From assembly GCA_020073495.1 (NCBI GenBank), contig JAIQFD010000001.1, positions 620,001 to 684,000 on the forward strand: DNA of 64,000 nt, written 5' to 3'. Every line of letters starts with the position of its first letter. Within the stretch, counting starts at the first letter, position 1. This stretch comes from Terriglobia bacterium (GTDB lineage Bacteria > Acidobacteriota > Terriglobia > Terriglobales > Acidobacteriaceae). The notes under the pieces were generated by a model. The model did not search any database, was not told the DNA's origin, and was given only the letters and a program-made list of their open reading frames with translations. The position numbers and the translations under genes are program-made. Positions 1-64,000 of this stretch are shown here, in pieces.

Positions 1-1296
1 CGTGTTAGTCTCAGATTGCTCTGGGAGTCCTCTGCCGCTTCGTTGGCAGGAAAAGAAAATAATTTCCGGCGCCTCCTGCTCACCTTCAAGACCCTGGCCG
101 AGCTGGGGCCTGAGCTGACGTCGGACCGCACCAGTGGCGAGGCGTCGCAGTCCATGCTCGCCCTGCTGATGGAGGCAGTGGAGGCGGGTGAAGGCGCGCT
201 GTTCCGCTTCAGCGACCGCCCGGCCCTGCTGACCTCGCTGGCCGCGAGCGGCTTCTCCATTTTTCCCGAAACGGCCGTCATCCCGCTGCTGCCCAAGCAC
301 GTGCACGCCCTGACCACCGCAGCCAAGCCGCAGGCGCTATCCGGCAAATCGTGCGAAGGGTTCCTGAGCGCCAACGGAAATGTGGCGCCGGAGCTTTTCA
401 AGTGCATCGTGCCCCTGAAAGTCGGGCCGAAGCTGGTGGGAATGATCGCCCTGGGCCGGCGCGAGGGCGAGGTCCCGTACACCGAGGACGATTTTGAGGC
501 GCTCGGCCTTCTGTCCAACTACATCGCGCTGGCGGTGCACAACCGCACCTTATCGGAGTCACTCCAGCAGCGGATCGGCGAGAACCTGAAGCTCATGGCC
601 TCGTTGCACGGCTTCTACGACCACACCCTGAACGCATTCGCCACGGCCATCGATGCCAAAGATCAGTTCACGCGCGGGCACTCGCGCCGTGTCGCCCAAT
701 ACGCCGGCGGTGTGGGGCAGGCGCTGGGCATGGATGACCGGGAGGTCGCCGGTCTCCGTGCAGCCGGCCTCCTGCACGATGTCGGCAAGGTCACGGTGGA
801 CAAATACATCTTCTCCAAGCCGGGGAAGCTGGAGCCGAATGAGTTCCGCGAGATGGCCGACCATACGACCCTCGGCCACCAGATCGTGAATGGCGTGGAG
901 TTCCCCTGGCCGGAGATCCCGGGTGTGGTGCGCTGGCACCACGAGCGCGGCGACGGCTCCGGGTATCCTGACAAACTGCACAGCGAGGAAGTGTCCACCC
1001 CGGTGCGCATCATGGCCGTCGCCGACGTCTTCGACGCCTTGACCAGCGACCGCGCCCATCGCCACTCGTTCACGGTGGGCGAGGCGCTGAGCGAGATCGT
1101 GCGCGCGACCCCGCAAAAGTTCGATCCCAGCATCGTCCAGGCCCTGCTCATCCAGGTGCGGCGCGACGCCGTAGGCCGCAATCAGCCCGGCTTCCTGGAT
1201 CAGCACGTCGTGTGCAACATCGCCGCGCCCGATGTGGACCACCTCGCCGCCATGGTCCATCACAAGAGTTCCAGCGGCCGCGTTCACTCCTGCTAG
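1..1296 (+). CDS. GAF-HD-GYP domain protein, probable c-di-GMP phosphodiesterase (5' end outside window)
   Basis: The frame is open to the window edge with no stop before it, so the N-terminus is probably missing; the first internal start-like codon is a TTG at 16. The first half (about residues 25-185 counted from that TTG) looks like a GAF sensor domain. The second half is an HD-GYP domain: the HD pair sits in LLHDVGKV and the signature HHERGDGSGYP is intact. HD-GYP enzymes hydrolyse cyclic di-GMP, and all visible signature residues are present, so activity is plausible. No transmembrane segment is seen in the visible part, so it is probably cytosolic. The ligand of the GAF domain cannot be told. 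It ends about 90 bp before the DUF1800 gene. Confidence 0.85.
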   Translation, partial: RVSLRLLWESSAASLAGKENNFRRLLLTFKTLAELGPELTSDRTSGEASQSMLALLMEAVEAGEGALFRFSDRPALLTSLAASGFSIFPETAVIPLLPKHVHALTTAAKPQALSGKSCEGFLSANGNVAPELFKCIVPLKVGPKLVGMIALGRREGEVPYTEDDFEALGLLSNYIALAVHNRTLSESLQQRIGENLKLMASLHGFYDHTLNAFATAIDAKDQFTRGHSRRVAQYAGGVGQALGMDDREVAGLRAAGLLHDVGKVTVDKYIFSKPGKLEPNEFREMADHTTLGHQIVNGVEFPWPEIPGVVRWHHERGDGSGYPDKLHSEEVSTPVRIMAVADVFDALTSDRAHRHSFTVGEALSEIVRATPQKFDPSIVQALLIQVRRDAVGRNQPGFLDQHVVCNIAAPDVDHLAAMVHHKSSSGRVHSC

Positions 1297-1385
1297 TTTC
1301 CCGTCTGAGCAGCAACTTTTCTGCCCGAATGGGTTGATAATTACCGGTACAAAGCCGGCCTCCTCCGGCTGGTGGGGCATTCCGA

Positions 1386-3425
1386 ATGGCACATCGCAAA
1401 TTCTTCGCGTGGGCGCTGGCGCTCTGCCTTGTGGTCCCGGGCGGCCTCCTCCTCGCCAGGGAAAAGAAATCGAAAAAGAGCGCTTCGGCGCCGCAGATGG
1501 ATGATGACAAGCGGATCGTCCATGCGTTGAACCGGTTCACCTTCGGCCCGCGGCCCGGGGACGCCGCGCGCGTGCGGCAGATGGGACTGGACAACTGGTT
1601 CGAGCAGCAGCTCCGCCCGGACAAGATCGACGACCGCGCGCTGGCGGCACGGCTCGGGTCGTATCCCACCCTGGCGATGAGCACCAAGGAGATGATGGAG
1701 AAGTTTCCGCCTCCGCAGGTGATCAAGGCCGTGGCTGAGGGAAAGATGTCGATGCCGAGCGATCCCCAGGAACGCGCCGTTTATCAGAAGCAGATCGAGA
1801 TCTACGAACAACGCAAGGCAGCCAGGCAGGACAAGGGCGCCGAGGCCACGCAGGCGGACGCTGATTCGCAGCCGATGGCGCCGGAAGACCAGGCGTCGCG
1901 TCGGCACACTCGCCTGGCGGCGGAAGAAAAGGCCGACGCTATGCTCGACATGACTCCCGAGCAGCGCATGCAGGAGCTGCTGCGCATGTCCCCCCAGGAG
2001 CTTCGTTCTTTCAATCGGGCTCTCTCCCCGGAGCAGCGGCAGCAGTTCATGAACGACTTCACGCCGCAGCAGCGCGAGGCCCTGATGGCCATGGCCGCCC
2101 CGCAGCAGGTGGTCGCCGGCGAACTCCAGCAGGCCAAGGTCCTGCGCGCCGCCTACGGCGAGCGCCAGCTCGAAGAAGTGATGACCGACTTCTGGTTCAA
2201 TCACTTCAACGTCTTCCTCAACAAGGGCGCCGACCGGTACATGATCACCGCCTACGAGCGCGACGTCATCCGCCCGCACGCCCTGGGCAAGTTCAAGGAC
2301 CTGCTGCAAGCCACGGCCACAAGTCCCGCGATGCTCTTCTACCTGGACAACTGGCTGAGCGTCGGGCCGGATTCGGATTTCGCAAAGTACGGGCAAGGAG
2401 GCCAGCGGCGCGCGCAAGGCGGCCGGCCACGCGGCGGCTTTGGCGGACCGTTCGGCGGGCCACGTCGGAATCCGAATGCGCAACGCCGCCAGCAGCAGGC
2501 CAAGAGCAACAAGCGCTCCGGCCTGAACGAGAACTACGCCCGCGAGATCATTGAGCTGCACACCCTCGGGGTCAATGGCGGCTACACCCAGCAGGACGTC
2601 ACCGAGCTGGCTAAGATCCTGTCCGGATGGACCATCATGCAGCCACGCCAGGGCGGCGGCTTCGACTTCAACGAGCGCATGCACGAGCCTGGCGACAAGT
2701 CCTTCCTGGGCGAGCGCATCAAGAGCGGCGGCCAGAAGGAAGGCGAGAAGGTTCTGGAGATCCTGGCGCACCATCCTTCGACGGCGAAGTTCATCTCGGC
2801 CAAGCTGGCCATGCGCTTCGTCTCCGACGATCCACCGCAGGCGCTGGTGGACCGCATGGCGGACACCTTTCTGAAGACTGGGGGCGACATTCGCGAGGTG
2901 CTGCGCACCATGTATCGCTCGCCCGAATTCTGGGCGCCCGAAGCCTATCGCGCAAAGATCAAGACCCCGCTCGAGTTCGTGGCCTCTGCGGTGCGAGCCA
3001 GTGGCGTAGATGTGCAGAACGCGATGCCTCTGGTCCAGGCGCTGAATCGCATGGGCATGCCGCTCTACCAGGCGCAGCCGCCCACCGGTTATTCCATGAA
3101 GGCCGACGCCTGGGTGAACTCCTCGGCGCTTCTCAACCGCATGAATTTCGCGCTCGCCATGGGCACCGGGCGCCTGCGGGGAATGCAGGTCGACCCGGAT
3201 ACGCTGCTGGGCAGCGCGTCGCCCACGGATCCCAACCAGGCTTTGGCGATGCTCGAGAGCTCGCTGCTCTCCGGCGATGTCTCCCAGCAGACGCACCAGA
3301 CCATCGAGAAGCAGTTGAACGATCCCCAGGTCACCGGGCGCAGCCTGGACGATGCGCCTCGACCGGCGAATGTGGGGGCCATCGCGGGATTGATCCTGGG
3401 CTCGCCGGAATTCCAGCGCCGGTAG
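1386..3425 (+). CDS. DUF1800 family secreted protein
   Basis: This 679-aa protein starts with a clear signal peptide (MAHRKFFAWALALCLVVPGGLLLA). A DUF1800-type beginning follows at about residues 40-75 (ALNRFTFGPRPGD, a small N-terminal helix pair), with further family blocks such as FWFNHFNVF and NYAREIIELHTLGVNGGYTQQDV. A low-complexity Gln/Arg/Gly-rich insert (about 335-370, GGQRRAQGGRPRGGFGG) separates the two halves. DUF1800 genes are commonly paired with a DUF1501 gene, as here with only 11 bp between them, so the two are very likely co-transcribed and work together outside the cytoplasm. The biochemical function of the family is not established. The ATG at 1386 is chosen because the signal peptide starts directly there. 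Confidence 0.9.
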   Translation: MAHRKFFAWALALCLVVPGGLLLAREKKSKKSASAPQMDDDKRIVHALNRFTFGPRPGDAARVRQMGLDNWFEQQLRPDKIDDRALAARLGSYPTLAMSTKEMMEKFPPPQVIKAVAEGKMSMPSDPQERAVYQKQIEIYEQRKAARQDKGAEATQADADSQPMAPEDQASRRHTRLAAEEKADAMLDMTPEQRMQELLRMSPQELRSFNRALSPEQRQQFMNDFTPQQREALMAMAAPQQVVAGELQQAKVLRAAYGERQLEEVMTDFWFNHFNVFLNKGADRYMITAYERDVIRPHALGKFKDLLQATATSPAMLFYLDNWLSVGPDSDFAKYGQGGQRRAQGGRPRGGFGGPFGGPRRNPNAQRRQQQAKSNKRSGLNENYAREIIELHTLGVNGGYTQQDVTELAKILSGWTIMQPRQGGGFDFNERMHEPGDKSFLGERIKSGGQKEGEKVLEILAHHPSTAKFISAKLAMRFVSDDPPQALVDRMADTFLKTGGDIREVLRTMYRSPEFWAPEAYRAKIKTPLEFVASAVRASGVDVQNAMPLVQALNRMGMPLYQAQPPTGYSMKADAWVNSSALLNRMNFALAMGTGRLRGMQVDPDTLLGSASPTDPNQALAMLESSLLSGDVSQQTHQTIEKQLNDPQVTGRSLDDAPRPANVGAIAGLILGSPEFQRR

Positions 3426-3436
3426 TGGGGAAATCT

Positions 3437-4696
3437 ATGAGGATCACGCGTCGAGTTTTCTTGAAGGGCGGTGCCATGGCCATCGCCGCAACGGCGGCGG
3501 TGCCCAGCTTCCTGACGCGGGCCGTGTACGGGCTCGACATGCCAGCGGGCGGCCGGCGCAAGCGCTTCGTGGTGCTTTTCCAGCGCGGCGCGGCCGATGG
3601 CCTGAACATCGTGGTGCCACATGGCGAGGGCGCGTACTACGGCATGCGGCCGTCGATCGCGATACCCCGCCCCAGCAGCGGGCGCGAGTCGGCCATCGAC
3701 CTCGACGGCTTCTTCGGCCTGCATCCTTCGTTGGCGCCGCTCAAGCCGCTTTGGGACCAAAAGCACCTGGCCATCGTCCACGCGGCCGGCTCGCCGGACA
3801 ACACCCGTTCGCACTTCGACGCTCAGGACTACATGGAGTCGGGCACGCCCGGCCTCAAATCCACCGAGGACGGCTGGCTGAACCGCGCCCTGCGCACAGA
3901 CAAGGAGGATGCCAGCCCCTTCCGCGCCGTCGCGCTCAGCACCGGCCTGCCGCGGACGTTGGCGGGATCGGCGCCGGCCATCGCCATCTCCCACGTCAAC
4001 CAATTCGGCGTAGGCGGACGCAACCCGGCAGCCGTGCCCCTGGCCAATACTTTCGAAGCCATGTACGACCAGTCGGTGGACGCGGTGCTGCACGGCACCG
4101 GGCAGGCGACATTCGACGCCGTGAAGATGCTGAAATCCGCCGACCCGGCCCGTTACACCCCGGCCGCCGGAGCAAATTATCCGCGCGGGCGTTTCGGCGA
4201 CAGCTTGAAGCAGATCGCGCAGTTGCTGAAGGCTGACCTGGGCGTCGAGGTCGCCTTTGCCGACATCGGCGGCTGGGACCACCACGTCAACGAGGGCAGC
4301 ACGCAGGGCCAGCTCGCCAACCTGCTGCGCGACTTCGGCACCTCCATCGCGGCCTTCTGGACCGACATCGGCGACTTGGGCGAAGACACCGTGCTGGTCA
4401 CCATGTCGGAGTTCGGACGCACAGCGCGCGAGAATGGCAATCGCGGCACCGACCACGGCCACGCCAACGTCATGTTCGTCGTAGGCGGACCGGTGAAGGG
4501 CGGGCGCGTGTACGGCGACTGGCCCGGTCTCAATCCCGGCCAACTGTATGAAGGACGCGACCTGGCCCTCACCACCGACTTCCGCCGCGTGCTCGGCGAG
4601 GCCGTCTACCGCCACCTGGGAAACAAGGACTTGGCGACCGTCTTCCCCGGCTTCGAGAATGACCCGCACCGGTTCTCGGGATTGCTCAAGACTTAA
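3437..4696 (+). CDS. DUF1501 family protein with Tat signal
   Basis: This 419-aa protein has a twin-arginine signal (RITRRVFLKGGAMAIAATAAVPSFL), so it is probably exported folded. The rest matches the DUF1501 family, which is related to sulfatase/alkaline-phosphatase-like folds: FQRGAADGLNIVVPHGEGAYY, HPSLAPLKPLW, VTMSEFGRTARENGNRGTDHGHANVMFVVGG. The conserved D/H residues in the last block (GTDHGH) are typical of the family. It lies 11 bp downstream of the DUF1800 gene, the usual partner. The start at 3437 is preceded by GGGGAAAT; in-frame sequence upstream of it has no signal-peptide character. The substrate is unknown. Confidence 0.88.
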   Translation: MRITRRVFLKGGAMAIAATAAVPSFLTRAVYGLDMPAGGRRKRFVVLFQRGAADGLNIVVPHGEGAYYGMRPSIAIPRPSSGRESAIDLDGFFGLHPSLAPLKPLWDQKHLAIVHAAGSPDNTRSHFDAQDYMESGTPGLKSTEDGWLNRALRTDKEDASPFRAVALSTGLPRTLAGSAPAIAISHVNQFGVGGRNPAAVPLANTFEAMYDQSVDAVLHGTGQATFDAVKMLKSADPARYTPAAGANYPRGRFGDSLKQIAQLLKADLGVEVAFADIGGWDHHVNEGSTQGQLANLLRDFGTSIAAFWTDIGDLGEDTVLVTMSEFGRTARENGNRGTDHGHANVMFVVGGPVKGGRVYGDWPGLNPGQLYEGRDLALTTDFRRVLGEAVYRHLGNKDLATVFPGFENDPHRFSGLLKT

Positions 4697-4708
4697 GTGA
4701 CTGTGTGG

Positions 4709-4728
4709 CACAGCCGCCCTCGGCTGTG
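4709..4728. repeat. Dispersed palindrome CACAGCCG...CGGCTGTG, copy 1
   Basis: CACAGCCG and CGGCTGTG form a short hairpin just after the DUF1501 stop. Related palindromes sit at 9164-9183 (GACAGCCG/CGGCTGTC) and 25325-25344 (CACAGCC/GGCTGTG), always between genes, so this is a dispersed intergenic repeat family. The adjacent 4750-4820 sequence carries GAGCG...GAAGCGAAGGG tracts of another such family. Confidence 0.6.
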
Positions 4729-4834
4729 CTTGGCAGTCTTGTGGTGTCATCCTGAGCGAGCGCTCGCCTTCATTGCGAGCGCGAGTCGAAGAGCATGCCC
4801 TGAGCGAAGCGAAGGGACCGCTATCGCAAACATG

Positions 4835-4860
4835 AACGGCGCGGCCTCGGCCGCGCCGTT
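4835..4860. terminator. Bidirectional Rho-independent terminator
   Basis: A perfect 11-bp stem (AACGGCGCGGC / GCCGCGCCGTT) with loop CTCG is followed on the plus strand by TTTGCTTTT and preceded by CAAACATG. It lies between the convergent DUF1501 gene and the 4879-6315 gene and can serve both. Confidence 0.75.
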
Positions 4861-4878
4861 TGCTTTTCCAACCGAGAT

Positions 4879-6315
4879 CTATTTCTTCGTGGGAACCGGA
4901 CGTCTCGCTGCCGGTTTGGCTGCCGGCGCCGCCTTCTTTAGGTGCAGGTCCTCGTCGATCTGGTCCCGCACTGCCTGCGCCTCATGCCCGAAGCCGTCCA
5001 TCACCGCATCCACGGCGCGCACGGGGGCAGACCCCGGCACGCTGGCATTGAGCTGCGGCACAGTCTTTGCGGTCTTGAACAGCTGGATGTCGAGCCGGGT
5101 GTTGAAATTGTTCGGATCGGTCGCCGCCGCCTTCGCCCCTTTGCCAGGCATCGGTGGCGCCGGCTGGCCTGGGTCGGCAAGACCTGCCGCATTGGTGAAT
5201 AGGATGTAGTCGCAGCCCTTCTGCTTCGCCTCGGCCACGATCTGGTCCGGCGCATCCGTAGTGAGCGGGACGCTATCTATCTTCTTCAACGACAGCTCGT
5301 ACATCAGGTTCAGCCGCAGGTTGTCCGTGGGAAGGTATTGGTTCGTCTTGTCGGCGATCTTAACCACGCCGACCAGCAACGTGCCCCCTACCCTGGCCGG
5401 TGCAGGCGCGGCAGCGGGCGCCGGTGTAGGAGCCGCGGCTGGTGCAGGTGCTTCCTCCGCGGGCGCGCCCGCGACCTCGATAGGGATGCCCTGGCTGCAG
5501 CCGCCGGACGCCATGGCGCGCGGGTCGCCCATCATCGCCATGTAGTCGTTCACCTGACGATATCCGGCGGGAATGTCGAACAGCGCGGGGTTGAGGTTCG
5601 CGGTCGAAAGCTCCGTGACCTCCTCGGTCATGGTGAACGGATGGCCCTCCGCCACGTACGTGATCGTCTCTTTCAGTGGGAAGCCCAGGTACGTCGACCC
5701 ACCTTTCATGCGATACGCATCGCGGCATGCCGGACGAGGCCCACGTCCTCCTCCCATCCCGGCGGCAAAACGATGCGGCCCCGCCTCGCAGGTGAAATGC
5801 GGCGACAGGCTCACGTACCAGCCGTCGCGCTCCATCTTCGTTGACGTCTTCGAGCAGGCGTCGGGGCTGGGTTCCATGGACATGGAACTCTTGATGTGCC
5901 GCGCCTCCAGGCCGAACATCTTCTCCCGCTCTTTGGTGTCGATGACCGAGTTGACGATCGTCACCACGCCGCCCTTCTGCGGCGCTCCGCGGTCCGCCTG
6001 CTCTGCCGCTGCGCCCGCAGCCATGGCAGCGGAGGGGCTCATTGCCGGGCCGGCCATCTCGTCCATCGGCGTGATCATGTACGTCTTGGTGCAGACGTTG
6101 ATGGTGATGATGCGTTTCTGATCGCACTGCACGATGGTGGTCGTGCCCGGCATCCCCATCATGCCCGCCTCTTCGGTGCGCTGGCGCGCGCCCTTCACGT
6201 ACACCGTGTTCTCCATGGTGTGGCCCATGACCGTTTTGCGGGTCTTGATCTTGGTATCCGCCGAACACAGGCCCACCAGCACCACAATGACAATGACGAA
6301 TTTAAGAAAACGCAT
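4879..6315 (-). CDS. Secreted DUF4412-like protein with Pro/Ala linker
   Basis: Start chosen at the ATG at 6315 because AGGAGA lies 6 nt upstream and a signal peptide follows at once (MRFLKFVIVIVVLVGLCSA); in-frame sequence further upstream is noise. The protein has 478 residues. The N-terminal domain (about 20-270) resembles DUF4412-type lipoprotein/periplasmic proteins: GHTMENTVYVKGARQRTE, QCDQKRIITINVCTKTYMI, and a C-terminal part on TEEVTELSTANLNPALFDIPAGY. A Pro/Ala-rich linker (about 290-315) joins a C-terminal domain that includes QIVAEAKQKGCDYILFTN, a pattern seen in acidobacterial secreted proteins. The family is probably periplasmic and of unknown function. Confidence 0.8.
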   Translation of the reverse strand: MRFLKFVIVIVVLVGLCSADTKIKTRKTVMGHTMENTVYVKGARQRTEEAGMMGMPGTTTIVQCDQKRIITINVCTKTYMITPMDEMAGPAMSPSAAMAAGAAAEQADRGAPQKGGVVTIVNSVIDTKEREKMFGLEARHIKSSMSMEPSPDACSKTSTKMERDGWYVSLSPHFTCEAGPHRFAAGMGGGRGPRPACRDAYRMKGGSTYLGFPLKETITYVAEGHPFTMTEEVTELSTANLNPALFDIPAGYRQVNDYMAMMGDPRAMASGGCSQGIPIEVAGAPAEEAPAPAAAPTPAPAAAPAPARVGGTLLVGVVKIADKTNQYLPTDNLRLNLMYELSLKKIDSVPLTTDAPDQIVAEAKQKGCDYILFTNAAGLADPGQPAPPMPGKGAKAAATDPNNFNTRLDIQLFKTAKTVPQLNASVPGSAPVRAVDAVMDGFGHEAQAVRDQIDEDLHLKKAAPAAKPAARRPVPTKK

Positions 6316-6385
6316 GTCTCTTCTCCTGGATTGTGTAGCAATTCTGGTTTCCGGCTTGCCACTGGCCACTTGCGACTTGCGATCC

Positions 6386-7450
6386 TTACGCGCCGACCGC
6401 CTGTTCGCGCACGGTGATCCGGTCGCTGGTCTTGACGAACGACTTCACGTGGTCGGCCTTGCGGATCAGGTCCTCCAGGCTCTCGGGCGCCTTGATGTGC
6501 GTGACCACGCTGATGGCGAAAAGCAGCGGCCAGTCGTGCTGCTGGATGGCTTCCAGCATGAGCTCGCGGATCTTGTTGGCGAACTGTTTGGCGGATTCGG
6601 TCGCCGTAGTCGGCAGCAGCACAACGAACTCCGCGTCCCCGGTGCGCGCCAGCACGTCCGTATGGCGCACCCGGTTGCGCAACAGGTTGGCCACCGAGAC
6701 CACCAGCGCGTCGGCCACCTGGTCTCCCTGCTGCTCTCGGATCCGCTGCAAATTCTCCAGGTCGAACGTGATGACGCTCATCGGGACTTCGTATCGCTGG
6801 GAGCGCTTGCGCTCGCGGTCGGCGATATCCAGGAACGCGCGCCGGTTGATCAACCCGGTGAGGAGGTCCACGCGCGCCAGTTCCGGCTCGCGTTCATAGG
6901 CCATCTGGAGCTCGCGCTCGGTGCGGCTCCGCTCGGCCTCCGCCTTCTTCACCAGCGTGCGCTGCCGCGACAGTTCGAGCAGCGCTTCCGCCTGCCGCGC
7001 CAGCGCCCGCAGCGCATTCATCTGCTCTCCGGTCAGCTCCCGGGCCACGAAGTCGAGGACGCACAGCGTACCCAGCGCGTGCGTTCCGTCGGCCGTGAAC
7101 AGCGGGATCCCGGCGTAGAAACGGATCTTCGGCTCGTTGACCACCAGCGGGTTGGTGGCGAATCGAGGGTCCTGGAGCGCGTCCGGAATGATGAACAGGT
7201 CGGATTGCAGGATGGCGTACGAACAGAACGAGACGTCGCGCGAGCACTCCGTCTGGGTGATCCCCATCCGCGCCTTGAACCACTGGCGCTCGGCGTCGAT
7301 CAGGCTCAGCAAGGCGATCGGTGTGCGGCAGATCACAGACGCCAGCTGCGCCAGGTCATCGAAGACCTGTTCCGAAGCTGTATCCAGGATCTGATATGCG
7401 CGCAGAGCTGCGAGTCGACCTTCTTCGCCCTTGGGTCTTGGCGCCGGCAC
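6386..7450 (-). CDS. GAF domain protein with degenerate GGDEF
   Basis: The GTG at 7450 is chosen as start because GGAGG lies 5 nt upstream; longer in-frame starts would overlap the hicA gene. The 354-aa product has a GAF domain (about 15-165: RLAALRAYQILDTASEQVFDDLAQLA, VSFCSYAIL), a coiled linker (about 170-195) and a GGDEF-like domain beginning DLLTGLINRRAF. The active-site loop reads RTGDAEFVVLLP, so the canonical GGDEF is GDAEF: the second Gly and the catalytic-region Asp are replaced. Diguanylate cyclase activity is therefore unlikely; a regulatory or GTP-binding role is more plausible. No membrane segment is seen. Confidence 0.85.
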   Translation of the reverse strand: MPAPRPKGEEGRLAALRAYQILDTASEQVFDDLAQLASVICRTPIALLSLIDAERQWFKARMGITQTECSRDVSFCSYAILQSDLFIIPDALQDPRFATNPLVVNEPKIRFYAGIPLFTADGTHALGTLCVLDFVARELTGEQMNALRALARQAEALLELSRQRTLVKKAEAERSRTERELQMAYEREPELARVDLLTGLINRRAFLDIADRERKRSQRYEVPMSVITFDLENLQRIREQQGDQVADALVVSVANLLRNRVRHTDVLARTGDAEFVVLLPTTATESAKQFANKIRELMLEAIQQHDWPLLFAISVVTHIKAPESLEDLIRKADHVKSFVKTSDRITVREQAVGA

Positions 7451-7529
7451 CTGAGCCTCCGCGATCAGCCTACCAGCTTCTCTGGGGGGATTCCGATGGT
7501 ACTCGCAAAGGGGTGTGCGAGTCGAGAGG

Positions 7530-7757
7530 CTAGCGGCCCAAGGCGGCCAGAAACTCCTCCACCGTGAGCCCTGCCCGCGCAATGAGGGTTCGCAGCGTCC
7601 CACGTGCGACTTGGTCGTGATTCGGAACCGAAAGAGTAGCCATGTGACCGGGCTTGGTCAGGATGATGTGGCTGCCCTGCTGACGGACCACCCGCCAGCC
7701 CAGCGATTCGAATGTCTTGATCGCTTCTCGCGGTCGGAGGAGCGGGACCGGCGGCAT
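7530..7757 (-). CDS. hicA: HicA-family mRNA interferase toxin
   Basis: This 75-aa protein has the HicA layout: RPREAIKTFESLGWRVVRQQGSHIILTKPG with the active-site His in GSHIIL, then LSVPNHDQVARGTLRTLIARAGLTVEEFL. HicA has a dsRBD-like fold and cleaves mRNA during stress when its antitoxin is lost. The start codon overlaps the hicB stop (TGATG), so the two are translationally coupled. The antitoxin comes first here, the reverse of the classical hicAB order. Confidence 0.88.
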   Translation of the reverse strand: MPPVPLLRPREAIKTFESLGWRVVRQQGSHIILTKPGHMATLSVPNHDQVARGTLRTLIARAGLTVEEFLAALGR

Positions 7758-7969
7758 CAGTCAGCCACGTCGACTTGCACCTGGCGCGTCGTGACCGTCA
7801 GTGGTAAGCCGAGCTCCGCACGCGCCGCAAGGCACTGCCGGATCGCATCGCGCACGTTCTCTTCCGCTTCGCTCTCCGTCCGCCCCTGGCTGACGCAGCC
7901 GGGTATCGCAGGACACTCGGCGATGTACATTCCGTCTTCGTCGCGGTAGATGGTCACGGTGAAGGTCAT
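7757..7969 (-). CDS. hicB: HicB-family antitoxin, minimal form
   Basis: The 70-aa product starts at the ATG at 7969 (MTFTVTIYRDEDGMYIAECPAIPG), with GAGGGA about 11 nt upstream. YIAECPAIPGCVSQGRTESEAEENVRDAI is the conserved HicB partial-RNase-H core. There is no C-terminal helix-turn-helix or ribbon-helix-helix DNA-binding domain, so autoregulation would have to work through another protein or not at all. It lies directly upstream of, and overlaps, the toxin gene. Confidence 0.85.
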   Translation of the reverse strand: MTFTVTIYRDEDGMYIAECPAIPGCVSQGRTESEAEENVRDAIRQCLAARAELGLPLTVTTRQVQVDVAD

Positions 7970-8042
7970 TTCGACTATGTTCCCTCTAATCTCGGTCCGA
8001 TTGCAACCTTCGGCCCGCGATTGCGTCGCGGGACTCATGGCC

Positions 8043-8351
8043 TCAGACTTCGATCAGCACGTCGTCGCCCTCGATCTTGAGGGGATAGACCCCGACTTTC
8101 GCTCCGGGATTGTGCACCGCCTCGCCCGTCTTCGGGTCCCACATCCAGCCGTGCCAGGGACAGATCACCTTGCCGTCCATCACCACGCCCCCACCCAGCG
8201 GCCCGCCGCGGTGCAGGCATATGTTGTCCATGGCCGAGCAGGTGCCGTCCACGTTGGCGACGCAGATGACCTGCCCTTTGACCGTGAACTCCTTGGCTTG
8301 GTTCTCGCCCGGCAGGTCCGCCTTGGTCCCGATCTTCACGATTTCCGCCAT
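8043..8351 (-). CDS. Rieske 2Fe-2S ferredoxin-like protein
   Basis: A 102-aa single-domain Rieske protein. Cluster ligands are visible as CLHRGG and CPWHGW (Cys-X-His...Cys-X2-His). The start ATG at 8351 precedes MAEIVKIGTKADLPG; sequence upstream is intergenic repeat, not coding. Such small soluble Rieske proteins act as electron carriers for oxygenases or as nitrite-reductase small-subunit homologues. The nuoB gene lies upstream on the same strand but is separated from it by duplicated terminators, so the two are probably independent. Confidence 0.88.
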   Translation of the reverse strand: MAEIVKIGTKADLPGENQAKEFTVKGQVICVANVDGTCSAMDNICLHRGGPLGGGVVMDGKVICPWHGWMWDPKTGEAVHNPGAKVGVYPLKIEGDDVLIEV

Positions 8352-8466
8352 CTTCGCCTCGTTGCAGTCTGCAGTGTACGAAAACAGCGGGTCAAAGCAA
8401 AAGCCCGTCCTCACCACGAACTCACTGAGTACTGAGTACCGAGCACTGAGTACTTTCCAAATCAAA

Positions 8467-8488
8467 AGCCCGTCGATTCCGACGGGCT
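8467..8488 (-). terminator. Rho-independent terminator, downstream copy
   Basis: Stem AGCCCGTCG / CGACGGGCT followed on the minus strand by TTTTGATTT. It is the second of two copies downstream of nuoB. Confidence 0.6.
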
Positions 8489-8532
8489 CACTGAGTACTG
8501 AGTACCGAGTACTGAGTACTTTCCAAATCAAA

Positions 8533-8554
8533 AGCCCGTCGTTTCCGACGGGCT
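8533..8554 (-). terminator. Rho-independent terminator of nuoB
   Basis: Stem AGCCCGTCG / CGACGGGCT with loop TTTC, followed on the minus strand by TTTTGATTTGG. It lies about 30 bp after the nuoB stop. Confidence 0.65.
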
Positions 8555-8585
8555 CACTTGGTACCTGGTACTGGGTACTTGGTAC

Positions 8586-9146
<561 letters not shown>

Positions 9147-9163
9147 TCGGACCCCTTGTGTAG

Positions 9164-9183
9164 GACAGCCGCCCTCGGCTGTC
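9164..9183. repeat. Dispersed palindrome GACAGCCG...CGGCTGTC, copy 2
   Basis: Same family as 4709-4728. It lies in the 214-bp divergent gap between nuoB and the transglutaminase/TPR gene. The rest of this gap shows no other structure I can support. Confidence 0.5.
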
Positions 9184-9360
9184 ATCCTTCGTTTCAGTCT
9201 AGGTTTCGGACCATTCAGTGTCAACGATAAGGCGGGTATATGTATATTGGGTGCGCATGTGTACACACCCCTTATGGTTGGGTCCTGTGTTGGATGGGCC
9301 GAGGATGGTGAGCGGGCTCGATGCCTTCAGCGCCCAGGAGGGGTAGAATCTAGCCCGTAT

Positions 9361-12300
9361 ATGCTCGGAAGCTTACGAAAGCCGTATGTTTGCCTCCTCT
9401 TCTCGCTGGCTATCTCGGTGTATGCGCCTGGGCAGGAAAGTGCGAAATCGGTGAAGGCCGACAAGGACTTCTCTGGCGAAGCCTATGTCGTCGAAGAGAT
9501 GACCTCCGGGTGGTCTTTTGAGAATGACGGCACCGGAAGCCGTGACGTCTCCGTGCGCATCCGCATTCAGTCCGATGTGGCCCTGCAAACGTTCGGTGTG
9601 CTGACGATCGGCTACCAGAAGGCTGCGGAAACGGTTGCAGTCGACTACGTCCGTGTCCGCCATGCGAACGGATCCGTCGTCGAAACGCCCCTTGGGGACG
9701 TCGAGGACATGCCGGCCGCTATTACGCGCGAGGCTCCTTTCTACAGCGATCTGCGGGAAAAGCACGTTCCTGTCAAAGGCCTCGGCATCGGTGACGTGCT
9801 CGAGTACAAGTGTCACTGGATCCAGGCCAAGCCGCTGGTCCCCGGCCAATTCTGGGTCAGCATGGATTTTTCCAAAGACGAGATCGTCCTCAAGCAGACG
9901 GCGCAGATCTCGGTTCCCCGCGCTCGTGCGGTGAAGTTAAGTAGCGAGTTACCGCCGACGGTCAAAGATGACGGCGCTCGCCGCGTCTATACCTGGACAC
10001 GTTCGAACCTCGTCAAGAGCCAGCAGCCCAAGATCGAGCTCGCGCAGCTGACGATCACCGGCAAGCTGCCTGCACCCGACATTCAGCTCAGCACTTTCCA
10101 GAGCTGGCAGGAGGTGGCGCGCTGGTACGGCGGCCTCCAGCAGGATCGGGTGGCGCCTTCCCCGGAGATTCGCCAGAAGGCTGCCGAGTTGACCGCGCAC
10201 TCCGCCGACGACAATGCCAAGCTCCGCGCCATCTACGAGTACGTCAGCTCCGAGTTCCGCTACATCGGAGTGGCGTTTGGCATCGGTCGCTACCAGCCGC
10301 ATTTCGCGGCCGAGGTGCTCGCGAATCAATATGGCGACTGCAAAGATAAGCACACCTTGCTCGCCTCCTTGCTTGCCGCCGCAGGCATTCCCTCCTATCC
10401 GGCCCTGATCAGCTCGTCGCGACTGATGGCGATGGATGTCCCGTCGCCTGCGCAGTTCGACCACATCATCACCGCCGTCCCGCGTGGACAAGACATCCTG
10501 TGGCTCGACACCACGGCCGAAGTCGCCCCGCTTGGCTACCTTCTGCTTCCGCTGCGCGGCAAGGATGCGCTCATCATCTACGAGAATCCCGCTTTTCAGA
10601 AAACCGCGTTGGATCCGCCTTTTCCTACATCCTGGACCTTCAAGATGGATTCCAAGCTCGACGACAAAGGCACTTTGACCGGCAAGGTTGAAGAGAGCCT
10701 CCGCGGCGACTTGGAGTTCCAGTTCCGCACTGCGCTACGCAGATTGCCCAGAGACAAGTGGAAGGATCTTATCCAGCAGATCTCTTATGCCACCGGCTTC
10801 GCCGGTAAAGTCAGCGACGTCACCGTCGACCGGCTGGATCCGGCTGCGCCCGTTCGCCTCTCCTACACTTACGAACGAGAGGATTTCCCCGACTGGAAGA
10901 ATCGTCGCATCGTGGTCCCCGCCCCAAGCGCGCTCGGGGTTCCTGCGGAAGAAGATGGCAAGTTGCCCCGCTTCTTCTGGCTGGGCACCCCCGGAGAATT
11001 CGTGTTCGATTCCAAGGTCGAGCTTCCCAAGGGATTCACCGCTTCCATCCCCAGCGAGAAGAACATCAAAGAGGATTTCATCGAGTACCACGCCACCTAC
11101 AGCTTCTCCGGCAGTGTCTTGTCCGGTCACTACCGCATTCTGCTCAAGCAGCGCGAGATCTCGGGTCCCGCCGTCGCCGCTTACAAGGAATTCACCAAGA
11201 AGGTCGCCGAAGACCGCGACCAATACGTCGAACTCTCCTCGTCAACGGCCCGGAACGCGCAGGTCGCCGTCGGGACCCTGCAGAGGCGCGTCTGGGAGCT
11301 GCCCGACAGCACCGACCCCAAGGCGATGGAGGCGGAGAATCAGGCGAAAGAAGCCCTCCAGCGCGGCCAGATGGAGGAGGGCATCCGCGACTACCGGCGA
11401 GCCGTTGCCGCTGATCCGAAATTTACCCGCGGCTGGATCGTCCTCGGGCAGATGTACTTGGCGACCCTGCAGAAAGACGCGGGCATCGAGGCCCTACGCG
11501 GCGCGGTTCGCTCCAACCCGCAGCAGGTCATCTCGTACAAGGTGCTCGCCTTCGCACTGACGTCCTCCGGTCGCCGCGACGAAGCCATCGGCGTCTGGCA
11601 GGACCTCGCCAAGGTCGCGCCCGACGATCATGACGCCCCCACCAATCTCGGCAACCTCTTCATCTCCCAAAAGAAATACAAGGACGCCATTCCTTATCTC
11701 GAGAAGAGTACCAAGCTGTTTCCCGACCAGCCCATCTCTTTCGCGAACCTGGCCATCGCCTACCTCCACACGGGCGAGGAAGAGAAAGCCGTCGCTTTGT
11801 TCGACCAGGTATTGAAACTCGGCGCCGGTCCCGTCCCGCTGAACAACGTCGCGTACATGCTGACCAACGAGAACAAGCGCCTGGACCTGGCGCTCAAGTA
11901 CGCGCAACAGGCCGTCCACGAGGAGGAAGAGGACTCGAGCAAGGTAAAGCTCGCCACCATGTCCGCGGCGGATCTGGTGCACACCTCCAATTTGAGCGCC
12001 TACTGGGACACCCTGGGCTGGGTATATTTCCGCACCGGCGATCTGAAGCAGGCCGAGACGTACCTGCGGGCTGCTTGGAGCGTCCTGCAGGACCCCGTCA
12101 TCGGCAACCACCTCGGCCAGGCATACGAGGCACAGCATCGCCGCCAGGACGCCATCCACATCTACCGCTTGGCCGCTTCCATCACGCCGGCGCTAGGCCA
12201 GGGATCGGAAGCGACCGAAGCCGTCGCATCCTCGAACGAACGCCTCCACGCTCTCGGCGCCCCCGCGCAGAAGGCCGGAGCCCGTGCACCTTTTCCGGGG

Positions 12301-12594
12301 GAAGAACTTAGCAAGGAACGCACCGTTCTTCTTCCCCGCCTGGGGAGCTTGAGTGGCGTGGCAGAGGCATTCGTATTGCTGGGACCGGGACCCAAAGTCG
12401 AGGACATCAAGTTCATCAGCGGCTCGCAGCAGATGCGCGACGCCGGCAAGGCTCTCGCGGAAGCTAAGTTCAACGCCGTTTTTCCTGCCAATAGCTCGGG
12501 GCGGGTTGTACGCCGAGGCATTTTAGCCTGCTATCCGCATTCCGGCTGCAGCTTCGCCCTGATCCCCGTCGAGGCCGTCCGCAGCGTCGAATAG
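9361..12594 (+). CDS. DUF3857-transglutaminase-TPR secreted protein
   Basis: The ATG at 9361 begins a signal peptide (MLGSLRKPYVCLLFSLAISVYAPGQ); in-frame sequence upstream overlaps the nuoB promoter region. The 1,077-aa protein has a DUF3857 N-terminal domain (about 30-235), then a transglutaminase-like domain with the Cys in YGDCKDKHTLLASLLAAAGI (about 325-345), the His in FDHIITAVP and the Asp in LWLDTTAEV, so the catalytic triad looks complete. The last third holds at least five tetratricopeptide repeats (about 660-930, for example GIRDYRRAVAADPKFTRGWIVLGQMYLATL). Proteins of this build are common in Acidobacteriota and Bacteroidota and are probably periplasmic; the substrate is unknown. 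Confidence 0.88.
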   Translation: MLGSLRKPYVCLLFSLAISVYAPGQESAKSVKADKDFSGEAYVVEEMTSGWSFENDGTGSRDVSVRIRIQSDVALQTFGVLTIGYQKAAETVAVDYVRVRHANGSVVETPLGDVEDMPAAITREAPFYSDLREKHVPVKGLGIGDVLEYKCHWIQAKPLVPGQFWVSMDFSKDEIVLKQTAQISVPRARAVKLSSELPPTVKDDGARRVYTWTRSNLVKSQQPKIELAQLTITGKLPAPDIQLSTFQSWQEVARWYGGLQQDRVAPSPEIRQKAAELTAHSADDNAKLRAIYEYVSSEFRYIGVAFGIGRYQPHFAAEVLANQYGDCKDKHTLLASLLAAAGIPSYPALISSSRLMAMDVPSPAQFDHIITAVPRGQDILWLDTTAEVAPLGYLLLPLRGKDALIIYENPAFQKTALDPPFPTSWTFKMDSKLDDKGTLTGKVEESLRGDLEFQFRTALRRLPRDKWKDLIQQISYATGFAGKVSDVTVDRLDPAAPVRLSYTYEREDFPDWKNRRIVVPAPSALGVPAEEDGKLPRFFWLGTPGEFVFDSKVELPKGFTASIPSEKNIKEDFIEYHATYSFSGSVLSGHYRILLKQREISGPAVAAYKEFTKKVAEDRDQYVELSSSTARNAQVAVGTLQRRVWELPDSTDPKAMEAENQAKEALQRGQMEEGIRDYRRAVAADPKFTRGWIVLGQMYLATLQKDAGIEALRGAVRSNPQQVISYKVLAFALTSSGRRDEAIGVWQDLAKVAPDDHDAPTNLGNLFISQKKYKDAIPYLEKSTKLFPDQPISFANLAIAYLHTGEEEKAVALFDQVLKLGAGPVPLNNVAYMLTNENKRLDLALKYAQQAVHEEEEDSSKVKLATMSAADLVHTSNLSAYWDTLGWVYFRTGDLKQAETYLRAAWSVLQDPVIGNHLGQAYEAQHRRQDAIHIYRLAASITPALGQGSEATEAVASSNERLHALGAPAQKAGARAPFPGEELSKERTVLLPRLGSLSGVAEAFVLLGPGPKVEDIKFISGSQQMRDAGKALAEAKFNAVFPANSSGRVVRRGILACYPHSGCSFALIPVEAVRSVE

Positions 12595-12661
12595 GCGGGT
12601 GGCCCACCTTTCATGGCGAGTATAGAACCGGGCTGCCCCGCAGCAAAAAGACCGTGGGTGC

Positions 12662-12690
12662 CCCACCCAACGCGGTTTTCGTTGGGTGGG
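12662..12690. terminator. Hairpin CCCACCCAACG / CGTTGGGTGGG
   Basis: A perfect 11-bp stem about 70 bp after the transglutaminase/TPR gene, with a CGGTTTT-containing loop. There is no clear U tract, so it is a terminator-like or repeat hairpin. The sequence between 12691 and 12910 shows nothing else I can support. Confidence 0.45.
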
Positions 12691-12910
12691 TTGGTGAGTC
12701 TTTTCTCCCACCGCAACTCCCTGATAACACAGACACGCGCCAAATCTAGATTTGTATAGCTTTCAGCTATGTCAAGCGATTTATTTTCCGGCCCTCTAAC
12801 CCTCTGATTCCATTCGCTCTTTCGCGCGCCCCTCTCCGTTCCCTCTCTTCGAACTTGCTATTCTGGATGTAGCGGCCCGTGCGCCGCCCAGCTGCCGGCA
12901 TATCCGGCGG

Positions 12911-13386
12911 TCCTAAGTTGAGGCGTTTGGCGGGCGTGTGAGCCCGCCGCCGAAACCCTGACGCTGAGCGCAGCGAGACGGAAGGGTCCCCAGTTCTTGG
13001 AAACGACATACCTCACATATTTCTGGCCCTAAGTTGAGGCGTTTGGCGGGCGTCAGGCGAAGCCGGGAGCCCGCCGCCGAAACCCTGACGCTGAGCGCAG
13101 CGAGACGGAAGGGTCCCCAGTTCTTTGAAACGACATACCTCACATATTTCTGGCCCTAAGTTGAGGCGTTTGGCGGGCGTGTGAGCCCGCCGCCGAAACC
13201 CTGACGCTGAGCGCAGCGAGACGGAAGGGTCCCCAGTTCTTTGAAAACGACATACCCGACATATTTCCGCCCCTAAGTTGAGGCGTTTGGCGGGCGTGTG
13301 AGCCCGCCGCCGAAACCCTGACGCTGAGCGCAGCGAGACGGAAGGGTCCCCAGTTCTTTGAAACGACATACCTCACATATTTCTGG
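12911..13386. repeat. Four tandem copies of a 116-127-bp repeat
   Basis: Units at 12911-13026, 13027-13153, 13154-13270 and 13271-13386. Each begins (C)CCTAAGTTGAGGCGTTTGG, contains the hairpin GGCGGGC...GCCCGCC, then CGAAACCCTGACGCTGAGCG and GGGTCCCCAGTTCTT, and ends in GACATACC-CACATATTT. Copy 2 has about 10 extra bases in the hairpin loop; the others differ by a few bases. The array fills the gap between the TPR gene and the methyltransferase gene. Short frames through it are repeat-derived, not genes. Confidence 0.9.
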
Positions 13387-13403
13387 CCCTAACTCCTTTG
13401 TTT

Positions 13404-13446
13404 CGACATATCGAGGCAGGGGGGGTACCCCCCGGTAGATATGTCG
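13404..13446. repeat. Large structured palindrome at the end of the tandem array
   Basis: CGACATATC (13404-13412) pairs with GATATGTCG (13438-13446), and between them GGGGGG/CCCCCC surround GTAC. The CGACATA motif also occurs inside each tandem unit, so this element may be the terminal or ancestral part of the array. It could also terminate the minus-strand methyltransferase gene. Confidence 0.6.
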
Positions 13447-13475
13447 CCTGATGGCTGACGGCTGATCGCTGTCCG

Positions 13476-14210
13476 CTAGTAGATCTGGTATCCCGGCGCG
13501 GGGGAGCGGAAGTTGGGCTTTGTCCCAATCAGGAGCAGCGCGCCGATGCGCTTGAACTCGCGCAGTTCCTGGGCGTTCTTAAACCATTTGCCGGAATACT
13601 CCTCGGGCGTAGGCGTGTCGTCGGGGATCTGGAGAGCCTGCACGTCCTCGAAGGCGTGGGCATGGAGCAAGTCCACGTACTCCTGCTTGGAGCGCGCGTG
13701 TACCGGCACTTCGAGAGAATCCACCCAGCGCAGCGAGTAGGGGTTGTCCTGGTAGAGGTTGATGAGGATGAACAGCCGGCCGCGCGGGGCCATGATGCGG
13801 AAGAGCTCGTTCAGCGCCCGGTCCTGGTCGGGGTAATAGTAGAACGATTCGACCGAGAGCACCTTGTCGAAGAAGTTCTCTTCCCAGGGGATCTTCTCCG
13901 CCGAGCCGACCACGAACATGACGTTGTCGAAGTCTTTCGAGGCCGCCCGGGCGCGGCGGATCATTTCGTCGGAGATGTCGATGCCGATGACTTGCCCGTG
14001 CCCTTCGGGGCCTTCGCCCACCAGGCGGGCGAGGATGCGCGTGGCCCATCCGGCGCCGCAGCCCAGGTCAAGCACGCGCTCGCCGGGACGCAGCTCCATG
14101 TGGCGGATGGTCTTCTCCGTGATGTCGAGGTGATGGCGCTCCATCTCCTCGCCGCGGCCGGCCTCGGCCCATTTGTTGAATTCGGAGCGGAGTCGCTCGT
14201 CGGGATTCAT
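13476..14210 (-). CDS. Class I SAM-dependent methyltransferase
   Basis: A 244-aa Rossmann-fold methyltransferase. Motif I is VLDLGCGAGWATRILA (about 45-60), followed by GQVIGIDISDEMIRRAR and a motif-II-like VVGSAEKIPWEENFFDKVLSVESFYYYPD. This layout matches the ubiquinone/menaquinone and small-molecule methyltransferases of the Methyltransf_11 type. The C-terminal 80 residues are specific and unfamiliar. The substrate cannot be told. It is alone on this strand, with the repeat array downstream. Confidence 0.87.
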   Translation of the reverse strand: MNPDERLRSEFNKWAEAGRGEEMERHHLDITEKTIRHMELRPGERVLDLGCGAGWATRILARLVGEGPEGHGQVIGIDISDEMIRRARAASKDFDNVMFVVGSAEKIPWEENFFDKVLSVESFYYYPDQDRALNELFRIMAPRGRLFILINLYQDNPYSLRWVDSLEVPVHARSKQEYVDLLHAHAFEDVQALQIPDDTPTPEEYSGKWFKNAQELREFKRIGALLLIGTKPNFRSPAPGYQIY

Positions 14211-14222
14211 GGTTCGGTGAGA

Positions 14223-14245
14223 GTACTCGGTACTCAGTACTCAGA
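14223..14245. repeat. AGTACTCGGTACTCAGTACTCAG repeat
   Basis: A member of the AGTACTGAGTAC family seen at 8425-8585, between the divergent methyltransferase and zinc-ribbon genes. Confidence 0.55.
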
Positions 14246-14284
14246 AAACCATTGTAAATGGGCCCTGTGGTAGAGTTCGCACGA

Positions 14285-14440
14285 ATGGCCGAACGAGCTG
14301 AAGCGAAGCCGCAACCGCTTTACTGTCCCAAGTGCGGGCGCGAGGTGGATGATCCGCTCACCTGCGGGGACTGTTCGGCCGTGATCTGCCGGGTCTGCGG
14401 CACGCCGCTGGAATCTCCCGACGAGCTAGGGATCGGATGA
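14285..14440 (+). CDS. Small zinc-ribbon protein
   Basis: A 51-aa protein (MAERAEAKPQPLYCPKCGREVDD...) with three paired cysteine knuckles: CPKCG, CGDC and CRVCG. The knuckles fit one or two zinc ribbons. Its TGA stop overlaps the ATG of the permease gene (ATGA), so the two are translationally coupled. An in-frame ATG at 14258 would add 9 residues; the later one is chosen because residues before it look non-coding. The function is unknown; it could regulate or accompany the permease. Confidence 0.65.
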   Translation: MAERAEAKPQPLYCPKCGREVDDPLTCGDCSAVICRVCGTPLESPDELGIG

Positions 14441-15831
14441 TCTCTTCCACTCCCGTGACCACTCCTGCCGAATCCAAGCCGACGCTGGTCCGCGGGCTGT
14501 CGCTGCTGGATTCTGTTCTGCTGCTGGTGGGCGGGATCATCGGCTCGGCGGTCTTCCTGGCGGTGAGCGACGTCGCAGAACACCTGTCCGATCCGCGGCT
14601 CTTTCTCGCGGTCTGGGTGATTGGCGGCGGGATCTCCCTGCTGGCGTGCTTCGCCTTCGCCGAGCTGGGCGCGATGTTCCCCAGCGCCGGCGGGCAGTAC
14701 ATCTATCTGCGCGAAGCTTACGGCGAGTTCTACGGCTTCCTGTTCGGATGGATGGTGCTGTTCATCAATTTCAGCGGCACGGTGGCGGCGCTGGCAGTCG
14801 GCTTCGCCACCTACGGCGACGAAGTACTTCCCTACGGAGCGAAACAGGCGCTGCTGGAGATCGGCGGATGGTCGGTCACCCGCGGGCAGGTGGTCGCGCT
14901 GCTCGCCATCGCCGTGCTGACCTGGGTCAACGTGATCGGTCTGCGCCGTGTCGCGGTCATGCAGAACATCGCCACCTGGATGAAGTTCGCGGCCATCGCG
15001 GTGTTCGTGGTGCTGGGTGTTGCGATCGGAAAAGGATCGGGCGCCAACTTCACCACGCCCGCGCCGAACTCCCACCCGATCCCGCTGCTGTTCGCGGTCG
15101 TGGTCGCGCTGAACGGCGTCTTCTTTGCCTACGACGGCTGGAACTACATCACCTGCGCGGCGGGAGAGGTGAAGAACCCGCAGCGGAATATCCCCCGGGC
15201 GCTGGTGCTGGGCGTGATCGCGGTGGCCATCATCTACGTCAGCCTGAACGTGGTGTATCTGTACGCGCTGCCACTGGCGCAGATCAAGGACGAGCGGACC
15301 ATCGCGAAAGCGGCGGCCATCACGCTCTTCGCTCCGGGCGTCGGGCGCTGGATCTCGCTGCTGATCACGGTCTCCTGCTTCGGCGCGGCGTCGGCTTGCA
15401 TCCTGGCGGGCGCGCGCGTGGTGTACGCCATGGCCTGCGACCGCGCTTTTTTTCCGCAGCTTTCGTACGTGCATCCGCGCTACCGCACGCCGTCGCTGGC
15501 GCTGGTGGTGCTGGGTGCGTGGTCGGGGGTGCTGGCGCTCAGCGGCAAGTACGACGAGCTCTACACCTACGTGATGTTCGTGGGCGTGATCGCCTACGTG
15601 GCCACGGTGGCGGGCGTGTTCGTGCTGCGCAAGAAGCGGCCGGATGCCGAACGGCCCTATCGCTGCACCGGATATCCGTTCGTGCCGGCGCTCTACCTGG
15701 TGGCCGCGAGCGTTTGGGCGGCGATCGTCGCGTACGAGAAACCGAAGGAGGCGATCGCGGGTGCGGTCATCATGCTGATCGGCGTGCCGGGATACGTGTA
15801 CTGGCGGCGTGGCGCCAACAAAACCGGCTGA
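14437..15831 (+). CDS. APC-superfamily amino acid permease
   Basis: A 464-aa polytopic membrane protein with about 12 hydrophobic segments. The first helix carries the APC signature LLVGGIIGSAVFLAVSDVA, and further helices include FFAYDGWNYITCAAGEVKNPQRNIPRALVLG, a hallmark of the LAT/APC family. It probably imports or exchanges amino acids across the inner membrane. It starts by ATGA overlap with the zinc-ribbon gene. The specific substrate is not evident. Confidence 0.9.
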   Translation: MISSTPVTTPAESKPTLVRGLSLLDSVLLLVGGIIGSAVFLAVSDVAEHLSDPRLFLAVWVIGGGISLLACFAFAELGAMFPSAGGQYIYLREAYGEFYGFLFGWMVLFINFSGTVAALAVGFATYGDEVLPYGAKQALLEIGGWSVTRGQVVALLAIAVLTWVNVIGLRRVAVMQNIATWMKFAAIAVFVVLGVAIGKGSGANFTTPAPNSHPIPLLFAVVVALNGVFFAYDGWNYITCAAGEVKNPQRNIPRALVLGVIAVAIIYVSLNVVYLYALPLAQIKDERTIAKAAAITLFAPGVGRWISLLITVSCFGAASACILAGARVVYAMACDRAFFPQLSYVHPRYRTPSLALVVLGAWSGVLALSGKYDELYTYVMFVGVIAYVATVAGVFVLRKKRPDAERPYRCTGYPFVPALYLVAASVWAAIVAYEKPKEAIAGAVIMLIGVPGYVYWRRGANKTG

Positions 15832-15883
15832 ACGAAGGGGAAACCGCTCCCCCGTGGAGCATGATTGAGCACCTGCTGATCCT

Positions 15884-16726
15884 ATGGGTCTGGAGATCGC
15901 ACATCTCGCGCGCCGGATCATCGTGATTCTCGCGACCGTCTACGTGCTGCTTGGGGCGGCGCTCTTCATCGCACAACGGCGGCTAATCTTCTTTCCCAAC
16001 CGCGATGTCAGCCTAGCTCCTGACTACTTCGGGGTGAAATACGAGGACATCTTCATCGAGGTGCACGACGCGGAGGGCGGGAAGCTGAACGCATGGTGGG
16101 CCCCGACCGAGGTTCCGAACAGCAAGGCCATCATCCTGTTCCACGGCAATGCCGAGAGCATCTCGGGTCTTGCGAAGCAGACACAGCGGTTCCACCAGCT
16201 AGGCTGCGCCGTGCTTGCGGTCGAATATCGTGGCTACGGGCACAGTACGGGCGGCTTACCGTCGGAGGCAAGCGTCTACGCCGACGCCGAAGCGGCGTGG
16301 AACTACCTGGTGGGACAGCGCGGGGTGCAACCGCGGAATATCTACATCTACGGACACTCACTGGGAGGCGCGGTGGCGATGGACCTCGCCGCCAAACATC
16401 CCGACGCCGCCGGGGTCATTTTGGAAAGTACATTCACGTCCGCCGCCGACCTGGGCCGCCGCCTGACCCTGTTTCGAGTTTTTCCTCTGCGACTGCTGGT
16501 GACGCAACGCTTCGATTCACTCCACAAGGCGCCTCGGTTGAAGATTCCGGTACTGGTGATCCATGGCGACGCGGATCCGGTGATCCCGTATGCGGTCGGA
16601 CGGGATCTGTACGCTGCGGCGCCGCAGCCAAAACGGTTCTTCACCGTGCCCGGAGGGGACCACGATCACATCGCGGAGATCGGCGGTGCGGCCTACCTCC
16701 AGGCGCTCCGCGAGTTCATCCACTAG
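15884..16726 (+). CDS. Membrane-anchored alpha/beta hydrolase
   Basis: This 280-aa protein has one N-terminal transmembrane segment (about 11-30, IIVILATVYVLLGAALFIA), then an alpha/beta-hydrolase fold of the ABHD13/BEM46 type. The oxyanion region is ILFHGNAES, the nucleophile elbow GHSLGG, the acid probably the Asp in HGDADPVIP and the His in GGDHDHI. The catalytic machinery is complete. It lies 52 bp after the permease gene on the same strand and may share its transcript. Confidence 0.88.
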   Translation: MGLEIAHLARRIIVILATVYVLLGAALFIAQRRLIFFPNRDVSLAPDYFGVKYEDIFIEVHDAEGGKLNAWWAPTEVPNSKAIILFHGNAESISGLAKQTQRFHQLGCAVLAVEYRGYGHSTGGLPSEASVYADAEAAWNYLVGQRGVQPRNIYIYGHSLGGAVAMDLAAKHPDAAGVILESTFTSAADLGRRLTLFRVFPLRLLVTQRFDSLHKAPRLKIPVLVIHGDADPVIPYAVGRDLYAAAPQPKRFFTVPGGDHDHIAEIGGAAYLQALREFIH

Positions 16727-16796
16727 CCGTTTTGTGCTGTGCCAGCAGATGCTGTAATCTGGCGGGCCATTCAATCATCAATTTGGAAGTGCTCTT

Positions 16797-17978
16797 ATGA
16801 AGCTCTTAGTCATCGGTGCAGGCATGATGGGATCGGCGGCGGCGTATGACATGGCGCGCGCCGAGACTGTGGAAGCGGTCACGCTGGCCGACAGAGACAC
16901 CAAGAAAGCCAAAGCGGCGGCAGCGCGGATCAACAAGCTCGCCGGCGGCAAGAAGGTGCGGGCAGTCCCCTTCGACGCGCGCAAACCTGCTGCGGCGAAG
17001 ACGCTGATGCGCGGGCATGATGGCGCGCTGTCGGCGGTCCCGTATTTCTTCAACCTCGGGTTGGCGAAGGCGGCCATCGACGCCGGCTGCCACTTCGCCG
17101 ATCTGGGCGGCAACAACACGGTCGTCAAGCAGGAGTATGCGCTCAGCAAGCAGGCGGCGAAAAAAGGAGTGGGAATCGCGCCGGATTGCGGGCTGTCGCC
17201 GGGCATGGCCTCGATCCTGGCCGGCGAACTGATGCGCAAGGCGGGGGGCGAGGCCGACGCGCTGAAGATCTACGTTGGCGGGCTGCCCAAGCAACCCAAG
17301 CCGCCGTTCTATTACCAGCTTGTGTTCTCGGTGGAAGGGCTGATCAACGAATACGTGGAACCGGCGAAGGTGCTGCGCGGCGGCAAGATCACCTACGTCG
17401 AGCCCCTGACCGAGCCCGAGGATTTCGAGGTCCGCGGCCTGCCCCGGCTGATCGCCTTCCACACCTCAGGCGGCACCTCGACCCTGCCGGAGACCTTCCA
17501 GGGCAAGGTGGGCGAGTGCTTCGAGAAGACGTTGCGCTATCCCATCCACTTCGCCATGGTGCGCCTGCTGTACGACCTGGGCCTGTTCTCCAGCGAGAAG
17601 CGGAAGGTGGGCAAGGCTGAGATCGCGCCGCGCGAGCTGATGTCGCAGATCCTGGTGGAAAGGTTCTCCGGCAACGACCCGGACATCTGCGTCTTGCGGG
17701 TGGAGGCGCACGCGCACGACACGGTGCACGCCTATTCCCTGTTCGACGACTACGAACCGGACACGAAAATGTCGGCCATGATGCGCACCACCGCCTGGCC
17801 GGCCTCGATCGTGCTGCAGATGATGTGCAGCGGCAAGATCGCGAAACGCGGCGGCATCTACCAGGAGACGGACGTGCCGACGCCGGAGTTCGTCGCGGAG
17901 ATGCAGCGGCGCGGCGTCAGCCTCAACTATTCGGAGGAGACGGTGAGCGCAGATTCCACCGTGGTCCTGCATATATAG
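16797..17978 (+). CDS. Saccharopine dehydrogenase-like NAD(P)-binding protein
   Basis: This 393-aa protein starts MKLLVIGAGMMGSAAAYDMA, a Rossmann dinucleotide-binding motif. The following AADRDTKKAKAAAARI-like region, CHFADLGGNNTVVKQE and DCGLSPGMASILAGELM, matches the saccharopine dehydrogenase / lysine 6-dehydrogenase superfamily (catalytic plus C-terminal domains). Lysine catabolism or polyamine-related chemistry is possible. The DoxX gene follows after 15 bp and is probably co-transcribed. Confidence 0.85.
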   Translation: MKLLVIGAGMMGSAAAYDMARAETVEAVTLADRDTKKAKAAAARINKLAGGKKVRAVPFDARKPAAAKTLMRGHDGALSAVPYFFNLGLAKAAIDAGCHFADLGGNNTVVKQEYALSKQAAKKGVGIAPDCGLSPGMASILAGELMRKAGGEADALKIYVGGLPKQPKPPFYYQLVFSVEGLINEYVEPAKVLRGGKITYVEPLTEPEDFEVRGLPRLIAFHTSGGTSTLPETFQGKVGECFEKTLRYPIHFAMVRLLYDLGLFSSEKRKVGKAEIAPRELMSQILVERFSGNDPDICVLRVEAHAHDTVHAYSLFDDYEPDTKMSAMMRTTAWPASIVLQMMCSGKIAKRGGIYQETDVPTPEFVAEMQRRGVSLNYSEETVSADSTVVLHI

Positions 17979-17993
17979 CCGGGAGAAGAGCGC

Positions 17994-18410
17994 TTGCGAG
18001 TACTCGATCGGTTGCAGCCGTTGGCGCTGCTGGGGTTGCGAGTCGTGCTGGGCGTCATCATGATCGCGCACGGCTACAGCAAGGTGTTCGGCGGCATGTC
18101 GAAACACGTGTCGCTGGTCGGCAGTTTGGGACTCCCGGGGTGGTGGGCCTACTTCTCCGCAGCGGCGGAGTTCGGCGGGGGGATCCTGCTGATCGGCGGG
18201 CTCCTGACCCGCTTTGCCGGCCTGGCGGTGTTCATAAACATGTTCGTCGCCATCTGGAAGGTGCACTGGAAGAACGGCCTGCGGGGCCCCGGCGGCTACG
18301 AGTTCCCGCTGGCCTGCGCCGCCATCGCCTTCGCTCTCATCTTCTTCGGCGGGGGGCCGATCTCACTGGATCCGGTGTTCTTCCGCGGCGGCGGCAAAGG
18401 AAAAGATTGA
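17994..18410 (+). CDS. DoxX family membrane protein
   Basis: A 138-aa protein with four predicted membrane helices. The family pattern is visible in ALLGLRVVLGVIMIAHGYSKVFGG, GLPGWWAYFSAAAEFGGGILLIGGLLTRFAGL and PLACAAIAFALIFFGGGPISLDPV. The start is a TTG at 17994 preceded by GGGAG at a good distance. DoxX proteins are small inner-membrane proteins linked to quinone or redox stress functions in some bacteria; the role here is not evident. Confidence 0.85.
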   Translation: MRVLDRLQPLALLGLRVVLGVIMIAHGYSKVFGGMSKHVSLVGSLGLPGWWAYFSAAAEFGGGILLIGGLLTRFAGLAVFINMFVAIWKVHWKNGLRGPGGYEFPLACAAIAFALIFFGGGPISLDPVFFRGGGKGKD

Positions 18411-18413
18411 TCC

Positions 18414-18464
18414 ATTGAGCCATTGACGATGGACTGTGCTCCGTCCAATCGTCAATGACTCAAT
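18414..18464. terminator. Long convergent hairpin
   Basis: Arms at 18414-18434 and 18443-18464 (ATTGAG-CATTGACGAT-GGAC against GTCC-ATCGTCAATG-CTCAAT) pair almost fully around an 8-nt loop. It lies between the convergent DoxX and DAHP synthase genes and probably terminates both. Confidence 0.65.
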
Positions 18465-18482
18465 CTCACATTCGTCAACCCG

Positions 18483-19568
18483 CTAAAAGCTGAAGCGTTG
18501 CAGGTCGTGAGCGCCGGAGGCGCGGGCGGCGGCCGCGTATTTCTTCTGCGGGGCGCCCGGCGCGGCCAGTGCGCGCATGGGATCGGCGAGACCGCGCATC
18601 ATCGCCTCGAACCCTTCCAGGTCGAGGGATTGCGCGCCGTCTGAGAGCGCGCGCTCGGGGCACGGATGCACCTCGACGATGATCCCATCTGCGCCGAGCG
18701 CTACCGCCGCACGCGAAACCGGCAAGATGAGGCTGCGGCGGCCCGTGCCGTGCGAGGGGTCGGCGATCACCGGCAGGTGCGACAATTCCTTGGCCAGCGC
18801 GATGGCGGCCAGATCCATGGTGTTGCGCAGCTCGGTCTCGAAGGTCTTGATGCCGCGTTCGCAGAGCACCACGTTGGTGTTGCCGCCGGAAAGCAGGTAC
18901 TCGGCCGCCAGCAGCCACTCCTTGATCGTCGCCGAAGGGCCACGCTTCAGCAGGACCGGCTTGGTGCAACGAGCCAGACGGCGCAGCAGGTTGTAGTTCT
19001 GCATGTTGCGCGCGCCCACCTGGAGCATGTCGGCATACTCGGAGATCAGGTCCACGTCTTCGCTGCCCATGACCTCGGTGACGACCGGCAGGCCGGTCTG
19101 CTCGCGCGCCTCGCGCAGGATCTCCAGCGCTTCGACTCCGAGGCCCTGGAAATCGTAAGGAGAGGTGCGGGGCTTGTAGGCGCCGCCGCGCAGCATGGTG
19201 GCGCCGGACTGCTTGACGGCGTGCGCTGTGGCCAGCATCTGGTCGCGCGATTCCACCGAGCACGGTCCGGCGATGACCACCACCTTGTGCGCGCCGATGT
19301 GCACGTCGCCGACCGTGACCACCGTCCCCTGCGGCCGGGTCTGGCGGCTGACCAGCTTGAACGGCTGGGCGATGGGCACCACGTTATCCACGCCGGGCGC
19401 GGCCTGGAGTGCTTCCAGCTCGTGGCGCCGCCCGCCGCTGCCCACGGCGGCGATGATGCAGCGCTCGGTGCCGCGGGTGACGTGCGCCTGGTAGCCGGCT
19501 TCGCGCACCCGCTCGATCACGTGCTCGATCTGTTGCTCGCTTGCTCCGTCTTTCATGTTGACGATCAT
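18483..19568 (-). CDS. aroF: 3-deoxy-7-phosphoheptulonate synthase (DAHP synthase, type I beta)
   Basis: This 361-aa enzyme condenses phosphoenolpyruvate and erythrose 4-phosphate in the first step of aromatic amino acid synthesis. The N-terminal 70 residues ([26 protein letters not shown]) form the ferredoxin-like regulatory domain typical of the Thermotoga/Bacillus type I-beta enzymes. The barrel carries [49 protein letters not shown] and [13 protein letters not shown]. The start ATG at 19568 has GGAGG 6 nt upstream. A terminator hairpin and a Phe-rich small frame lie directly upstream, suggesting transcription attenuation. The gene symbol denotes the enzyme type. Confidence 0.95.
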
Positions 19569-19599
19569 CTCGGACCTCCCAGTCCCCGGAAAAAACAAA

Positions 19600-19621
19600 A
19601 GCCGCGACCGGAGTCGCGGCT
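19600..19621 (-). terminator. Rho-independent terminator in the aroF leader (candidate attenuator)
   Basis: On the minus strand AGCCGCGAC-TCCG-GTCGCGGCT is followed by TTTGTTTTTT, a strong intrinsic terminator. It ends only about 30 nt before the DAHP synthase start codon and lies after the Phe-rich leader frame. The 5' arm can also pair through CAGCCGC with GCGGCTG inside the leader (19679-19685), which would break the terminator. Confidence 0.75.
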
Positions 19622-19647
19622 GCTTGGCTGAAATCTTGGCGGTTATG

Positions 19648-19740
19648 TCATCTGATCATGCGCGCGCAAGCTTCGCCCCAGCCGCTCCCGGTAAATCGGA
19701 AGCCGGCAAAGGTAAAGCTCGTAAATCGAATGGCGCGCAT
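19648..19740 (-). CDS. Candidate Phe-rich leader peptide of DAHP synthase
   Basis: A 30-codon frame on the minus strand starts with ATG at 19740, with AGGCGG 6 nt upstream, and ends in TGA at 19648-19650. It reads [20 protein letters not shown] then W-G-E and seven more residues: five Phe in codons 6-16 (four TTT, one TTC) and one Trp at 21. It precedes an intrinsic terminator and then aroF, the layout of the classical phe/trp attenuators. Expression is not shown; the frame could be chance. Confidence 0.5.
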
Positions 19741-19746
19741 AGAAAT

Positions 19747-19783
19747 CCGCCTGAGTCCGTGCATTCTGCACCAACTCAGGCGG
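19747..19783. terminator. Hairpin CCGCCTGAGT...ACTCAGGCGG
   Basis: A 10-bp perfect stem encloses a second small stem (GTGCA/TGCAC). It follows the stop of the oxidoreductase gene by about 20 bp and may end that transcript. Its distal arm overlaps the putative Shine-Dalgarno of the leader peptide. Confidence 0.55.
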
Positions 19784-19804
19784 GGTGTCAATGCGAAAGA
19801 TGGC

Positions 19805-21169
19805 TCAATCGGCGCTTACCGCGCAGGTCTCGCCTTTCTTGGCCTTCTCCTCAGCAACGACCTTCAGCATGGTCGCGTTGTCGGAATACTTGAAGAAGCC
19901 GAGGCCACGGGCCTTGGCTTCGCGCTCGGCGGCGGCGTCGAGCAGCTCGAGATCCGCCTTGTTGACCGGGCGGAGGCCCTTGCGGTCGAGGTAGCGCTGG
20001 ATGTCGTTCGGCTGAGCCGCTGCGACACGCTCCGGGGCGCTCTCGACGAACTTGAGCACCTCGGCGGCAGCGACTTCGCCGTCGTGACGGGCGATGCCGA
20101 CCAAACCTTCGCTGGCGCGGCGGGCCCATCCGCCCACGTACACGCCCTCCAGGTCCTGGTTCGTCGCCGGGTCATAGACCTGGTACACGGGCTGCTTGGG
20201 ATCGGCGGCGGGACGAGTGGCAAATCCGTCCGGGCCCATGGGCAAGCCGACCTTGGGATCGTGCGAGTCGCCGATGGCGAAAATCATCGTGTCGACATCG
20301 AGGTCGGAGGTCCGCTCGGTGGCCTTGGCGGCCGTGCCCGTTCCCTTCGCGACCAGGAGGTTCTCGGTGACAGTCAGGCGGTTGATGCGGCCGTCGGGAC
20401 CGGCATGGATCTCCTTGGGCGAGCACAGGAAGCGGAAGCGCAGCTTGGGCGGCTTACGCGTGTACGCCGGCTTCTTGAGGAAGGGGAAGGTCTCGTCGGC
20501 GACCTTGGAGGGGTCCTGGCCGACGGCGATGAGCTTTTCCTTGATGCGCTCGACCTCGTCCAGGAATTCCTTCTGGTCGAGGTGCATGTCGATGTGGGCG
20601 ATCTCCTTCTCGTCGAACTTGGCTTCGAAGGGGCCGCGGCGGGCGACCACGATCAGCTCTTCGGTCTTGCGGTTGGGATCGTCCTGCAAGACCCAGCGCG
20701 CGATGTCCACCATGACGTTGCCCATGCCGACGATGGCGATGCGCTTGCCGGTGGAGAAATCCTGCGAGGCGAACGGCGGAAGCTGGTTGTAGAAATAGAC
20801 GAAGTCCTTGGCCGAGTAGACGCCTTTGGAGTTCTCGCCGGGCAGGCCCAGCTTCTTCGTCCCCTGCGCGCCGACGGTAAAGAGGATGGCGGATGGATTG
20901 AACTGGCGCAGGTCTTCAAGCTTCAACGGATATTCAGTCCCCACCTGGACGCCGCCGAAGTAGTACACGTTGGGAAGAGCGAAGATCTTGGCGAACTGCT
21001 TGCGCAGCCCGAACTTCATCTTGTCCTTGACGGGATAAATGCCGTACTCGGCGAGGCCTCCGGGCTTGATGTCCCGGTTCAAAATGATGACGTTATGCCC
21101 CGCCTGGGCGATCTTTTGTGCAGCGAACAGCCCGGCTGGGCCGGCCCCCACAACGAAAACAGTCTTCAC
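19805..21169 (-). CDS. FAD/NADP-dependent oxidoreductase, ferredoxin-NADP reductase/GltD-like
   Basis: The start is GTG at 21169 (GGAGG 7 nt upstream); the 454-aa product begins MKTVFVVGAGPAGLFAAQKIAQAGH, an FAD-binding motif. Further motifs are GGLAEYGIYPVKDKMKFGLR, the NADP-binding GMGNVMVDIARWVL and GVYVGGWARRASEGLVGI. This order matches the adrenodoxin-reductase/FprA family and the related glutamate synthase small subunit. No iron-sulfur cysteine cluster is visible in the N-terminus, which favours the FprA type. It probably moves electrons between NADPH and a ferredoxin. A terminator-like stem follows. Confidence 0.85.
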   Translation of the reverse strand: MKTVFVVGAGPAGLFAAQKIAQAGHNVIILNRDIKPGGLAEYGIYPVKDKMKFGLRKQFAKIFALPNVYYFGGVQVGTEYPLKLEDLRQFNPSAILFTVGAQGTKKLGLPGENSKGVYSAKDFVYFYNQLPPFASQDFSTGKRIAIVGMGNVMVDIARWVLQDDPNRKTEELIVVARRGPFEAKFDEKEIAHIDMHLDQKEFLDEVERIKEKLIAVGQDPSKVADETFPFLKKPAYTRKPPKLRFRFLCSPKEIHAGPDGRINRLTVTENLLVAKGTGTAAKATERTSDLDVDTMIFAIGDSHDPKVGLPMGPDGFATRPAADPKQPVYQVYDPATNQDLEGVYVGGWARRASEGLVGIARHDGEVAAAEVLKFVESAPERVAAAQPNDIQRYLDRKGLRPVNKADLELLDAAAEREAKARGLGFFKYSDNATMLKVVAEEKAKKGETCAVSAD

Positions 21170-21378
21170 GTGGCCCCTCCTGAAAAATGGCAGTATTGCG
21201 GCAAGGCCCGAAAGCCGTGCCGGATAGTGCACGGTAGCCCGAGGGGTACACCCGAGGCGGTGACGGGCGTCACAGACCTTGGTGCGGATTCGCACACCGC
21301 CCGGGACCAGGGCCGTGTCGGGAATTGTGGCACAGGAAGGTATGGATCCGTCATGTTTTTGCGGGTTCGGGAGGGCGC

Positions 21379-21404
21379 GGGGACGGGCAAAGCCGCCCGT
21401 CCCC
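21379..21404 (-). terminator. Terminator hairpin after E1 gene
   Basis: GGGGACGGGC and GCCCGTCCCC form a 10-bp perfect stem 12 bp past the E1 stop on the minus strand. The U tract is weak. The remaining 21170-21378 stretch shows no further feature. Confidence 0.55.
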
Positions 21405-21415
21405 ACACCGGAAGG

Positions 21416-23602
21416 TCAGAATTGGGCCAGGGAGAGGATGGCCTGGTAGACGTCGTCGGCCTGGGGCAGGATCTCGTCTTCCAGGACAGGTTGGTAGGCC
21501 ACGAAGGTGTCCTCGGCGGCCAGGCGCCGGACGGGGGCGTCCAGGTGCTCGAACAGCTCGTCAGCGATGCGGGCGGCGATCTCGGCGCCGTAGCCCCAGC
21601 TCAGGCAGTCTTCATGCGCCACCAGTACGCGGCTGGTCTTGCGTACGGAGGCGGCGATGCCCTCCCAGTCGTACGGGCTGAGGGTGCGAAGGTCGAGCAG
21701 TTCGACGCTGATGCCCTGTTCGCGCTCCGCCCGCTGCGCCGCCTGCAAGGCACGTGGAACGAGCGCGCCATAAGTGATGATCGTGAGATCGCTTCCCTCC
21801 TTCCAGACCCGCGCCTTGCCGAAGGGGACCATGTGGTCGGGGCCGGGATAGGGAGCGCGTCCGAAGGGCTCGCGGTAGAGCCGCTTGTGCTCCAGGAAGA
21901 GTACCGGGTCGTCGCAGCGGATGGCTGTGCGCAGCAGTCCGTTGGCGTCGACCGCATTCGAGGGAAAGCAGACGCGCAGGCCCGGGGTGTGCGTGAAGAT
22001 GCTCTCGCCGCACTGGGAGTGGTAGATGGAGCCGCCGGTGAGATATCCGCCGATGGCCACGCGCACCACCGCCGGGCAGGAAAACCCGTTGTTGGAGCGC
22101 CAGCGGATGAGCGGCATCTCGTTGCGCAACTGGTGCATGGCGGGCCAGATGTAGTCGAAGAACTGGATCTCGACCACCGGCTTGAGGCCGCGCGTGCCCA
22201 TGCCGACGGCGCGCCCGACGATGTTGGCCTCCGCCAGGGGCGAGTTGAAGACGCGGTCCGGTCCGAACTCCTTCTGCAAGCCGGCCGTGAGCTTGAAGAC
22301 GCCGCCCTTGCCTTTGACCAGCTTCTTCTTGAGGTATTCCTCGCGCGAGCAGTCGGCCACGTCCTCGCCGAAGATGACGATGCGCGGGTCGCGGCGCATC
22401 TCGTCACGCAGGCAGACGTTGATCAAGTCGGCCATGGTTTTGTCGCCGCCCTCCGACATGGCCTCGAAGTTGAAGTTGGCGGACGTGGGATCGAGGTCGG
22501 GCGAGTACACGAACTTCTTGTAGGAATCGAGCGCCGGCAGGGCGGCTTCGAGGGCGCGGTCGCTGGCCTCCTGGGCCTCCTCGTCCACCTCGCGCTCCAG
22601 GTTGTTGATGCCCTCCTCGTCGAGGATGCCCTCGCGGATGAGGAACATCTGGGTGCGGGTGAGCGGGTCGCGGCGAGTCTCTTCCTGGCGCTCGGGCTCG
22701 GGGCGGTAGAGGCGCTCGTCGTCGGAGAGCGAGTGCGAATACGGCCGCACCACATGGCCATGCACGAACGCCGGGCCTTTGCCCAATCGGATGTGGTCCA
22801 CGGCGCGGCGGAACTCCGCATAGCTGGAGATGGGGTCGGTGCCGTCGCACTCGGCAAAATGGAAATTCGGAAAATTCGCCACCAGGCGAGAGATGTTGCC
22901 GCCGGCGGTGTTCACTTCGACCGGCACCGAGATGGCGTACTCGTTGTCCTCGATGGCAAACAGGACGGGCAGCTTCCGGTTGGAAGCGGTGTTGAGGGCT
23001 TCCCAGAACTCGCCTTGGCTGGTGGTGCCATCGCCGCTGGAGACGTACACGACCTCGTCGCCGTGAAAAACGAGGTCCTTGAACTGGCGGTAATCGCCGT
23101 CGGCCTTCTGGGCGGAGTCGGGGTGCTGAGCGAAGTAGCGTCCGGCCTCGGCGCAGCCCACGGCCTGGAGGAATTGCGATCCCGTCGGCGAGGACTGGGT
23201 GACGATGTTCAGCTTGCGGCTGCTCCAGTGCGAAGGCATCTGGCGGCCGCCAGAGCTGGGATCATCGGCGGCGCCTACGGCCTGAAGCAACATGTCGAGC
23301 GGAGTGATGCCCAAGGTCAGGCAGAGCGTGCGATCGCGATAATAGGGGTAGAACCAGTCGTAGCCGGGCTTCAGGGCCATGGCGGCGGCGACCAGGAAAG
23401 CCTCGTGTCCAGCGCCGGAGATCTGGAAGAAGATGCGCTGCTGGCGCTTGAGCATGATCTCGCGGTCGTCCAGGCGGCGCGAAAGAAACATCAGGCGGTA
23501 CATCTGGATGAGCTGCTCGCCGGTCAGACCCTCGTAGGTTTTCGACTTCTTTTCCGGCGCCGCTTCGACGGGCGGCTTGGGCTCTGCCTTTGTAGTCGCC
23601 AT
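21416..23602 (-). CDS. Fused E1 alpha-beta subunit of a 2-oxoacid (branched-chain type) dehydrogenase
   Basis: This 728-aa protein joins both E1 subunits. The alpha half (about 20-360) has [20 protein letters not shown], the thiamine diphosphate motif [18 protein letters not shown] ending in [10 protein letters not shown]. The beta half (from about 385) begins [28 protein letters not shown] and has [41 protein letters not shown]. Such fusions occur in Acidobacteriota and Bacteroidota and act in a pyruvate/branched-chain 2-oxoacid complex. The E2 and E3 genes are not in this window. The substrate is inferred, not proven. Confidence 0.88.
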
Positions 23603-23732
23603 TCAGTTCCTCAGATGTCTAGATGCAGCGGGGGTGGTGCATTCGCTACATTGTAAATGGTCAGGCAAGCTGCCGGATATACTCGAAACAAGGGGCAGGA
23701 GGCAGGCCGTAAACGTCCGGCCGTCGGGAACG

Positions 23733-24419
23733 ATGATTCGCATAAAACGCAAAATTCCCGCTGCCAGCATCAAGCTGCTGATCTTCGACCTTGACGGCAC
23801 GCTGGTGGATTCGCGCGTGGACCTCACCAACGCGGTCAACGCGATGCTGCGCAAGTTCGGCCGGTTTGAGCTGCCCATGGAGGTGGTCGAGAGCTACGTC
23901 GGGGACGGCGCGCCCATGCTGGTACGCCGGGCGATGGGCGATCCCGACGACGGCAACGTGATGCGCGAGGCGTTGGAGTACTTCATCCAGTACTACCGCG
24001 AGCACAAGCTGGACAACACGACCCTGTACGAGGGCGTGCTCGGGGCGCTGGAAGCGATCCGCAATGGCAGCGATGGGCGGCGCATGGCGGTGCTCTCAAA
24101 CAAGCCCGTGAACCCGTCCCGGGGCATCTGCGAGGCGCTGGGGATCGGCCCGTTCTTCGTGCAGGTGTACGGGGGCAACAGCTTCCCCACCAAGAAACCC
24201 GATCCGCAGGGCGCGCTGGCGCTGTGCTCTGAAACCGGGGTCCAGCCCGAGGAAGCGGTGATCATCGGCGACTCGGACATCGACATCCTGACCGGGCGGA
24301 ACGCCGGAATGTGGACGGTTGGAGTGAATTACGGATTCATGCCCGACCGGCTGAAGGCTACGCCACCGGATGTGCTGGTGGATACCGCTTTCGAGCTGGC
24401 CGACGTTTTCAAGATCTAA
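23733..24419 (+). CDS. HAD-family phosphatase, phosphoglycolate phosphatase-like
   Basis: The 228-aa product starts at the ATG at 23733 (MIRIKRKIPAASIKLLIFDLDGTLVDS). HAD motif I is FDLDGTLVDS, motif II is VLSNKP, the Lys of motif III is in KKPDPQGAL and motif IV is IIGDSDIDILTGRNAG. The Gph/PGP type matches best: it removes 2-phosphoglycolate, a product of DNA repair and oxygenase side reactions. It is divergent from the E1 gene. Confidence 0.88.
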   Translation: MIRIKRKIPAASIKLLIFDLDGTLVDSRVDLTNAVNAMLRKFGRFELPMEVVESYVGDGAPMLVRRAMGDPDDGNVMREALEYFIQYYREHKLDNTTLYEGVLGALEAIRNGSDGRRMAVLSNKPVNPSRGICEALGIGPFFVQVYGGNSFPTKKPDPQGALALCSETGVQPEEAVIIGDSDIDILTGRNAGMWTVGVNYGFMPDRLKATPPDVLVDTAFELADVFKI

Positions 24420-24564
24420 CCGCGGAGGACGCGGAGGACACGGAGAAAACTTAACCGGGTAGTGGTCTCTCGGCTCGCCGCGAAGCGCGGCTCGCTCGGG
24501 ATGACGCCATGAAAAGAGGACTTGTCGCTGCGAGCAGTTCCCGCTACTCTCGCTGCAATTCACG

Positions 24565-25185
24565 ATGGCCAGGAAATCAGCAGAGACATTTGGCTTCACG
24601 CACGCGGAGCTGCGCACCATCCGCGCCATGAAGGATCCCAACGGCGTGCAGACGTTCCTCAACAGCCTGCCCTATCACCTCGCGCCGACCTGCTGGTCGC
24701 CACGCAAGGTGCTGCACGCGCGCACCGTGCATTGCCTGGAGGGCGCGATCTTCGGCGCGGCCGCGCTGCGGGTACTGGGTTATCCGCCACTCCTGTTGGA
24801 CCTGGAGGCGGAGCGGGACACCGATCACGTGCTCGCCATCTTCAAGAAAAACGGCGGCTGGGGAGCGGTGGCGGCGTCGAATTTCGCCGGCTGCCGCTAT
24901 CGCGAGCCCGTGTACCGCTCCCTGCGCGAACTGGTGATGAGCTACGTCAATCTTTATTTCAATCTCGCCAAGCAGAGGTCGTTGCGCCGCTATTCCAATC
25001 CCGTGAACTTGCGCCGCTTCGATCACCTGCACTGGATGACCAGCGAGAAAGAAGTGTGGTTCATCCCCAACTACCTCTGCGACATCCCGCACAAGCGCCT
25101 GCTCACGCCGAAGCAGGAAAAGGCACTGCACACGGTGGACCAGCGGCTCTACGATGCGGAGCTGGTCGGACATAGATGGAAATAG
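24565..25185 (+). CDS. Transglutaminase-like unknown protein
   Basis: A 206-aa cytosolic protein without signal peptide. The central part (about 28-120) shows a papain/transglutaminase-like order: the Cys in TVHCLEGAIFGAAALRVLGYPPLLLDL, the His in TDHVLAIFKKNGGWGAV and a following Asn (AASNF). The C-terminal part is rich in basic and aromatic residues. No close relative comes to mind; the function is unknown. The frame begins MARKSAETFGFTHAEL. Confidence 0.75.
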   Translation: MARKSAETFGFTHAELRTIRAMKDPNGVQTFLNSLPYHLAPTCWSPRKVLHARTVHCLEGAIFGAAALRVLGYPPLLLDLEAERDTDHVLAIFKKNGGWGAVAASNFAGCRYREPVYRSLRELVMSYVNLYFNLAKQRSLRRYSNPVNLRRFDHLHWMTSEKEVWFIPNYLCDIPHKRLLTPKQEKALHTVDQRLYDAELVGHRWK

Positions 25186-25238
25186 CGAACGGTATAATAG
25201 AGAGATGCCCACCCGCTAATATGCGCGTCCGAGAGGGA

Positions 25239-25344
25239 TCGCCCACCGGCTAAAGCCGCTTGGAAGGGCGCTGATGCGCGACGGCTAAAGCCGTCGCCTA
25301 TCACGCAGATTCGGGTAAAGGGCGCACAGCCGGGGGCGGCTGTG
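25239..25344. repeat. Palindromic repeats upstream of uvrB
   Basis: CGGCTAAAGCCG occurs in short palindromes (25246-25257 and GACGGCTAAAGCCGTC near 25280), and CACAGCC...GGCTGTG (25325-25344) is copy 3 of the 4709 family. The rest of the 25186-25357 gap is unremarkable. Confidence 0.5.
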
Positions 25345-25357
25345 CCACACGATCATC

Positions 25358-27346
25358 ATGGATTTCAAGCTCGTCAGCGATTACAAGCCGCGCGGCGACC
25401 AAGGCCGGGCCATTGAACAGCTCAACCGGGGTGTGGCCGAAGCCGAAAAGCACCAGGTACTGCTGGGCGTGACCGGTTCCGGCAAGACTTTCACCATGGC
25501 CAAGCTCATCGAGCAGGCCAACCGCCCGACCCTGGTGCTGGCCCACAACAAGACCCTGGCGGCGCAGCTCTACCACGAGTTCAAGAGCTTCTTCCCCAAC
25601 AACGCGGTCGAATACTTCGTATCGTATTACGACTATTACCAGCCGGAGGCGTATATCCCCTCGGGCGACGTGTACATCGAGAAGGAAGCGACCATCAACG
25701 ACGAGCTGGACAAGCTGCGTCTGTCGGCGACCAAGTCGCTGTTCGAGCGGCGCGACTGCGTGATCGTGGCCTCGGTGAGCTGCATCTACGGCCTGGGCTC
25801 GCCCGACGCTTACTACGGGATGATGATGTTCCTGGAGAAGGGACAGAAGATCAAACGCGAGGACATCACACGGCGGCTGGTCGAGATCCTGTACGAGCGC
25901 ACCGACGGCGAGTTCCGGCGCGGCACCTTCCGCGTGCGCGGCGACGTGATCGAGCTCTTCCCCACCTACGACGACAACGCCTACCGCATCGAGCTGTGGG
26001 GCGACAATATCGAGTCGCTATCGCAGATCGATCCCTTGTTCGGCACGGTCAAGCAGAAGTACGTGCGCCTGCCCATCTATCCGAAGACGCACTACGTGAT
26101 GTCGAACGAGACCAGGAACCGCGCGCTGGACTCGATCAAGGAAGAGCTGAAGTGGTGGGAAGCCGAGATGGAGAAGAACGGGCGGCTGGTGGAATCGCAG
26201 CGCGTCCACCAGCGCACCATGTTCGATCTGGAGATGATCAAGTCAGTCGGCTACTGCCACGGCATCGAGAACTACTCGCGGCACTTCTCGGGCCGCCTGC
26301 CGGGCGAGGCGCCGCCTACGCTGCTCGACTACGTGCCCCGCGACTATCTGCTGTTCATCGACGAGTCGCACCAGACGGTCCCGCAGCTCCACGGCATGTA
26401 CCACGGCGACCGCTCGCGCAAGGAGACGCTGGTTGAGTACGGATTCCGCTTGCCATCGGCGCTCGATAACCGCCCGCTGACCTTCGAGGAGTTCGAACAC
26501 CGCGTCAACCAGGCGGTCTACGTCTCGGCGACGCCGGGCCCCTACGAGCTGACCAAGTCCGCGGGGGTCGTGGTCGAGCAGATCATCCGCCCGACCGGGC
26601 TGATCGACCCCGAGGTCGAAGTGCGCCCGGTGAAGGGCCAGATCGACGACCTGTTGCACGAGATCCGCGCCCGCGCCGAGAAGGGCGAGCGGGTGCTGGT
26701 GACCACGCTCACCAAGCGCATGGCCGAGGACCTGGCCGAGTACTACAGCGAGGTCGGGGCGCGCTGCCGCTACATGCATTCGGAGATCGTGACCCTGGAA
26801 CGCATCAAGATCCTGCGCGACCTGCGCAAAGGCGAGTTCGATGTGCTCATCGGCATCAACCTGCTGCGGGAAGGGCTGGACCTTCCGGAAGTCTCGCTGG
26901 TGGCGATCCTTGACGCAGACAAGGAGGGCTTCCTGCGGTCGAGCGGATCGCTGATCCAGACCATGGGGCGCTGCGCGCGCAACCTGAACGGCCGGGCGAT
27001 CCTTTACGCGGACAGGATGACCGATTCGATGCAGAAGGCGATCGATGAGACGAACCGGCGCCGGGCGATCCAGCATGCCTACAACGAGGAGCACGGCATC
27101 ACGCCGGAATCGATCGTACGCCCACTGGAGATGTCGCTGGCGCGGATCGTTGAGGCCGATTACGTGGATATCGGTGAGGCTGCCGAGGGCCTGCCGGAAT
27201 TCAAGTCGCAGGAAGAGGTGGACGCCTACATCGCCAAACTCGAGAGCGAGATGCGGGAGGCGGCGAAGAGGTTCGAGTTCGAGCGCGCGGCGAAATTGCG
27301 CGACACGATCAAGGATCTGCGCACAAAGGAATTTCTTTTCGCGTGA
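25358..27346 (+). CDS. uvrB: Excinuclease ABC subunit B
   Basis: This 662-aa protein has the full UvrB build (family about 670 aa). Walker A is [10 protein letters not shown] (about 36-45), the beta-hairpin region [27 protein letters not shown] follows, motif II is DESH and the helicase C-terminal half has [13 protein letters not shown] and QTMGRCARN. The last 40 residues are the UVR domain that contacts UvrC ([25 protein letters not shown]). UvrB verifies damage in nucleotide excision repair. The uvrA and uvrC genes are not in this window. Confidence 0.98.
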
Positions 27347-27351
27347 GCAAG

Positions 27352-27430
27352 CACTCAGTACTCAGTACTCGGTACTCAGATGAAATCCGATTCGTCTGAA
27401 CTGAGCACTGGGTACCGAGTACTGAGTACT
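27352..27430. repeat. AGTACTCAGTACTCGG repeat run
   Basis: Several AGTACT/GGTACT units in both orientations lie between uvrB and its terminator, same family as at 8425-8585. Such sequences could form long imperfect hairpins. Confidence 0.6.
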
Positions 27431-27443
27431 ATCTTCCGACAGA

Positions 27444-27475
27444 AAAGCGTCCCGCGAAACCACTCGGGACGCTTT
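27444..27475. terminator. Rho-independent terminator after uvrB
   Basis: AAAGCGTCCCG and CGGGACGCTTT form an 11-bp stem, with U tract TTTCTTG on the plus strand. Minus-strand transcripts of chemosensory cluster 1 may also end here. Confidence 0.75.
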
Positions 27476-27564
27476 CTTGCGCCGCTCCAAATTCCTTGCG
27501 GCGCTAACCTCGATAGCAGTTGTCAGTTGTCAGTTCTCAGTAGCACCGACTGAGAACCGAGAAC

Positions 27565-28353
27565 TCATTCCGACTCCTGTAAAGTCTTGATGTGCGCCTC
27601 CAAGGCGCGGCTGTATTCGCGCTCCGCCTCGAGTTCGGCCTGAAGCTTCTTGACCAGCCCCTCCAGACGCATGATCTCCAGCCGCGTCTTGGCGATGTCC
27701 ATCGAGGGCGTCGCGCGCGGCGCCTGGGGCGCAATCGCGGCAGGAGCGGGTGCAGCGGGCGCAGGCGAGGCCGGGAATTGGGTCACATTCGACAGCGGCG
27801 GCGCTGCGACCTGTGGCCGGGTTGCTGCCGGAACGGCGGTCGGAGGCGTCGCGGCACGCGGCCGTCCCGCGACCCCGGATGCCTGGGCGGCGAAGATGCT
27901 GCTCAGGGCGGCGGCCGATGCGGCCGCGGCGGCGGGCGGCGGTGCTGGAGCGGCAGCCCCGGGCCGCAGCAAGTGACGCACGCGCGTGATCAGGTCCTGG
28001 GGCTGGAAAGGCTTGCGGATGAGCTCATCGGCTTTCACCGCGAATGCCTTCTCCGCCACGGCGCGATTCACCACGCCCGACATCAGGATCACGGGGGTCT
28101 TGCCCAGAACGGGATGCTGCTTGATGTACTGGCAGACTTCGTAGCCGTCCTTGTCGGGCATGATGACGTCGCTGATCACGACGTCGGGTTTGACCTGCTC
28201 GATCTGCTCGAAGGCCGATGCGGCGTCGTGGCAAGCCACCACGTGGATATTCTCGCGGCGGAAGGCGATCTTGATGACTTCGCGCATGGTGGCGGAGTCG
28301 TCGATGAAATAGACGGTCGGTGCGGCAGCGGTTGCTTGCGCCAGGTCGGCCAT
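27565..28353 (-). CDS. Response regulator with linker and C-terminal coiled coil
   Basis: This 262-aa protein has an N-terminal receiver domain (about 14-130: VYFIDDSATMREVI, phospho-acceptor Asp in VVISDVIMP, Lys in IRKPF), an Ala/Pro-rich linker (about 130-215), and a C-terminal helix of coiled-coil type (about 220-258, RLEIMRLEGLVKKLQAELEA). The ATG at 28353 has AGGAGG 6 nt upstream; a GTG at 28356 overlaps the previous stop. It is the last gene of cluster 1. It might localise or tether a phosphorylation signal; the partner is unknown. Confidence 0.82.
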   Translation of the reverse strand: MADLAQATAAAPTVYFIDDSATMREVIKIAFRRENIHVVACHDAASAFEQIEQVKPDVVISDVIMPDKDGYEVCQYIKQHPVLGKTPVILMSGVVNRAVAEKAFAVKADELIRKPFQPQDLITRVRHLLRPGAAAPAPPPAAAAASAAALSSIFAAQASGVAGRPRAATPPTAVPAATRPQVAAPPLSNVTQFPASPAPAAPAPAAIAPQAPRATPSMDIAKTRLEIMRLEGLVKKLQAELEAEREYSRALEAHIKTLQESE

Positions 28354-29123
28354 CACGCGCCTCCTTCCGTGGTGTGAGCGTCTTCATCGACCTCGCGCAG
28401 GGCTTCGAGCATCATTTCGGTGGCGCTGCGCAGCACGGTGCGCGTGCCGGCGCAGGCGCCGGGCACGAATTTGTACACGCCGGTTTCCTCGCCGTTGCAG
28501 CATTTCACGATCTGGACGACGGCTTCGTCGCCGATGAGGTCTCCGGCCTCGGCATGCGAGATGTCGCCGCCGTCGAAAAAGATGATGCCATCCACTTCCC
28601 GGGTATTCACGTGCAGCGCGCCGCTTTGGCGGGAGTGGCAGAGCATCTGCACCACGCCGGGAAGGTCGAGGTGGGAGAGGCTGCCGCTCAGCGCGGTGTC
28701 GGTGGCGCCAAGCATCTGCGTGGGCTGGAAGCCCTCGGTGTGGCTCTTCAGAAACGTTCGCACGTGGGTAGCGATGTGCTCGGGGCCGAGGCGGCGGTCC
28801 ACGTAGTCGTCGCAGCCGGCGCGGAAGGCCTCCATCAGCGCCTGGTCCCCGCCGTCGCCCACGGCGATGATGGGGATGTGCGCGGTCTTGATGTCGGCGT
28901 GCAGGATGCGCGGGATCTCGTAGGCCCCCATCTCGCGCAGGTTGGTGGCGCAGAGGATGGCGGCGGGCGTGTTCCACTCCAGGGCGGTCAGCGCGTACGC
29001 CGACTGGGTGCAGTGCTCGACCTCGAATCCTTCCTGCTTCAGGGCTTCGCTGAGCCGCTTGGCAAAAAAGACGTTGCTGTCGATGAGCAGCAGCTTGGGC
29101 AGTTCGGCAGTCATGGTGCTCAT
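28353..29123 (-). CDS. REC-PATAN (DUF4388) protein with degenerate receiver
   Basis: 256 residues. The N-terminal receiver-like domain (about 10-125: LLLIDSNVFFAKRLSEAL) lacks the phospho-acceptor: the usual LxxxD-M stretch reads AILCATNLREMG. The C-terminal domain (about 140-235, LSGSLSHLDLPGVVQMLCHSRQSGALHVNTREVDGIIFFDGGDISHAEAG) is a PATAN/DUF4388 domain, found in PatA- and PixG-type response regulators that act on type IV pilus systems. It overlaps the cheW gene upstream (ATGA) and the regulator gene downstream. The role is probably protein docking rather than phosphotransfer. Confidence 0.85.
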   Translation of the reverse strand: MSTMTAELPKLLLIDSNVFFAKRLSEALKQEGFEVEHCTQSAYALTALEWNTPAAILCATNLREMGAYEIPRILHADIKTAHIPIIAVGDGGDQALMEAFRAGCDDYVDRRLGPEHIATHVRTFLKSHTEGFQPTQMLGATDTALSGSLSHLDLPGVVQMLCHSRQSGALHVNTREVDGIIFFDGGDISHAEAGDLIGDEAVVQIVKCCNGEETGVYKFVPGACAGTRTVLRSATEMMLEALREVDEDAHTTEGGA

Positions 29124-29554
29124 GCCTCCGCCTCCGCTCCGTTCAATAATTCTAAGTCAATAACCTCGACGATTTCCTCTGACACCGACAGCAGCCCGGT
29201 CACATACTGCGGCAGCTTGCCGGTCACCGGCAGCAGCTCCGCCGCGGCCAGCTCGCATTCGCCCGTCACCGGAATCGCAGTCCACTCCCGGGACGAGCCG
29301 AAGGTCCGGTTGGCGATCAGGAAGAACTTGCGCGGAGGCGTCTCGGGGCCGACCAACACAGGAGCCACGTCGCACACCGGCACGATGCGGCCACGGCGCA
29401 GCAGCACTCCGGTCAGCATGCGGGTGGTGTGGGGGAACGGTTGCAGGCGGTCCGGCTGCGCCAGCTCCGTCACGACACTCGCAGGCAGCGCAAAGCGCTT
29501 CTTCCCCAGGGGGAAAAGCACGAACGACTGCGCGCCTTCGATCTTGCGCGTCAT
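29120..29554 (-). CDS. CheW-like adaptor protein
   Basis: This 144-aa protein (MTRKIEGAQSFVLFPLGKKRFALPASVVTELAQP) is a CheW-domain adaptor that would couple receptors to the CheA of cluster 1. It overlaps both neighbours by ATGA, so translation is coupled. The family pattern includes TGVLLRRGRIVPVCDVAP and ANRTFGSSREWTAIPV. Confidence 0.85.
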   Translation of the reverse strand: MTRKIEGAQSFVLFPLGKKRFALPASVVTELAQPDRLQPFPHTTRMLTGVLLRRGRIVPVCDVAPVLVGPETPPRKFFLIANRTFGSSREWTAIPVTGECELAAAELLPVTGKLPQYVTGLLSVSEEIVEVIDLELLNGAEAEA

Positions 29555-30069
29555 CCGGCGACCGCTCCTTTCGCGGCATGCATCTTTTCCACCGCGGCCG
29601 TCAAAACCGTGCTTTCGGCCCTGGTGAGGAAAGCGTCGGCGTTCACCACCGGCACCACGCTGTCCTTCAGTACGGCCAGCCCGCGATACCATTCGCGCTC
29701 GTCCCCGGTGAAGGCGCGGGGCAGCGCATGCAGGCTGGCGATCTCGGTCATGCGGTCGATCCCGTCCACCAGGATGGCCGTGGGCGAGGCGCGCAGCACG
29801 AGCAGCCGGCTGTGGCGCGTGGGCAGCGCGTGGAAATGCGTGTTGGCGTCCACGACGAAGTACGTCCGCCCGTCTCGCTGGAGGGTGTACGTGAACTTGG
29901 AGAACTTGGGTCCTAGCTGGCCGACGCGCAGCGGCTGCAGACCGGAGGTATCGCGGATCTCGTCCACCGCCGCGGCGGAGATGGCGAAGGTGGTCCCGGC
30001 GGCGGCGAACAGGATGACCGCCTCGCCGTGGTGCACGCGCTTCCGGGTTTCCGCCCGCACGATCCTCAC
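29551..30069 (-). CDS. CheW-domain protein
   Basis: A 172-aa CheW-like protein (about 15-160: EAVILFAAAGTTFAISAAAVDEIRD, VPVVNADAFL). It starts with GTG at 30069, overlapping the cheB stop (GTGA), and overlaps the next cheW by ATGA. Two CheW-like proteins plus the one at 36722 give cluster 1 three adaptors. The sequence is more diverged than the adaptor at 36722. Confidence 0.78.
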   Translation of the reverse strand: MRIVRAETRKRVHHGEAVILFAAAGTTFAISAAAVDEIRDTSGLQPLRVGQLGPKFSKFTYTLQRDGRTYFVVDANTHFHALPTRHSRLLVLRASPTAILVDGIDRMTEIASLHALPRAFTGDEREWYRGLAVLKDSVVPVVNADAFLTRAESTVLTAAVEKMHAAKGAVAG

Positions 30070-31199
30070 AACGCACCTACCCGCGCCGCACCGAAGACGT
30101 AGAGCACGCGCTTCTCCACCGCGCCAAAGATGTTGTCGAGGGGCAGCACCTGGTCCACGCAGCCAGTCTTGATAGCTTCCGCGTTCATGCCAAAAATAAT
30201 CGAGGTACTTTCATCCTGCGCGATCACGTGCCCGCCGGCGGATTTCACCTTTTGCACGCCCTGCGACGCATCGCTGCCCATGCCGGTGAGCACCACGCCG
30301 ATGGTCATGGGGCCGGCGAAGGCGGCCGCGGTGTCGAGCGTGACATCGGCGCAAGGCCGGTACCCGGCGATGCGCGGCCCGTCGTCGAGCGTGATGCGCC
30401 CGGTAGGGGTGATCCGCAGGTGGTGCGAGCCGGGGCAGACGTACAGCGTCGAGGGCTGAAGGATCTCGCCCTGCTCGGCGTCCTTCACCCGGATCTGAGC
30501 GATCTCGCCCAATTGCTTGCCGAACTGCGAGGTAAAGGTCCCCGGCATGTGCTGCACCAGGATGACCGCCCCCGGAAAATCCCTCGGGAACATGGGGACG
30601 AACCTCATCAGGGTGGCAGGACCGCCCGTCGAGGAGGCGATGACCACGACCGGGAACTTGCCGTTCGCCCTGGAGAGCATCGAGGACGTCGCCGATGGCG
30701 CGCTGCGCGTATGTGCCGGGGACGGCTCGATGCGCGGCGCCGAGGTGGCGACCTCCTGCTGCAGCTTGCTGCGCACGGCGGTACGCACCACGCGGACCTT
30801 CGCCGCCATCTTGAGCTTGCGGGTCAATTCTGCGCGCACCGAGTTCATGTCGAGGTCCACGCCCGCCGACGGCTTGGCCACAAAATCGATGGCGCCGAGT
30901 TCCAGCGACTTCAGTGTGGTGTCCGCGCCTTCGCGCGTCTCCGAGCTGACGATCAGGATGGGCCGCGGGTTCTTCGACATGATCACTTCAGTGGCCTGGA
31001 GGCCGTCCATGTGCGGCATGTTGATGTCCATGGTGATCACGTCGGGATTCAGGGAGTCGTTCTGGGCCACGGCCTCGCGGCCATCGCGCGCCTCGCCGCA
31101 GACGTCCATCTCGGGGTCCGCGGTCAGGATGCTCTGCAGCACCTTGCGCATGAACGCCGAATCGTCCACGATCAACACCCGGATTCGTTTGCCAGACAT
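30066..31199 (-). CDS. cheB: Chemotaxis methylesterase, cluster 1
   Basis: This 377-aa CheB has a receiver (VLIVDDSAFMRKVL; phospho-Asp in VITMDINMPHMDG), a linker (about 120-185) and a methylesterase domain with the catalytic Ser in IASSTGGPATL, His in LVQHMPGTFT and Asp in LTGMGSDASQG. It removes receptor methyl groups when phosphorylated by CheA. It lies 3 bp after the cheA-REC gene and overlaps the cheW-like gene downstream (GTGA). Confidence 0.95.
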   Translation of the reverse strand: MSGKRIRVLIVDDSAFMRKVLQSILTADPEMDVCGEARDGREAVAQNDSLNPDVITMDINMPHMDGLQATEVIMSKNPRPILIVSSETREGADTTLKSLELGAIDFVAKPSAGVDLDMNSVRAELTRKLKMAAKVRVVRTAVRSKLQQEVATSAPRIEPSPAHTRSAPSATSSMLSRANGKFPVVVIASSTGGPATLMRFVPMFPRDFPGAVILVQHMPGTFTSQFGKQLGEIAQIRVKDAEQGEILQPSTLYVCPGSHHLRITPTGRITLDDGPRIAGYRPCADVTLDTAAAFAGPMTIGVVLTGMGSDASQGVQKVKSAGGHVIAQDESTSIIFGMNAEAIKTGCVDQVLPLDNIFGAVEKRVLYVFGAARVGAL

Positions 31200-31202
31200 G
31201 AC

Positions 31203-34200
31203 CTATGACACCGTTTCCGCCGCTGCGTCCTTTGGCGCCGTGGGGCTGCCGATCAACTGGGCCACCACCGCCAGGAACTGGTCTTCCTGCACCGGCTTGG
31301 TGAGGAACACCGAGGCGCCTTCCTTGAGCGCGCGCTCGCGGTGCTTGGCGCCGGCGCGCGAGGTCACCACCATCACCGGCAGGTTGCGCGTCTCCGGCTG
31401 CTGCCGCAGGTGCGCCATCAGTTCGTATCCGTTCGTGCGAGGCATCTCGAGATCGGTCACGACCAGATCGCAGCGATTCTGGGTGGCGATCTCGAGAGCC
31501 TCGAGGCCATCGGCCGCAAGCCGCACGCGGTAGCCCGCTTTCTCGAGCATTCGACCCACGAACTTGCGGACGCTGATGGAATCGTCGGCCAGCACGACCA
31601 CCTTTTCCGGCGCCACTTCGTCGATGGCTTCGGCGGGGATCTCGCCGCGAGCCACGGCGGCGGCGCCGGGCGCGAACACGCGCGCCGCGGTCGCGCTGGT
31701 CATCAAAGGCCGTTTTTCGATCGACTCGCCCGCAACCAGGCGGTTGACGTCGATGAGCAGGATGAGGCTGCCGTCGGGAGCGATGGTCGCGCCCGGGAAC
31801 AGCTTCACGTTGCGCATGTATTCGCCCAGGTTCTTGATGACGATCTCGTCCTTGCGGATCACTTCCTCGACCACCAGCCCGACCTGGCGCCCCGCGACGT
31901 TCACGATCACCATGCGGTAGTAGCCGCTGACCGGCTCGACGCACTCCAGCCCGAGCGAATGGTCGAGACGCACGACCTCGGTGACCACGTCACGGACCTT
32001 GGTGAGCAGCTTGCCGCCGACCTCCTCGATCTCCGATTCCTTGAGGCGGCGTATCTCCTCGACGAAGGCCAGCGGCAGCGCGAAGAGGCTCGCGCCGCAG
32101 CGGACGAACAGCGCCTGCGAGATGATGAGAGTAAGCGGGACTTTCAGCGTGAAGCGCGAGCCCACGCCCTTCTGGGTCTCGATCTCGATCTCGCCGTTGA
32201 GCTGCGAGAGGTTGGCGCGGACCACGTCCAGACCCACGCCGCGGCCGGCCAGTTCCGTCTTGCGCGGCGCGGTGGAGAAGCCCGGATGGAAAAGCAGTTC
32301 GAGCAGATCGCGCTCGCCCAGCGCGGCGGCGTCCTCTGCGCTGACCAGGCCGTTCTCCACGGCGGTGCTGCGCACCTTCTCGTAATCGATGCCGCGGCCG
32401 TCGTCCTCCACCTCGATGTAGATATGGTTGCCGCGGTGATAGGCGCGCACCGCGACGGTGCCGTGGTCGGGTTTGCCCGTATGGTAGCGGTCTTCGTTGC
32501 GCTCGATCCCGTGCGCCACGGCGTTCCGGACAAGGTGGATGAGCGGGTCGGAGATCTGCTGAATGATGTTGTTGTCCAGTTCGGTTTCAGCGCCGGCGAG
32601 CGTCAGCTCCACGTGCTTGCCGCTGGCTTTGGCGGCGTCGCGCACGGTGCGGGTCAGGCGCGTGTACAGGTTCCCGATGGGCACCATGCGCGCCTGCGTG
32701 ATCTCGTCCTGGAGCCGGTGCGCCAGTTTCGTGAACTCGTCGATGTCGGAATCCACCCGGCGCACGAATCCGTCCAGCTGGGTGAGGACCTCCGTGATGT
32801 CGGCCGAGATCTCCGACAGGGAGCGCGACAGGATGTTGAAATCGTCGTAGCGGTCCATTTCCAGCTCGCTGAACTCCGCCAGCGACGAGTCGAACGAGTG
32901 CGAATAGCTGGAGTAGCCCCCCGCGAAAGGATAGGAGTCCGACGCTTTCGGGGCCGGCTGGTAGTAGTTGTTGCCGGTCAGGCGGCTGAACTCATACTTC
33001 TCCTGGAACTCGGCGACCTTGTCCGACATGCGTGCCTTGGAAAAATTCAGCACGTCGGCCAGCTTCTCCAGTTCGTTCAGGCGGCCCAGCATGCGGGTGC
33101 GGTTGATAACCAGCTCGCCGACCGCGTTCATCATGCGGTCCAGGCGCTCCAGCGCAATGCGCACGGACTTGGACTGCGGCACGCCCGCCGGTTCTTTCTT
33201 CGCCGCCGCGGCTTCGACTTCCTTCGCGGGTCCGGGGGTGACTTCGGGTTGCGTGGCTTCCGCGATCTCCTCGCGAAGCGCCTGCGTCTGGGCGCGCGCA
33301 GCTTCGAGCTCCTGCGCCAGCTCCACCGCTTGCGCCGCCAGCATCTCTGCCTCGGCCGGTAGAGACGTTGTGAGCACCGTCTCCGCGGGAGACGCAGCCA
33401 GCGGCGTCTCGATGGCGCTTTCGGCTTGCGGTGCAGCTTCGGCCGCCGCAGGTGCGATCTCTTCCTTTTCTTCCGGCGCGAGGCGCGCGATGCGCGTCAG
33501 CAGCGACTTCACCGACGCCTGCATCGTCTGTTCGTCGGGCCACTGCCGGTAGAGGAACTTCTTGAGCGTGTCCACGGCCTCGAGGCAGATGTCCACGATC
33601 TGGGCCGAAGGCTTGAGTTCGCCGTCGCGCAGGCGGCCGACCAGGTCCTCGGCGCGGTGGGCCACGCGCGCGATGCGCTGCAAGCCGACCTGGGCCGCCG
33701 AGCCCTTCACCGTGTGCATGGCGCGGAACAACCGGTGGATCTCTTCCGGGTTCGGGTTGGTCTCGAGCGAGAGCAGGCAGTCGGTGACGACCTGCAAGTG
33801 CTCCTCCGCCTCGGGGACGAAGAACTCCATGATCTCGGCCGGGACGTCGCTGTCGGGTGGCAGGCCGGCTACCTGCGGCTCGGGCGCCGCCGGCGGCGCG
33901 ATCGGCCCCACGGAGACCGCGGCCTCCAGCAGCTGCTCGTGTTCCTGCTCCTCCGGCGAGGGGCCGGTGAAAGCGAACGGATATTTCTGCTTGAAGGCGG
34001 CGATGTCGTCCGCCGCCTCACCGTTGGTCGCGCTGATCATCAGCAGGTCGGATTCGAGCACGGCGACCGCTTCCGAGATGAACTCAACCAGCGGACCGGC
34101 AGCTTCCGATCCGATCGTTGCGTTCATCGCGTACTGGAAGATGTGGGCCAGCTTGCCGGCAATCTCGGAGAACAGCGGATAGCCATACATTGCCGAGGCG

Positions 34201-34355
34201 CCGCCCAGCGTGTGCGCGGATACGTAGAGCCGATCCAGGTCCTCCGCCGCCGGATACGGGTCCAGCAGCAGCCCCGAGTACTCCCGCAGGAACTGCAGGT
34301 GCTCGGAGGCTTCCTGGAGGAAGACTTCGACGAAATCCTGTCCTGGCGCGCTCAC
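31203..34355 (-). CDS. CheA hybrid kinase with two Hpt domains and C-terminal receiver
   Basis: This 1,050-aa protein has an N-terminal Hpt (H48 in SAHTLGGAS), a second Hpt (H214 in AMHTVKGSA), a Pro/Ala-rich linker (about 290-395), dimerisation helices (about 395-550), the HATPase (about 555-740; HLVRNAVAHGIE, DDGRGIDYEKV, GRGVGLDVVRANL), a CheW-like domain (about 743-885) and a receiver (about 918-1040; phospho-Asp D968 in VVTDLEMPR). The dimerisation region carries an unusual Ser/Tyr-rich insert of about 45 residues (456-500). Start is GTG at 34355 overlapping cheR (GTGA). This ChpA/PilL build is typical of type IV pilus or alternative-function chemosensory systems. Confidence 0.93.
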   Translation of the reverse strand: MSAPGQDFVEVFLQEASEHLQFLREYSGLLLDPYPAAEDLDRLYVSAHTLGGASAMYGYPLFSEIAGKLAHIFQYAMNATIGSEAAGPLVEFISEAVAVLESDLLMISATNGEAADDIAAFKQKYPFAFTGPSPEEQEHEQLLEAAVSVGPIAPPAAPEPQVAGLPPDSDVPAEIMEFFVPEAEEHLQVVTDCLLSLETNPNPEEIHRLFRAMHTVKGSAAQVGLQRIARVAHRAEDLVGRLRDGELKPSAQIVDICLEAVDTLKKFLYRQWPDEQTMQASVKSLLTRIARLAPEEKEEIAPAAAEAAPQAESAIETPLAASPAETVLTTSLPAEAEMLAAQAVELAQELEAARAQTQALREEIAEATQPEVTPGPAKEVEAAAAKKEPAGVPQSKSVRIALERLDRMMNAVGELVINRTRMLGRLNELEKLADVLNFSKARMSDKVAEFQEKYEFSRLTGNNYYQPAPKASDSYPFAGGYSSYSHSFDSSLAEFSELEMDRYDDFNILSRSLSEISADITEVLTQLDGFVRRVDSDIDEFTKLAHRLQDEITQARMVPIGNLYTRLTRTVRDAAKASGKHVELTLAGAETELDNNIIQQISDPLIHLVRNAVAHGIERNEDRYHTGKPDHGTVAVRAYHRGNHIYIEVEDDGRGIDYEKVRSTAVENGLVSAEDAAALGERDLLELLFHPGFSTAPRKTELAGRGVGLDVVRANLSQLNGEIEIETQKGVGSRFTLKVPLTLIISQALFVRCGASLFALPLAFVEEIRRLKESEIEEVGGKLLTKVRDVVTEVVRLDHSLGLECVEPVSGYYRMVIVNVAGRQVGLVVEEVIRKDEIVIKNLGEYMRNVKLFPGATIAPDGSLILLIDVNRLVAGESIEKRPLMTSATAARVFAPGAAAVARGEIPAEAIDEVAPEKVVVLADDSISVRKFVGRMLEKAGYRVRLAADGLEALEIATQNRCDLVVTDLEMPRTNGYELMAHLRQQPETRNLPVMVVTSRAGAKHRERALKEGASVFLTKPVQEDQFLAVVAQLIGSPTAPKDAAAETVS

Positions 34356-35236
34356 AGGCTCTCCTGGGCGGACGGGCTCAAGTTGGACCGCCGCGTGGTG
34401 CCGCTGCTCGGCTTCTGGTAGATGATCGAATCGCCGTACACGAAGGTCTCGAAGTTCACCGGGAGCTTGGCTACCGACTCGGCGTGGCCGAGGAACAGGT
34501 AGCCGCCGGGTTCCAGGTAGTCGTAGAAACGCTGGATGACCTGCGAGCGCCGCTCTTCGGTGAAGTAGATCAGGACGTTCATGCAGAAGATGCAGTCGAA
34601 GCGTCCCATGTACACGCCGTTGGCCAGGTTCACGGGCGCGAAAGTCACCATGTTGCGGATCTTCGGCTTGACCATGTACTGGTCGCCGACTTTCACGAAA
34701 TAGGTCTCGAGCTGGTGCAGGTCCAGGCTCGACAGCTCGCGCCTGGAGTACACGCCGCGCTCAGCGTGCTGCAGCGCCTGCTTGCTGATGTCCGTCGCCA
34801 GAATGTGGATCTTCCAGGCCTCGGCGAACTCGAGCGTCTCCGCCAGCGTCATGGCGATGGAGTACGGCTCTTCGCCGGAAGCGCATCCCGCCGACCACAC
34901 ACGCAGGCTGCGCGGGTTCTCCCAGAACTTTTTCATGTGCATCTCGGGGAGGACCTTCTTCTCCAGCGCCGCGAAGACCGCCGGGTAGCGGAAAAACGAG
35001 GTCTCCTGGGTCAGCAGCCGTTCCACCAGCGAGTCATACTCGACATTGGAGCCGCGGATCAGGCGCAGCAGGTCGGTGCCGTGCAGCATGCGCTTTTCGG
35101 CGAGGTGCTCGCGCAGGCGCGTCAGCAGGAAGCGCTCGCGCGAGGCGTCGAAGTGGATCCCCGACCGCTGCTCGATGAGCGCGCAGACCTCCGACAACTC
35201 GTGGCTGCTGACCGTGCCGTGGCGCTTTTCGACCAT
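34352..35236 (-). CDS. cheR: Chemotaxis methyltransferase, cluster 1
   Basis: A 294-aa CheR. The N-terminal helical domain is about 10-85, then the SAM-binding domain with RVWSAGCASGEEPYSIAM, ATDISKQALQHAERG, FDCIFCMNVLIYFTEE and PGGYLFLGHAES. It adds methyl groups to receptor glutamates. The start ATG at 35236 has GGGAGG 5 nt upstream. It lies 21 bp after the MCP gene of cluster 1. Confidence 0.95.
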   Translation of the reverse strand: MVEKRHGTVSSHELSEVCALIEQRSGIHFDASRERFLLTRLREHLAEKRMLHGTDLLRLIRGSNVEYDSLVERLLTQETSFFRYPAVFAALEKKVLPEMHMKKFWENPRSLRVWSAGCASGEEPYSIAMTLAETLEFAEAWKIHILATDISKQALQHAERGVYSRRELSSLDLHQLETYFVKVGDQYMVKPKIRNMVTFAPVNLANGVYMGRFDCIFCMNVLIYFTEERRSQVIQRFYDYLEPGGYLFLGHAESVAKLPVNFETFVYGDSIIYQKPSSGTTRRSNLSPSAQESL

Positions 35237-35257
35237 GGGACCTCCCGTTCGACCTGA

Positions 35258-36694
35258 TCAACGGCGGCCAGCGATGGCCGACAATTCCTTGACTTCGATC
35301 GGTCCCGCGGTGGTGCTGACGCGGAACTGCGACAGGGCTTCGTTCAACTGCTCCGACAGCTTCACCATCTCCTCGACGGTGCGCGCCGTCTGCCGTGCGC
35401 CCTGCGAGGTCTGGCGGGTGATGTTGGAGATGATCTGCATGGCGTTGGCGACACCTTCCGTGCCGCGCACCTGCTGCTTCGAGGCCAGCGAGATCTCCTG
35501 CACCAGCTCGGCAGATTGACGGACCACGCTGGAAATCGCTTCCAGTGCCTTGCCGGCCTGGTCGGCCAGGCGTGCGCCGACTTCCACTTCCTTGGTGCCC
35601 TCCTCCATGACCACCACGGCCTCGTTCGTCTCCGCCTGGATGGCCTTGATGAGAGCCGCGATGTCCTTGGTGGCGTTGCGCGAGTGCTCGGCCAGCTTGC
35701 GGACCTCGTCGGCGACCACGGCAAAGCCGCGGCCGGCCTCGCCGGCGCGCGCCGCTTCGATGGCTGCGTTCAGCGCCAGCAGGTTGGTCTGCTCGGTGAT
35801 GTCGTTGATCACGCTGATGATCTCGCTGATCTCCAGCGAGCGGTCGCCCAGCGATTTGATCTTCTTGGCGGTCGCCTGCACCGAGGCGCGGATGCGCTGC
35901 ATGCCGTCCAGGGTGTCGCGCACGGCGCGGTTGCCCTGCTCGGCGGCGTCCAGCGCGCGGCGCGCGGCTTCCGCGCTCGCCTCGGCGTTGTTCGACACCT
36001 GCTTCATCGAGACCGTCAGCTCTTCCACCGCGGACGAGGTGTTGGTGATCTCCTGGTCCTGCTGCACGGCGCCATTGAGCATCTGCTCGGAGGCCACGAG
36101 GATCTGGTTGGCGCTGCTGGATACGTCGATGGCGCCCTTGCGCACGCGCTCCAGCACCTTGGTGAAATTGTCGAGCATGTAATTGACGGAGTCCACCACG
36201 TTGCCCAGCGCGTCGTTGGTCACCTTGCCGCGAAGAGTAAGGTCACCGCGCGCGATCTGGCTGACGATGGTCAGGAAGTCGGTCACCGAGCGCTGCAGGT
36301 TTTCCTGCGCCTCCTGGTTGAAGACCGCCTTCGAGATCTTTTCCGCCGTGCGGTTCATGTTCTGGGCGATGAGACCGAAGTCGTCGCTCGACTCGATGTC
36401 CGCCGAGGCGCGGTAATCCCCCGCCGCCAGCCGCTCAGAAAACTCGGTCAGCTCCTTCACCGGCTTGGCGACCTTGCTGCCCAGCACGACAACGCTGATG
36501 CCGCCAGCAATGACCAGCACCAGCAGCCCGCCGAGCAGGCGCATGCCGGCCTGGCTGGACGCGCTCATGGCGTCCAGGATGGGCAGCCCGTGCGCCCAGG
36601 CACCGGCTCCATAGCCGAGACCCAGCATCGCGGCCATCGCGACCACGTTGACCAGGACCAGCGTCCAGATCGTCGAATTCACTCGACCTTTCAT
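35258..36694 (-). CDS. Methyl-accepting chemotaxis protein, PilJ-like
   Basis: This 478-aa receptor has two membrane helices at about 11-32 and 51-72 with only about 18 residues between them, so a large periplasmic sensor is missing. HAMP-like regions follow (about 75-180; [29 protein letters not shown] resembles the PilJ second HAMP). The signalling domain (about 185-460) contains the hairpin tip [47 protein letters not shown]. Input is likely through the membrane or another protein. It probably feeds the CheA-REC hybrid downstream. Confidence 0.92.
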
Positions 36695-36721
36695 ATCGGC
36701 CTCCAGAAATCAGCTGCTAGC

Positions 36722-37240
36722 TCAAATCACAGGCACCGGGAACGTCTCGGTGACTCTCTTCAGATCCAGGTGCAGCGCCAGACGATCGTCATGGCGCAGC
36801 ATGCCGCTGCAATGCGGCACATCCTTCGGCGCTTCATCCACCAGCAACGACTCGGTCGTGCTGTAGGTACCGATGACTTCGTCGGCGGCGATCCCGATGC
36901 GCAGGTCGTCGCGGTCTCCCTCGCCTTTCAGCACGCCGACCACGACATGCTTGGGCGGCAGGTCCGGACGGCGCCCTTCGGTGAAGGCAATGTCGATGAC
37001 CGGCACGATCGAGCCGCGCAGGTTGAAGATCCCCATCAGGAATGCCGGCGAGAGCGGCACGCGGGTCACCGCCGGCCACTCCACGACCTCCTCGACGTCC
37101 AGCACGGCAAGAGAGAAGCGCTCGCGTCCCGCCCGGAAGATGCAGTACTGGAATTCAGGAAGCTGCTCTTCGACCGGGACGGCGGTCTCTGCATTTTCCG
37201 CTTGCGGCGCCTGTGGCTCGAGTTGTGGGGTTTCGGACAT
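36722..37240 (-). CDS. cheW: CheW adaptor, cluster 1
   Basis: A 172-aa CheW with an N-terminal acidic extension of about 30 residues. Core: QYCIFRAGRERFSLAVLDVEEVVEWPAVTRVPLSPAFLMGIFNLRGSIVPVIDIAFTEG, close to the classical CheW pattern. It starts 6 bp after the cheY stop and lies 27 bp before the MCP gene, in order with a transcribed operon. Confidence 0.92.
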   Translation of the reverse strand: MSETPQLEPQAPQAENAETAVPVEEQLPEFQYCIFRAGRERFSLAVLDVEEVVEWPAVTRVPLSPAFLMGIFNLRGSIVPVIDIAFTEGRRPDLPPKHVVVGVLKGEGDRDDLRIGIAADEVIGTYSTTESLLVDEAPKDVPHCSGMLRHDDRLALHLDLKRVTETFPVPVI

Positions 37241-37246
37241 CGTCGC

Positions 37247-37609
37247 TCAGCCTACGAACTTTTGGATCGCGCCCAGGAGCTGCGCCGGAGTGAACGGCTT
37301 GACCACGTAGCCGTCAGCTCCCTGCTGCTGGCCCCAGAACTTGTCGCTATCGGTGCTCTTGGACGTGACCAGCACGATGGGGATGCGGCCGTATTCGGCG
37401 CTCCCCTTCAGTTCCCGGCACGCCTGGAACCCATTGCGTTGCGGCATCACCACGTCCAGCAGGATCAGGACCGGCCGCTCCGCGTCGATGGTCTGCTCGA
37501 TCTTGGTCGAATCGTTGATGGCCACCGGCCAGTAGCCGGCCTGTTGCAGCACGGCCTGCATCACTTTCACTTCCGCCTGCGAATCGTCAACGATGAGGAT
37601 CTTTTTCAC
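37247..37609 (-). CDS. Single-domain response regulator (PilG/PilH-like CheY)
   Basis: The GTG at 37609 is preferred as start (AGAGG 8 nt upstream; a TTG at 37615 is too close to it). The 120-aa receiver has ILIVDDSQAEV, the phospho-acceptor in LILLDVVMPQRNGFQ, the Thr in VLVTSK and the Lys in GYVVKPFTP. It is the first gene of cluster 1, about 25 nt after the predicted sigma-54 start site. It resembles the stand-alone regulators of type IV pilus systems. Confidence 0.9.
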   Translation of the reverse strand: MKKILIVDDSQAEVKVMQAVLQQAGYWPVAINDSTKIEQTIDAERPVLILLDVVMPQRNGFQACRELKGSAEYGRIPIVLVTSKSTDSDKFWGQQQGADGYVVKPFTPAQLLGAIQKFVG

Positions 37610-37646
37610 GGACAAAACCTCTTACAGAGTGATCCGTGAACAGAAG

Positions 37647-37662
37647 TGCAATTGCGCGGCCA
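37647..37662 (-). promoter_or_regulatory. Sigma-54 promoter of chemosensory cluster 1
   Basis: On the minus strand the sequence is TGGCCGCGCAATTGCA: GG and GC lie exactly 10 nt apart, as in the -24/-12 consensus TGGCAC-N5-TTGCA. It continues CTTCTG, identical to the sequence after the cluster 2 promoter at 46512. The predicted start is near 37635, just before the cheY ribosome-binding site. Confidence 0.72.
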
Positions 37663-37739
37663 CCTTACGCCTCCGCGCATCCTTTGTATCAATTTTTTAA
37701 GTGCAGATAAATCAGATATTTAGCTGGGCAGGAAGCGCC

Positions 37740-38417
37740 CTAGTAACGGATGGCGTAGGGCTGAGACGAGTGAGACGTCTCATTCTGAGAGGATTTCTCA
37801 GCGAAGTTCATCTCCGCCTCCAGCGACGCCAGGCGCTGCATGATCTCGTGCATGCGCAGAGCCATGGTGTGGATGGTATCGATCTGGTCGCGGACCTCGG
37901 CCGAGAAGGCCCCCGGCTCGAGCAACAGCAACTCCGCATTCCCCAGCACCGAGGTGAGGGCGTTATTGAAGCTGTGGCGCATCTCCAGCATGTAGCGGCC
38001 CAGAGTCGCGTGGCGACGGTCGACGGCGGCCGCCCGTTCCGCCTGTCGCAGTTGCGCCAGTGCATCCATGCGCTTCAGCACCTCGCAGCCGAGCAACACC
38101 AGCGTGTCCGCCCATCCATCGTACCGGCGGAACACGAGCACGCGGGGACGTGCGGCGCGGACCTCCTGCACCTTGCCGCTGTCGTCAGTGATGTAGATGG
38201 CCGGCGAGCGGCCCGCCTCCAGGCCGTCGAGGATGGAGTTCAGCCGTTGCGGCGAGACCGGTCCCACGATAGCCAGGCTGTACGCCGCCTGCGCCGAGGC
38301 GCTCCACAACTCGCTGCTCACCAGAGTGAATTCCGGAACCGAGGGCTCCATCTGCCAGCGGCCGATGACGGTGCGGGTGAAGTCAGCGTCGTCCGCGATG
38401 ATGAGAACATTTTCCAC
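37740..38417 (-). CDS. Receiver-like protein with isolated HisKA (DHp) motif
   Basis: 225 residues, GTG start at 38417 with GGGAGAG upstream. The N-terminal part (about 1-115, MENVLIIADDADFTRTVIGRW) resembles a receiver but lacks a convincing phospho-acceptor. The following helix pair (about 130-200, HATLGRYMLEMRHSFNNALTSVLGNAELLLL) has the H-box pattern of a histidine kinase dimerisation domain, with no ATPase domain behind it. It could be a phosphotransfer or decoy protein for the neighbouring kinase. It lies 12 bp after the 501-aa gene. Its last codons overlap the GTCTCA operator region at 37762-37800. Confidence 0.75.
   Translation of the reverse strand: MENVLIIADDADFTRTVIGRWQMEPSVPEFTLVSSELWSASAQAAYSLAIVGPVSPQRLNSILDGLEAGRSPAIYITDDSGKVQEVRAARPRVLVFRRYDGWADTLVLLGCEVLKRMDALAQLRQAERAAAVDRRHATLGRYMLEMRHSFNNALTSVLGNAELLLLEPGAFSAEVRDQIDTIHTMALRMHEIMQRLASLEAEMNFAEKSSQNETSHSSQPYAIRY
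37777..37791. promoter_or_regulatory. UAS palindrome GTCTCATTCTGAGAG upstream of cluster 1 promoter
   Basis: GTCTCA-TTC-TGAGAG matches GTCTCA-N3-TGAGAC at 11 of 12 arm positions. Two extra TGAGAC half-sites lie at 37762-37767 and 37771-37776. Its centre is about 122 bp upstream of the -24 element at 37662, an enhancer-like distance. Confidence 0.65.
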
Positions 38418-38429
38418 GTCCGTCTCTCC

Positions 38430-39935
38430 CTACTTGCTCAGCTTCTCGGCTTCGTCGATCAGCGACAGGAGCCGCTTGCAGGTGGCGGCGAGGTTCACCG
38501 CCGCGTCGATGTCCTTCGCGTCCTTGGCCTTTGCGATGCTCTCCTGGAGCAACGCAAGTTCCGCGTGCGCCAACTTGAGGATGTCCGGCAGGTCCGCGGC
38601 GGGCACGCGCTTCTTCTTGCGCTCGACCGCCTCCAGCAGCACGGTACGGGCTGCGACTGCGCGCTGCAGCGCCTCGGCCGAATCGTTGCCACCCTGGGTG
38701 TAGGCCGTCACTTCCCACGACGACAACAGGACCTTCGTATCCTTGTAGTACACGGTCGCGACCGAAGTCGGCGTCGGTTGGACCTCTCCGATCAGTTGTT
38801 CAGAAATGTGTTCCCGGCAGGCCTGCACATCGAGCGCCGGCGTCTGGGGCGTTTCGGCATGCGGGAGCGTCTCTTCCCCGGCGCCGTAAACGGGAATCTC
38901 GGTGGTCGAGGGGCCCTCGACCGCGGGTGCCGCTGCCGCCTTCATGATCTCGGTGGGGATCTTGCCGTCCGCCGTCTCGAACGAGATTTCGTGGGTGGAA
39001 GCTTCCCGGGCCGGTTCGACCGCAGGCGGTGCCGTCGCGGGCTGCGGCTTGGGAACAGGCTCGGCCACCGCTTCTTGCAGGATCCGCATGACGCCCATCA
39101 TCTGCTCGAAGGGTTTTCCCGCCGCGTAGGGTGCGCGGAACGGAGTTTTCCAGTCGTGACAGATGCGGGCCAGGCTCTCCAGAGGTTCTTGCGCAGAGAG
39201 GCCCGCGCGCTTGCAATCCAGTGTCTTGATGCCGCGGTGCTCGATCTCGAGCAGCGCCTGCCGCATGATCCCAAGGTCAGCGTGCAGCAGGCGGAAGAAG
39301 GCATGCCGCGCTGCGAAGTTGAAGCGTGTGAACGCCAGCAGGGCGCCGGATCCGAAGTACATCTCACCGGCCTCTTCTTTCAACTGGCGGACGTGCGCCA
39401 GCACTCCCTTCTCCAGCAGCTCGCGCAGGCTCTTGCACTCGCCGAGCTTCGCCAGTTCTGAGTCCAGCACCTGAAGCCAGCGCGGTTGCTGGGGAACGGC
39501 CTCGCCCAGCACCGGCTCCAGTACCTCGGCGATGTCCTCCAGCTCCAGCGCACGGTTATGCATGGCGTGCGGGGCGCATTGCGCGAAGTACTGCACCAAG
39601 AGGAAATCGATCTTGTCCCGGTCCGAGGCGCTCTTCTGTTCCTTTTCCAGGAACCGGCGCAGCAGCTCGCGGAGGTTGTCCTCCTTGGCTACATGGGCCG
39701 TCTGCAATGCCTGGCGTAGATGCCCGGCGTGGCTGCGCTCATCCACCGAATCGAACCAGGAAGCGATCTTTTCCAGGATCTCGGGATCGTTGCGGTCGAT
39801 GGGCGATTCCAGGTCGCGGCACGGTTGAATGCCGATGTCGAAGTGCCTGACCACGCCGGCGTAGATGGGATAAATGCGGCGTGCCGCGCGCCACTGCGCG
39901 GCGATCTCACGCAAAGAAACTGTTGCGGTGCTCAT
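38430..39935 (-). CDS. Unknown protein of the chemosensory intergene operon
   Basis: 501 residues from the ATG at 39935, which overlaps the previous stop (ATGA). The first 300 residues look all-helical (VSLREIAAQWRAARRIYPIYAGVVRHF, DLESPIDRNDPEILEKIASWFDSVDE, FARFNF-like ALLAFTRFNFAARHAFFRLLHADLG), then a Pro/Ala/Glu-rich stretch (about 300-395) and a helical C-terminal part (about 400-500). No family is recognised. It contains no membrane segment or export signal. Position between a PilZ-like and a DHp-only gene suggests a role with the flanking chemosensory systems. Confidence 0.7.
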   Translation of the reverse strand: MSTATVSLREIAAQWRAARRIYPIYAGVVRHFDIGIQPCRDLESPIDRNDPEILEKIASWFDSVDERSHAGHLRQALQTAHVAKEDNLRELLRRFLEKEQKSASDRDKIDFLLVQYFAQCAPHAMHNRALELEDIAEVLEPVLGEAVPQQPRWLQVLDSELAKLGECKSLRELLEKGVLAHVRQLKEEAGEMYFGSGALLAFTRFNFAARHAFFRLLHADLGIMRQALLEIEHRGIKTLDCKRAGLSAQEPLESLARICHDWKTPFRAPYAAGKPFEQMMGVMRILQEAVAEPVPKPQPATAPPAVEPAREASTHEISFETADGKIPTEIMKAAAAPAVEGPSTTEIPVYGAGEETLPHAETPQTPALDVQACREHISEQLIGEVQPTPTSVATVYYKDTKVLLSSWEVTAYTQGGNDSAEALQRAVAARTVLLEAVERKKKRVPAADLPDILKLAHAELALLQESIAKAKDAKDIDAAVNLAATCKRLLSLIDEAEKLSK

Positions 39936-40282
39936 TTTCGAATAACCCAATTGGCGACCGGCCCCGTGAAGCGGGCGGCCACCGCTGTCTTGCCCTGGTG
40001 ATATTGCACGGCCACCACCGCCGCTTCTGCCTCGAGCAGGCCTTCCGCATTCACCAGGCGGATGCGGTCGCCGAACTCCAGCGGCAGTCTGGCCGAGAAA
40101 AGGACCTCGCTGGGCGTGCCGAACTCGATCACCGTCTCTTCCACTGCGGCCTCGCCGTGCCCATCCAGGCGGCTCACGCGCACCGGGATCCGCACCGCCG
40201 TCGCCGCGGGAAAGAATTGCGCCAGCTTCGACACATCCGATTCCTCGCCACTCCAGGACGCAATGACGGCTTTCTCTGCCAC
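39932..40282 (-). CDS. PilZ-like small protein
   Basis: A 116-aa product from the GTG at 40282, with AGGA 4-5 nt upstream. Residues RIPVR fit the RxxxR part of a PilZ domain and are followed by a beta-rich stretch (VLFSARLPLEFGDRIRLVNAEG...VVAVQYHQGKTAVAARF) that matches the fold, but the second PilZ motif (D/NxSxxG) is degenerate (EFGTPSE). Cyclic di-GMP binding is therefore uncertain. A longer TTG start at 40402 is disfavoured because the predicted promoter lies inside it. Confidence 0.6.
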   Translation of the reverse strand: MAEKAVIASWSGEESDVSKLAQFFPAATAVRIPVRVSRLDGHGEAAVEETVIEFGTPSEVLFSARLPLEFGDRIRLVNAEGLLEAEAAVVAVQYHQGKTAVAARFTGPVANWVIRK

Positions 40283-40294
40283 CGATTCCTCACT

Positions 40295-40316
40295 CTCCCC
40301 GCCCTGGGGCGGGGAG
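40295..40316. repeat. Perfect palindrome CTCCCCGCCC-TG-GGGCGGGGAG
   Basis: A 10-bp stem with a 2-nt loop in the predicted 5' leader of the PilZ-like gene, 13 bp before its start codon. It may control translation or be an intergenic repeat. Confidence 0.6.
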
Positions 40317-40385
40317 CCTTGCGTCTTCACTCCCAACCCGGCTACCCGGGTCGCTGCGATGGCGTGAAGATGGCAGCTTTCGGAG

Positions 40386-40401
40386 TGCACGAAGGCGGCC
40401 A
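40386..40401 (-). promoter_or_regulatory. Sigma-54 promoter of the PilZ-like/501-aa/DHp operon
   Basis: The minus strand reads TGGCCGCCTTCGTGCA: GG-N10-GC spacing as in the -24/-12 consensus, with the first 7 bases identical to the cluster 1 promoter. The -12 box is GTGCA rather than TTGCA, so it is weaker. The predicted start is near 40375, about 93 nt before the chosen GTG. Confidence 0.5.
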
Positions 40402-40485
40402 AAGGGATGATCGCCTGCGAAAATCGTAAGTTATTGAAAAAATGGACTAATCAGGTGAGGCCTTGGGCTGAGACCCCCAATCAGC

Positions 40486-40500
40486 GTCTCAGGATGAAAC
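40486..40500. promoter_or_regulatory. UAS palindrome GTCTCAGGATGAAAC
   Basis: GTCTCA-GGA-TGAAAC matches GTCTCA-N3-TGAGAC at 11 of 12 arm positions. A second, weaker copy GCCTTGGGCTGAGAC is at 40460-40474. Centre is about 92 bp upstream of the sigma-54 promoter at 40386-40401. Confidence 0.6.
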
Positions 40501-40565
40501 ACTTTCTCAGCATTGGCGTGTCTCCGATCCGGCAGCTCTGCGGCCCGGGCCGGAGATGAGACACG

Positions 40566-41981
40566 TCATTGTCCGGTCCCTGCGCTGTCCCGATTTGGGT
40601 GCTCCAGGCTGATGTTGTACCGCTTCAGCTTGCGGTACAAGGTTGCGCGGCTGATGCCCAACATCCTGCCGGCCAGCACCTTGTCTCCCCCTACCTGCTC
40701 GAAGACGCGCTGGATAGTCATGCGCTCGATGTCCTCGAGGTCGGTCGCCGGGGCCGACAGGCTCCCAACCGATTCCTCCTCTAACGACACGCCGGGACCG
40801 GGCTGGGCATCGCGGATGGCGGGCGGCAGGTCGGTGAGGTCGATGGTTTCCTTGTTGCCCAAGGCGATGGCCCGCTCGATGCAGTTTTGCAACTCGCGCA
40901 CGTTGCCTGGCCAGTCGTACTGTAGCAGGCAGCGCATGGCCGCGGGCAGGACCTGGATAGGCACGTCGGGGGAATGATCCAGCAGGAAACACCGGACCAG
41001 GCTGGGAATATCGGACTTGCGCTCGCGCAACGGCGGCAGGTGGATGGTGACCACGTTCAGGCGGAAAAAGAGATCCTTGCGGAACGTACCCGCCTTGTAA
41101 GCGGCTTCCAGGTCGCGATTGGTGGCGGCGATGACCCGGACATCCACCTTGACCCGGTCATTGCTTCCCACCGGCCGGACTTCCTTTTCTTGCAGCACGC
41201 GGAGCAGCTTGGCCTGCATCTCCTGGGGCAACTCCCCGATCTCGTCCAGGAAGATCGTGCCGCCGCTGGCCGCCTGGAACAAGCCCTGCTTTGACTTGAG
41301 CGCACCGGTGAACGCGCCTTTCTCGTAGCCGAACAGCTCGCTCTCGATCAGCGTCGGCACCAGCGCGCCGCAATCGACGGCCACGAACGGCCGCTTGGCG
41401 AACGAGCCGCGGAAGTGGATGGCGCGCGCCACCAGCTCCTTCCCCGTGCCACTCTCGCCGGCGATGAGCACAGGAGTGCGCGTATCCTTCAGGCGCGCGA
41501 TCATGCGCAGCACTTCCTGGATCTTCGCCGAGGAGCCCGTGATGTCGTTGAGCTGGGTCTCCGTCGTCAGGCGATCGCGCAGGAAGTCGCGCTCAGCGAC
41601 CAGGCGCACCTTCTCCGCCATGCGCTGCAGGATCAGCTTGACCTCCTCCACGCGGAACGGCTTTTGCAGGTAGTGGTACGCGCCCAGCTTCATGGCCTGC
41701 ACGGCGCTCTCGATGGAGCCGTGGCCGGTCATGATGGCGACCTCGCAGCGCGGTTGCATGCGCTTGATCTGCTGCAACAGCTCCACCCCGCTCATCTTGG
41801 GCAGCATGAGGTCCGAAATGACGATGTCCGGGCATTCCGCTTCGACTAGGGCCAGCGCCGACTCGCCGCTCTCGGCTTCGGAGCAGTCGAACCCGAGCGA
41901 GGCGCCGATGGTCATGCAGAGCTTGCGGATGCTCTGCTCGTCGTCCACGATCTGGAACTTGATGCGGTAATCGTCGGTCAT
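40566..41981 (-). CDS. NtrC-family sigma-54 activator
   Basis: This 471-aa protein has a receiver (about 5-120; phospho-Asp in [12 protein letters not shown]), a AAA+ domain (about 145-375: [16 protein letters not shown] Walker [13 protein letters not shown] sigma-54-contacting loop, [12 protein letters not shown] Walker B) and a C-terminal Fis-type HTH (about 420-465: [31 protein letters not shown]). All parts of a working activator are present. It starts at the ATG at 41981, overlapping the receiver gene (ATGA). It is the best candidate to act on the sigma-54 promoters at 37647, 40386 and 46512. Confidence 0.95.
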
Positions 41982-42372
41982 CGCGCTTTCCCTATCGTCT
42001 TCTCGACCACCTGGATCAGTTGCTGCACCCGGAACGGCTTCTCGATGCACGGGGCTCCGGTCTGGGTCAGGATCTGCTGCGTCTCCTCGTTCACCGTGTC
42101 TCCGGTGATGAACACGACCCGCGAGACCAGTTCCGGCCGGTTGGCGGCGATCCAGGCATGCACGTCGGCGCCATTCACCCCTCCTGGGGTGCGCATGTCG
42201 GAGACAACGCCCATGTAGCTGGTGGCGGCCAGCATCTTCAGCGCTTCCACGCCGGAGGCCGCCTGTTCGGTCTTGTAGCCGGAGCGCTCCAGGGCCGCGA
42301 CCAGGAACCCCATTACCGAGGCTTCATCCTCGATCACCAGGATGGGCAAGGGCTGCGGTTGAAGGCCTGCAC

Positions 42373-42376
<4 letters not shown>
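41978..42376 (-). CDS. Single-domain response regulator
   Basis: 132 residues, essentially one receiver (ILVIEDEASVMGFLVAALE, phospho-Asp in VVSDMRTPGGVNGADV, Lys in CIEKPFRV). It overlaps the large kinase gene upstream and the sigma-54 activator downstream by ATGA, so the three are one translationally coupled unit. It may be a phosphate sink or relay between the kinase and activator. Confidence 0.9.
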
Positions 42377-46218
<3,842 letters not shown>

Positions 46219-46273
46219 GGGTTCGGGCGCCCTGGACGTTCTCTCTACTTCGTAGAGGGTGAGACGGTGCGAA

Positions 46274-46301
46274 GGTATCGTCGAATCTCAAATTGAGTCA
46301 A
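46274..46301 (-). promoter_or_regulatory. Sigma-70-like promoter of the kinase/receiver/activator operon
   Basis: On the minus strand TTGACT (46296-46301) and GATACC (46274-46279) are 16 nt apart. The -35 box and spacer overlap the palindrome ATCTCAAATTGAGTC at 46285-46299, which fits autoregulation. Confidence 0.5.
46285..46299. promoter_or_regulatory. Operator ATCTCAAATTGAGTC overlapping the kinase promoter
   Basis: Matches GTCTCA-N3-TGAGAC at 10 of 12 arm positions. Position over the -35 region suggests negative autoregulation. Confidence 0.5.
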
Positions 46302-46353
46302 GGAAATAAGCCCCGGCAGTAGTCACTTGGGAAACCAACCCTGTCTGGAGGCA

Positions 46354-46368
46354 GTCTCACGCTGAGAC
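46354..46368. promoter_or_regulatory. UAS palindrome GTCTCACGCTGAGAC upstream of cluster 2
   Basis: A perfect palindrome with a 3-bp centre and the best match that defines the motif. A weaker copy GTGGCTTCCTGAGAC lies at 46386-46400. Centre is about 152 bp before the -24 element at 46512. Confidence 0.7.
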
Positions 46369-46511
46369 GCACCGTGGCCACCAGGGTGGCTTCCTGAGAC
46401 GATCGCCCTCCCTCGACGCCCTCGATCTCGATCCCCGAGATTCAATGTAACTGGCACAAATAGAATGACTTAATTAGTAATCCCAAGGTGATACGGCAAC
46501 TCCACACGCAA

Positions 46512-46527
46512 TGGCATTCGCATTGCA
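46512..46527 (+). promoter_or_regulatory. Sigma-54 promoter of chemosensory cluster 2
   Basis: TGGCATTCGCATTGCA has GG-N10-GC spacing and a perfect TTGCA -12 box, followed by CTTCTG as in the cluster 1 promoter. The predicted start is near 46538, followed by GGAGGA and the GTG of the TonB-C gene. The 46219-46567 gap holds this promoter, the operators and the divergent sigma-70-like promoter. Confidence 0.78.
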
Positions 46528-46567
46528 CTTCTGGCTGTGGGTTGAACCTTAATCACTTGGAGGAATT

Positions 46568-46912
46568 GTGTTGCTAAGGAAGATCGCCCGTTGGCTGGGA
46601 ATCGTAATCATCGCACTGCTGGCTGTCATGGTAGCCGTGCAGACCGCGGCGGCGCAGGAAGACGGTGGTCGCAAAGTCAAAGCGCGCGTCGCCCCGGTGT
46701 ACCCGGAACTGGCTCGCAAAATGAACGTCAGTGGCGTGGTGAAGGTGCAGGTCACCATCGCCCCCAACGGCGCCGTCAAGACGGCGAAAGCGCTGGGCGG
46801 CCACCCGCTGCTCATCGAGTCCGCCGTCGACGCCATTAAGAAGTGGAAGTACGAGCCGGCCAAAGATGAAACCACAACCATTGTGCAATTCAACTTTAAT
46901 CCCGCGAGCTAG
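46568..46912 (+). CDS. TonB C-terminal-domain protein, short
   Basis: A 114-aa protein starting GTG with GGAGGA 5 nt upstream. A signal anchor is at about 8-29 (WLGIVIIALLAVMVAVQTAAAQ), followed by the TonB C-terminal fold: ARVAPVYPELARKMNVSGVVKVQVTIAPNGAVKTAKALGGHPLLIESAVDAIKKWKYEPA. The usual long Pro-rich spacer of TonB is missing, so it may not span the periplasm. As first gene of cluster 2 it may link the chemosensory system to an outer-surface process. Confidence 0.83.
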   Translation: MLLRKIARWLGIVIIALLAVMVAVQTAAAQEDGGRKVKARVAPVYPELARKMNVSGVVKVQVTIAPNGAVKTAKALGGHPLLIESAVDAIKKWKYEPAKDETTTIVQFNFNPAS

Positions 46913-46939
46913 CACGACGGAGAGCGTGCGGAGGCAGCT

Positions 46940-48952
46940 ATGAGTATCCGCAACAAATTGTACGTGGGCTTTGGCGCGATCCTGGCGATCGTGCTGGTCC
47001 TGTTCCTGGTCAACATGGCAGCGATGATGCGCGAGCGCAACGCGCGAGCCGCGGCGGCGCGGTCCGCCGACATGGAGCAGGCCACTGAGGTGGTCCGTTT
47101 CCAGATGATGCAGAACCGCCTCTTCCTCGGCAATTACCTGCTGAGTGGCGACACCCGTGAGCTCGACCAGATGAACGCCGGCGTCTCCAAGCTGGCGGAC
47201 CTGCTCAAGCGCGCCGACGATCTGGCTGTCTCCGACCATGAACATTCGGCACTGGCCAAGGTCAAAGAAGCCGAACAAGCCTGGGCGACCAGCTTCGCTA
47301 CTTCCATGATCAACAAGCGCAAGGACGTGGATGCCGGCAACTCCACCGTCGCCGAGTTGCAGATCTTCTATCTCCAGCAGAACCCCAGCGAATGGCTGCG
47401 CAAATCCGCCGAGCCCCTGGACGACGCCAAACAAGCGACCGCGGCCACCCGCGAGGCGCAGCACCGGTTTAACGAGACCGCTTCGACCGTGACCCTGGTC
47501 GTTTCCATCGTGGGCACGCTCATCGCGGTTCTATGTGGGCTGGGCGTTGCGTTCTTCACCGCCAAATCCATCAGCGTTCCCCTGTCTCACCTAATCGGCG
47601 TGGCGCGCGAGATCGGCAATTCCGGCGATCTGAACCAGTCGGTGGATACCAGCCGCAATGACGAGATCGGCGAACTCGCTCGCACTTTCGACAAGATGGT
47701 GATCTACCTGAAGGAGATGGCAGCGGTGTCGGAGGCCATCGCGGGCGGCAACCTGACTCTGGAAGTGCAGCCGCGCTCCGACAAGGACACTCTTGCTCTC
47801 GCCTTCTCCAGCATGATCTCCGGTCTCCGCAAGCTGGTCACCAGCGTGCGCGACAGCGCCTCGCAGGTGGCGGGCGGGTCCAACCAGGTGGCCGGCGCCA
47901 GCGAAGAGTCCGCCAAGGTCAGCGTCCAGGCCTCGCAGGCCATTGACGAAGTCACCAGCACCATGCACGAGATGTCCATCAACGTGCAGAACATGGTCAA
48001 GAACACGCAGACGCAGGCTTCCAGCGTGAGCGAAACCTCGGCCTCCATCGATCAGATGGTCGCCTCCATCCAGCGCGTGGCCGACACCGCCAAGGTGCTG
48101 CTCGACATCTCCCACCGCTCGCGCGAGGAAGTGACCAGCGGCATCACCACCATGGAAAAGGCCACCGACGGTCTCAACAAGATCAACCAATCCATCCATA
48201 CCTCGTCCGACATCATCGGCGTGCTCGGTCAGCGCGCCGACGACATCGGCAAGATCATCGAGGTCATCGACGACCTGGCCGAGCAGACCAACCTGCTGGC
48301 GCTCAATGCGGCTATCGAAGCGGCGCGCGCCGGAGAGCACGGTCTCGGCTTTGCGGTGGTCGCCGACGAAGTCCGCAAACTGGCGGAGAAGTCGGCGCAG
48401 TCCACCAAGGAGATCAGCGACCTCATCCGCAGTATCCAGAACGAGTCCCGCAAGGCCGTGGACAACATGGAGAAGAGCACCACCATCGTCAACGACGGCC
48501 TGACCCTCGGAACGGACCTGAGCACGGCCCTGAAGAAGATCTCCAACGTGGTGACCGAGGTTTACAAGTTCGCCCAGGAGATCGGCGCCGCCACCAACGA
48601 GCAGTCGCACGGCTCCTCCCAGATCGCCAAGGCCACCACCCGGCTGAACGAGATCACGCACGAGATCAACTCCTCGGTCGAGGAGCAGGCCTCGGGCGCG
48701 CAGGCTGTGGTCAAGGCCATGGAGCGCATGCGCGAACTGACGCAGCAGTCGACCTCCAGCTCCACCGAGCTGGCGGCTTCGGCGGAACAGATGTCGAAGA
48801 TGGCACGCACCCTGCTCGAAGCCATGGACCGTTTCGCGGTGGACACCACAAGCAGCGGCAGCAACGGACACGGGCGTCCCGCTTCCTCCCAAGCTCCCTT
48901 CGGCGAGGAACGGTCGCAAGCCGCCCATTACGCTTCTGCCGCGCGTTCCTAG
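46940..48952 (+). CDS. Methyl-accepting chemotaxis protein, cluster 2
   Basis: 670 residues with TM1 about 10-29, a periplasmic helical domain about 30-185 (probably a four-helix bundle), TM2 about 189-211, HAMP about 212-265, a second HAMP-like part and a signalling domain (about 300-600) with tip [44 protein letters not shown]. No C-terminal NWETF-like pentapeptide is seen. It is the only receptor in cluster 2. The periplasmic ligand is unknown. Confidence 0.93.
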
Positions 48953-48962
48953 CGAGGTGAGT

Positions 48963-49442
48963 ATGGCCAAGGACCTGCATATCGTCGGCTTCCGCATCGG
49001 CAAGGAGACCTTCGGGGTCCCCATCGCCCTGGTGCACGAGATCGTGCGCGTGCCCGAGATCACGGCGGTGCCCGATGCGCCCAACTGCGTCGAAGGGGTC
49101 ATCAATCTGCGCGGCCGCATCATCTCCGTCGTGGACCTCCGCAAGCGCTTCGGCGAAAAGGAGATCTCGCGCAATAAGAAGAACCGCATCCTGGTGGCGG
49201 AAGTCGAAGGCAAGCTGGTCGGCCTGGTCGTCGACTCGGCTTCCGAGGTCCTCAAGATTCCCGCCACCGCGATCGACAAACCTCCCCAAGTTTACGAAGA
49301 GAACGAATTGAACTACGTCACCGGGGTGGGCAAGCTGCACGGCCGCCTCATCATTCTGGTGGACCTGTCCCGCATCCTCAAGCCCGGCGAGCTGCGCCGG
49401 CTGGATCAATTTGCCGGGGCACAAGCCGCGGTGGTGGCGTAG
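48963..49442 (+). CDS. cheW: CheW adaptor, cluster 2
   Basis: 159 residues from the ATG at 48963 (GAGGTGA upstream; a GTG at 48957 is alternative). Core: LHIVGFRIGKETFGVPIALVHEIVRVPEITAVPDAPNCVEGVINLRGRIISVVDLRKRFGE, a close match to classical CheW. It joins the MCP to the CheA at 50396. Confidence 0.94.
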   Translation: MAKDLHIVGFRIGKETFGVPIALVHEIVRVPEITAVPDAPNCVEGVINLRGRIISVVDLRKRFGEKEISRNKKNRILVAEVEGKLVGLVVDSASEVLKIPATAIDKPPQVYEENELNYVTGVGKLHGRLIILVDLSRILKPGELRRLDQFAGAQAAVVA

Positions 49443-49487
49443 CAGAACCGGTGGAGGCCGGGTCTCCGACCCGGCTAGAAGGATTCG

Positions 49488-50399
49488 ATGGCGACTACGA
49501 CGATGACCGTTCCGATCCAACTGAGCGATGCCGAGCTGAAGCTGCTCCAGACCCTCGTCTACCAGGAATGCGGGATGTATTTCGACGAGCGCCGGGTGCA
49601 CTTTCTACAGGACCGCCTGCAGCGGCGCCTGAAGGCGACACAGCTTGACTCGTTCTATCACTATTACCGGCTGCTCACGAGCCGCGACGGTAAGACCGAA
49701 CTTTCCGCCCTGCTCGAGAACCTCACCGTCAACGAGACCAGTTTCTTCCGCAATAAGCCGCAGATCGACCTCTTCTCCAAGGTGGTGCTCGAGCAGCTGC
49801 TGCACAAGAAGCAGGAGCGCCGTGACTGGTCACTGCGCATCTGGAGCGCTGGCTGCTCGACCGGCCAGGAGCCCTATACCCTGGCCATGCTGGTCTGTGA
49901 CGCTCTGGCTTATTACTACCTGCGCAATCCTTTGCCCTTCGAGATGCCGTCGCCCAAGCCCCTGATCCCGCCGCCGTGGAAGGTGGAGATCCTGGCTTCC
50001 GACATCAGCTACTCCGTGCTGCGCGTCGCGCAGGAGGGCGTTTACCCCGAGAACCACATGGAACCCGTGGATTACACCTTCCGCCTGCGCTACTTCGACA
50101 AGATGCGCGACCGCTACGCGATCAAGAAGCCGGTGAAGGAGCTGGTCCACTTCGACTTCCACAATCTCAAGACCGAGTTCCTGCCGCAGCGGAACGATGT
50201 CATCTTTTGCCGCAACGTCATGATCTATTTCGACGAGGCTGAGCAGAAGCGTCTCATCGAAAAGTTTTACCGCTGCCTGAATCCCGAAGGGTACCTGCTC
50301 GTCGGACACGCCGAGAGCCTGTTCGGCCTGACCGACAAGTTCAAAATGATCCACCAGAACAACGGAACCGCCTACCAGCGGATCGAGGTCGCGGGATGA
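49488..50399 (+). CDS. cheR: Chemotaxis methyltransferase, cluster 2
   Basis: 303-aa CheR: helical N-domain about 10-90, SAM-binding part with RIWSAGCSTGQEPYTLAM, ASDISYSVLRVAQEGVY, NDVIFCRNVMIYFDEAEQ and PEGYLLVGHAESLFG. It contains an insert about 140-165 (YYYLRNPLPFEMPSPKPLIPPPWK). Its stop overlaps the cheA start (ATGA). Confidence 0.94.
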   Translation: MATTTMTVPIQLSDAELKLLQTLVYQECGMYFDERRVHFLQDRLQRRLKATQLDSFYHYYRLLTSRDGKTELSALLENLTVNETSFFRNKPQIDLFSKVVLEQLLHKKQERRDWSLRIWSAGCSTGQEPYTLAMLVCDALAYYYLRNPLPFEMPSPKPLIPPPWKVEILASDISYSVLRVAQEGVYPENHMEPVDYTFRLRYFDKMRDRYAIKKPVKELVHFDFHNLKTEFLPQRNDVIFCRNVMIYFDEAEQKRLIEKFYRCLNPEGYLLVGHAESLFGLTDKFKMIHQNNGTAYQRIEVAG

Positions 50400-52483
50400 G
50401 CTTCTTCTCCGAGGACCGGGTCGCCGAGCTGAAAGAGCTCTTCTTCGAGAGCGCGCAGGAGCTGTTGCAGGCGCTCAACGAGGAAGGCCTCCGCTTGGAG
50501 AAGGAGCCCGGGGACAAGGAGATCGTACGCGGTATCCGCCGCACCGTGCACACCCTGAAGGGCGACTCGGCCGCCTGCGGATACAAGGACCTCAGCGAGC
50601 TGGCCCACGAGCTGGAAGATGTGCTCACGCCCGAGATCGCGGACCGGCGCAATGGCCGCGTCGCGGAAGTGGTGCTGTCGGCCGCCGACACCTTCCACGA
50701 GATGCTCGCCGCCTACCGCGGCAACACCCAGCCGCCCGCGCCCGAGGCCCTGCGCAACCAGATCAAGACGCTCATCGAAGCGCCCCAGCAGGCCGCCGAG
50801 GTCGCCTTCGCTCCGGCCTTCGCCTGGAACGAGTACGAGCAACTGGTCATCTCCGACGCAGCCAAGAAGGGCCAGAAGATTCTCTTCGTCGCCATGGGGA
50901 TCGATCCTCAGTGCCCCATGCGCGCCGCCGCCGTGCAGCTTGTCCGCAACGTTTTGAACGAAGGCGGCAAGGTGCTGGTCATCCATCCCGAGGACAACCG
51001 CCCTGACGTCGGACTGATCGAGACTGCCGTGGCCACCCGGCACAAGGAGAGCTGGTTCGAGAAGAAGTGCCGCGTCCCCTCGATCGTGAACAAAGTTCTG
51101 GTGCGCAGATACGAGCACCCCGCCGGCGAGGAAGACGTGCTCGGCATCCTGCCCTCCGAAAAGGCAGCCGCGCCTGCGGCCAAGCTCGCCGAAGAGGAGC
51201 CGCTCGCCGAGGTTGCTCTGCCCAGCGCCGCCGAGGTCAAGGCGGCCCCGCTCCAAGCCGCCCCCGCAGGGAGTGGTTCCCCCGAGAGCCTGCTGCGCGT
51301 GGACGCCGAGCGCATCGACGCCGTGCTCAACCTCGTCGGCGAGCTGATCATCGGCAAGTCCATGCTCCACCAGGCCATCACCGAGTTCGACAAGCGCTTC
51401 GGGCGCGACCCGCTGCGCGGCCGCTTCGCCGACGCCATAGCGTTTCAGGCGCGCGTCCTCAACGATCTCCAGAAGTCGGTCATGAAGATCCGCATGGTGC
51501 CGGTCGAGCAGCTCTTCCGCCGCTTCCCTCGTCTGGTGCGCGACGTCGCCAAGGTGGCCGGAAAGGATGTCGAGCTGGTCACTGCCGGCGAAGATACCGA
51601 TCTCGACAAGAGCATCCTCGATTCCCTGGCCGAGCCTCTGGCTCACCTGGTCCGCAACGCCGTGGACCACGGCATCGAGACGCCGGCCGAGCGCGTGGCC
51701 GCCGGCAAAACGTCGCAAGGGGTCGTGCGCCTCAACGCCTATCACCAGGGCAACCAGATCGTCATCGAGATCACCGATGACGGCCGCGGCATCGACCGCG
51801 CCAGGGTGATCGCCAAGGCCATCGAGCGCCGTGTGATCACCCAGGACGAAGCCACCCGGCTCACCGACTCGGAGGCGTTGAACCTGATCTTCCACTCCGG
51901 GCTGAGCACCGCCCAGCAGGTGACCGGCATCTCCGGCCGCGGCGTTGGCATGGACGTGGTCAAGAGCGTCCTCGAACGGCTGAAGGGAACCATTTCCATC
52001 GAAACCGATCCCGGCCACGGCACCACCTTCCTGCTCAAGGTCCCTCTGACGCTGGCCATCATCAAGGCCCTGCTGTTCCGCGTCGCAGACCGCATCTACG
52101 CCGTGCCGCTCAGCTCGGTCGTCGAGATCACCCGCGCCGATGAGAGCGACCTCCATCGCGTCGAGCAGCGGGAAGTCATGCAGCTCCGTGAAGAGGTGCT
52201 CACGCTGGTCCGCCTGGGCAAGCTCGCCCGCACCACCGCGGCCCCGAAGAGCAAACTTTTCATCGTGGTCATCACATTGGCCGAGCGCAAGTTCGGGCTG
52301 GTGGTCGATCACCTGGTGGGCGAAGAGGAACTGGTCATCAAGGCGGTGGACGACTCTCTGGTCGCCACCGAGTTGGTCAGCGGTGCCTCCATCCTGGGCG
52401 ATGGAACCGTCGTCCTCATCCTCAATATTCCGGCTGTTGTCGCGCGGCTGGGCAATTCCAAGGTTTTGGAGGCCATCGCTTGA
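50396..52483 (+). CDS. cheA: Chemotaxis histidine kinase, cluster 2
   Basis: 695 residues: Hpt domain with H52 in VHTLKGDSAACGY, a P2-like ligand-binding domain (about 150-240, KILFVAMGIDPQCPMRAAAVQLV), dimerisation region from about 300 (RVDAERIDAVLNLVGELIIGKSML), HATPase (HLVRNAVDHGIE, DDGRGIDRARV, GRGVGMDVVKSVLERLKG) and CheW domain from about 540. Unlike the cluster 1 kinase it has one Hpt and no receiver, so it resembles classical CheA. Overlaps cheR and cheB. Confidence 0.95.
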   Translation: MSFFSEDRVAELKELFFESAQELLQALNEEGLRLEKEPGDKEIVRGIRRTVHTLKGDSAACGYKDLSELAHELEDVLTPEIADRRNGRVAEVVLSAADTFHEMLAAYRGNTQPPAPEALRNQIKTLIEAPQQAAEVAFAPAFAWNEYEQLVISDAAKKGQKILFVAMGIDPQCPMRAAAVQLVRNVLNEGGKVLVIHPEDNRPDVGLIETAVATRHKESWFEKKCRVPSIVNKVLVRRYEHPAGEEDVLGILPSEKAAAPAAKLAEEEPLAEVALPSAAEVKAAPLQAAPAGSGSPESLLRVDAERIDAVLNLVGELIIGKSMLHQAITEFDKRFGRDPLRGRFADAIAFQARVLNDLQKSVMKIRMVPVEQLFRRFPRLVRDVAKVAGKDVELVTAGEDTDLDKSILDSLAEPLAHLVRNAVDHGIETPAERVAAGKTSQGVVRLNAYHQGNQIVIEITDDGRGIDRARVIAKAIERRVITQDEATRLTDSEALNLIFHSGLSTAQQVTGISGRGVGMDVVKSVLERLKGTISIETDPGHGTTFLLKVPLTLAIIKALLFRVADRIYAVPLSSVVEITRADESDLHRVEQREVMQLREEVLTLVRLGKLARTTAAPKSKLFIVVITLAERKFGLVVDHLVGEEELVIKAVDDSLVATELVSGASILGDGTVVLILNIPAVVARLGNSKVLEAIA

Positions 52484-53553
52484 GCAGCCCGGTCCGCGTT
52501 CTCGTCGTCGATGATTCCGCTCTCATGCGGAAACTCATTCCCCAGATTCTGGAGCGTGACGGCTCCATCCGCGTCGTTGGAACGGCGATGGACGGCTCCT
52601 TCGTTTCCAAGAAGATCGAAGAGCTTCGCCCCGACGTCATCACCCTCGACCTTGAGATGCCCCGCATGGACGGCATGGACACCCTGCGTGAGATCATGCG
52701 CACTCACCGCCTGCCCGTCATCGTGGTGAGCGCGCACAGTACTCAGGGCGCCTCGGCGACCTTTAGAGCTCTCTCCATGGGCGCTTTCGATTTCGTGGCC
52801 AAGCCGCGCGATGCCGTCTCCGCCCACATGGGCCAGATCGGCGATGAACTGATCTCCAAGATCAAGGCCGCGGCCCAGACCAAGCTGCCCGCCCTGCAAC
52901 CCGCTGTCGTCGAGGCGGTCCGTCCGCGCAAGCCGCTGCTCAAGCACCGGGGCGCTCCTAACAAGATCGTGGCGATCGGCATCTCGACCGGCGGCCCGAA
53001 CGCTCTGCAATACGTCCTGGCGCAATTGCCCGGCGACTTCCCCGCGGCCATCGCGGTGGTGCAGCACATGCCCGAGGGCTTTACCGAGATGTTCGCCCGA
53101 CGCCTCGACGAGTGCTGCGCCATCGAAGTCAAGGAAGCCCAGTCCGGCGACATGCTTCTGGCCGGCCGCGCCCTGATCTGCCCCGGCAACCGCCACCTGA
53201 AGGTGCGCCGCATGCCCCTGGGCGACATCGTGGTGCTCTCCGATGAGCCGCGCATCAACGGACATCGGCCCTCGGTGGACGTGCTCTTCCGCTCGCTGGC
53301 GCAGGAATACGGCTCTCAAGGGATCGCCGTGATCATGACCGGCATGGGCGAGGACGGCGCCGACGCGTTGGGCGCCGTCAAGTCCAGCGGCGGGTTGACC
53401 ATCGCGCAGAGCGAGGATTCCTGCGTGGTGTACGGCATGCCCAAGGCCGCCATCGAGCGCGGCCATGCCATCCGCGTCGTTCCCCTCGACGCCTTGGCCA
53501 ACACATTACAGGCGCAGTGCGTCGCCGAGCGCGCACGCGCCGCGAAGGTTTAG
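52480..53553 (+). CDS. cheB: Chemotaxis methylesterase, cluster 2
   Basis: 357-aa CheB starting TTG at 52480, overlapping the cheA stop (TTGA). Receiver: VLVVDDSALMRKLIPQILER, phospho-Asp in ITLDLEMPRMDGMD. Methylesterase: Ser in GISTGGPNAL, His in VVQHMPEGFTEMFA and Asp in TGMGEDGADAL. It differs from the cluster 1 CheB enough that the clusters are not a recent duplication. Confidence 0.95.
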   Translation: MSSPVRVLVVDDSALMRKLIPQILERDGSIRVVGTAMDGSFVSKKIEELRPDVITLDLEMPRMDGMDTLREIMRTHRLPVIVVSAHSTQGASATFRALSMGAFDFVAKPRDAVSAHMGQIGDELISKIKAAAQTKLPALQPAVVEAVRPRKPLLKHRGAPNKIVAIGISTGGPNALQYVLAQLPGDFPAAIAVVQHMPEGFTEMFARRLDECCAIEVKEAQSGDMLLAGRALICPGNRHLKVRRMPLGDIVVLSDEPRINGHRPSVDVLFRSLAQEYGSQGIAVIMTGMGEDGADALGAVKSSGGLTIAQSEDSCVVYGMPKAAIERGHAIRVVPLDALANTLQAQCVAERARAAKV

Positions 53554-53573
53554 GGCTCGGAGGAGAAGTGGTT

Positions 53574-54017
53574 ATGGAATTCGCAGCTTTGCTCCGCAGC
53601 AGTGACCGCAAACCGGTGCGCTACCTGGTCGTGGACGACTCCGTCTTTGCTCGCAAGAACTTGGCCAAGATGATCGAATCCTTCGGCGGGCAGTTGGCAG
53701 GCGAAGCCGGCGACGGCTGCACCGCCATCACCGAGTACGACCGCACCCATCCCGACGTGGTGCTGATGGACATCACCATGCCGCAGATGGAAGGCATCGA
53801 GGCCGCCGAGCGCATCGTGCGCCAGCACCCCGACGCCCGCATCGTCATGGTCTCCTCGGTCGGCTACCAGGAAAACATCGTGACCGCCCTCCAGAAAGGC
53901 GCGCGCCACTTCGTGCAAAAGCCGGTCAAGCCCGAGGTCCTGTACGAGGTGATCCGCTACGTCCTCGGGGACAGCGCCGTCGCCATGGAGACCGCCAACG
54001 CCGGGGGGACACAGTAA
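53574..54017 (+). CDS. CheY-like response regulator, cluster 2
   Basis: 147 residues from the ATG at 53574; a GTG at 53568 is an alternative start since GGAGGA lies closer to it. Receiver: YLVVDDSVFARKNLAKMIESFG, phospho-Asp in VVLMDITMPQMEG, Thr/Ser in VMVSSVG, Lys in HFVQKPVKPE. It overlaps cheX (TAATG), which suggests CheX acts on this regulator. Confidence 0.92.
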   Translation: MEFAALLRSSDRKPVRYLVVDDSVFARKNLAKMIESFGGQLAGEAGDGCTAITEYDRTHPDVVLMDITMPQMEGIEAAERIVRQHPDARIVMVSSVGYQENIVTALQKGARHFVQKPVKPEVLYEVIRYVLGDSAVAMETANAGGTQ

Positions 54018-54517
54018 TGCGCATGGATCTGATCCAACCGTTCATCAACGCGGCCGACGCGGTGCTGGCCGAATCCCTGAACTGCGCCACCCACATGGGT
54101 GACGTGACCATGGAGGAAGAGGCCTACCGCCGCAAGGGCATCGCCGCCATCGTCGTCATCCACGGCGACATTGAGGGCCGTGTGATCTTCGACCTCGATC
54201 CCCAGACCGCCGTCAACGTGGCCGCCGCACTGGCCGGCTCGCCCGTCAGCGAGACCGAGTCGGTCGTGCGTGAGACCATCTGCGAGCTCGCCAACCTGGT
54301 GATCGGCAACGCCGTCACCACCCTCAACGATCAGGGGTTCCGCTTCAAGATCTGCCCCCCAGAGATCCACTCCGACGACTCGGGCATGAAGAACACCGAA
54401 GACACCGAGGCGCTGGTCATGAGCTTCGACACCCCCAGCGGCTGCGTGTACATGAACATCGCCATGAAGTACAACCGCCGCCGCCACCACGAGCGCGAAG
54501 CGGCGGTTTCCATGTAA
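54017..54517 (+). CDS. cheX: CheX-type CheY-P phosphatase
   Basis: 166 residues; CheX/CheC-type phosphatase with the conserved ExxN in ETICELANLVIGN. It dephosphorylates CheY and sets the response time. It ends cluster 2, followed by a strong terminator. No cheZ, cheC or cheD gene is seen. Confidence 0.9.
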   Translation: MRMDLIQPFINAADAVLAESLNCATHMGDVTMEEEAYRRKGIAAIVVIHGDIEGRVIFDLDPQTAVNVAAALAGSPVSETESVVRETICELANLVIGNAVTTLNDQGFRFKICPPEIHSDDSGMKNTEDTEALVMSFDTPSGCVYMNIAMKYNRRRHHEREAAVSM

Positions 54518-54546
54518 TCGCCAGGCTTTGGCGGAGCGGCTGTATG

Positions 54547-54564
54547 GGCGGGCCTCGGCCCGCC
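54547..54564 (+). terminator. Rho-independent terminator of chemosensory cluster 2
   Basis: GGCGGGCC-TC-GGCCCGCC followed by TCATTTTTTT, directly downstream of cheX. Confidence 0.82.
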
Positions 54565-54590
54565 TCATTTTTTTCTGCAACAAGAAGAAT

Positions 54591-54610
54591 GGCACGGCCG
54601 TAGCCGTGCC
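54591..54610 (-). terminator. Hairpin after the beta-propeller gene
   Basis: GGCACGGC and GCCGTGCC form a stem 18 bp past the minus-strand lipoprotein stop. The U tract is poor. Confidence 0.45.
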
Positions 54611-54627
54611 GCCCGGAAGAGACCGGC

Positions 54628-55896
54628 TCAGTGCCCGACGACGAAGGCCGGGTTCATATACTTGCAGACTGGTGGCGCTGGCGGCGCGGGGTCCTGGCAG
54701 TTGGGGTCGGTTTTCGGCGCCAGCAACGCTGTCACGACGGTGTCCTGGTCGGTGCGGATGATGGAGATGTTTTGTGAACCCGAGTTCGCCACGTACACCC
54801 GCGTCCCGTCCCCCGACGCGCCCACCGAGATCGGCGCCGTGCCCACGGAGATGCTTTTGGTGATCGTGTTGCTCAACGAACTGATCACGCACACGTTGTT
54901 GGTCGCCGAATTCGCGACGTAGGCCCGCGAGCCGTCCGGCAGCGCCGCCACCTGCTGCGGTGACGAGCCGTTGCACGGCGCCGCGCTTACGTCGATTCCC
55001 GGCCCCGGCGTTAGCAGCGATGGCAATGTCGGCAACGGCTGGTCGGCGCGCATGATGCTCACCGTATCGCTCGCCGTGTTCGCGGCGTACACGCGCTTGA
55101 GACCGGGGTCGTAGGCGAGGAAGCTCGGCGACGCCCCCAGGGCAATGGTCTCCAACGGGGTGGCGTCGTTGGTGGTGCCAATCACCGTCACGTCGTTGCT
55201 CCCGCTGTTGGCCACGAACACGAACTGGCCGTCGGTGCTGGCCACAGCCCACACCGGCGCGGTACCCACAGGCAAAGCCGGATTGAGCACGCTCCCGTCC
55301 GCTGTTTGGATGATTGTGACTGTGTTGTCCCCCTGGTTCACGACGTAGAGTTTCTGGCCGTTCGGCGTTTCTGCCAGCGCCACCGGGTTCGAACCCACGA
55401 CGATCTCGTTGGTCAGGATGTTCTGCGCCGCGCTGATCTGCGCCACCCGGCCCGGGACGGGACCGGATTCCGCCACGTACATGCGGTCGGCCAGCGTGCT
55501 GTGCGCGAATACCGGTTGCGCGCCCACGGGCAGCGTGATCGTCGTAGGCGCGACGGACACGTTCCCCGGCACGAGCATCGTCACCGTGTCGTCCGCCTTG
55601 TTCACGATGTAAGCACGGGAGCCGCCCGGAATGAGCCCCACGTGCACGGGGTTGTGTCCTGCGTACTGGACGGACGCGGCCGTGTCGCCGGAGACGTCGA
55701 TGGTCGTCAGCCCGCCCAGGCCGCCGGGTACTGGCAAGTTGTTGTTGCTGAGGACGATTGCCCCCGACAGCCTGCCTGGATCCGCTCCGGGGTTCGGGAT
55801 CGCGATCACGATCGGGCGGAACGCTTCGTTGCAGGCGACCCAGAAGATGACCGAGAAAATGATGACTGTGATTCCGGCCTTCGCGGCTGAACTCAT
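54628..55896 (-). CDS. YVTN-type beta-propeller lipoprotein
   Basis: A 422-aa protein with a lipoprotein signal (MSSAAKAGITVIIFSVIFWVAC; lipobox WVAC) and repeated YVTN/NHL-like beta-propeller blades (RAYIVNKADDTVTMLVPG, KLYVVNQGDNTVTIIQ, FVFVANSGSNDVTVIGT, RVYAANTASDTVSIM, RAYVANSATNNVCVISS, RVYVANSGSQNISIIRT). It is probably anchored to a membrane in the periplasm. The transposon-like insert begins about 100 bp upstream of its start, so its promoter may have been altered. Confidence 0.87.
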   Translation of the reverse strand: MSSAAKAGITVIIFSVIFWVACNEAFRPIVIAIPNPGADPGRLSGAIVLSNNNLPVPGGLGGLTTIDVSGDTAASVQYAGHNPVHVGLIPGGSRAYIVNKADDTVTMLVPGNVSVAPTTITLPVGAQPVFAHSTLADRMYVAESGPVPGRVAQISAAQNILTNEIVVGSNPVALAETPNGQKLYVVNQGDNTVTIIQTADGSVLNPALPVGTAPVWAVASTDGQFVFVANSGSNDVTVIGTTNDATPLETIALGASPSFLAYDPGLKRVYAANTASDTVSIMRADQPLPTLPSLLTPGPGIDVSAAPCNGSSPQQVAALPDGSRAYVANSATNNVCVISSLSNTITKSISVGTAPISVGASGDGTRVYVANSGSQNISIIRTDQDTVVTALLAPKTDPNCQDPAPPAPPVCKYMNPAFVVGH

Positions 55897-55990
55897 CCAT
55901 ACTCCTGCCTGCCTTGGTTACGGTCAGGCGTCTGTGATTAAGAACAAACAGGTCATTCTACGGGAACTGATAGGGCCGCGCTAGCCGTGG

Positions 55991-55998
55991 AGAACGCT
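55991..55998. repeat. Left target-site duplication AGAACGCT
   Basis: Matches GGAACGCT at 60924-60931 in 7 of 8 positions; both copies abut the inverted repeats directly. Confidence 0.6.
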
Positions 55999-56027
55999 GG
56001 TAGTGGGTCAGTTTCGTTTTCCACAGG
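55999..56027. repeat. Left terminal inverted repeat
   Basis: GGTAGTGGGTCAGTTT (55999-56014), then CGTTT, then TCCACAGG (56020-56027). Paired with 60895-60923. Confidence 0.75.
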
Positions 56028-56039
56028 TGGGGGTGTAAA

Positions 56040-56987
56040 GTGAAGCCCCCGAAGCCGCCTTCCACACAGCCCAAACCGAGACGGCTTCCCGCGAGGAAAG
56101 CCGTGACAATCATCGCCGGGTTCAAATGCTATGAAGGAATCGTGCTGTGTGCAGACACGCTAGAGACAGTTTCAAACCTATCAAAGCGCAATGTGCCAAA
56201 GCTGCGGTTTGAACCATCTGGCATTCCACACAAAGGCGATAGTTTGGCGGTGGCACTCTGTGGAGCCTCAGATACTGGACCATTTATTGATAAGGTGGTT
56301 GAAACCGCGTGGGAAGATGCACAGATCACGACTTCGCTTGATGAGGCGTGTGAGGAAATAGAAAAGAGCATCAAGCGCACCTATCGCGAGTTTGGGCAGA
56401 TTTATCAACCTGGATTCTGTCCGACCGCCGATCTGATTTATGGCGTCAAGATGCATGGCGCGTGCCGTCTCTTTAGCGCCAATGGCCCTCTCGTTAACGA
56501 AAAGGGTACTTATGACTCTGCGGGTGCCGGATATTACATGGCCGACTTCTTGGCAAAGAGAATGTACGGTCACCACTTAACCATTCATCAATGCGTGATT
56601 CTTGCTGCTTATATTCTGTTTCAAGCAAAAGAGCATGTGGACGGGTGCGGAGGCGACAGCAACATTGCTGTTCTACGCGACGATGGGGTCAGTGGATGGG
56701 TCGATTATCGCCGTGTCAATGCAATAACTGAACTGCTAGGGTACGCAGATCAGAGCACAGCAGAACTCTTGCTGACGGCTGCGAACATGGAATTGGATAG
56801 CGTGGAGTTTCAGAAAGACGGGAAGGAGAAAATAGAGTTCCTCGACGCCATCCGTATTGGCCAAAAGGAGCAACTAGAGCAACACAAGCCAACTTTCAGC
56901 AAATCTTTGGGTGGGCGCAAACGAGAGAAAACTGATTTCCTCGGTCTGCCACTGCCGCCAGACGAAGTCGAACCAGAAAACCAGTAA
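56040..56987 (+). CDS. Proteasome-like Ntn hydrolase
   Basis: 315 residues from a GTG at 56040. A stretch TIIAGFKCYEGIVLCADTLET matches the N-terminal beta strand pair of proteasome beta subunits/HslV, with T23 as the candidate nucleophile; later parts (SAGAGYYMADFL, CGGDSNIAVLRDDG) also fit the fold. A second GTG at 56103 with AGGA 5 nt upstream gives M-T-I-I-A-G, so Met removal would expose the Thr directly, as in HslV. The C-terminal 60 residues are charged and extended. No ATPase partner is in the insert. Its start lies 12 bp inside the left inverted repeat. Confidence 0.72.
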   Translation: MKPPKPPSTQPKPRRLPARKAVTIIAGFKCYEGIVLCADTLETVSNLSKRNVPKLRFEPSGIPHKGDSLAVALCGASDTGPFIDKVVETAWEDAQITTSLDEACEEIEKSIKRTYREFGQIYQPGFCPTADLIYGVKMHGACRLFSANGPLVNEKGTYDSAGAGYYMADFLAKRMYGHHLTIHQCVILAAYILFQAKEHVDGCGGDSNIAVLRDDGVSGWVDYRRVNAITELLGYADQSTAELLLTAANMELDSVEFQKDGKEKIEFLDAIRIGQKEQLEQHKPTFSKSLGGRKREKTDFLGLPLPPDEVEPENQ

Positions 56988-56990
56988 CGA

Positions 56991-57881
56991 CTAAGCGTGT
57001 TCCTTCAAGGCTTTCAGGGTCAGACTCCGCTCGATCTGCGAAACGGAAACGGTCGGCTTTGGCAGCAGAGCACACAGTTCCTCGATGCTCCACACATGGT
57101 CTGAAATTCCAGCCGCCATCGCGGGAGTGATTCTCAACGACTGATGGACGCGGACGAAGTTGTAATACATGTAGTGCAGGGCGACCGAGTGGCGGTGATT
57201 GTCCACCTTCTTTGAGAAACCATTGGTCAGCCGCGTGAATCTCCGCATGGACATACGCATGGTTAAATTCTGCCGCTCCACATAGGACGTGCTGACATGG
57301 GCAGGATCAGGATTCCCGGTCACAACTTTCATGTCGCAGCCGATGCACTTAGCGGGAGAGTAGCGGCGGGCCTCCTCATCGGAGGGAGCGCCATAGATTT
57401 TGTGAAGCATGGCGTAGTCGCAATCCAGTCCAAAGGCTCCCTCGACCGTATCCAAGTAAGCGCGGTGCGCGTCGGTAGTGATCTGCACGCGGCCCCGGAT
57501 GCGGTTGGCGCAGTCAGTCATAAAGTCCAAAGCCCAACCCGCATCACGTCCGCCAACTAGCCAACTCACACACACCTTCGTGTCGGCATCAATCGCAGTC
57601 CAGGTCCAAACATCTCCCCACCCTTCGGCCTTCTGCTCTGGCGTGGCATTCTTCTTCTTGCAGCCAACGAAGCACCAAATCTCATCGCACTGCAAACGGC
57701 GCACACGAAGATTGCGGACGGTTCGGTTGTGGTAATCGGCGCAGGCGCAGCCAATGTCAGATAGGAGTTTTACGACGGTATTTTTGGCGGCTCCGGTCAT
57801 GCGGACCGTGGCACGGATTGAGCAGCCTTCGATAAGGCAACTGACCACCCTGGCGCGGGTTTCGGAGTCCAAGCAATTCAT
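56991..57881 (-). CDS. IS1-type DDE transposase
   Basis: 296 residues: N-terminal HTH (about 18-42, EGCSIRATVRMTGAAKNTVVKLLSDIG), a Cys-containing segment and a DDE core with D66 in CDEIWCFVG, D137 in TTDAHRAYL and E202 in VERQNLTMRM. RQNLTMRMSMRRFTRLTNGFSKK is a typical IS1/IS1-like stretch. No inverted repeat directly flanks the gene; the nearest convincing pair is that of the whole 4.9-kb insert. It faces the Ntn hydrolase gene with 3 bp between stops. Confidence 0.87.
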   Translation of the reverse strand: MNCLDSETRARVVSCLIEGCSIRATVRMTGAAKNTVVKLLSDIGCACADYHNRTVRNLRVRRLQCDEIWCFVGCKKKNATPEQKAEGWGDVWTWTAIDADTKVCVSWLVGGRDAGWALDFMTDCANRIRGRVQITTDAHRAYLDTVEGAFGLDCDYAMLHKIYGAPSDEEARRYSPAKCIGCDMKVVTGNPDPAHVSTSYVERQNLTMRMSMRRFTRLTNGFSKKVDNHRHSVALHYMYYNFVRVHQSLRITPAMAAGISDHVWSIEELCALLPKPTVSVSQIERSLTLKALKEHA

Positions 57882-58040
57882 ACTGACTCTTATACCATAG
57901 CCGCTTTAGCATGTCAAGTGGTATGTTGTGGCATGAGCTTGTACTGTTGGCGCACCAGCTCCCAAAGCGGTCGTTCGCATCTCCAGCCAAAGCGAACGGC
58001 TAGAACGATTGCAATTTCAAAACCAAAAGCGAGAACTGCC

Positions 58041-58364
58041 ATGACAAATGACCGTTCATCCTGGGAAGAAGCAACTCGACTTTTCAGCAAATGGAAGCAG
58101 GAGTCTTGCAGTGTGCGACTCTTAGCAGATGGACCGCCGCTATCGCTTGTGTTGACCGGGCGCGTTACTGGGTTTGACGATCCATTTCTGACCATCGAGG
58201 GTGATGGGTTTACTTGTATCGCTGATCTCGACGGAGCGACCTTTGAAGATGAACACAAGCTCCCCGCCTTCCCCGTTTGCGTCAAAGTGACTGTTCGAGG
58301 GGAAGCGCGCATGGTACGAGAGTCATTCAAAGAGGTTTGTTTTATGATCTGTGAACTACCTTGA
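58041..58364 (+). CDS. Small unknown protein
   Basis: 107 residues from the ATG at 58041 (MTNDRSSWEEATRLFSKWKQESCSVRLLADG). Central part is beta-rich (LSLVLTGRVTGFDDPFLTIEGDGFTCIADLDGATFEDE), like a small barrel. No family is recognised. It lies upstream of a good plus-strand terminator. Confidence 0.68.
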   Translation: MTNDRSSWEEATRLFSKWKQESCSVRLLADGPPLSLVLTGRVTGFDDPFLTIEGDGFTCIADLDGATFEDEHKLPAFPVCVKVTVRGEARMVRESFKEVCFMICELP

Positions 58365-58394
58365 TTCCTGCGGTTTTGACGCGCCACAACGGTC

Positions 58395-58428
58395 ACCTGT
58401 AATATTCAGATTACAGGTCAGCGCTGAC
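58395..58428. promoter_or_regulatory. Two adjoining palindromes
   Basis: ACCTGTAAT-N6-ATTACAGGT (58395-58418) overlaps GTCAGCGCTGAC (58417-58428). Both are perfect. They lie between the 107-aa gene and its terminator and could be operators or RNA structures. Confidence 0.4.
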
Positions 58429-58446
58429 CTCGAATTTTCATAGAAG

Positions 58447-58466
58447 CCCCGCCTTTGGCAGCGGGG
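58447..58466 (+). terminator. Terminator after the 107-aa gene
   Basis: CCCCGC...GCGGGG followed by TTTCTTATTT. Nearly the same sequence occurs in reverse orientation at 59716-59733. Confidence 0.72.
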
Positions 58467-58478
58467 TTTCTTATTTGC

Positions 58479-58709
58479 CTAACCAGCAGCGGTTCGCCTG
58501 TATCGGTGACTAAATGGGCATGCTGGGTTGCCACTTCGGTGCTCGAAGTGGGCTCCGTTCTTGATTCCAGTCGGCCCCTCGCCCGCTTTATGTGCATCAA
58601 CCAATTCACCACATTTCGGACAATGGAACTCATTTCCTAATGCGGGGTTGAGTTGCCTAAGAGCCAACGCTACCTTGACGCTGATAACGCATTTTGTGAG
58701 TCGGGGCAT
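58479..58709 (-). CDS. Possible small zinc-binding protein, CoiA N-terminus-like
   Basis: 76 residues from the ATG at 58709. HCPKCGELVDAHKAGEG and AHFEHRSGNPACPFSH give a Cys-X2-Cys followed by His-X2-His and Cys/His, reminiscent of the N-terminal zinc part of CoiA-like proteins. The pattern is too ordered for a chance antisense frame, but the gene is short and the similarity is a personal reading. Confidence 0.42.
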   Translation of the reverse strand: MPRLTKCVISVKVALALRQLNPALGNEFHCPKCGELVDAHKAGEGPTGIKNGAHFEHRSGNPACPFSHRYRRTAAG

Positions 58710-58747
58710 CGGGGGCAATTATCTCCCCAAATCCTGAGCCGTACTAG

Positions 58748-58912
58748 TGTTTCTTCCACGGGGAGGAAGCCAGATTCACATTTTGCATTTTGCCGAAGTG
58801 GAAAGGCATCGGAGTTATCCAAGACGGCCCAGATGCACCGATGGATGTGGAGCAGACGGCCGAGTTTATCGTCAAGCGCATGGCGATGATGGTCAGACAA
58901 GTGGAACTGTAG
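58748..58912 (+). pseudogene. Possible remnant of a coding region
   Basis: The plus frame ending in TAG at 58910 reads CFFHGEEARFTFCILPKWKG then IGVIQDGPDAPMDVEQTAEF and IVKRMAMMVRQVEL, which looks protein-like, but a stop lies just before it and no convincing start exists except TTG at 58790. It may be the end of a decayed gene. Confidence 0.35.
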
Positions 58913-59029
58913 TTGCCGCCTTTCGGATTCCCCTCAATTAAATCACGCACGTCAACTCGGACCCGCGTTATCATTTCCGTCTGAAACAAAAAGTTCAGGC
59001 GACGGCTTAGTTGAAAGGCGGGATTAGCC

Positions 59030-59704
59030 ATGAAGCGGATCAGTAGCGTTCTCGTTCTGCTCGTGATGGTGGCTGTTGGAACAACATCGCAAGAAACGGC
59101 CAAACAAGCGGCTCCCGCCAAGCAGGGATTCGAGGCGCTAGATGAATTTCTGAAGGAACAACGACAGCCGCCTCCGAACTGGTCTTGGCAGGAGTCCTGT
59201 AAGAAGCTCATCGGCGTCAGGGATAGGTTGTTAGACGATTTAGCGAAGCCGGCCAGCGTCGATGAGAACGAGCTTGTAGTTTCCAAGGGTTTTGCAGACA
59301 CATGTATCCGACGTGCACTGATGGAGACGCCTCCGTACACCAGAGAGCACATGTCCGTAGTCTTGGATGGCTACACGATTTTGAACATCGCTGAGGTGAT
59401 CGACCATTGGAAGAAATCCGCTGTCGAATATGACAAGCTGGTGGAGAAGTACAACGCCCTAGTCGAGCGATACAACGCACTCGCAACCCTTTCTTCCCAA
59501 ATGCAACTGATAGACAAGATCCACGAAAACGCGATGCAGCAGGCGCGGATGCAGATGCTCTATACGCAAGAGCAGTTGAGATATTGGACATGGCGCTCCC
59601 AATCTCAGGCGGTGCCACAGCAAACTGGTCCTGTTAACTGCTCGGTGACAATGAACACTACCGGCGATGGCAGGTTCACGCAGGGGCAAGTAAACTGCCA
59701 CTAA
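59030..59704 (+). CDS. Secreted coiled-coil unknown protein
   Basis: 224 residues with a signal peptide (MKRISSVLVLLVMVAVGTTSQ), a helical part with coiled-coil repeats (about 130-180, KSAVEYDKLVEKYNALVERYNALATLSSQM) and a Gln/Asn/Thr-rich tail with two Cys (PVNCSVTMNTTGDGRFTQGQVNC). No family is recognised. It probably acts in the periplasm. Confidence 0.78.
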   Translation: MKRISSVLVLLVMVAVGTTSQETAKQAAPAKQGFEALDEFLKEQRQPPPNWSWQESCKKLIGVRDRLLDDLAKPASVDENELVVSKGFADTCIRRALMETPPYTREHMSVVLDGYTILNIAEVIDHWKKSAVEYDKLVEKYNALVERYNALATLSSQMQLIDKIHENAMQQARMQMLYTQEQLRYWTWRSQSQAVPQQTGPVNCSVTMNTTGDGRFTQGQVNCH

Positions 59705-59715
59705 CAAATAGAAAA

Positions 59716-59733
59716 CCCCGCTGCCAGGCGGGG
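59716..59733 (-). terminator. Terminator of the 71-aa minus-strand gene
   Basis: On the minus strand CCCCGCC-TGG-CAGCGGGG is followed by TTTTCTATTT. It also ends the plus-strand gene at 59704 poorly. Confidence 0.65.
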
Positions 59734-59823
59734 CTAACTGCGGTGCACATCCAAATTGTATAAACGGAGTGTGCGCTGTGCAAGATATGATCCTCAATAG
59801 TGAACAGGACCGTTGGCGAGAAA

Positions 59824-60039
59824 TCAAACTGGCCGAATATGCTTCTCGAAGTAATCACGAAACATTTTCACATCATGCTTCGCCGCAAACTGAAGCGCCT
59901 CTAAGCGCTGAGCGGTCATCGGCTCCTTGTCCAGAACCGCATACTGGAGAGCAGTGACCTCAACTTCAAGTTTAGTGAGCGCGGTGATGACATCCGTTCG
60001 TAGCTGGGCAACTGCCTTTCTAAGGTCGTCTTCCGGCAT
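59824..60039 (-). CDS. Small helical unknown protein
   Basis: 71 residues from the ATG at 60039, with AAAGGAA 5 nt upstream (MPEDDLRKAVAQLRTDVITALTKLEVEVTALQYAVL). The sequence is amphipathic and all-helical. It faces away from the TIR gene; the 50-bp gap could hold a divergent promoter. Confidence 0.65.
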   Translation of the reverse strand: MPEDDLRKAVAQLRTDVITALTKLEVEVTALQYAVLDKEPMTAQRLEALQFAAKHDVKMFRDYFEKHIRPV

Positions 60040-60089
60040 ACGGTTCCTTTCTTTTGACTGAGGTATGATAGGCGCGTGAAGTCTAAACC

Positions 60090-60566
60090 ATGACGCCATA
60101 CAGTGTGTTTGTAAGCCACAGCATGAGGCAGGAAGACTTGGGAATCGTCTACACCGCCAACCAGGATGCATACGCCCGTGGAATCACCTGCTACATCGCC
60201 GAGAGGGATTGGCAGTTCGGACAGTCTTTGCCCGCCAAGATCGACAAAGCAATTCGCGACTGCGATTGCTTTGTAGCTTTCCTGACCCAAGGCGGCGCGC
60301 ATTCCGCATTTGTTAATCAAGAAATCGGTCATGCAGTTGGCTGCAAGAAGCTGCGCATTTTAGTGGTTGAGCAAGGTGTACAGGTACAGGGATTCGATGT
60401 CGGCAACGAGTACATAAGCCTCGACAGGGCGAACCCATGGGACGCGATAAGCAAGCTAAATACCTATCTGTCTCAGCGACAGTTGGCGAAGGAGCAGCAA
60501 CGGAACGCTGGGTTATTCGTGCTGGTCGTTGTTGGGCTCTTGGCTCTGTTTGGAGGGAGTGAATAG
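60090..60566 (+). CDS. TIR-domain protein with C-terminal membrane anchor
   Basis: 158 residues. TIR pattern: YSVFVSHSMRQEDLG (strand A/box 1), GITCYIAERDWQFGQSLPAKIDKAIRDCDCFVAFLT, and SAFVNQEIGHAVGCKKLRILVV, in which E78 fits the catalytic Glu of NAD-hydrolysing TIR domains. A hydrophobic segment (140-154, AGLFVLVVVGLLALF) ends the protein. TIR proteins in bacteria often act in antiviral defence. No second subunit of Thoeris or of other known TIR systems is adjacent. Confidence 0.8.
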   Translation: MTPYSVFVSHSMRQEDLGIVYTANQDAYARGITCYIAERDWQFGQSLPAKIDKAIRDCDCFVAFLTQGGAHSAFVNQEIGHAVGCKKLRILVVEQGVQVQGFDVGNEYISLDRANPWDAISKLNTYLSQRQLAKEQQRNAGLFVLVVVGLLALFGGSE

Positions 60567-60572
60567 CGGGGG

Positions 60573-60845
60573 TTAACTCGGCCTTCTCTTCTTCCAACGC
60601 GTTCTGGCGGCCTTTACTGCGACCTTCCGGCGCTGTTCACGGGTCATGGTCTTGAGGCGGCGTTTCCCACCGATTAGGCCCCCCTTGCGGCCCATAGCGG
60701 CCATGTACTCGGAGAGGTTAGCTGGCGTAGAGCCTTCTGGTATGTGTGCTTTTTGCGGCTCAGGCGTCTCGCCGGTCGAGCGGTCTACAATCCACTTGGC
60801 GAGTTGGTTGGGATCACGGGGGCGCTTTCCCTTGCCGACTGTCAT
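60573..60845 (-). CDS. Basic KGG-motif protein
   Basis: 90 residues from the ATG at 60845 (MTVGKGKRPRDPNQLAKWIVDRSTG); an ATG at 60854 is an alternative. The C-terminal half, NLSEYMAAMGRKGGLIGGKRRLKTMTREQRRKVAVKAARTRWKKRR, is strongly basic with the KGG/GGK pattern found in small proteins of mobile elements, possibly nucleic-acid binding. It lies near the right inverted repeat. Confidence 0.72.
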   Translation of the reverse strand: MTVGKGKRPRDPNQLAKWIVDRSTGETPEPQKAHIPEGSTPANLSEYMAAMGRKGGLIGGKRRLKTMTREQRRKVAVKAARTRWKKRRPS

Positions 60846-60894
60846 AGGTTCCATCCTGCCACATCCCAGCCATGTCCCGCTACCTCCCACTAGC

Positions 60895-60923
60895 CCTGTG
60901 GATATTCAAACTGACCCACTACC
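60895..60923. repeat. Right terminal inverted repeat
   Basis: CCTGTGGA (60895-60902), TATTC, AAACTGACCCACTACC (60908-60923). Reverse complement of the left repeat except for the 5-bp middle. Confidence 0.75.
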
Positions 60924-60931
60924 GGAACGCT
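60924..60931. repeat. Right target-site duplication GGAACGCT
   Basis: Seven of eight bases equal to the left copy at 55991-55998. Confidence 0.6.
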
Positions 60932-60995
60932 TGCTTCTGGCGCGCCTCGGCGGCAGCTCTGGTAGGATGCGCTCCACTGGAAGCTTTGCCGCATC

Positions 60996-61772
60996 ATGAG
61001 CGCGCTCCACGCCATCATCGCCGGGCCACTCTCCGCCTGGGCCGGACTTGTGGGCTGGGAACTCGTCGCAGGGCGCGCTCCCGTCGGGTTGGCGGTCACG
61101 GCGGCATTCGCCGTGGCGGCGCGTCTCCTGCGCTCCGTCACCCTGGGTGGCGCCGTCGCCGGCGCCGTCGTCACATTCCTGCTCTGGATCGCGTGGCCGC
61201 CCACCTTCGCCGCTTTGCTCACCGTATTCGTGCTGACTGCGGCCGCGACCCGTGTCGGTTATCGGCGCAAGCAGCAGCTTGGCACCGCAGAGCGGCGCGA
61301 AGGCCGTTCCGCCTCCCAAGTGCTCGCCAACCTTTTCGTCGCCACCGTGGCTGCCCTCGCCGCCACCTATCTTCACCAGCCGCTCTTCCTGTTCGGGTGC
61401 GCCGGCGCTCTCGCGGAGGCCGCCGCCGACACCGCCTCCAGCGAGATGGGACAGGCACTCAGCAGCGAGCCCTTCTTGATCACCACCTTCCACCCCGTGC
61501 CTGCCGGAACCAACGGCGGCGTCAGTGGCCCGGGGACTTTCGCCGGGATTGCCTCTGCCCTGATCGTATCTGGAGCCTGCGTCCTTGCGCGGGTGGTGCC
61601 GGGCCACGGGCTGCTGATTGCCCTGATCGCCGGCACCGCTGGCATGTTCCTCGACAGCTTCCTGGGCGCCACTCTCGAACGCATGCGCGTGCTCAACAAT
61701 GACCAGGTGAACTTCACCAGCACCCTTTTCGCCGCCGCCCTTGCCCTCGTCATCGCGAAACTTTGGTTGTAG
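60996..61772 (+). CDS. DUF92 family membrane protein
   Basis: 258 residues with about six hydrophobic segments. ALAEAAADTASSEMGQALS and PAGTNGGVSGPGTFAGI are the family signatures. The DUF92 family includes plant/cyanobacterial phytyl-phosphate kinases, so a polyprenyl or phytyl kinase role is possible. The insert ends only 73 bp upstream. Confidence 0.86.
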   Translation: MSALHAIIAGPLSAWAGLVGWELVAGRAPVGLAVTAAFAVAARLLRSVTLGGAVAGAVVTFLLWIAWPPTFAALLTVFVLTAAATRVGYRRKQQLGTAERREGRSASQVLANLFVATVAALAATYLHQPLFLFGCAGALAEAAADTASSEMGQALSSEPFLITTFHPVPAGTNGGVSGPGTFAGIASALIVSGACVLARVVPGHGLLIALIAGTAGMFLDSFLGATLERMRVLNNDQVNFTSTLFAAALALVIAKLWL

Positions 61773-61943
61773 CACCCGGCGCAATCACGCAAGTTTGTCA
61801 CCCCGAGCGAAGACGCGCCCTTTTCTTCAGCACGCCAAGCGTGCTGGGCACGTCGGAGTCCAGGGACCTGCTTTTCTCGCTGACGATTACTTCTGCAATC
61901 TCACTTCTGCCTTCCTCCATGTTGTTGTACCTTTTCCGCTGAC

Positions 61944-63917
61944 ATGAAACGCTTGCTAGCGCTGTTTCTCCTCTGCTCCTCCTTCGCTCTCGCCCAGCAG
62001 TACGACGTCCTTATCCGCGACGGCCGCTTGGTGGACGGCACTGGAAACCCGTGGATCTATGCAGACCTGGGAGTCATCGGTGACCGCATCGCCTTCATCG
62101 GCCATGCCGATCCCGCGGTCATTGCCAAGCGCACCATCGACGCCCGCGGACTGGTCGTCGCGCCCGGCTTTATCGACATGCTGGGCCAGTCGGAGTGGCG
62201 GTTATTGATCGAACCGCAGGCCGCCAGCAAATTGACGCAAGGCATTACGACCGAGGTTACTGGCGAAGGCGACTCGATCGCCCCGCTCGACGATCGCCTC
62301 GCTAAGGAAGCGGCGGAACATTTCAGCCAGCAGAAGCTCGCCGTGGACTGGCGCACCCTCGACGAGTATTTCCGCCGTCTTGAGATACAAGGTTCCGGCA
62401 TCAACCTGGCCACTTTCGTAGGCGCCACCCAGGTGCGTCGCATGGTCATCGGCGACAGCGATCGCGCGCCCACCCCAGAAGAGCTCGCCAGGATGGAGGA
62501 CATGGTCGGCGACGCCATGTACGACGGCGCGCTCGGCGTGTCCACCTCCCTGCTTTACGCGCCCGCGTACTACGCCAAGACCGACGAGCTGATCGCGCTC
62601 GCCAGGCAGGCTGCAAAGTTTGGCGGCCTCTACGCCACCCACATCCGCAATGAAGCGGACTCGGAGCTGCAGGCCCTCGACGAAGCTTTTCGCATCGGCC
62701 GCGAGGCCCACATCCCGGTCGAGGTCTGGCACCTGAAGGTTGCCGGCAGACAGAACTGGGGGAAGATGCAGCAGATCATCGACGCCATCGAGAAGGCTCG
62801 CGCCTCAGGGGTGGACGTCACTGCCGACCAGTATCCCTACGTCGCCTCTGCGACCTCGCTCAGCACCGTGGTCCCTCCCAAGTACCACGACGGCGGCACC
62901 GACGCTCTCCTCCGCCGCCTCAAGGACCCGCAACAGCGCGCCGCCATCCGGAAGGAGTTGGCGTCGCTCCATCCTGCCTATGAGAACCTGTGGCTGGGGT
63001 CAGGCGGCGCGGACGGCATCCTGGTCACGTCTGTACTCAATCCCGATCTGCGCAAACACCAGGGCAAGACCATCGCACAGATCGCCGCAGCCGAGCACAA
63101 AGACCCGTTCGACGCCCTCCTGGACCTGGTCATCGCCGACCATGACAACGTCGGGGCCGCTTACTTCGAGATGACCGAGTTGGACGTCCGCCTCGCCATG
63201 CAGCGACCGTGGGTCGCGGTGAACAACGACTCCGAGGCCACCAGCCCTGACGGTCCGTTCTCCTACGAGCATCCGCATCCCCGCGCCTACGGCACCTTCC
63301 CCCGGATCCTTGGCAAGTATGTCCGCGAAGAGAAGGTCCTGCGCCTGGAAGACGCGATCCGCAAGTTCACTTCCCTGCCCGCACAGCGCGTGAAGCTTCC
63401 CGACCGCGGCCTGCTGCGCACGGGATACTTCGCCGACATCACCGTCTTCGATCCCGCAACCGTTCTCGATGTCGCGACCTTTGAGGATCCGCACCGCGTC
63501 TCAAAGGGCATCGAGTACGTCTTCGTCAACGGTCTGCTCGCGCTGGAGCACGGAAAGGTCACCGGCCTACTCGGCGGGCGCCCCTTGCGCGGCCCCGGCT
63601 GGGGCGCGCGCGAGGTCTCCCCCGACGGTCTGCCGCCGCGCGGCAAAGTCCAGGGCGTCATCACCGACGAGGATGGCTGGCCCGTCCCACGCGCCAAGGT
63701 CTCCCTGGCGGACGCCTCCGGCAAGCTCTTCGGCGCCTGCGAGACAAAGAAGGACGGACGCTACGAGATCATCAGCACCGAGCCCTGCGATGCCTGCAAG
63801 CTCACCGTCGAACGCGTGGGCTTCTCCTCGGCCGAGCAGCCCGTCCACTACAACGGCGCCAACTCCCTCTGGTTCAGCTTCGCCCTGAAGCAGATGCCGA
63901 ATCCGCCGGAGCCGTGA
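61944..63917 (+). CDS. D-aminoacylase-like secreted amidohydrolase with C-terminal carboxypeptidase-regulatory-like domain
   Basis: 657 residues with a signal peptide (MKRLLALFLLCSSFALA). The barrel resembles N-acyl-D-amino-acid deacylases: QYDVLIRDGRLVDGTGNPW, GFIDMLGQSEW, YATHIRNE, VEVWHLKVAG and VNNDSEATSPDGP. The HxH of the classical first metal site is replaced (FIDMLGQ instead of FIDVHTH) and the ligand region VTGEGDS has Glu where D-aminoacylase has Cys, so perhaps only the tightly bound metal site remains. Residues about 565-650 form an Ig-like carboxypeptidase-regulatory domain (VQGVITDEDGWPVPRAKVSLADASG). The substrate is unknown. Confidence 0.85.
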   Translation: MKRLLALFLLCSSFALAQQYDVLIRDGRLVDGTGNPWIYADLGVIGDRIAFIGHADPAVIAKRTIDARGLVVAPGFIDMLGQSEWRLLIEPQAASKLTQGITTEVTGEGDSIAPLDDRLAKEAAEHFSQQKLAVDWRTLDEYFRRLEIQGSGINLATFVGATQVRRMVIGDSDRAPTPEELARMEDMVGDAMYDGALGVSTSLLYAPAYYAKTDELIALARQAAKFGGLYATHIRNEADSELQALDEAFRIGREAHIPVEVWHLKVAGRQNWGKMQQIIDAIEKARASGVDVTADQYPYVASATSLSTVVPPKYHDGGTDALLRRLKDPQQRAAIRKELASLHPAYENLWLGSGGADGILVTSVLNPDLRKHQGKTIAQIAAAEHKDPFDALLDLVIADHDNVGAAYFEMTELDVRLAMQRPWVAVNNDSEATSPDGPFSYEHPHPRAYGTFPRILGKYVREEKVLRLEDAIRKFTSLPAQRVKLPDRGLLRTGYFADITVFDPATVLDVATFEDPHRVSKGIEYVFVNGLLALEHGKVTGLLGGRPLRGPGWGAREVSPDGLPPRGKVQGVITDEDGWPVPRAKVSLADASGKLFGACETKKDGRYEIISTEPCDACKLTVERVGFSSAEQPVHYNGANSLWFSFALKQMPNPPEP

Positions 63918-64000
63918 CTTGAGGGCTTGCGGCTTACGACTTGAGAGTCACGACCTGCGACTCTGTCCTCCACCCACGACCTCCCGCAGCCATCCCTCGC
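63918..64000. other. Intergenic, no feature seen
   Basis: Only 83 bases remain, with short direct repeats of CTTGCGGCTTACGACTTG type; nothing further supported. Confidence 0.5.

Follow-up and report, generated by a model that had tools for sequence, protein, structure and literature searches.

The window, the whole 64,000-nucleotide stretch of Terriglobia bacterium DNA analysed here, contains a 4,925-bp IS1-type transposon at positions 55999-60923. Its 29-nt terminal inverted repeats, at 55999-56027 (+, the transposase-downstream end) and 60895-60923 (-, the transposase-upstream end), are identical at 25 of 29 positions (86%), each with a GGTAGTG tip, and the flanking 8-mers, read directly as AGAACGCT (55991-55998) on the left and GGAACGCT (60924-60931) on the right, match at 7 of 8 positions as copies of a target duplication. 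GC content is 0.50-0.58 within the element and 0.59-0.71 outside it (500-base intervals, 50-64 kb of the stretch). An initial annotation had proposed an IS1-type transposon with passenger genes, matching flanks and a low-GC interior, all of which stand, given the ends, the duplication, the transposase and an insert-free congener; it had the repeats at their correct length and undercounted their matches by one, at 24 of 29.

In the congener (locus L004), the beta-propeller gene and the DUF92 gene are adjacent and the insert is absent. The junction falls within a diverged spacer, so the single AACGCT copy that the annotation expected of an empty site is not readable there at base level, and no differing boundaries were seen. 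The window's own genome carries one full transposase copy and a 34-residue remnant; no second full copy was found in it and there is no sign of recent movement, and with its target duplication at 7/8 the element may be old.

Eight-base duplications and repeats enclose a series of mechanically chosen ORFs, some of which may not be genes. A proteasome-like N-terminal-threonine hydrolase gene (56103-56987, +), recognised by homologue profiles, start codon and structure model, lies tail-to-tail with a 296-aa IS1-type DDE transposase in a single ORF (56991-57881, -). Beyond them are a 148-aa ORF without family match, a weak candidate gene (57918-58364, +); a 224-aa ORF with, by eye, a signal-peptide-like start and a coiled-coil look (59030-59704, +), seen in one of 200 genomes searched, the window's own; a small ORF without credible family, 71 aa long when read from MPEDD, a start chosen by eye (59824-60039, -); a gene for a 158-aa TIR-domain protein with a C-terminal hydrophobic stretch, again by eye (60090-60566, +); and a small basic ORF whose start was likewise set by eye (60573-60845, -), with homologues across the element family.

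The transposase matches Pfam DDE_Tnp_IS1 at 26.0 bits (cut-off 24.1), and its best NCBIfam model is transpos_IS1, at 54.8 bits and under the equivalog cut-off of 100. The residues D66, D137 and E202, which the annotation had picked out, do not vary across the aligned transposases of the family (57 of 57 for each residue), a set to which the window's belongs, and several plasmid relatives are annotated 'IS1 family transposase'. IS1 terminal repeats have GGnnnTG-type tips, as do both ends of the window element and ends across its family, and the 8-9-bp target duplication of IS1 is matched by exact 8-bp copies in the family and by the 7/8 copy in the window. Classical IS1 has two ORFs joined by frameshifting; the single 296-aa ORF here fits only the single-ORF groups, the nearest of which we take to be the ISMhu11-like group (group name and length range as in ISfinder/TnPedia).

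The element family and its cargo

Sixty-seven family members were bounded, ranging from 1.77 to 4.93 kb (median 3.2), 64 of them with exact 8-bp duplications and the others being the window element (7/8), L072 (7/8) and L026 (no duplication); a duplicate of L117 (L120) and a 377-bp remnant (L097) were left out, and at L024, where two elements are nested, the inner one was used. Of 128 transposase loci, 66 combine an exact 8-bp duplication with repeats that match at 14/20 or better and have GGTAGTG-like tips (the window, with 7/8, falls outside these 66); a rotated control gives 0 of 128, with 13 loci showing some pair of at least 14/20 with different tips. Rotation replaced a mirrored-sequence control (17 of 44 and 71 of 128 positive), which was discarded because reversal preserves inverted and direct repeats. 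The repeats, which the annotation suggested seeking elsewhere, bound transposase-bearing elements of a family and are not a chance repeat. A scan of viral_contigs with the transposase as query gave 13 further loci, six of them bounded, which are not counted among the 67. Shorter forms seen outside the 67 are L175, a near-minimal element of 1,323 bp, and the remnants L180, of 708 bp, and L097, of 377 bp. Since all 67 members are at least 1.77 kb long, cargo is the rule in this family, with the window's 4.9 kb at the upper end of the range; the annotation was right to see a 4.9-kb cargo-bearing form as an IS1-based transporter, and its impression of an oddity among IS1 elements did not survive the comparison.

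A small basic ORF is present together with the transposase in 54 of the 67 elements, in 53 of the 54 upstream of it on the same strand. It has no Pfam, NCBIfam or credible PDB match, and its homologue in L123 is annotated 'histone H1'.

We scanned 136 cargo ORFs, excluding small ORFs, transposases, hydrolases and most of the shortest ORFs, together with one control ORF per flank (126 in all, longer than the cargo ORFs, median 270 aa). HTH/ImmA-type, toxin-antitoxin and restriction genes are commoner in cargo than among flanking genes: Pfam HTH_3 was matched by 18 of 136 cargo ORFs, Peptidase_M78 by 8, Gp49/HigB-like by 3 and Mrr_cat by 2, and in PADLOC the RmrA models by up to 11 and PD-Lambda-2_B by 8, the RmrA/capH-type counts being partly due to shared HTH domains; no family matched the 126 flank ORFs more than twice. 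At E 0.01, cargo ORFs touched 294 PADLOC families and flank ORFs 180. Eleven of 20 larger cargo proteins scanned singly match PADLOC at 1e-5, including RmrA in L126 (3e-191), HEC-04 in L031 (1e-54), PD-Lambda-2_B in L123 (1e-49) and type IV Mrr in L076 (6e-24), and the other nine have no match at that threshold. A RES-Xre toxin-antitoxin considered as cargo of L125 was rejected, lying nearly wholly outside the bounded element.

The TIR protein of the window, correctly named in the annotation, matches Pfam TIR_2 (E 1.1e-11) and ThsB models (E 6e-8), with no PDB sequence match at E 0.01. Relatives occur in four of 199 other genomes at E 1e-10, and one at 66% identity sits outside any recognised IS1/IS1595 element. 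Thoeris was rejected as an identification, no ThsA-like partner being present among the eight element ORFs scanned. Judged from gene content, defence cargo, which the annotation had offered as inference, is supported as a trend across the family; the cargo of the window element itself may be of this kind.

A hydrolase beside IS1 and IS1595 transposases

The hydrolase gene has a GTG start immediately preceding Thr1 and a Shine-Dalgarno-like GCGAGGAAAG upstream, and it encodes 293 residues without the Met; the upstream ORF start at 56040 is probably unused. As a single sequence the protein falls under the cut-off for Pfam Proteasome (E 0.0067), and a profile of eight homologues matches 20S beta subunits at 9e-11, in keeping with the proteasome-like hydrolase first annotated here. 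In every homologue scored (58 of 58) the start codon immediately precedes residue 1, which is Thr in 57 and Ser in one; Asp17 is present in 59 of 59, and position 32 is Lys in 56 of 59 and Arg in the other three. The window protein has Thr, Asp and Lys at the catalytic positions, the Thr1/Asp17/Lys33-equivalent set of Ntn hydrolases. Its AF2 model, built on the eight-sequence alignment (pLDDT 79.5, pTM 0.77), is predicted to fold like Anbu and 20S beta, with Foldseek E values of 5.5e-12 (Anbu, the best) to 1e-9 and VIA Z scores of ~23 for both, a tie. It has no PADLOC match at E 1, and no AAA+ partner was seen recurring beside the gene.

A profile search confined to genomes from the phylum and class of the window gave 55 match rows, spread over 48 of 399 genomes; 47 rows were examined and eight, weak or fragmentary, were not fetched. 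Three plasmid queries and one phage query gave no match at E 1e-3. Twenty-nine of the 47 homologues (window's class) adjoin an IS1 (15) or IS1595 (14) transposase, mostly tail-to-tail, and across 40 transposon-linked cases the two genes are convergent in 32. Inverted repeats of at least 15/20 with an exact 8-bp duplication bound 20 of 46 fetched hydrolase loci; at the same 44 loci the count is 18 in the real sequences and 0 after rotation. Four of the IS1595 elements (L204, L212, L209 and L119) measure 1,971-2,149 bp and have little room beyond transposase and hydrolase. One homologue, at L214, lies in a 1,411-bp terminal-repeat element with an 8-bp duplication and no transposase, which may be a transposase-deleted IS1595, its ends resembling IS1595 ends by eye. 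The remaining 17 adjoin neither IS1 nor IS1595, the contig ending just past the gene in some (for example L196 and L205); with 83 of their 109 neighbour ORFs scanned, no family exceeds 3 of 83 among the matches listed (the best 25 of 107 families), so defence is not implied there.

Among IS1 loci with at least 69.7% identity and a transposase match reaching at least residue 292, 14 of 15 carry the hydrolase, the exception being L073; downstream DNA is present at all 15, and the count includes neither L177, which is almost a copy of L170, nor the L117 duplicate L120. Thirteen of the 14 were recognised by profile, whereas L169 was assigned from its M-T start and a match to Pfam Proteasome (E 8e-4); the Pfam match is the main support for the L169 slot protein, which has weak family-profile scores, no PDB sequence match and a pLDDT of 37.6 in AF2 without alignment. 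No hydrolase was found at IS1 loci L031, L041 and L061 (at least 71% identical, match ending at about residue 272-276), and it is absent from 58 of the 67 bounded elements.

Hydrolases and transposases differ sharply in divergence. Across 13 IS1 elements, transposase identity is 0.67-0.92 (median 0.76) and hydrolase identity 0.13-0.42 (median 0.21), with r 0.18; the pair L024/L027 has 0.85 versus 0.19, and L023/L027 has 0.92 versus 0.21, the L023 hydrolase being cut by a contig end. The nearest tree relative of the window hydrolase is that of L184, in an IS1595 transposon, at 49% identity over 302 columns, and DNA similarity between the two spans only part of the hydrolase gene. The tree, which has long branches and an unsettled bootstrap, intermixes IS1 and IS1595 rows with nine changes where one would suffice; it omits L182 (= L028), L183 (= L024), and L210 and L216, in which Thr1 could not be placed. 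As the alleles diverge far beyond the transposases and group across IS1 and IS1595, the hydrolase behaves as an exchangeable transposon passenger common to both. The annotation had rightly placed it among the cargo; it is a recurrent, exchanged passenger and not merely one more cargo gene.

Explanations and known systems

Taken as a whole, the locus is probably best explained as a 4,925-bp IS1-type cargo transposon with a recurrent, exchanged proteasome-like passenger. The transposase would act on the terminal repeats, and the small basic protein may bind DNA, either the ends or the transpososome. Methionine aminopeptidase is predicted to expose Thr1 after the Met-Thr1 start, and Thr1/Asp17/Lys32 to form an active Anbu/20S-beta-like amide hydrolase. 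The hydrolase and TIR protein would owe their place in the element to a benefit that repays their carriage, most likely activity against phages or competing mobile DNA, or else an addiction function; we infer this anti-phage or addiction role from the HTH/ImmA, toxin-antitoxin and restriction genes of sister elements, which suggest it. More specifically, and only tentatively, we speculate that this family of proteasome-derived Thr1 hydrolases provides small bacterial transposons with a weapon or addiction module that is diverse in its alleles and open to exchange: IS1 and IS1595 would trade alleles at a preferred position downstream of the transposase, and the enzyme, working with no unfoldase, would cut specific proteins and in this way defend the element or its host from phages or from rival mobile DNA. 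If so, this would be a proteasome branch specialised in inter-genome conflict.

The hydrolase could instead be a dedicated transposition factor that trims or degrades the transposase or a host factor, setting the transposition rate or dismantling the transpososome, which we think unlikely. Its tail-to-tail position would then arise because it acts in transposition, and its presence at 14 of the 15 IS1 loci matching to at least residue 292, the convergence in 32 of 40 cases and the elements holding little besides transposase and hydrolase all fit. A co-adapted partner would, however, follow its transposase, and here transposases 85-92% identical accompany hydrolases only ~20% identical, with alleles grouping across two transposase families; most of the more distant IS1 elements (58 of the 67 bounded) also lack it.

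Under ordinary IS1 hitch-hiking, the genes inside the element would have been picked up neutrally and by chance, would serve neither element nor host and would look defence-like by coincidence, which seems improbable. Several element ORFs lack relatives or families, cargo varies in most elements and, of the 20 larger cargo proteins, nine go unmatched in PADLOC, but cargo families recur, unlike those in flanking genes, and nearly all of ~60 hydrolase sequences, at ~20% identity, retain the active site and the start codon, which is not what neutral decay would leave. We give little credence to two mobile layers, in which the hydrolase would belong to a small concealed mobile unit and the IS elements, entered next to their transposase genes, would be only its favoured target: the restriction of window/L184 DNA similarity to part of the gene and the transposase-less L214 element fit such a unit, but a repeat search of the window found none bounding the hydrolase alone, and L214, with its IS1595-like ends, may have lost a transposase. 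A horizontally acquired island that merely happens to lie between inverted repeats, as the imperfect duplication and single genomic copy might suggest, is scarcely conceivable given the same termini, gene order and 8-bp duplications at dozens of independent loci and the congener without the insert, comparisons that refute this reading as far as they go.

The preferred reading, a cargo transposon with an exchanged passenger, has parallels among known systems. Like IS1 insertion sequences, the window element has an IS1-type DDE transposase, GGTAGTG-type tips and an 8-bp target duplication; its family is unlike compact IS1 in its uninterrupted ORF, its additional conserved small basic ORF and its 1.77-4.93 kb with passenger genes. 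The term transporter IS (tIS) reportedly goes back to Siguier 2009. Insertion sequences with passenger genes are described under that term in passages of PMC3129680, PMC7986276 and PMC5704250, the last giving an IS1595 example, tISCpe8. The window element likewise has passengers unrelated to transposition within IS ends, its TIR and hydrolase genes lying between the terminal repeats; in contrast to tIS, there is room for cargo in all 67 analysed members of its family, and IS1 and IS1595 elements hold a passenger family in common and exchange it. An IS with passenger genes is a known kind; no proteasome homologue in a transposon and no IS1 defence cargo was reported among the literature matches listed. 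Thoeris ThsB and TIR defence proteins have the TIR_2 domain in common with the TIR protein, whose element has no ThsA-like partner among its eight ORFs scanned.

Many bacterial members of the proteasome superfamily are of unknown role. According to Fuchs 2021 (PMC8665760), the genomic surroundings of 22 new proteasome homologue subfamilies give no clue to what they do, and two homologues, PPH and AAH, are reported to be transmitted by phages. The hydrolase resembles Anbu and those homologues, as described there, in fold, Thr1/Asp17/Lys set and unseen AAA+ partner; unlike them it has ~290 residues and a Met-Thr1 start and is transposon-borne. Its family has a clear, repeated context, next to the transposase in two transposon families and exchanged between both, and the ~2-kb elements make its function directly testable in a simple setting. 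Tn7-like transposons carry many defence genes, according to PMC8649781, and the window family is similarly a transposon carrier of such genes; unlike them it is IS1-type and a few kb long, with one or two short cargo slots and no Tn7 machinery. In this IS1-type group, elements of compact size look to be carrying immunity-type genes, as has been described for much larger ones.

The window element and its IS1-type family

The initial annotation had described an IS1-type transposon with terminal repeats, flanking octamers, a transposase and a lower inner GC content, and all of these were recovered at 55999-60923 (4,925 bp), with GC below that outside. The terminal repeats are 29 nt long as first read, matching at 25 rather than 24 of the 29 positions, and the flanking octamers, AGAACGCT and GGAACGCT, are identical at 7/8 positions. 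Pfam assigns the minus-strand transposase (56991-57881) to the IS1 type (26.0 bits against a cut-off of 24.1); the top NCBIfam match is the IS1 model, at 54.8 bits, under the equivalog cut-off of 100. Residues D66, D137 and E202, singled out from the beginning, are invariant in 57/57 aligned family transposases. Copies in the genome itself amount to one full copy and one 34-residue remnant. An empty site had been proposed as a check, and in L004, a locus from a congener, the flanking beta-propeller and DUF92 genes are indeed adjacent with no insert, but the spacer has diverged and the single target octamer is unreadable. Two terminator-like segments in inverted orientation (58456-58477 and 59705-59726; 22 nt, 91%) lie either side of a 224-aa ORF and are perhaps the edges of a cassette.

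Related transposases were found at 80 or more loci in a scan of genome contigs, with matches in 52 genomes of a 396-genome sample of the window's phylum and in 18 plasmid records. At 66 of 128 transposase loci we identified terminal repeats matching at 14/20 or more, GGTAGTG-like tips and an exact 8-bp duplication; once the same 128 sequences were rotated, none had such repeats with these tips and an exact duplication, and a repeat pair matching at 14/20 or better but with differing tips was present in 13. With a duplicate and a remnant removed, 64 exact elements remain; the window element and those at loci L026 and L072 bring the set to 67. These are 1.77-4.93 kb long (median 3.2 kb), so every one has cargo space. 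Viral contigs supplied 13 more loci, six of them also bounded; these six include a 708-bp remnant (L180) and a near-minimal member of 1,323 bp (L175:5518-6840), with terminal repeats, a truncated-looking small ORF, a transposase and no cargo. At locus L024 (4504-8945), one IS1 element (5693-8922, duplication GGATTTCA) is nested in another (duplication GAGATTCT), inside a terminal repeat of the latter.

Elements are usually laid out as a terminal repeat followed by a small basic ORF, a variable slot, the transposase, another slot and the closing terminal repeat. A profile built on 27 of its members finds the small ORF (about 65-105 aa, tail type GGLKGGKARA..LS...R..IAKKAA.ARW) in 54/67 elements, in 53 of them upstream of the transposase on the same strand; one homologue is annotated 'histone H1'. 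Judged from the structure of the elements, the transposase would act on the terminal repeats, leaving 8-bp duplications. DNA binding is the probable role of the small basic protein, either at the ends or together with the transposase.

Immunity-type genes in the cargo

Among 136 cargo ORFs, Pfam (E 0.01) matched HTH_3 18 times, Peptidase_M78 (ImmA/IrrE) eight, DUF3467 seven, Gp49/HigB-like three, and Mrr_cat and SocA/Panacea twice each. PADLOC defence-gene models gave capH (14), RmrA models (up to 11; a name taken from PADLOC only) and PD-Lambda-2_B (8); a shared HTH domain accounts for part of these counts. When 20 larger cargo proteins were searched singly against PADLOC at 1e-5, 11 matched and nine did not. 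The strong cases, by locus, are RmrA in L126 (3e-191) and L161 (2e-58), PD-Lambda-2_B in L123 (1e-49) and L135 (8e-41), HEC-04 in L031 (1e-54), PDC-S02 (5e-26) and type IV Mrr (6e-24) in L076, PDC-S42 in L151 (3e-27), and a methyltransferase with an Mrr-like end in L056. The 126 control ORFs, taken from the DNA flanking these elements, gave no more than two matches to any PADLOC or Pfam family; the listed Pfam matches are largely metabolic, with single defence-type genes such as one type I specificity subunit. Because of these counts, we regard immunity- and toxin-antitoxin-type genes as a recurrent feature of the cargo that the flanks do not share, and immunity-type cargo is a trend at the family level.

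The sole immunity- or toxin-antitoxin-type gene of the window element codes for a TIR protein, whose relatives occur in 4/199 other genomes, all outside recognised IS1 or IS1595 elements. A perfect 15-nt inverted repeat (57654-57668 and 60336-60350) links the transposase and TIR genes and may be chance. On an Acidiphilium plasmid, RES toxin and Xre antitoxin genes (L125:5383-6221) directly adjoin a bounded IS1 element but lie nearly wholly outside it.

A proteasome-like hydrolase shared by two transposon families

The window element also encodes a proteasome-like hydrolase (56103-56987, plus strand), which in eight close elements directly follows the transposase gene but is encoded on the other strand. 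Of 60 hydrolases found, residue 1 could be placed in 58, every one of which has ATG, GTG or TTG as the preceding codon; 57 of them have Thr as residue 1, and a single one, at L184:4683-5579, has serine where the others have this catalytic threonine. The frame is open farther upstream in most, with no alternative in-frame start at loci L113 and L114, and a 4-base Shine-Dalgarno-like string precedes 36/58. Since a start codon precedes residue 1 in every placeable sequence and residue 1 is conserved, we conclude that the protein would start Met-Thr1 and then lose its methionine, as is known for HslV. Asp17 is present in 59/59 and Lys32 in 56/59, otherwise Arg. An alignment-based model (pLDDT 79.5, pTM 0.77) matches Anbu (Foldseek 5.5e-12) and also 20S beta, a tie at a VIA Z of about 23 for both. 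A slot protein at L169:6882-7673, with an M-T start and a Pfam Proteasome match (E 8e-4), barely scores with the family profiles and is possibly a very diverged hydrolase.

A 19-sequence hydrolase profile returned 55 rows in 48 of 399 genomes from the window's class. The window and 46 fetched loci, 47 in all, were searched with IS1 and IS1595 queries: 29 hydrolases have a transposase within about 1.2 kb, of IS1 type in 15 cases and of IS1595 type in 14, and five of these transposases are partial; the two families are reportedly related, according to a 2009 title by Siguier. Repeats of at least 15/20 with an exact 8-bp duplication enclose 20 of the 46 fetched loci; for 44 of them, a rotated control gave 0 versus 18 real. 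Four IS1595 elements (L119, judged from its sequence, and L204, L209 and L212, judged from size) have, at 1,971-2,149 bp, room for little except transposase and hydrolase. Forty transposon-linked hydrolases are oriented tail-to-tail with the transposase in 32 cases, head-to-head in three and on the same strand in five. At 17/47 loci, some at contig ends, there is no IS1 or IS1595 transposase, and among 83 ORFs scanned near such hydrolases no family occurs more than three times. The surroundings of one transposase-less homologue (L113:3994-10062) resemble an SOS-repair region, with imuB-like (IMS), SRAP and KAP NTPase genes. Counted apart from the 17, one further locus of the 47 (L214:4028-5438) is special: a probably non-autonomous element of 1,411 bp (20/20 ends, exact 8-bp duplication) carries the hydrolase and a second ORF with no transposase. 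Hydrolase-bearing IS1 elements lie in three contigs classed viral in IMG/VR (L168, L170, L172), and therefore may also travel on phages.

Across 13 IS1 elements from the clade of the window element, transposases share identities of 0.67-0.92 (median 0.76) and hydrolases 0.13-0.42 (median 0.21), with a correlation of 0.18. The extreme pair, L023 and L027, has 0.92 versus 0.21, with the L023 contig ending inside its hydrolase gene; for L024 and L027, neither of them truncated, the figures are 0.85 versus 0.19. The window hydrolase shares 49% identity over 302 aligned columns with that of the IS1595 element L184, and 31-33% with those of the window element's IS1 sisters L024 and L026; DNA similarity between window and L184 is confined to part of the hydrolase gene. 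A tree of 58 hydrolases pairs these two (support 100/95) and intermingles IS1 and IS1595 rows, with nine changes where one would suffice; the IS1 label changes 17 times (shuffled mean 19.5, 69/500 as low) and is not clearly clustered. Given the many long branches and an unsettled bootstrap, we rely on the mixture and the identity figures rather than on single placements. As judged from these comparisons, hydrolase alleles cross transposase families.

Role of the hydrolase and relation to known elements

The slots would acquire genes that maintain the element in the population. In one transposase group the hydrolase is near-constant (14/15 loci, at least 69.7% identity, match to residue 292 or beyond), which keeps alive the view that it regulates transposition. 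However, L031, L041 and L061, at 71-74% identity with the match ending near residue 272-276, are without it, as are 58/67 bounded elements, and its alleles cross families; these observations point to a passenger that has a selectable effect in its own right. Given the diversity of this putative passenger and the company it keeps, a tentative first guess, on the unlikely side, is that it counters phages or competing mobile DNA, or serves addiction.

Three papers describe IS elements with passenger genes, known as transporter IS (tIS; PMC3129680, PMC7986276, PMC5704250); defence cargo in Tn7-like transposons (PMC8649781) and proteasome homologues lacking a known context (PMC8665760) have likewise been described. 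The literature matches listed from the one library searched include no report linking a proteasome homologue to a transposon and none of defence cargo in IS1 elements. With passenger genes within IS ends, the window element resembles the tIS, a kind already known, for which the hydrolase is an unexpected passenger.
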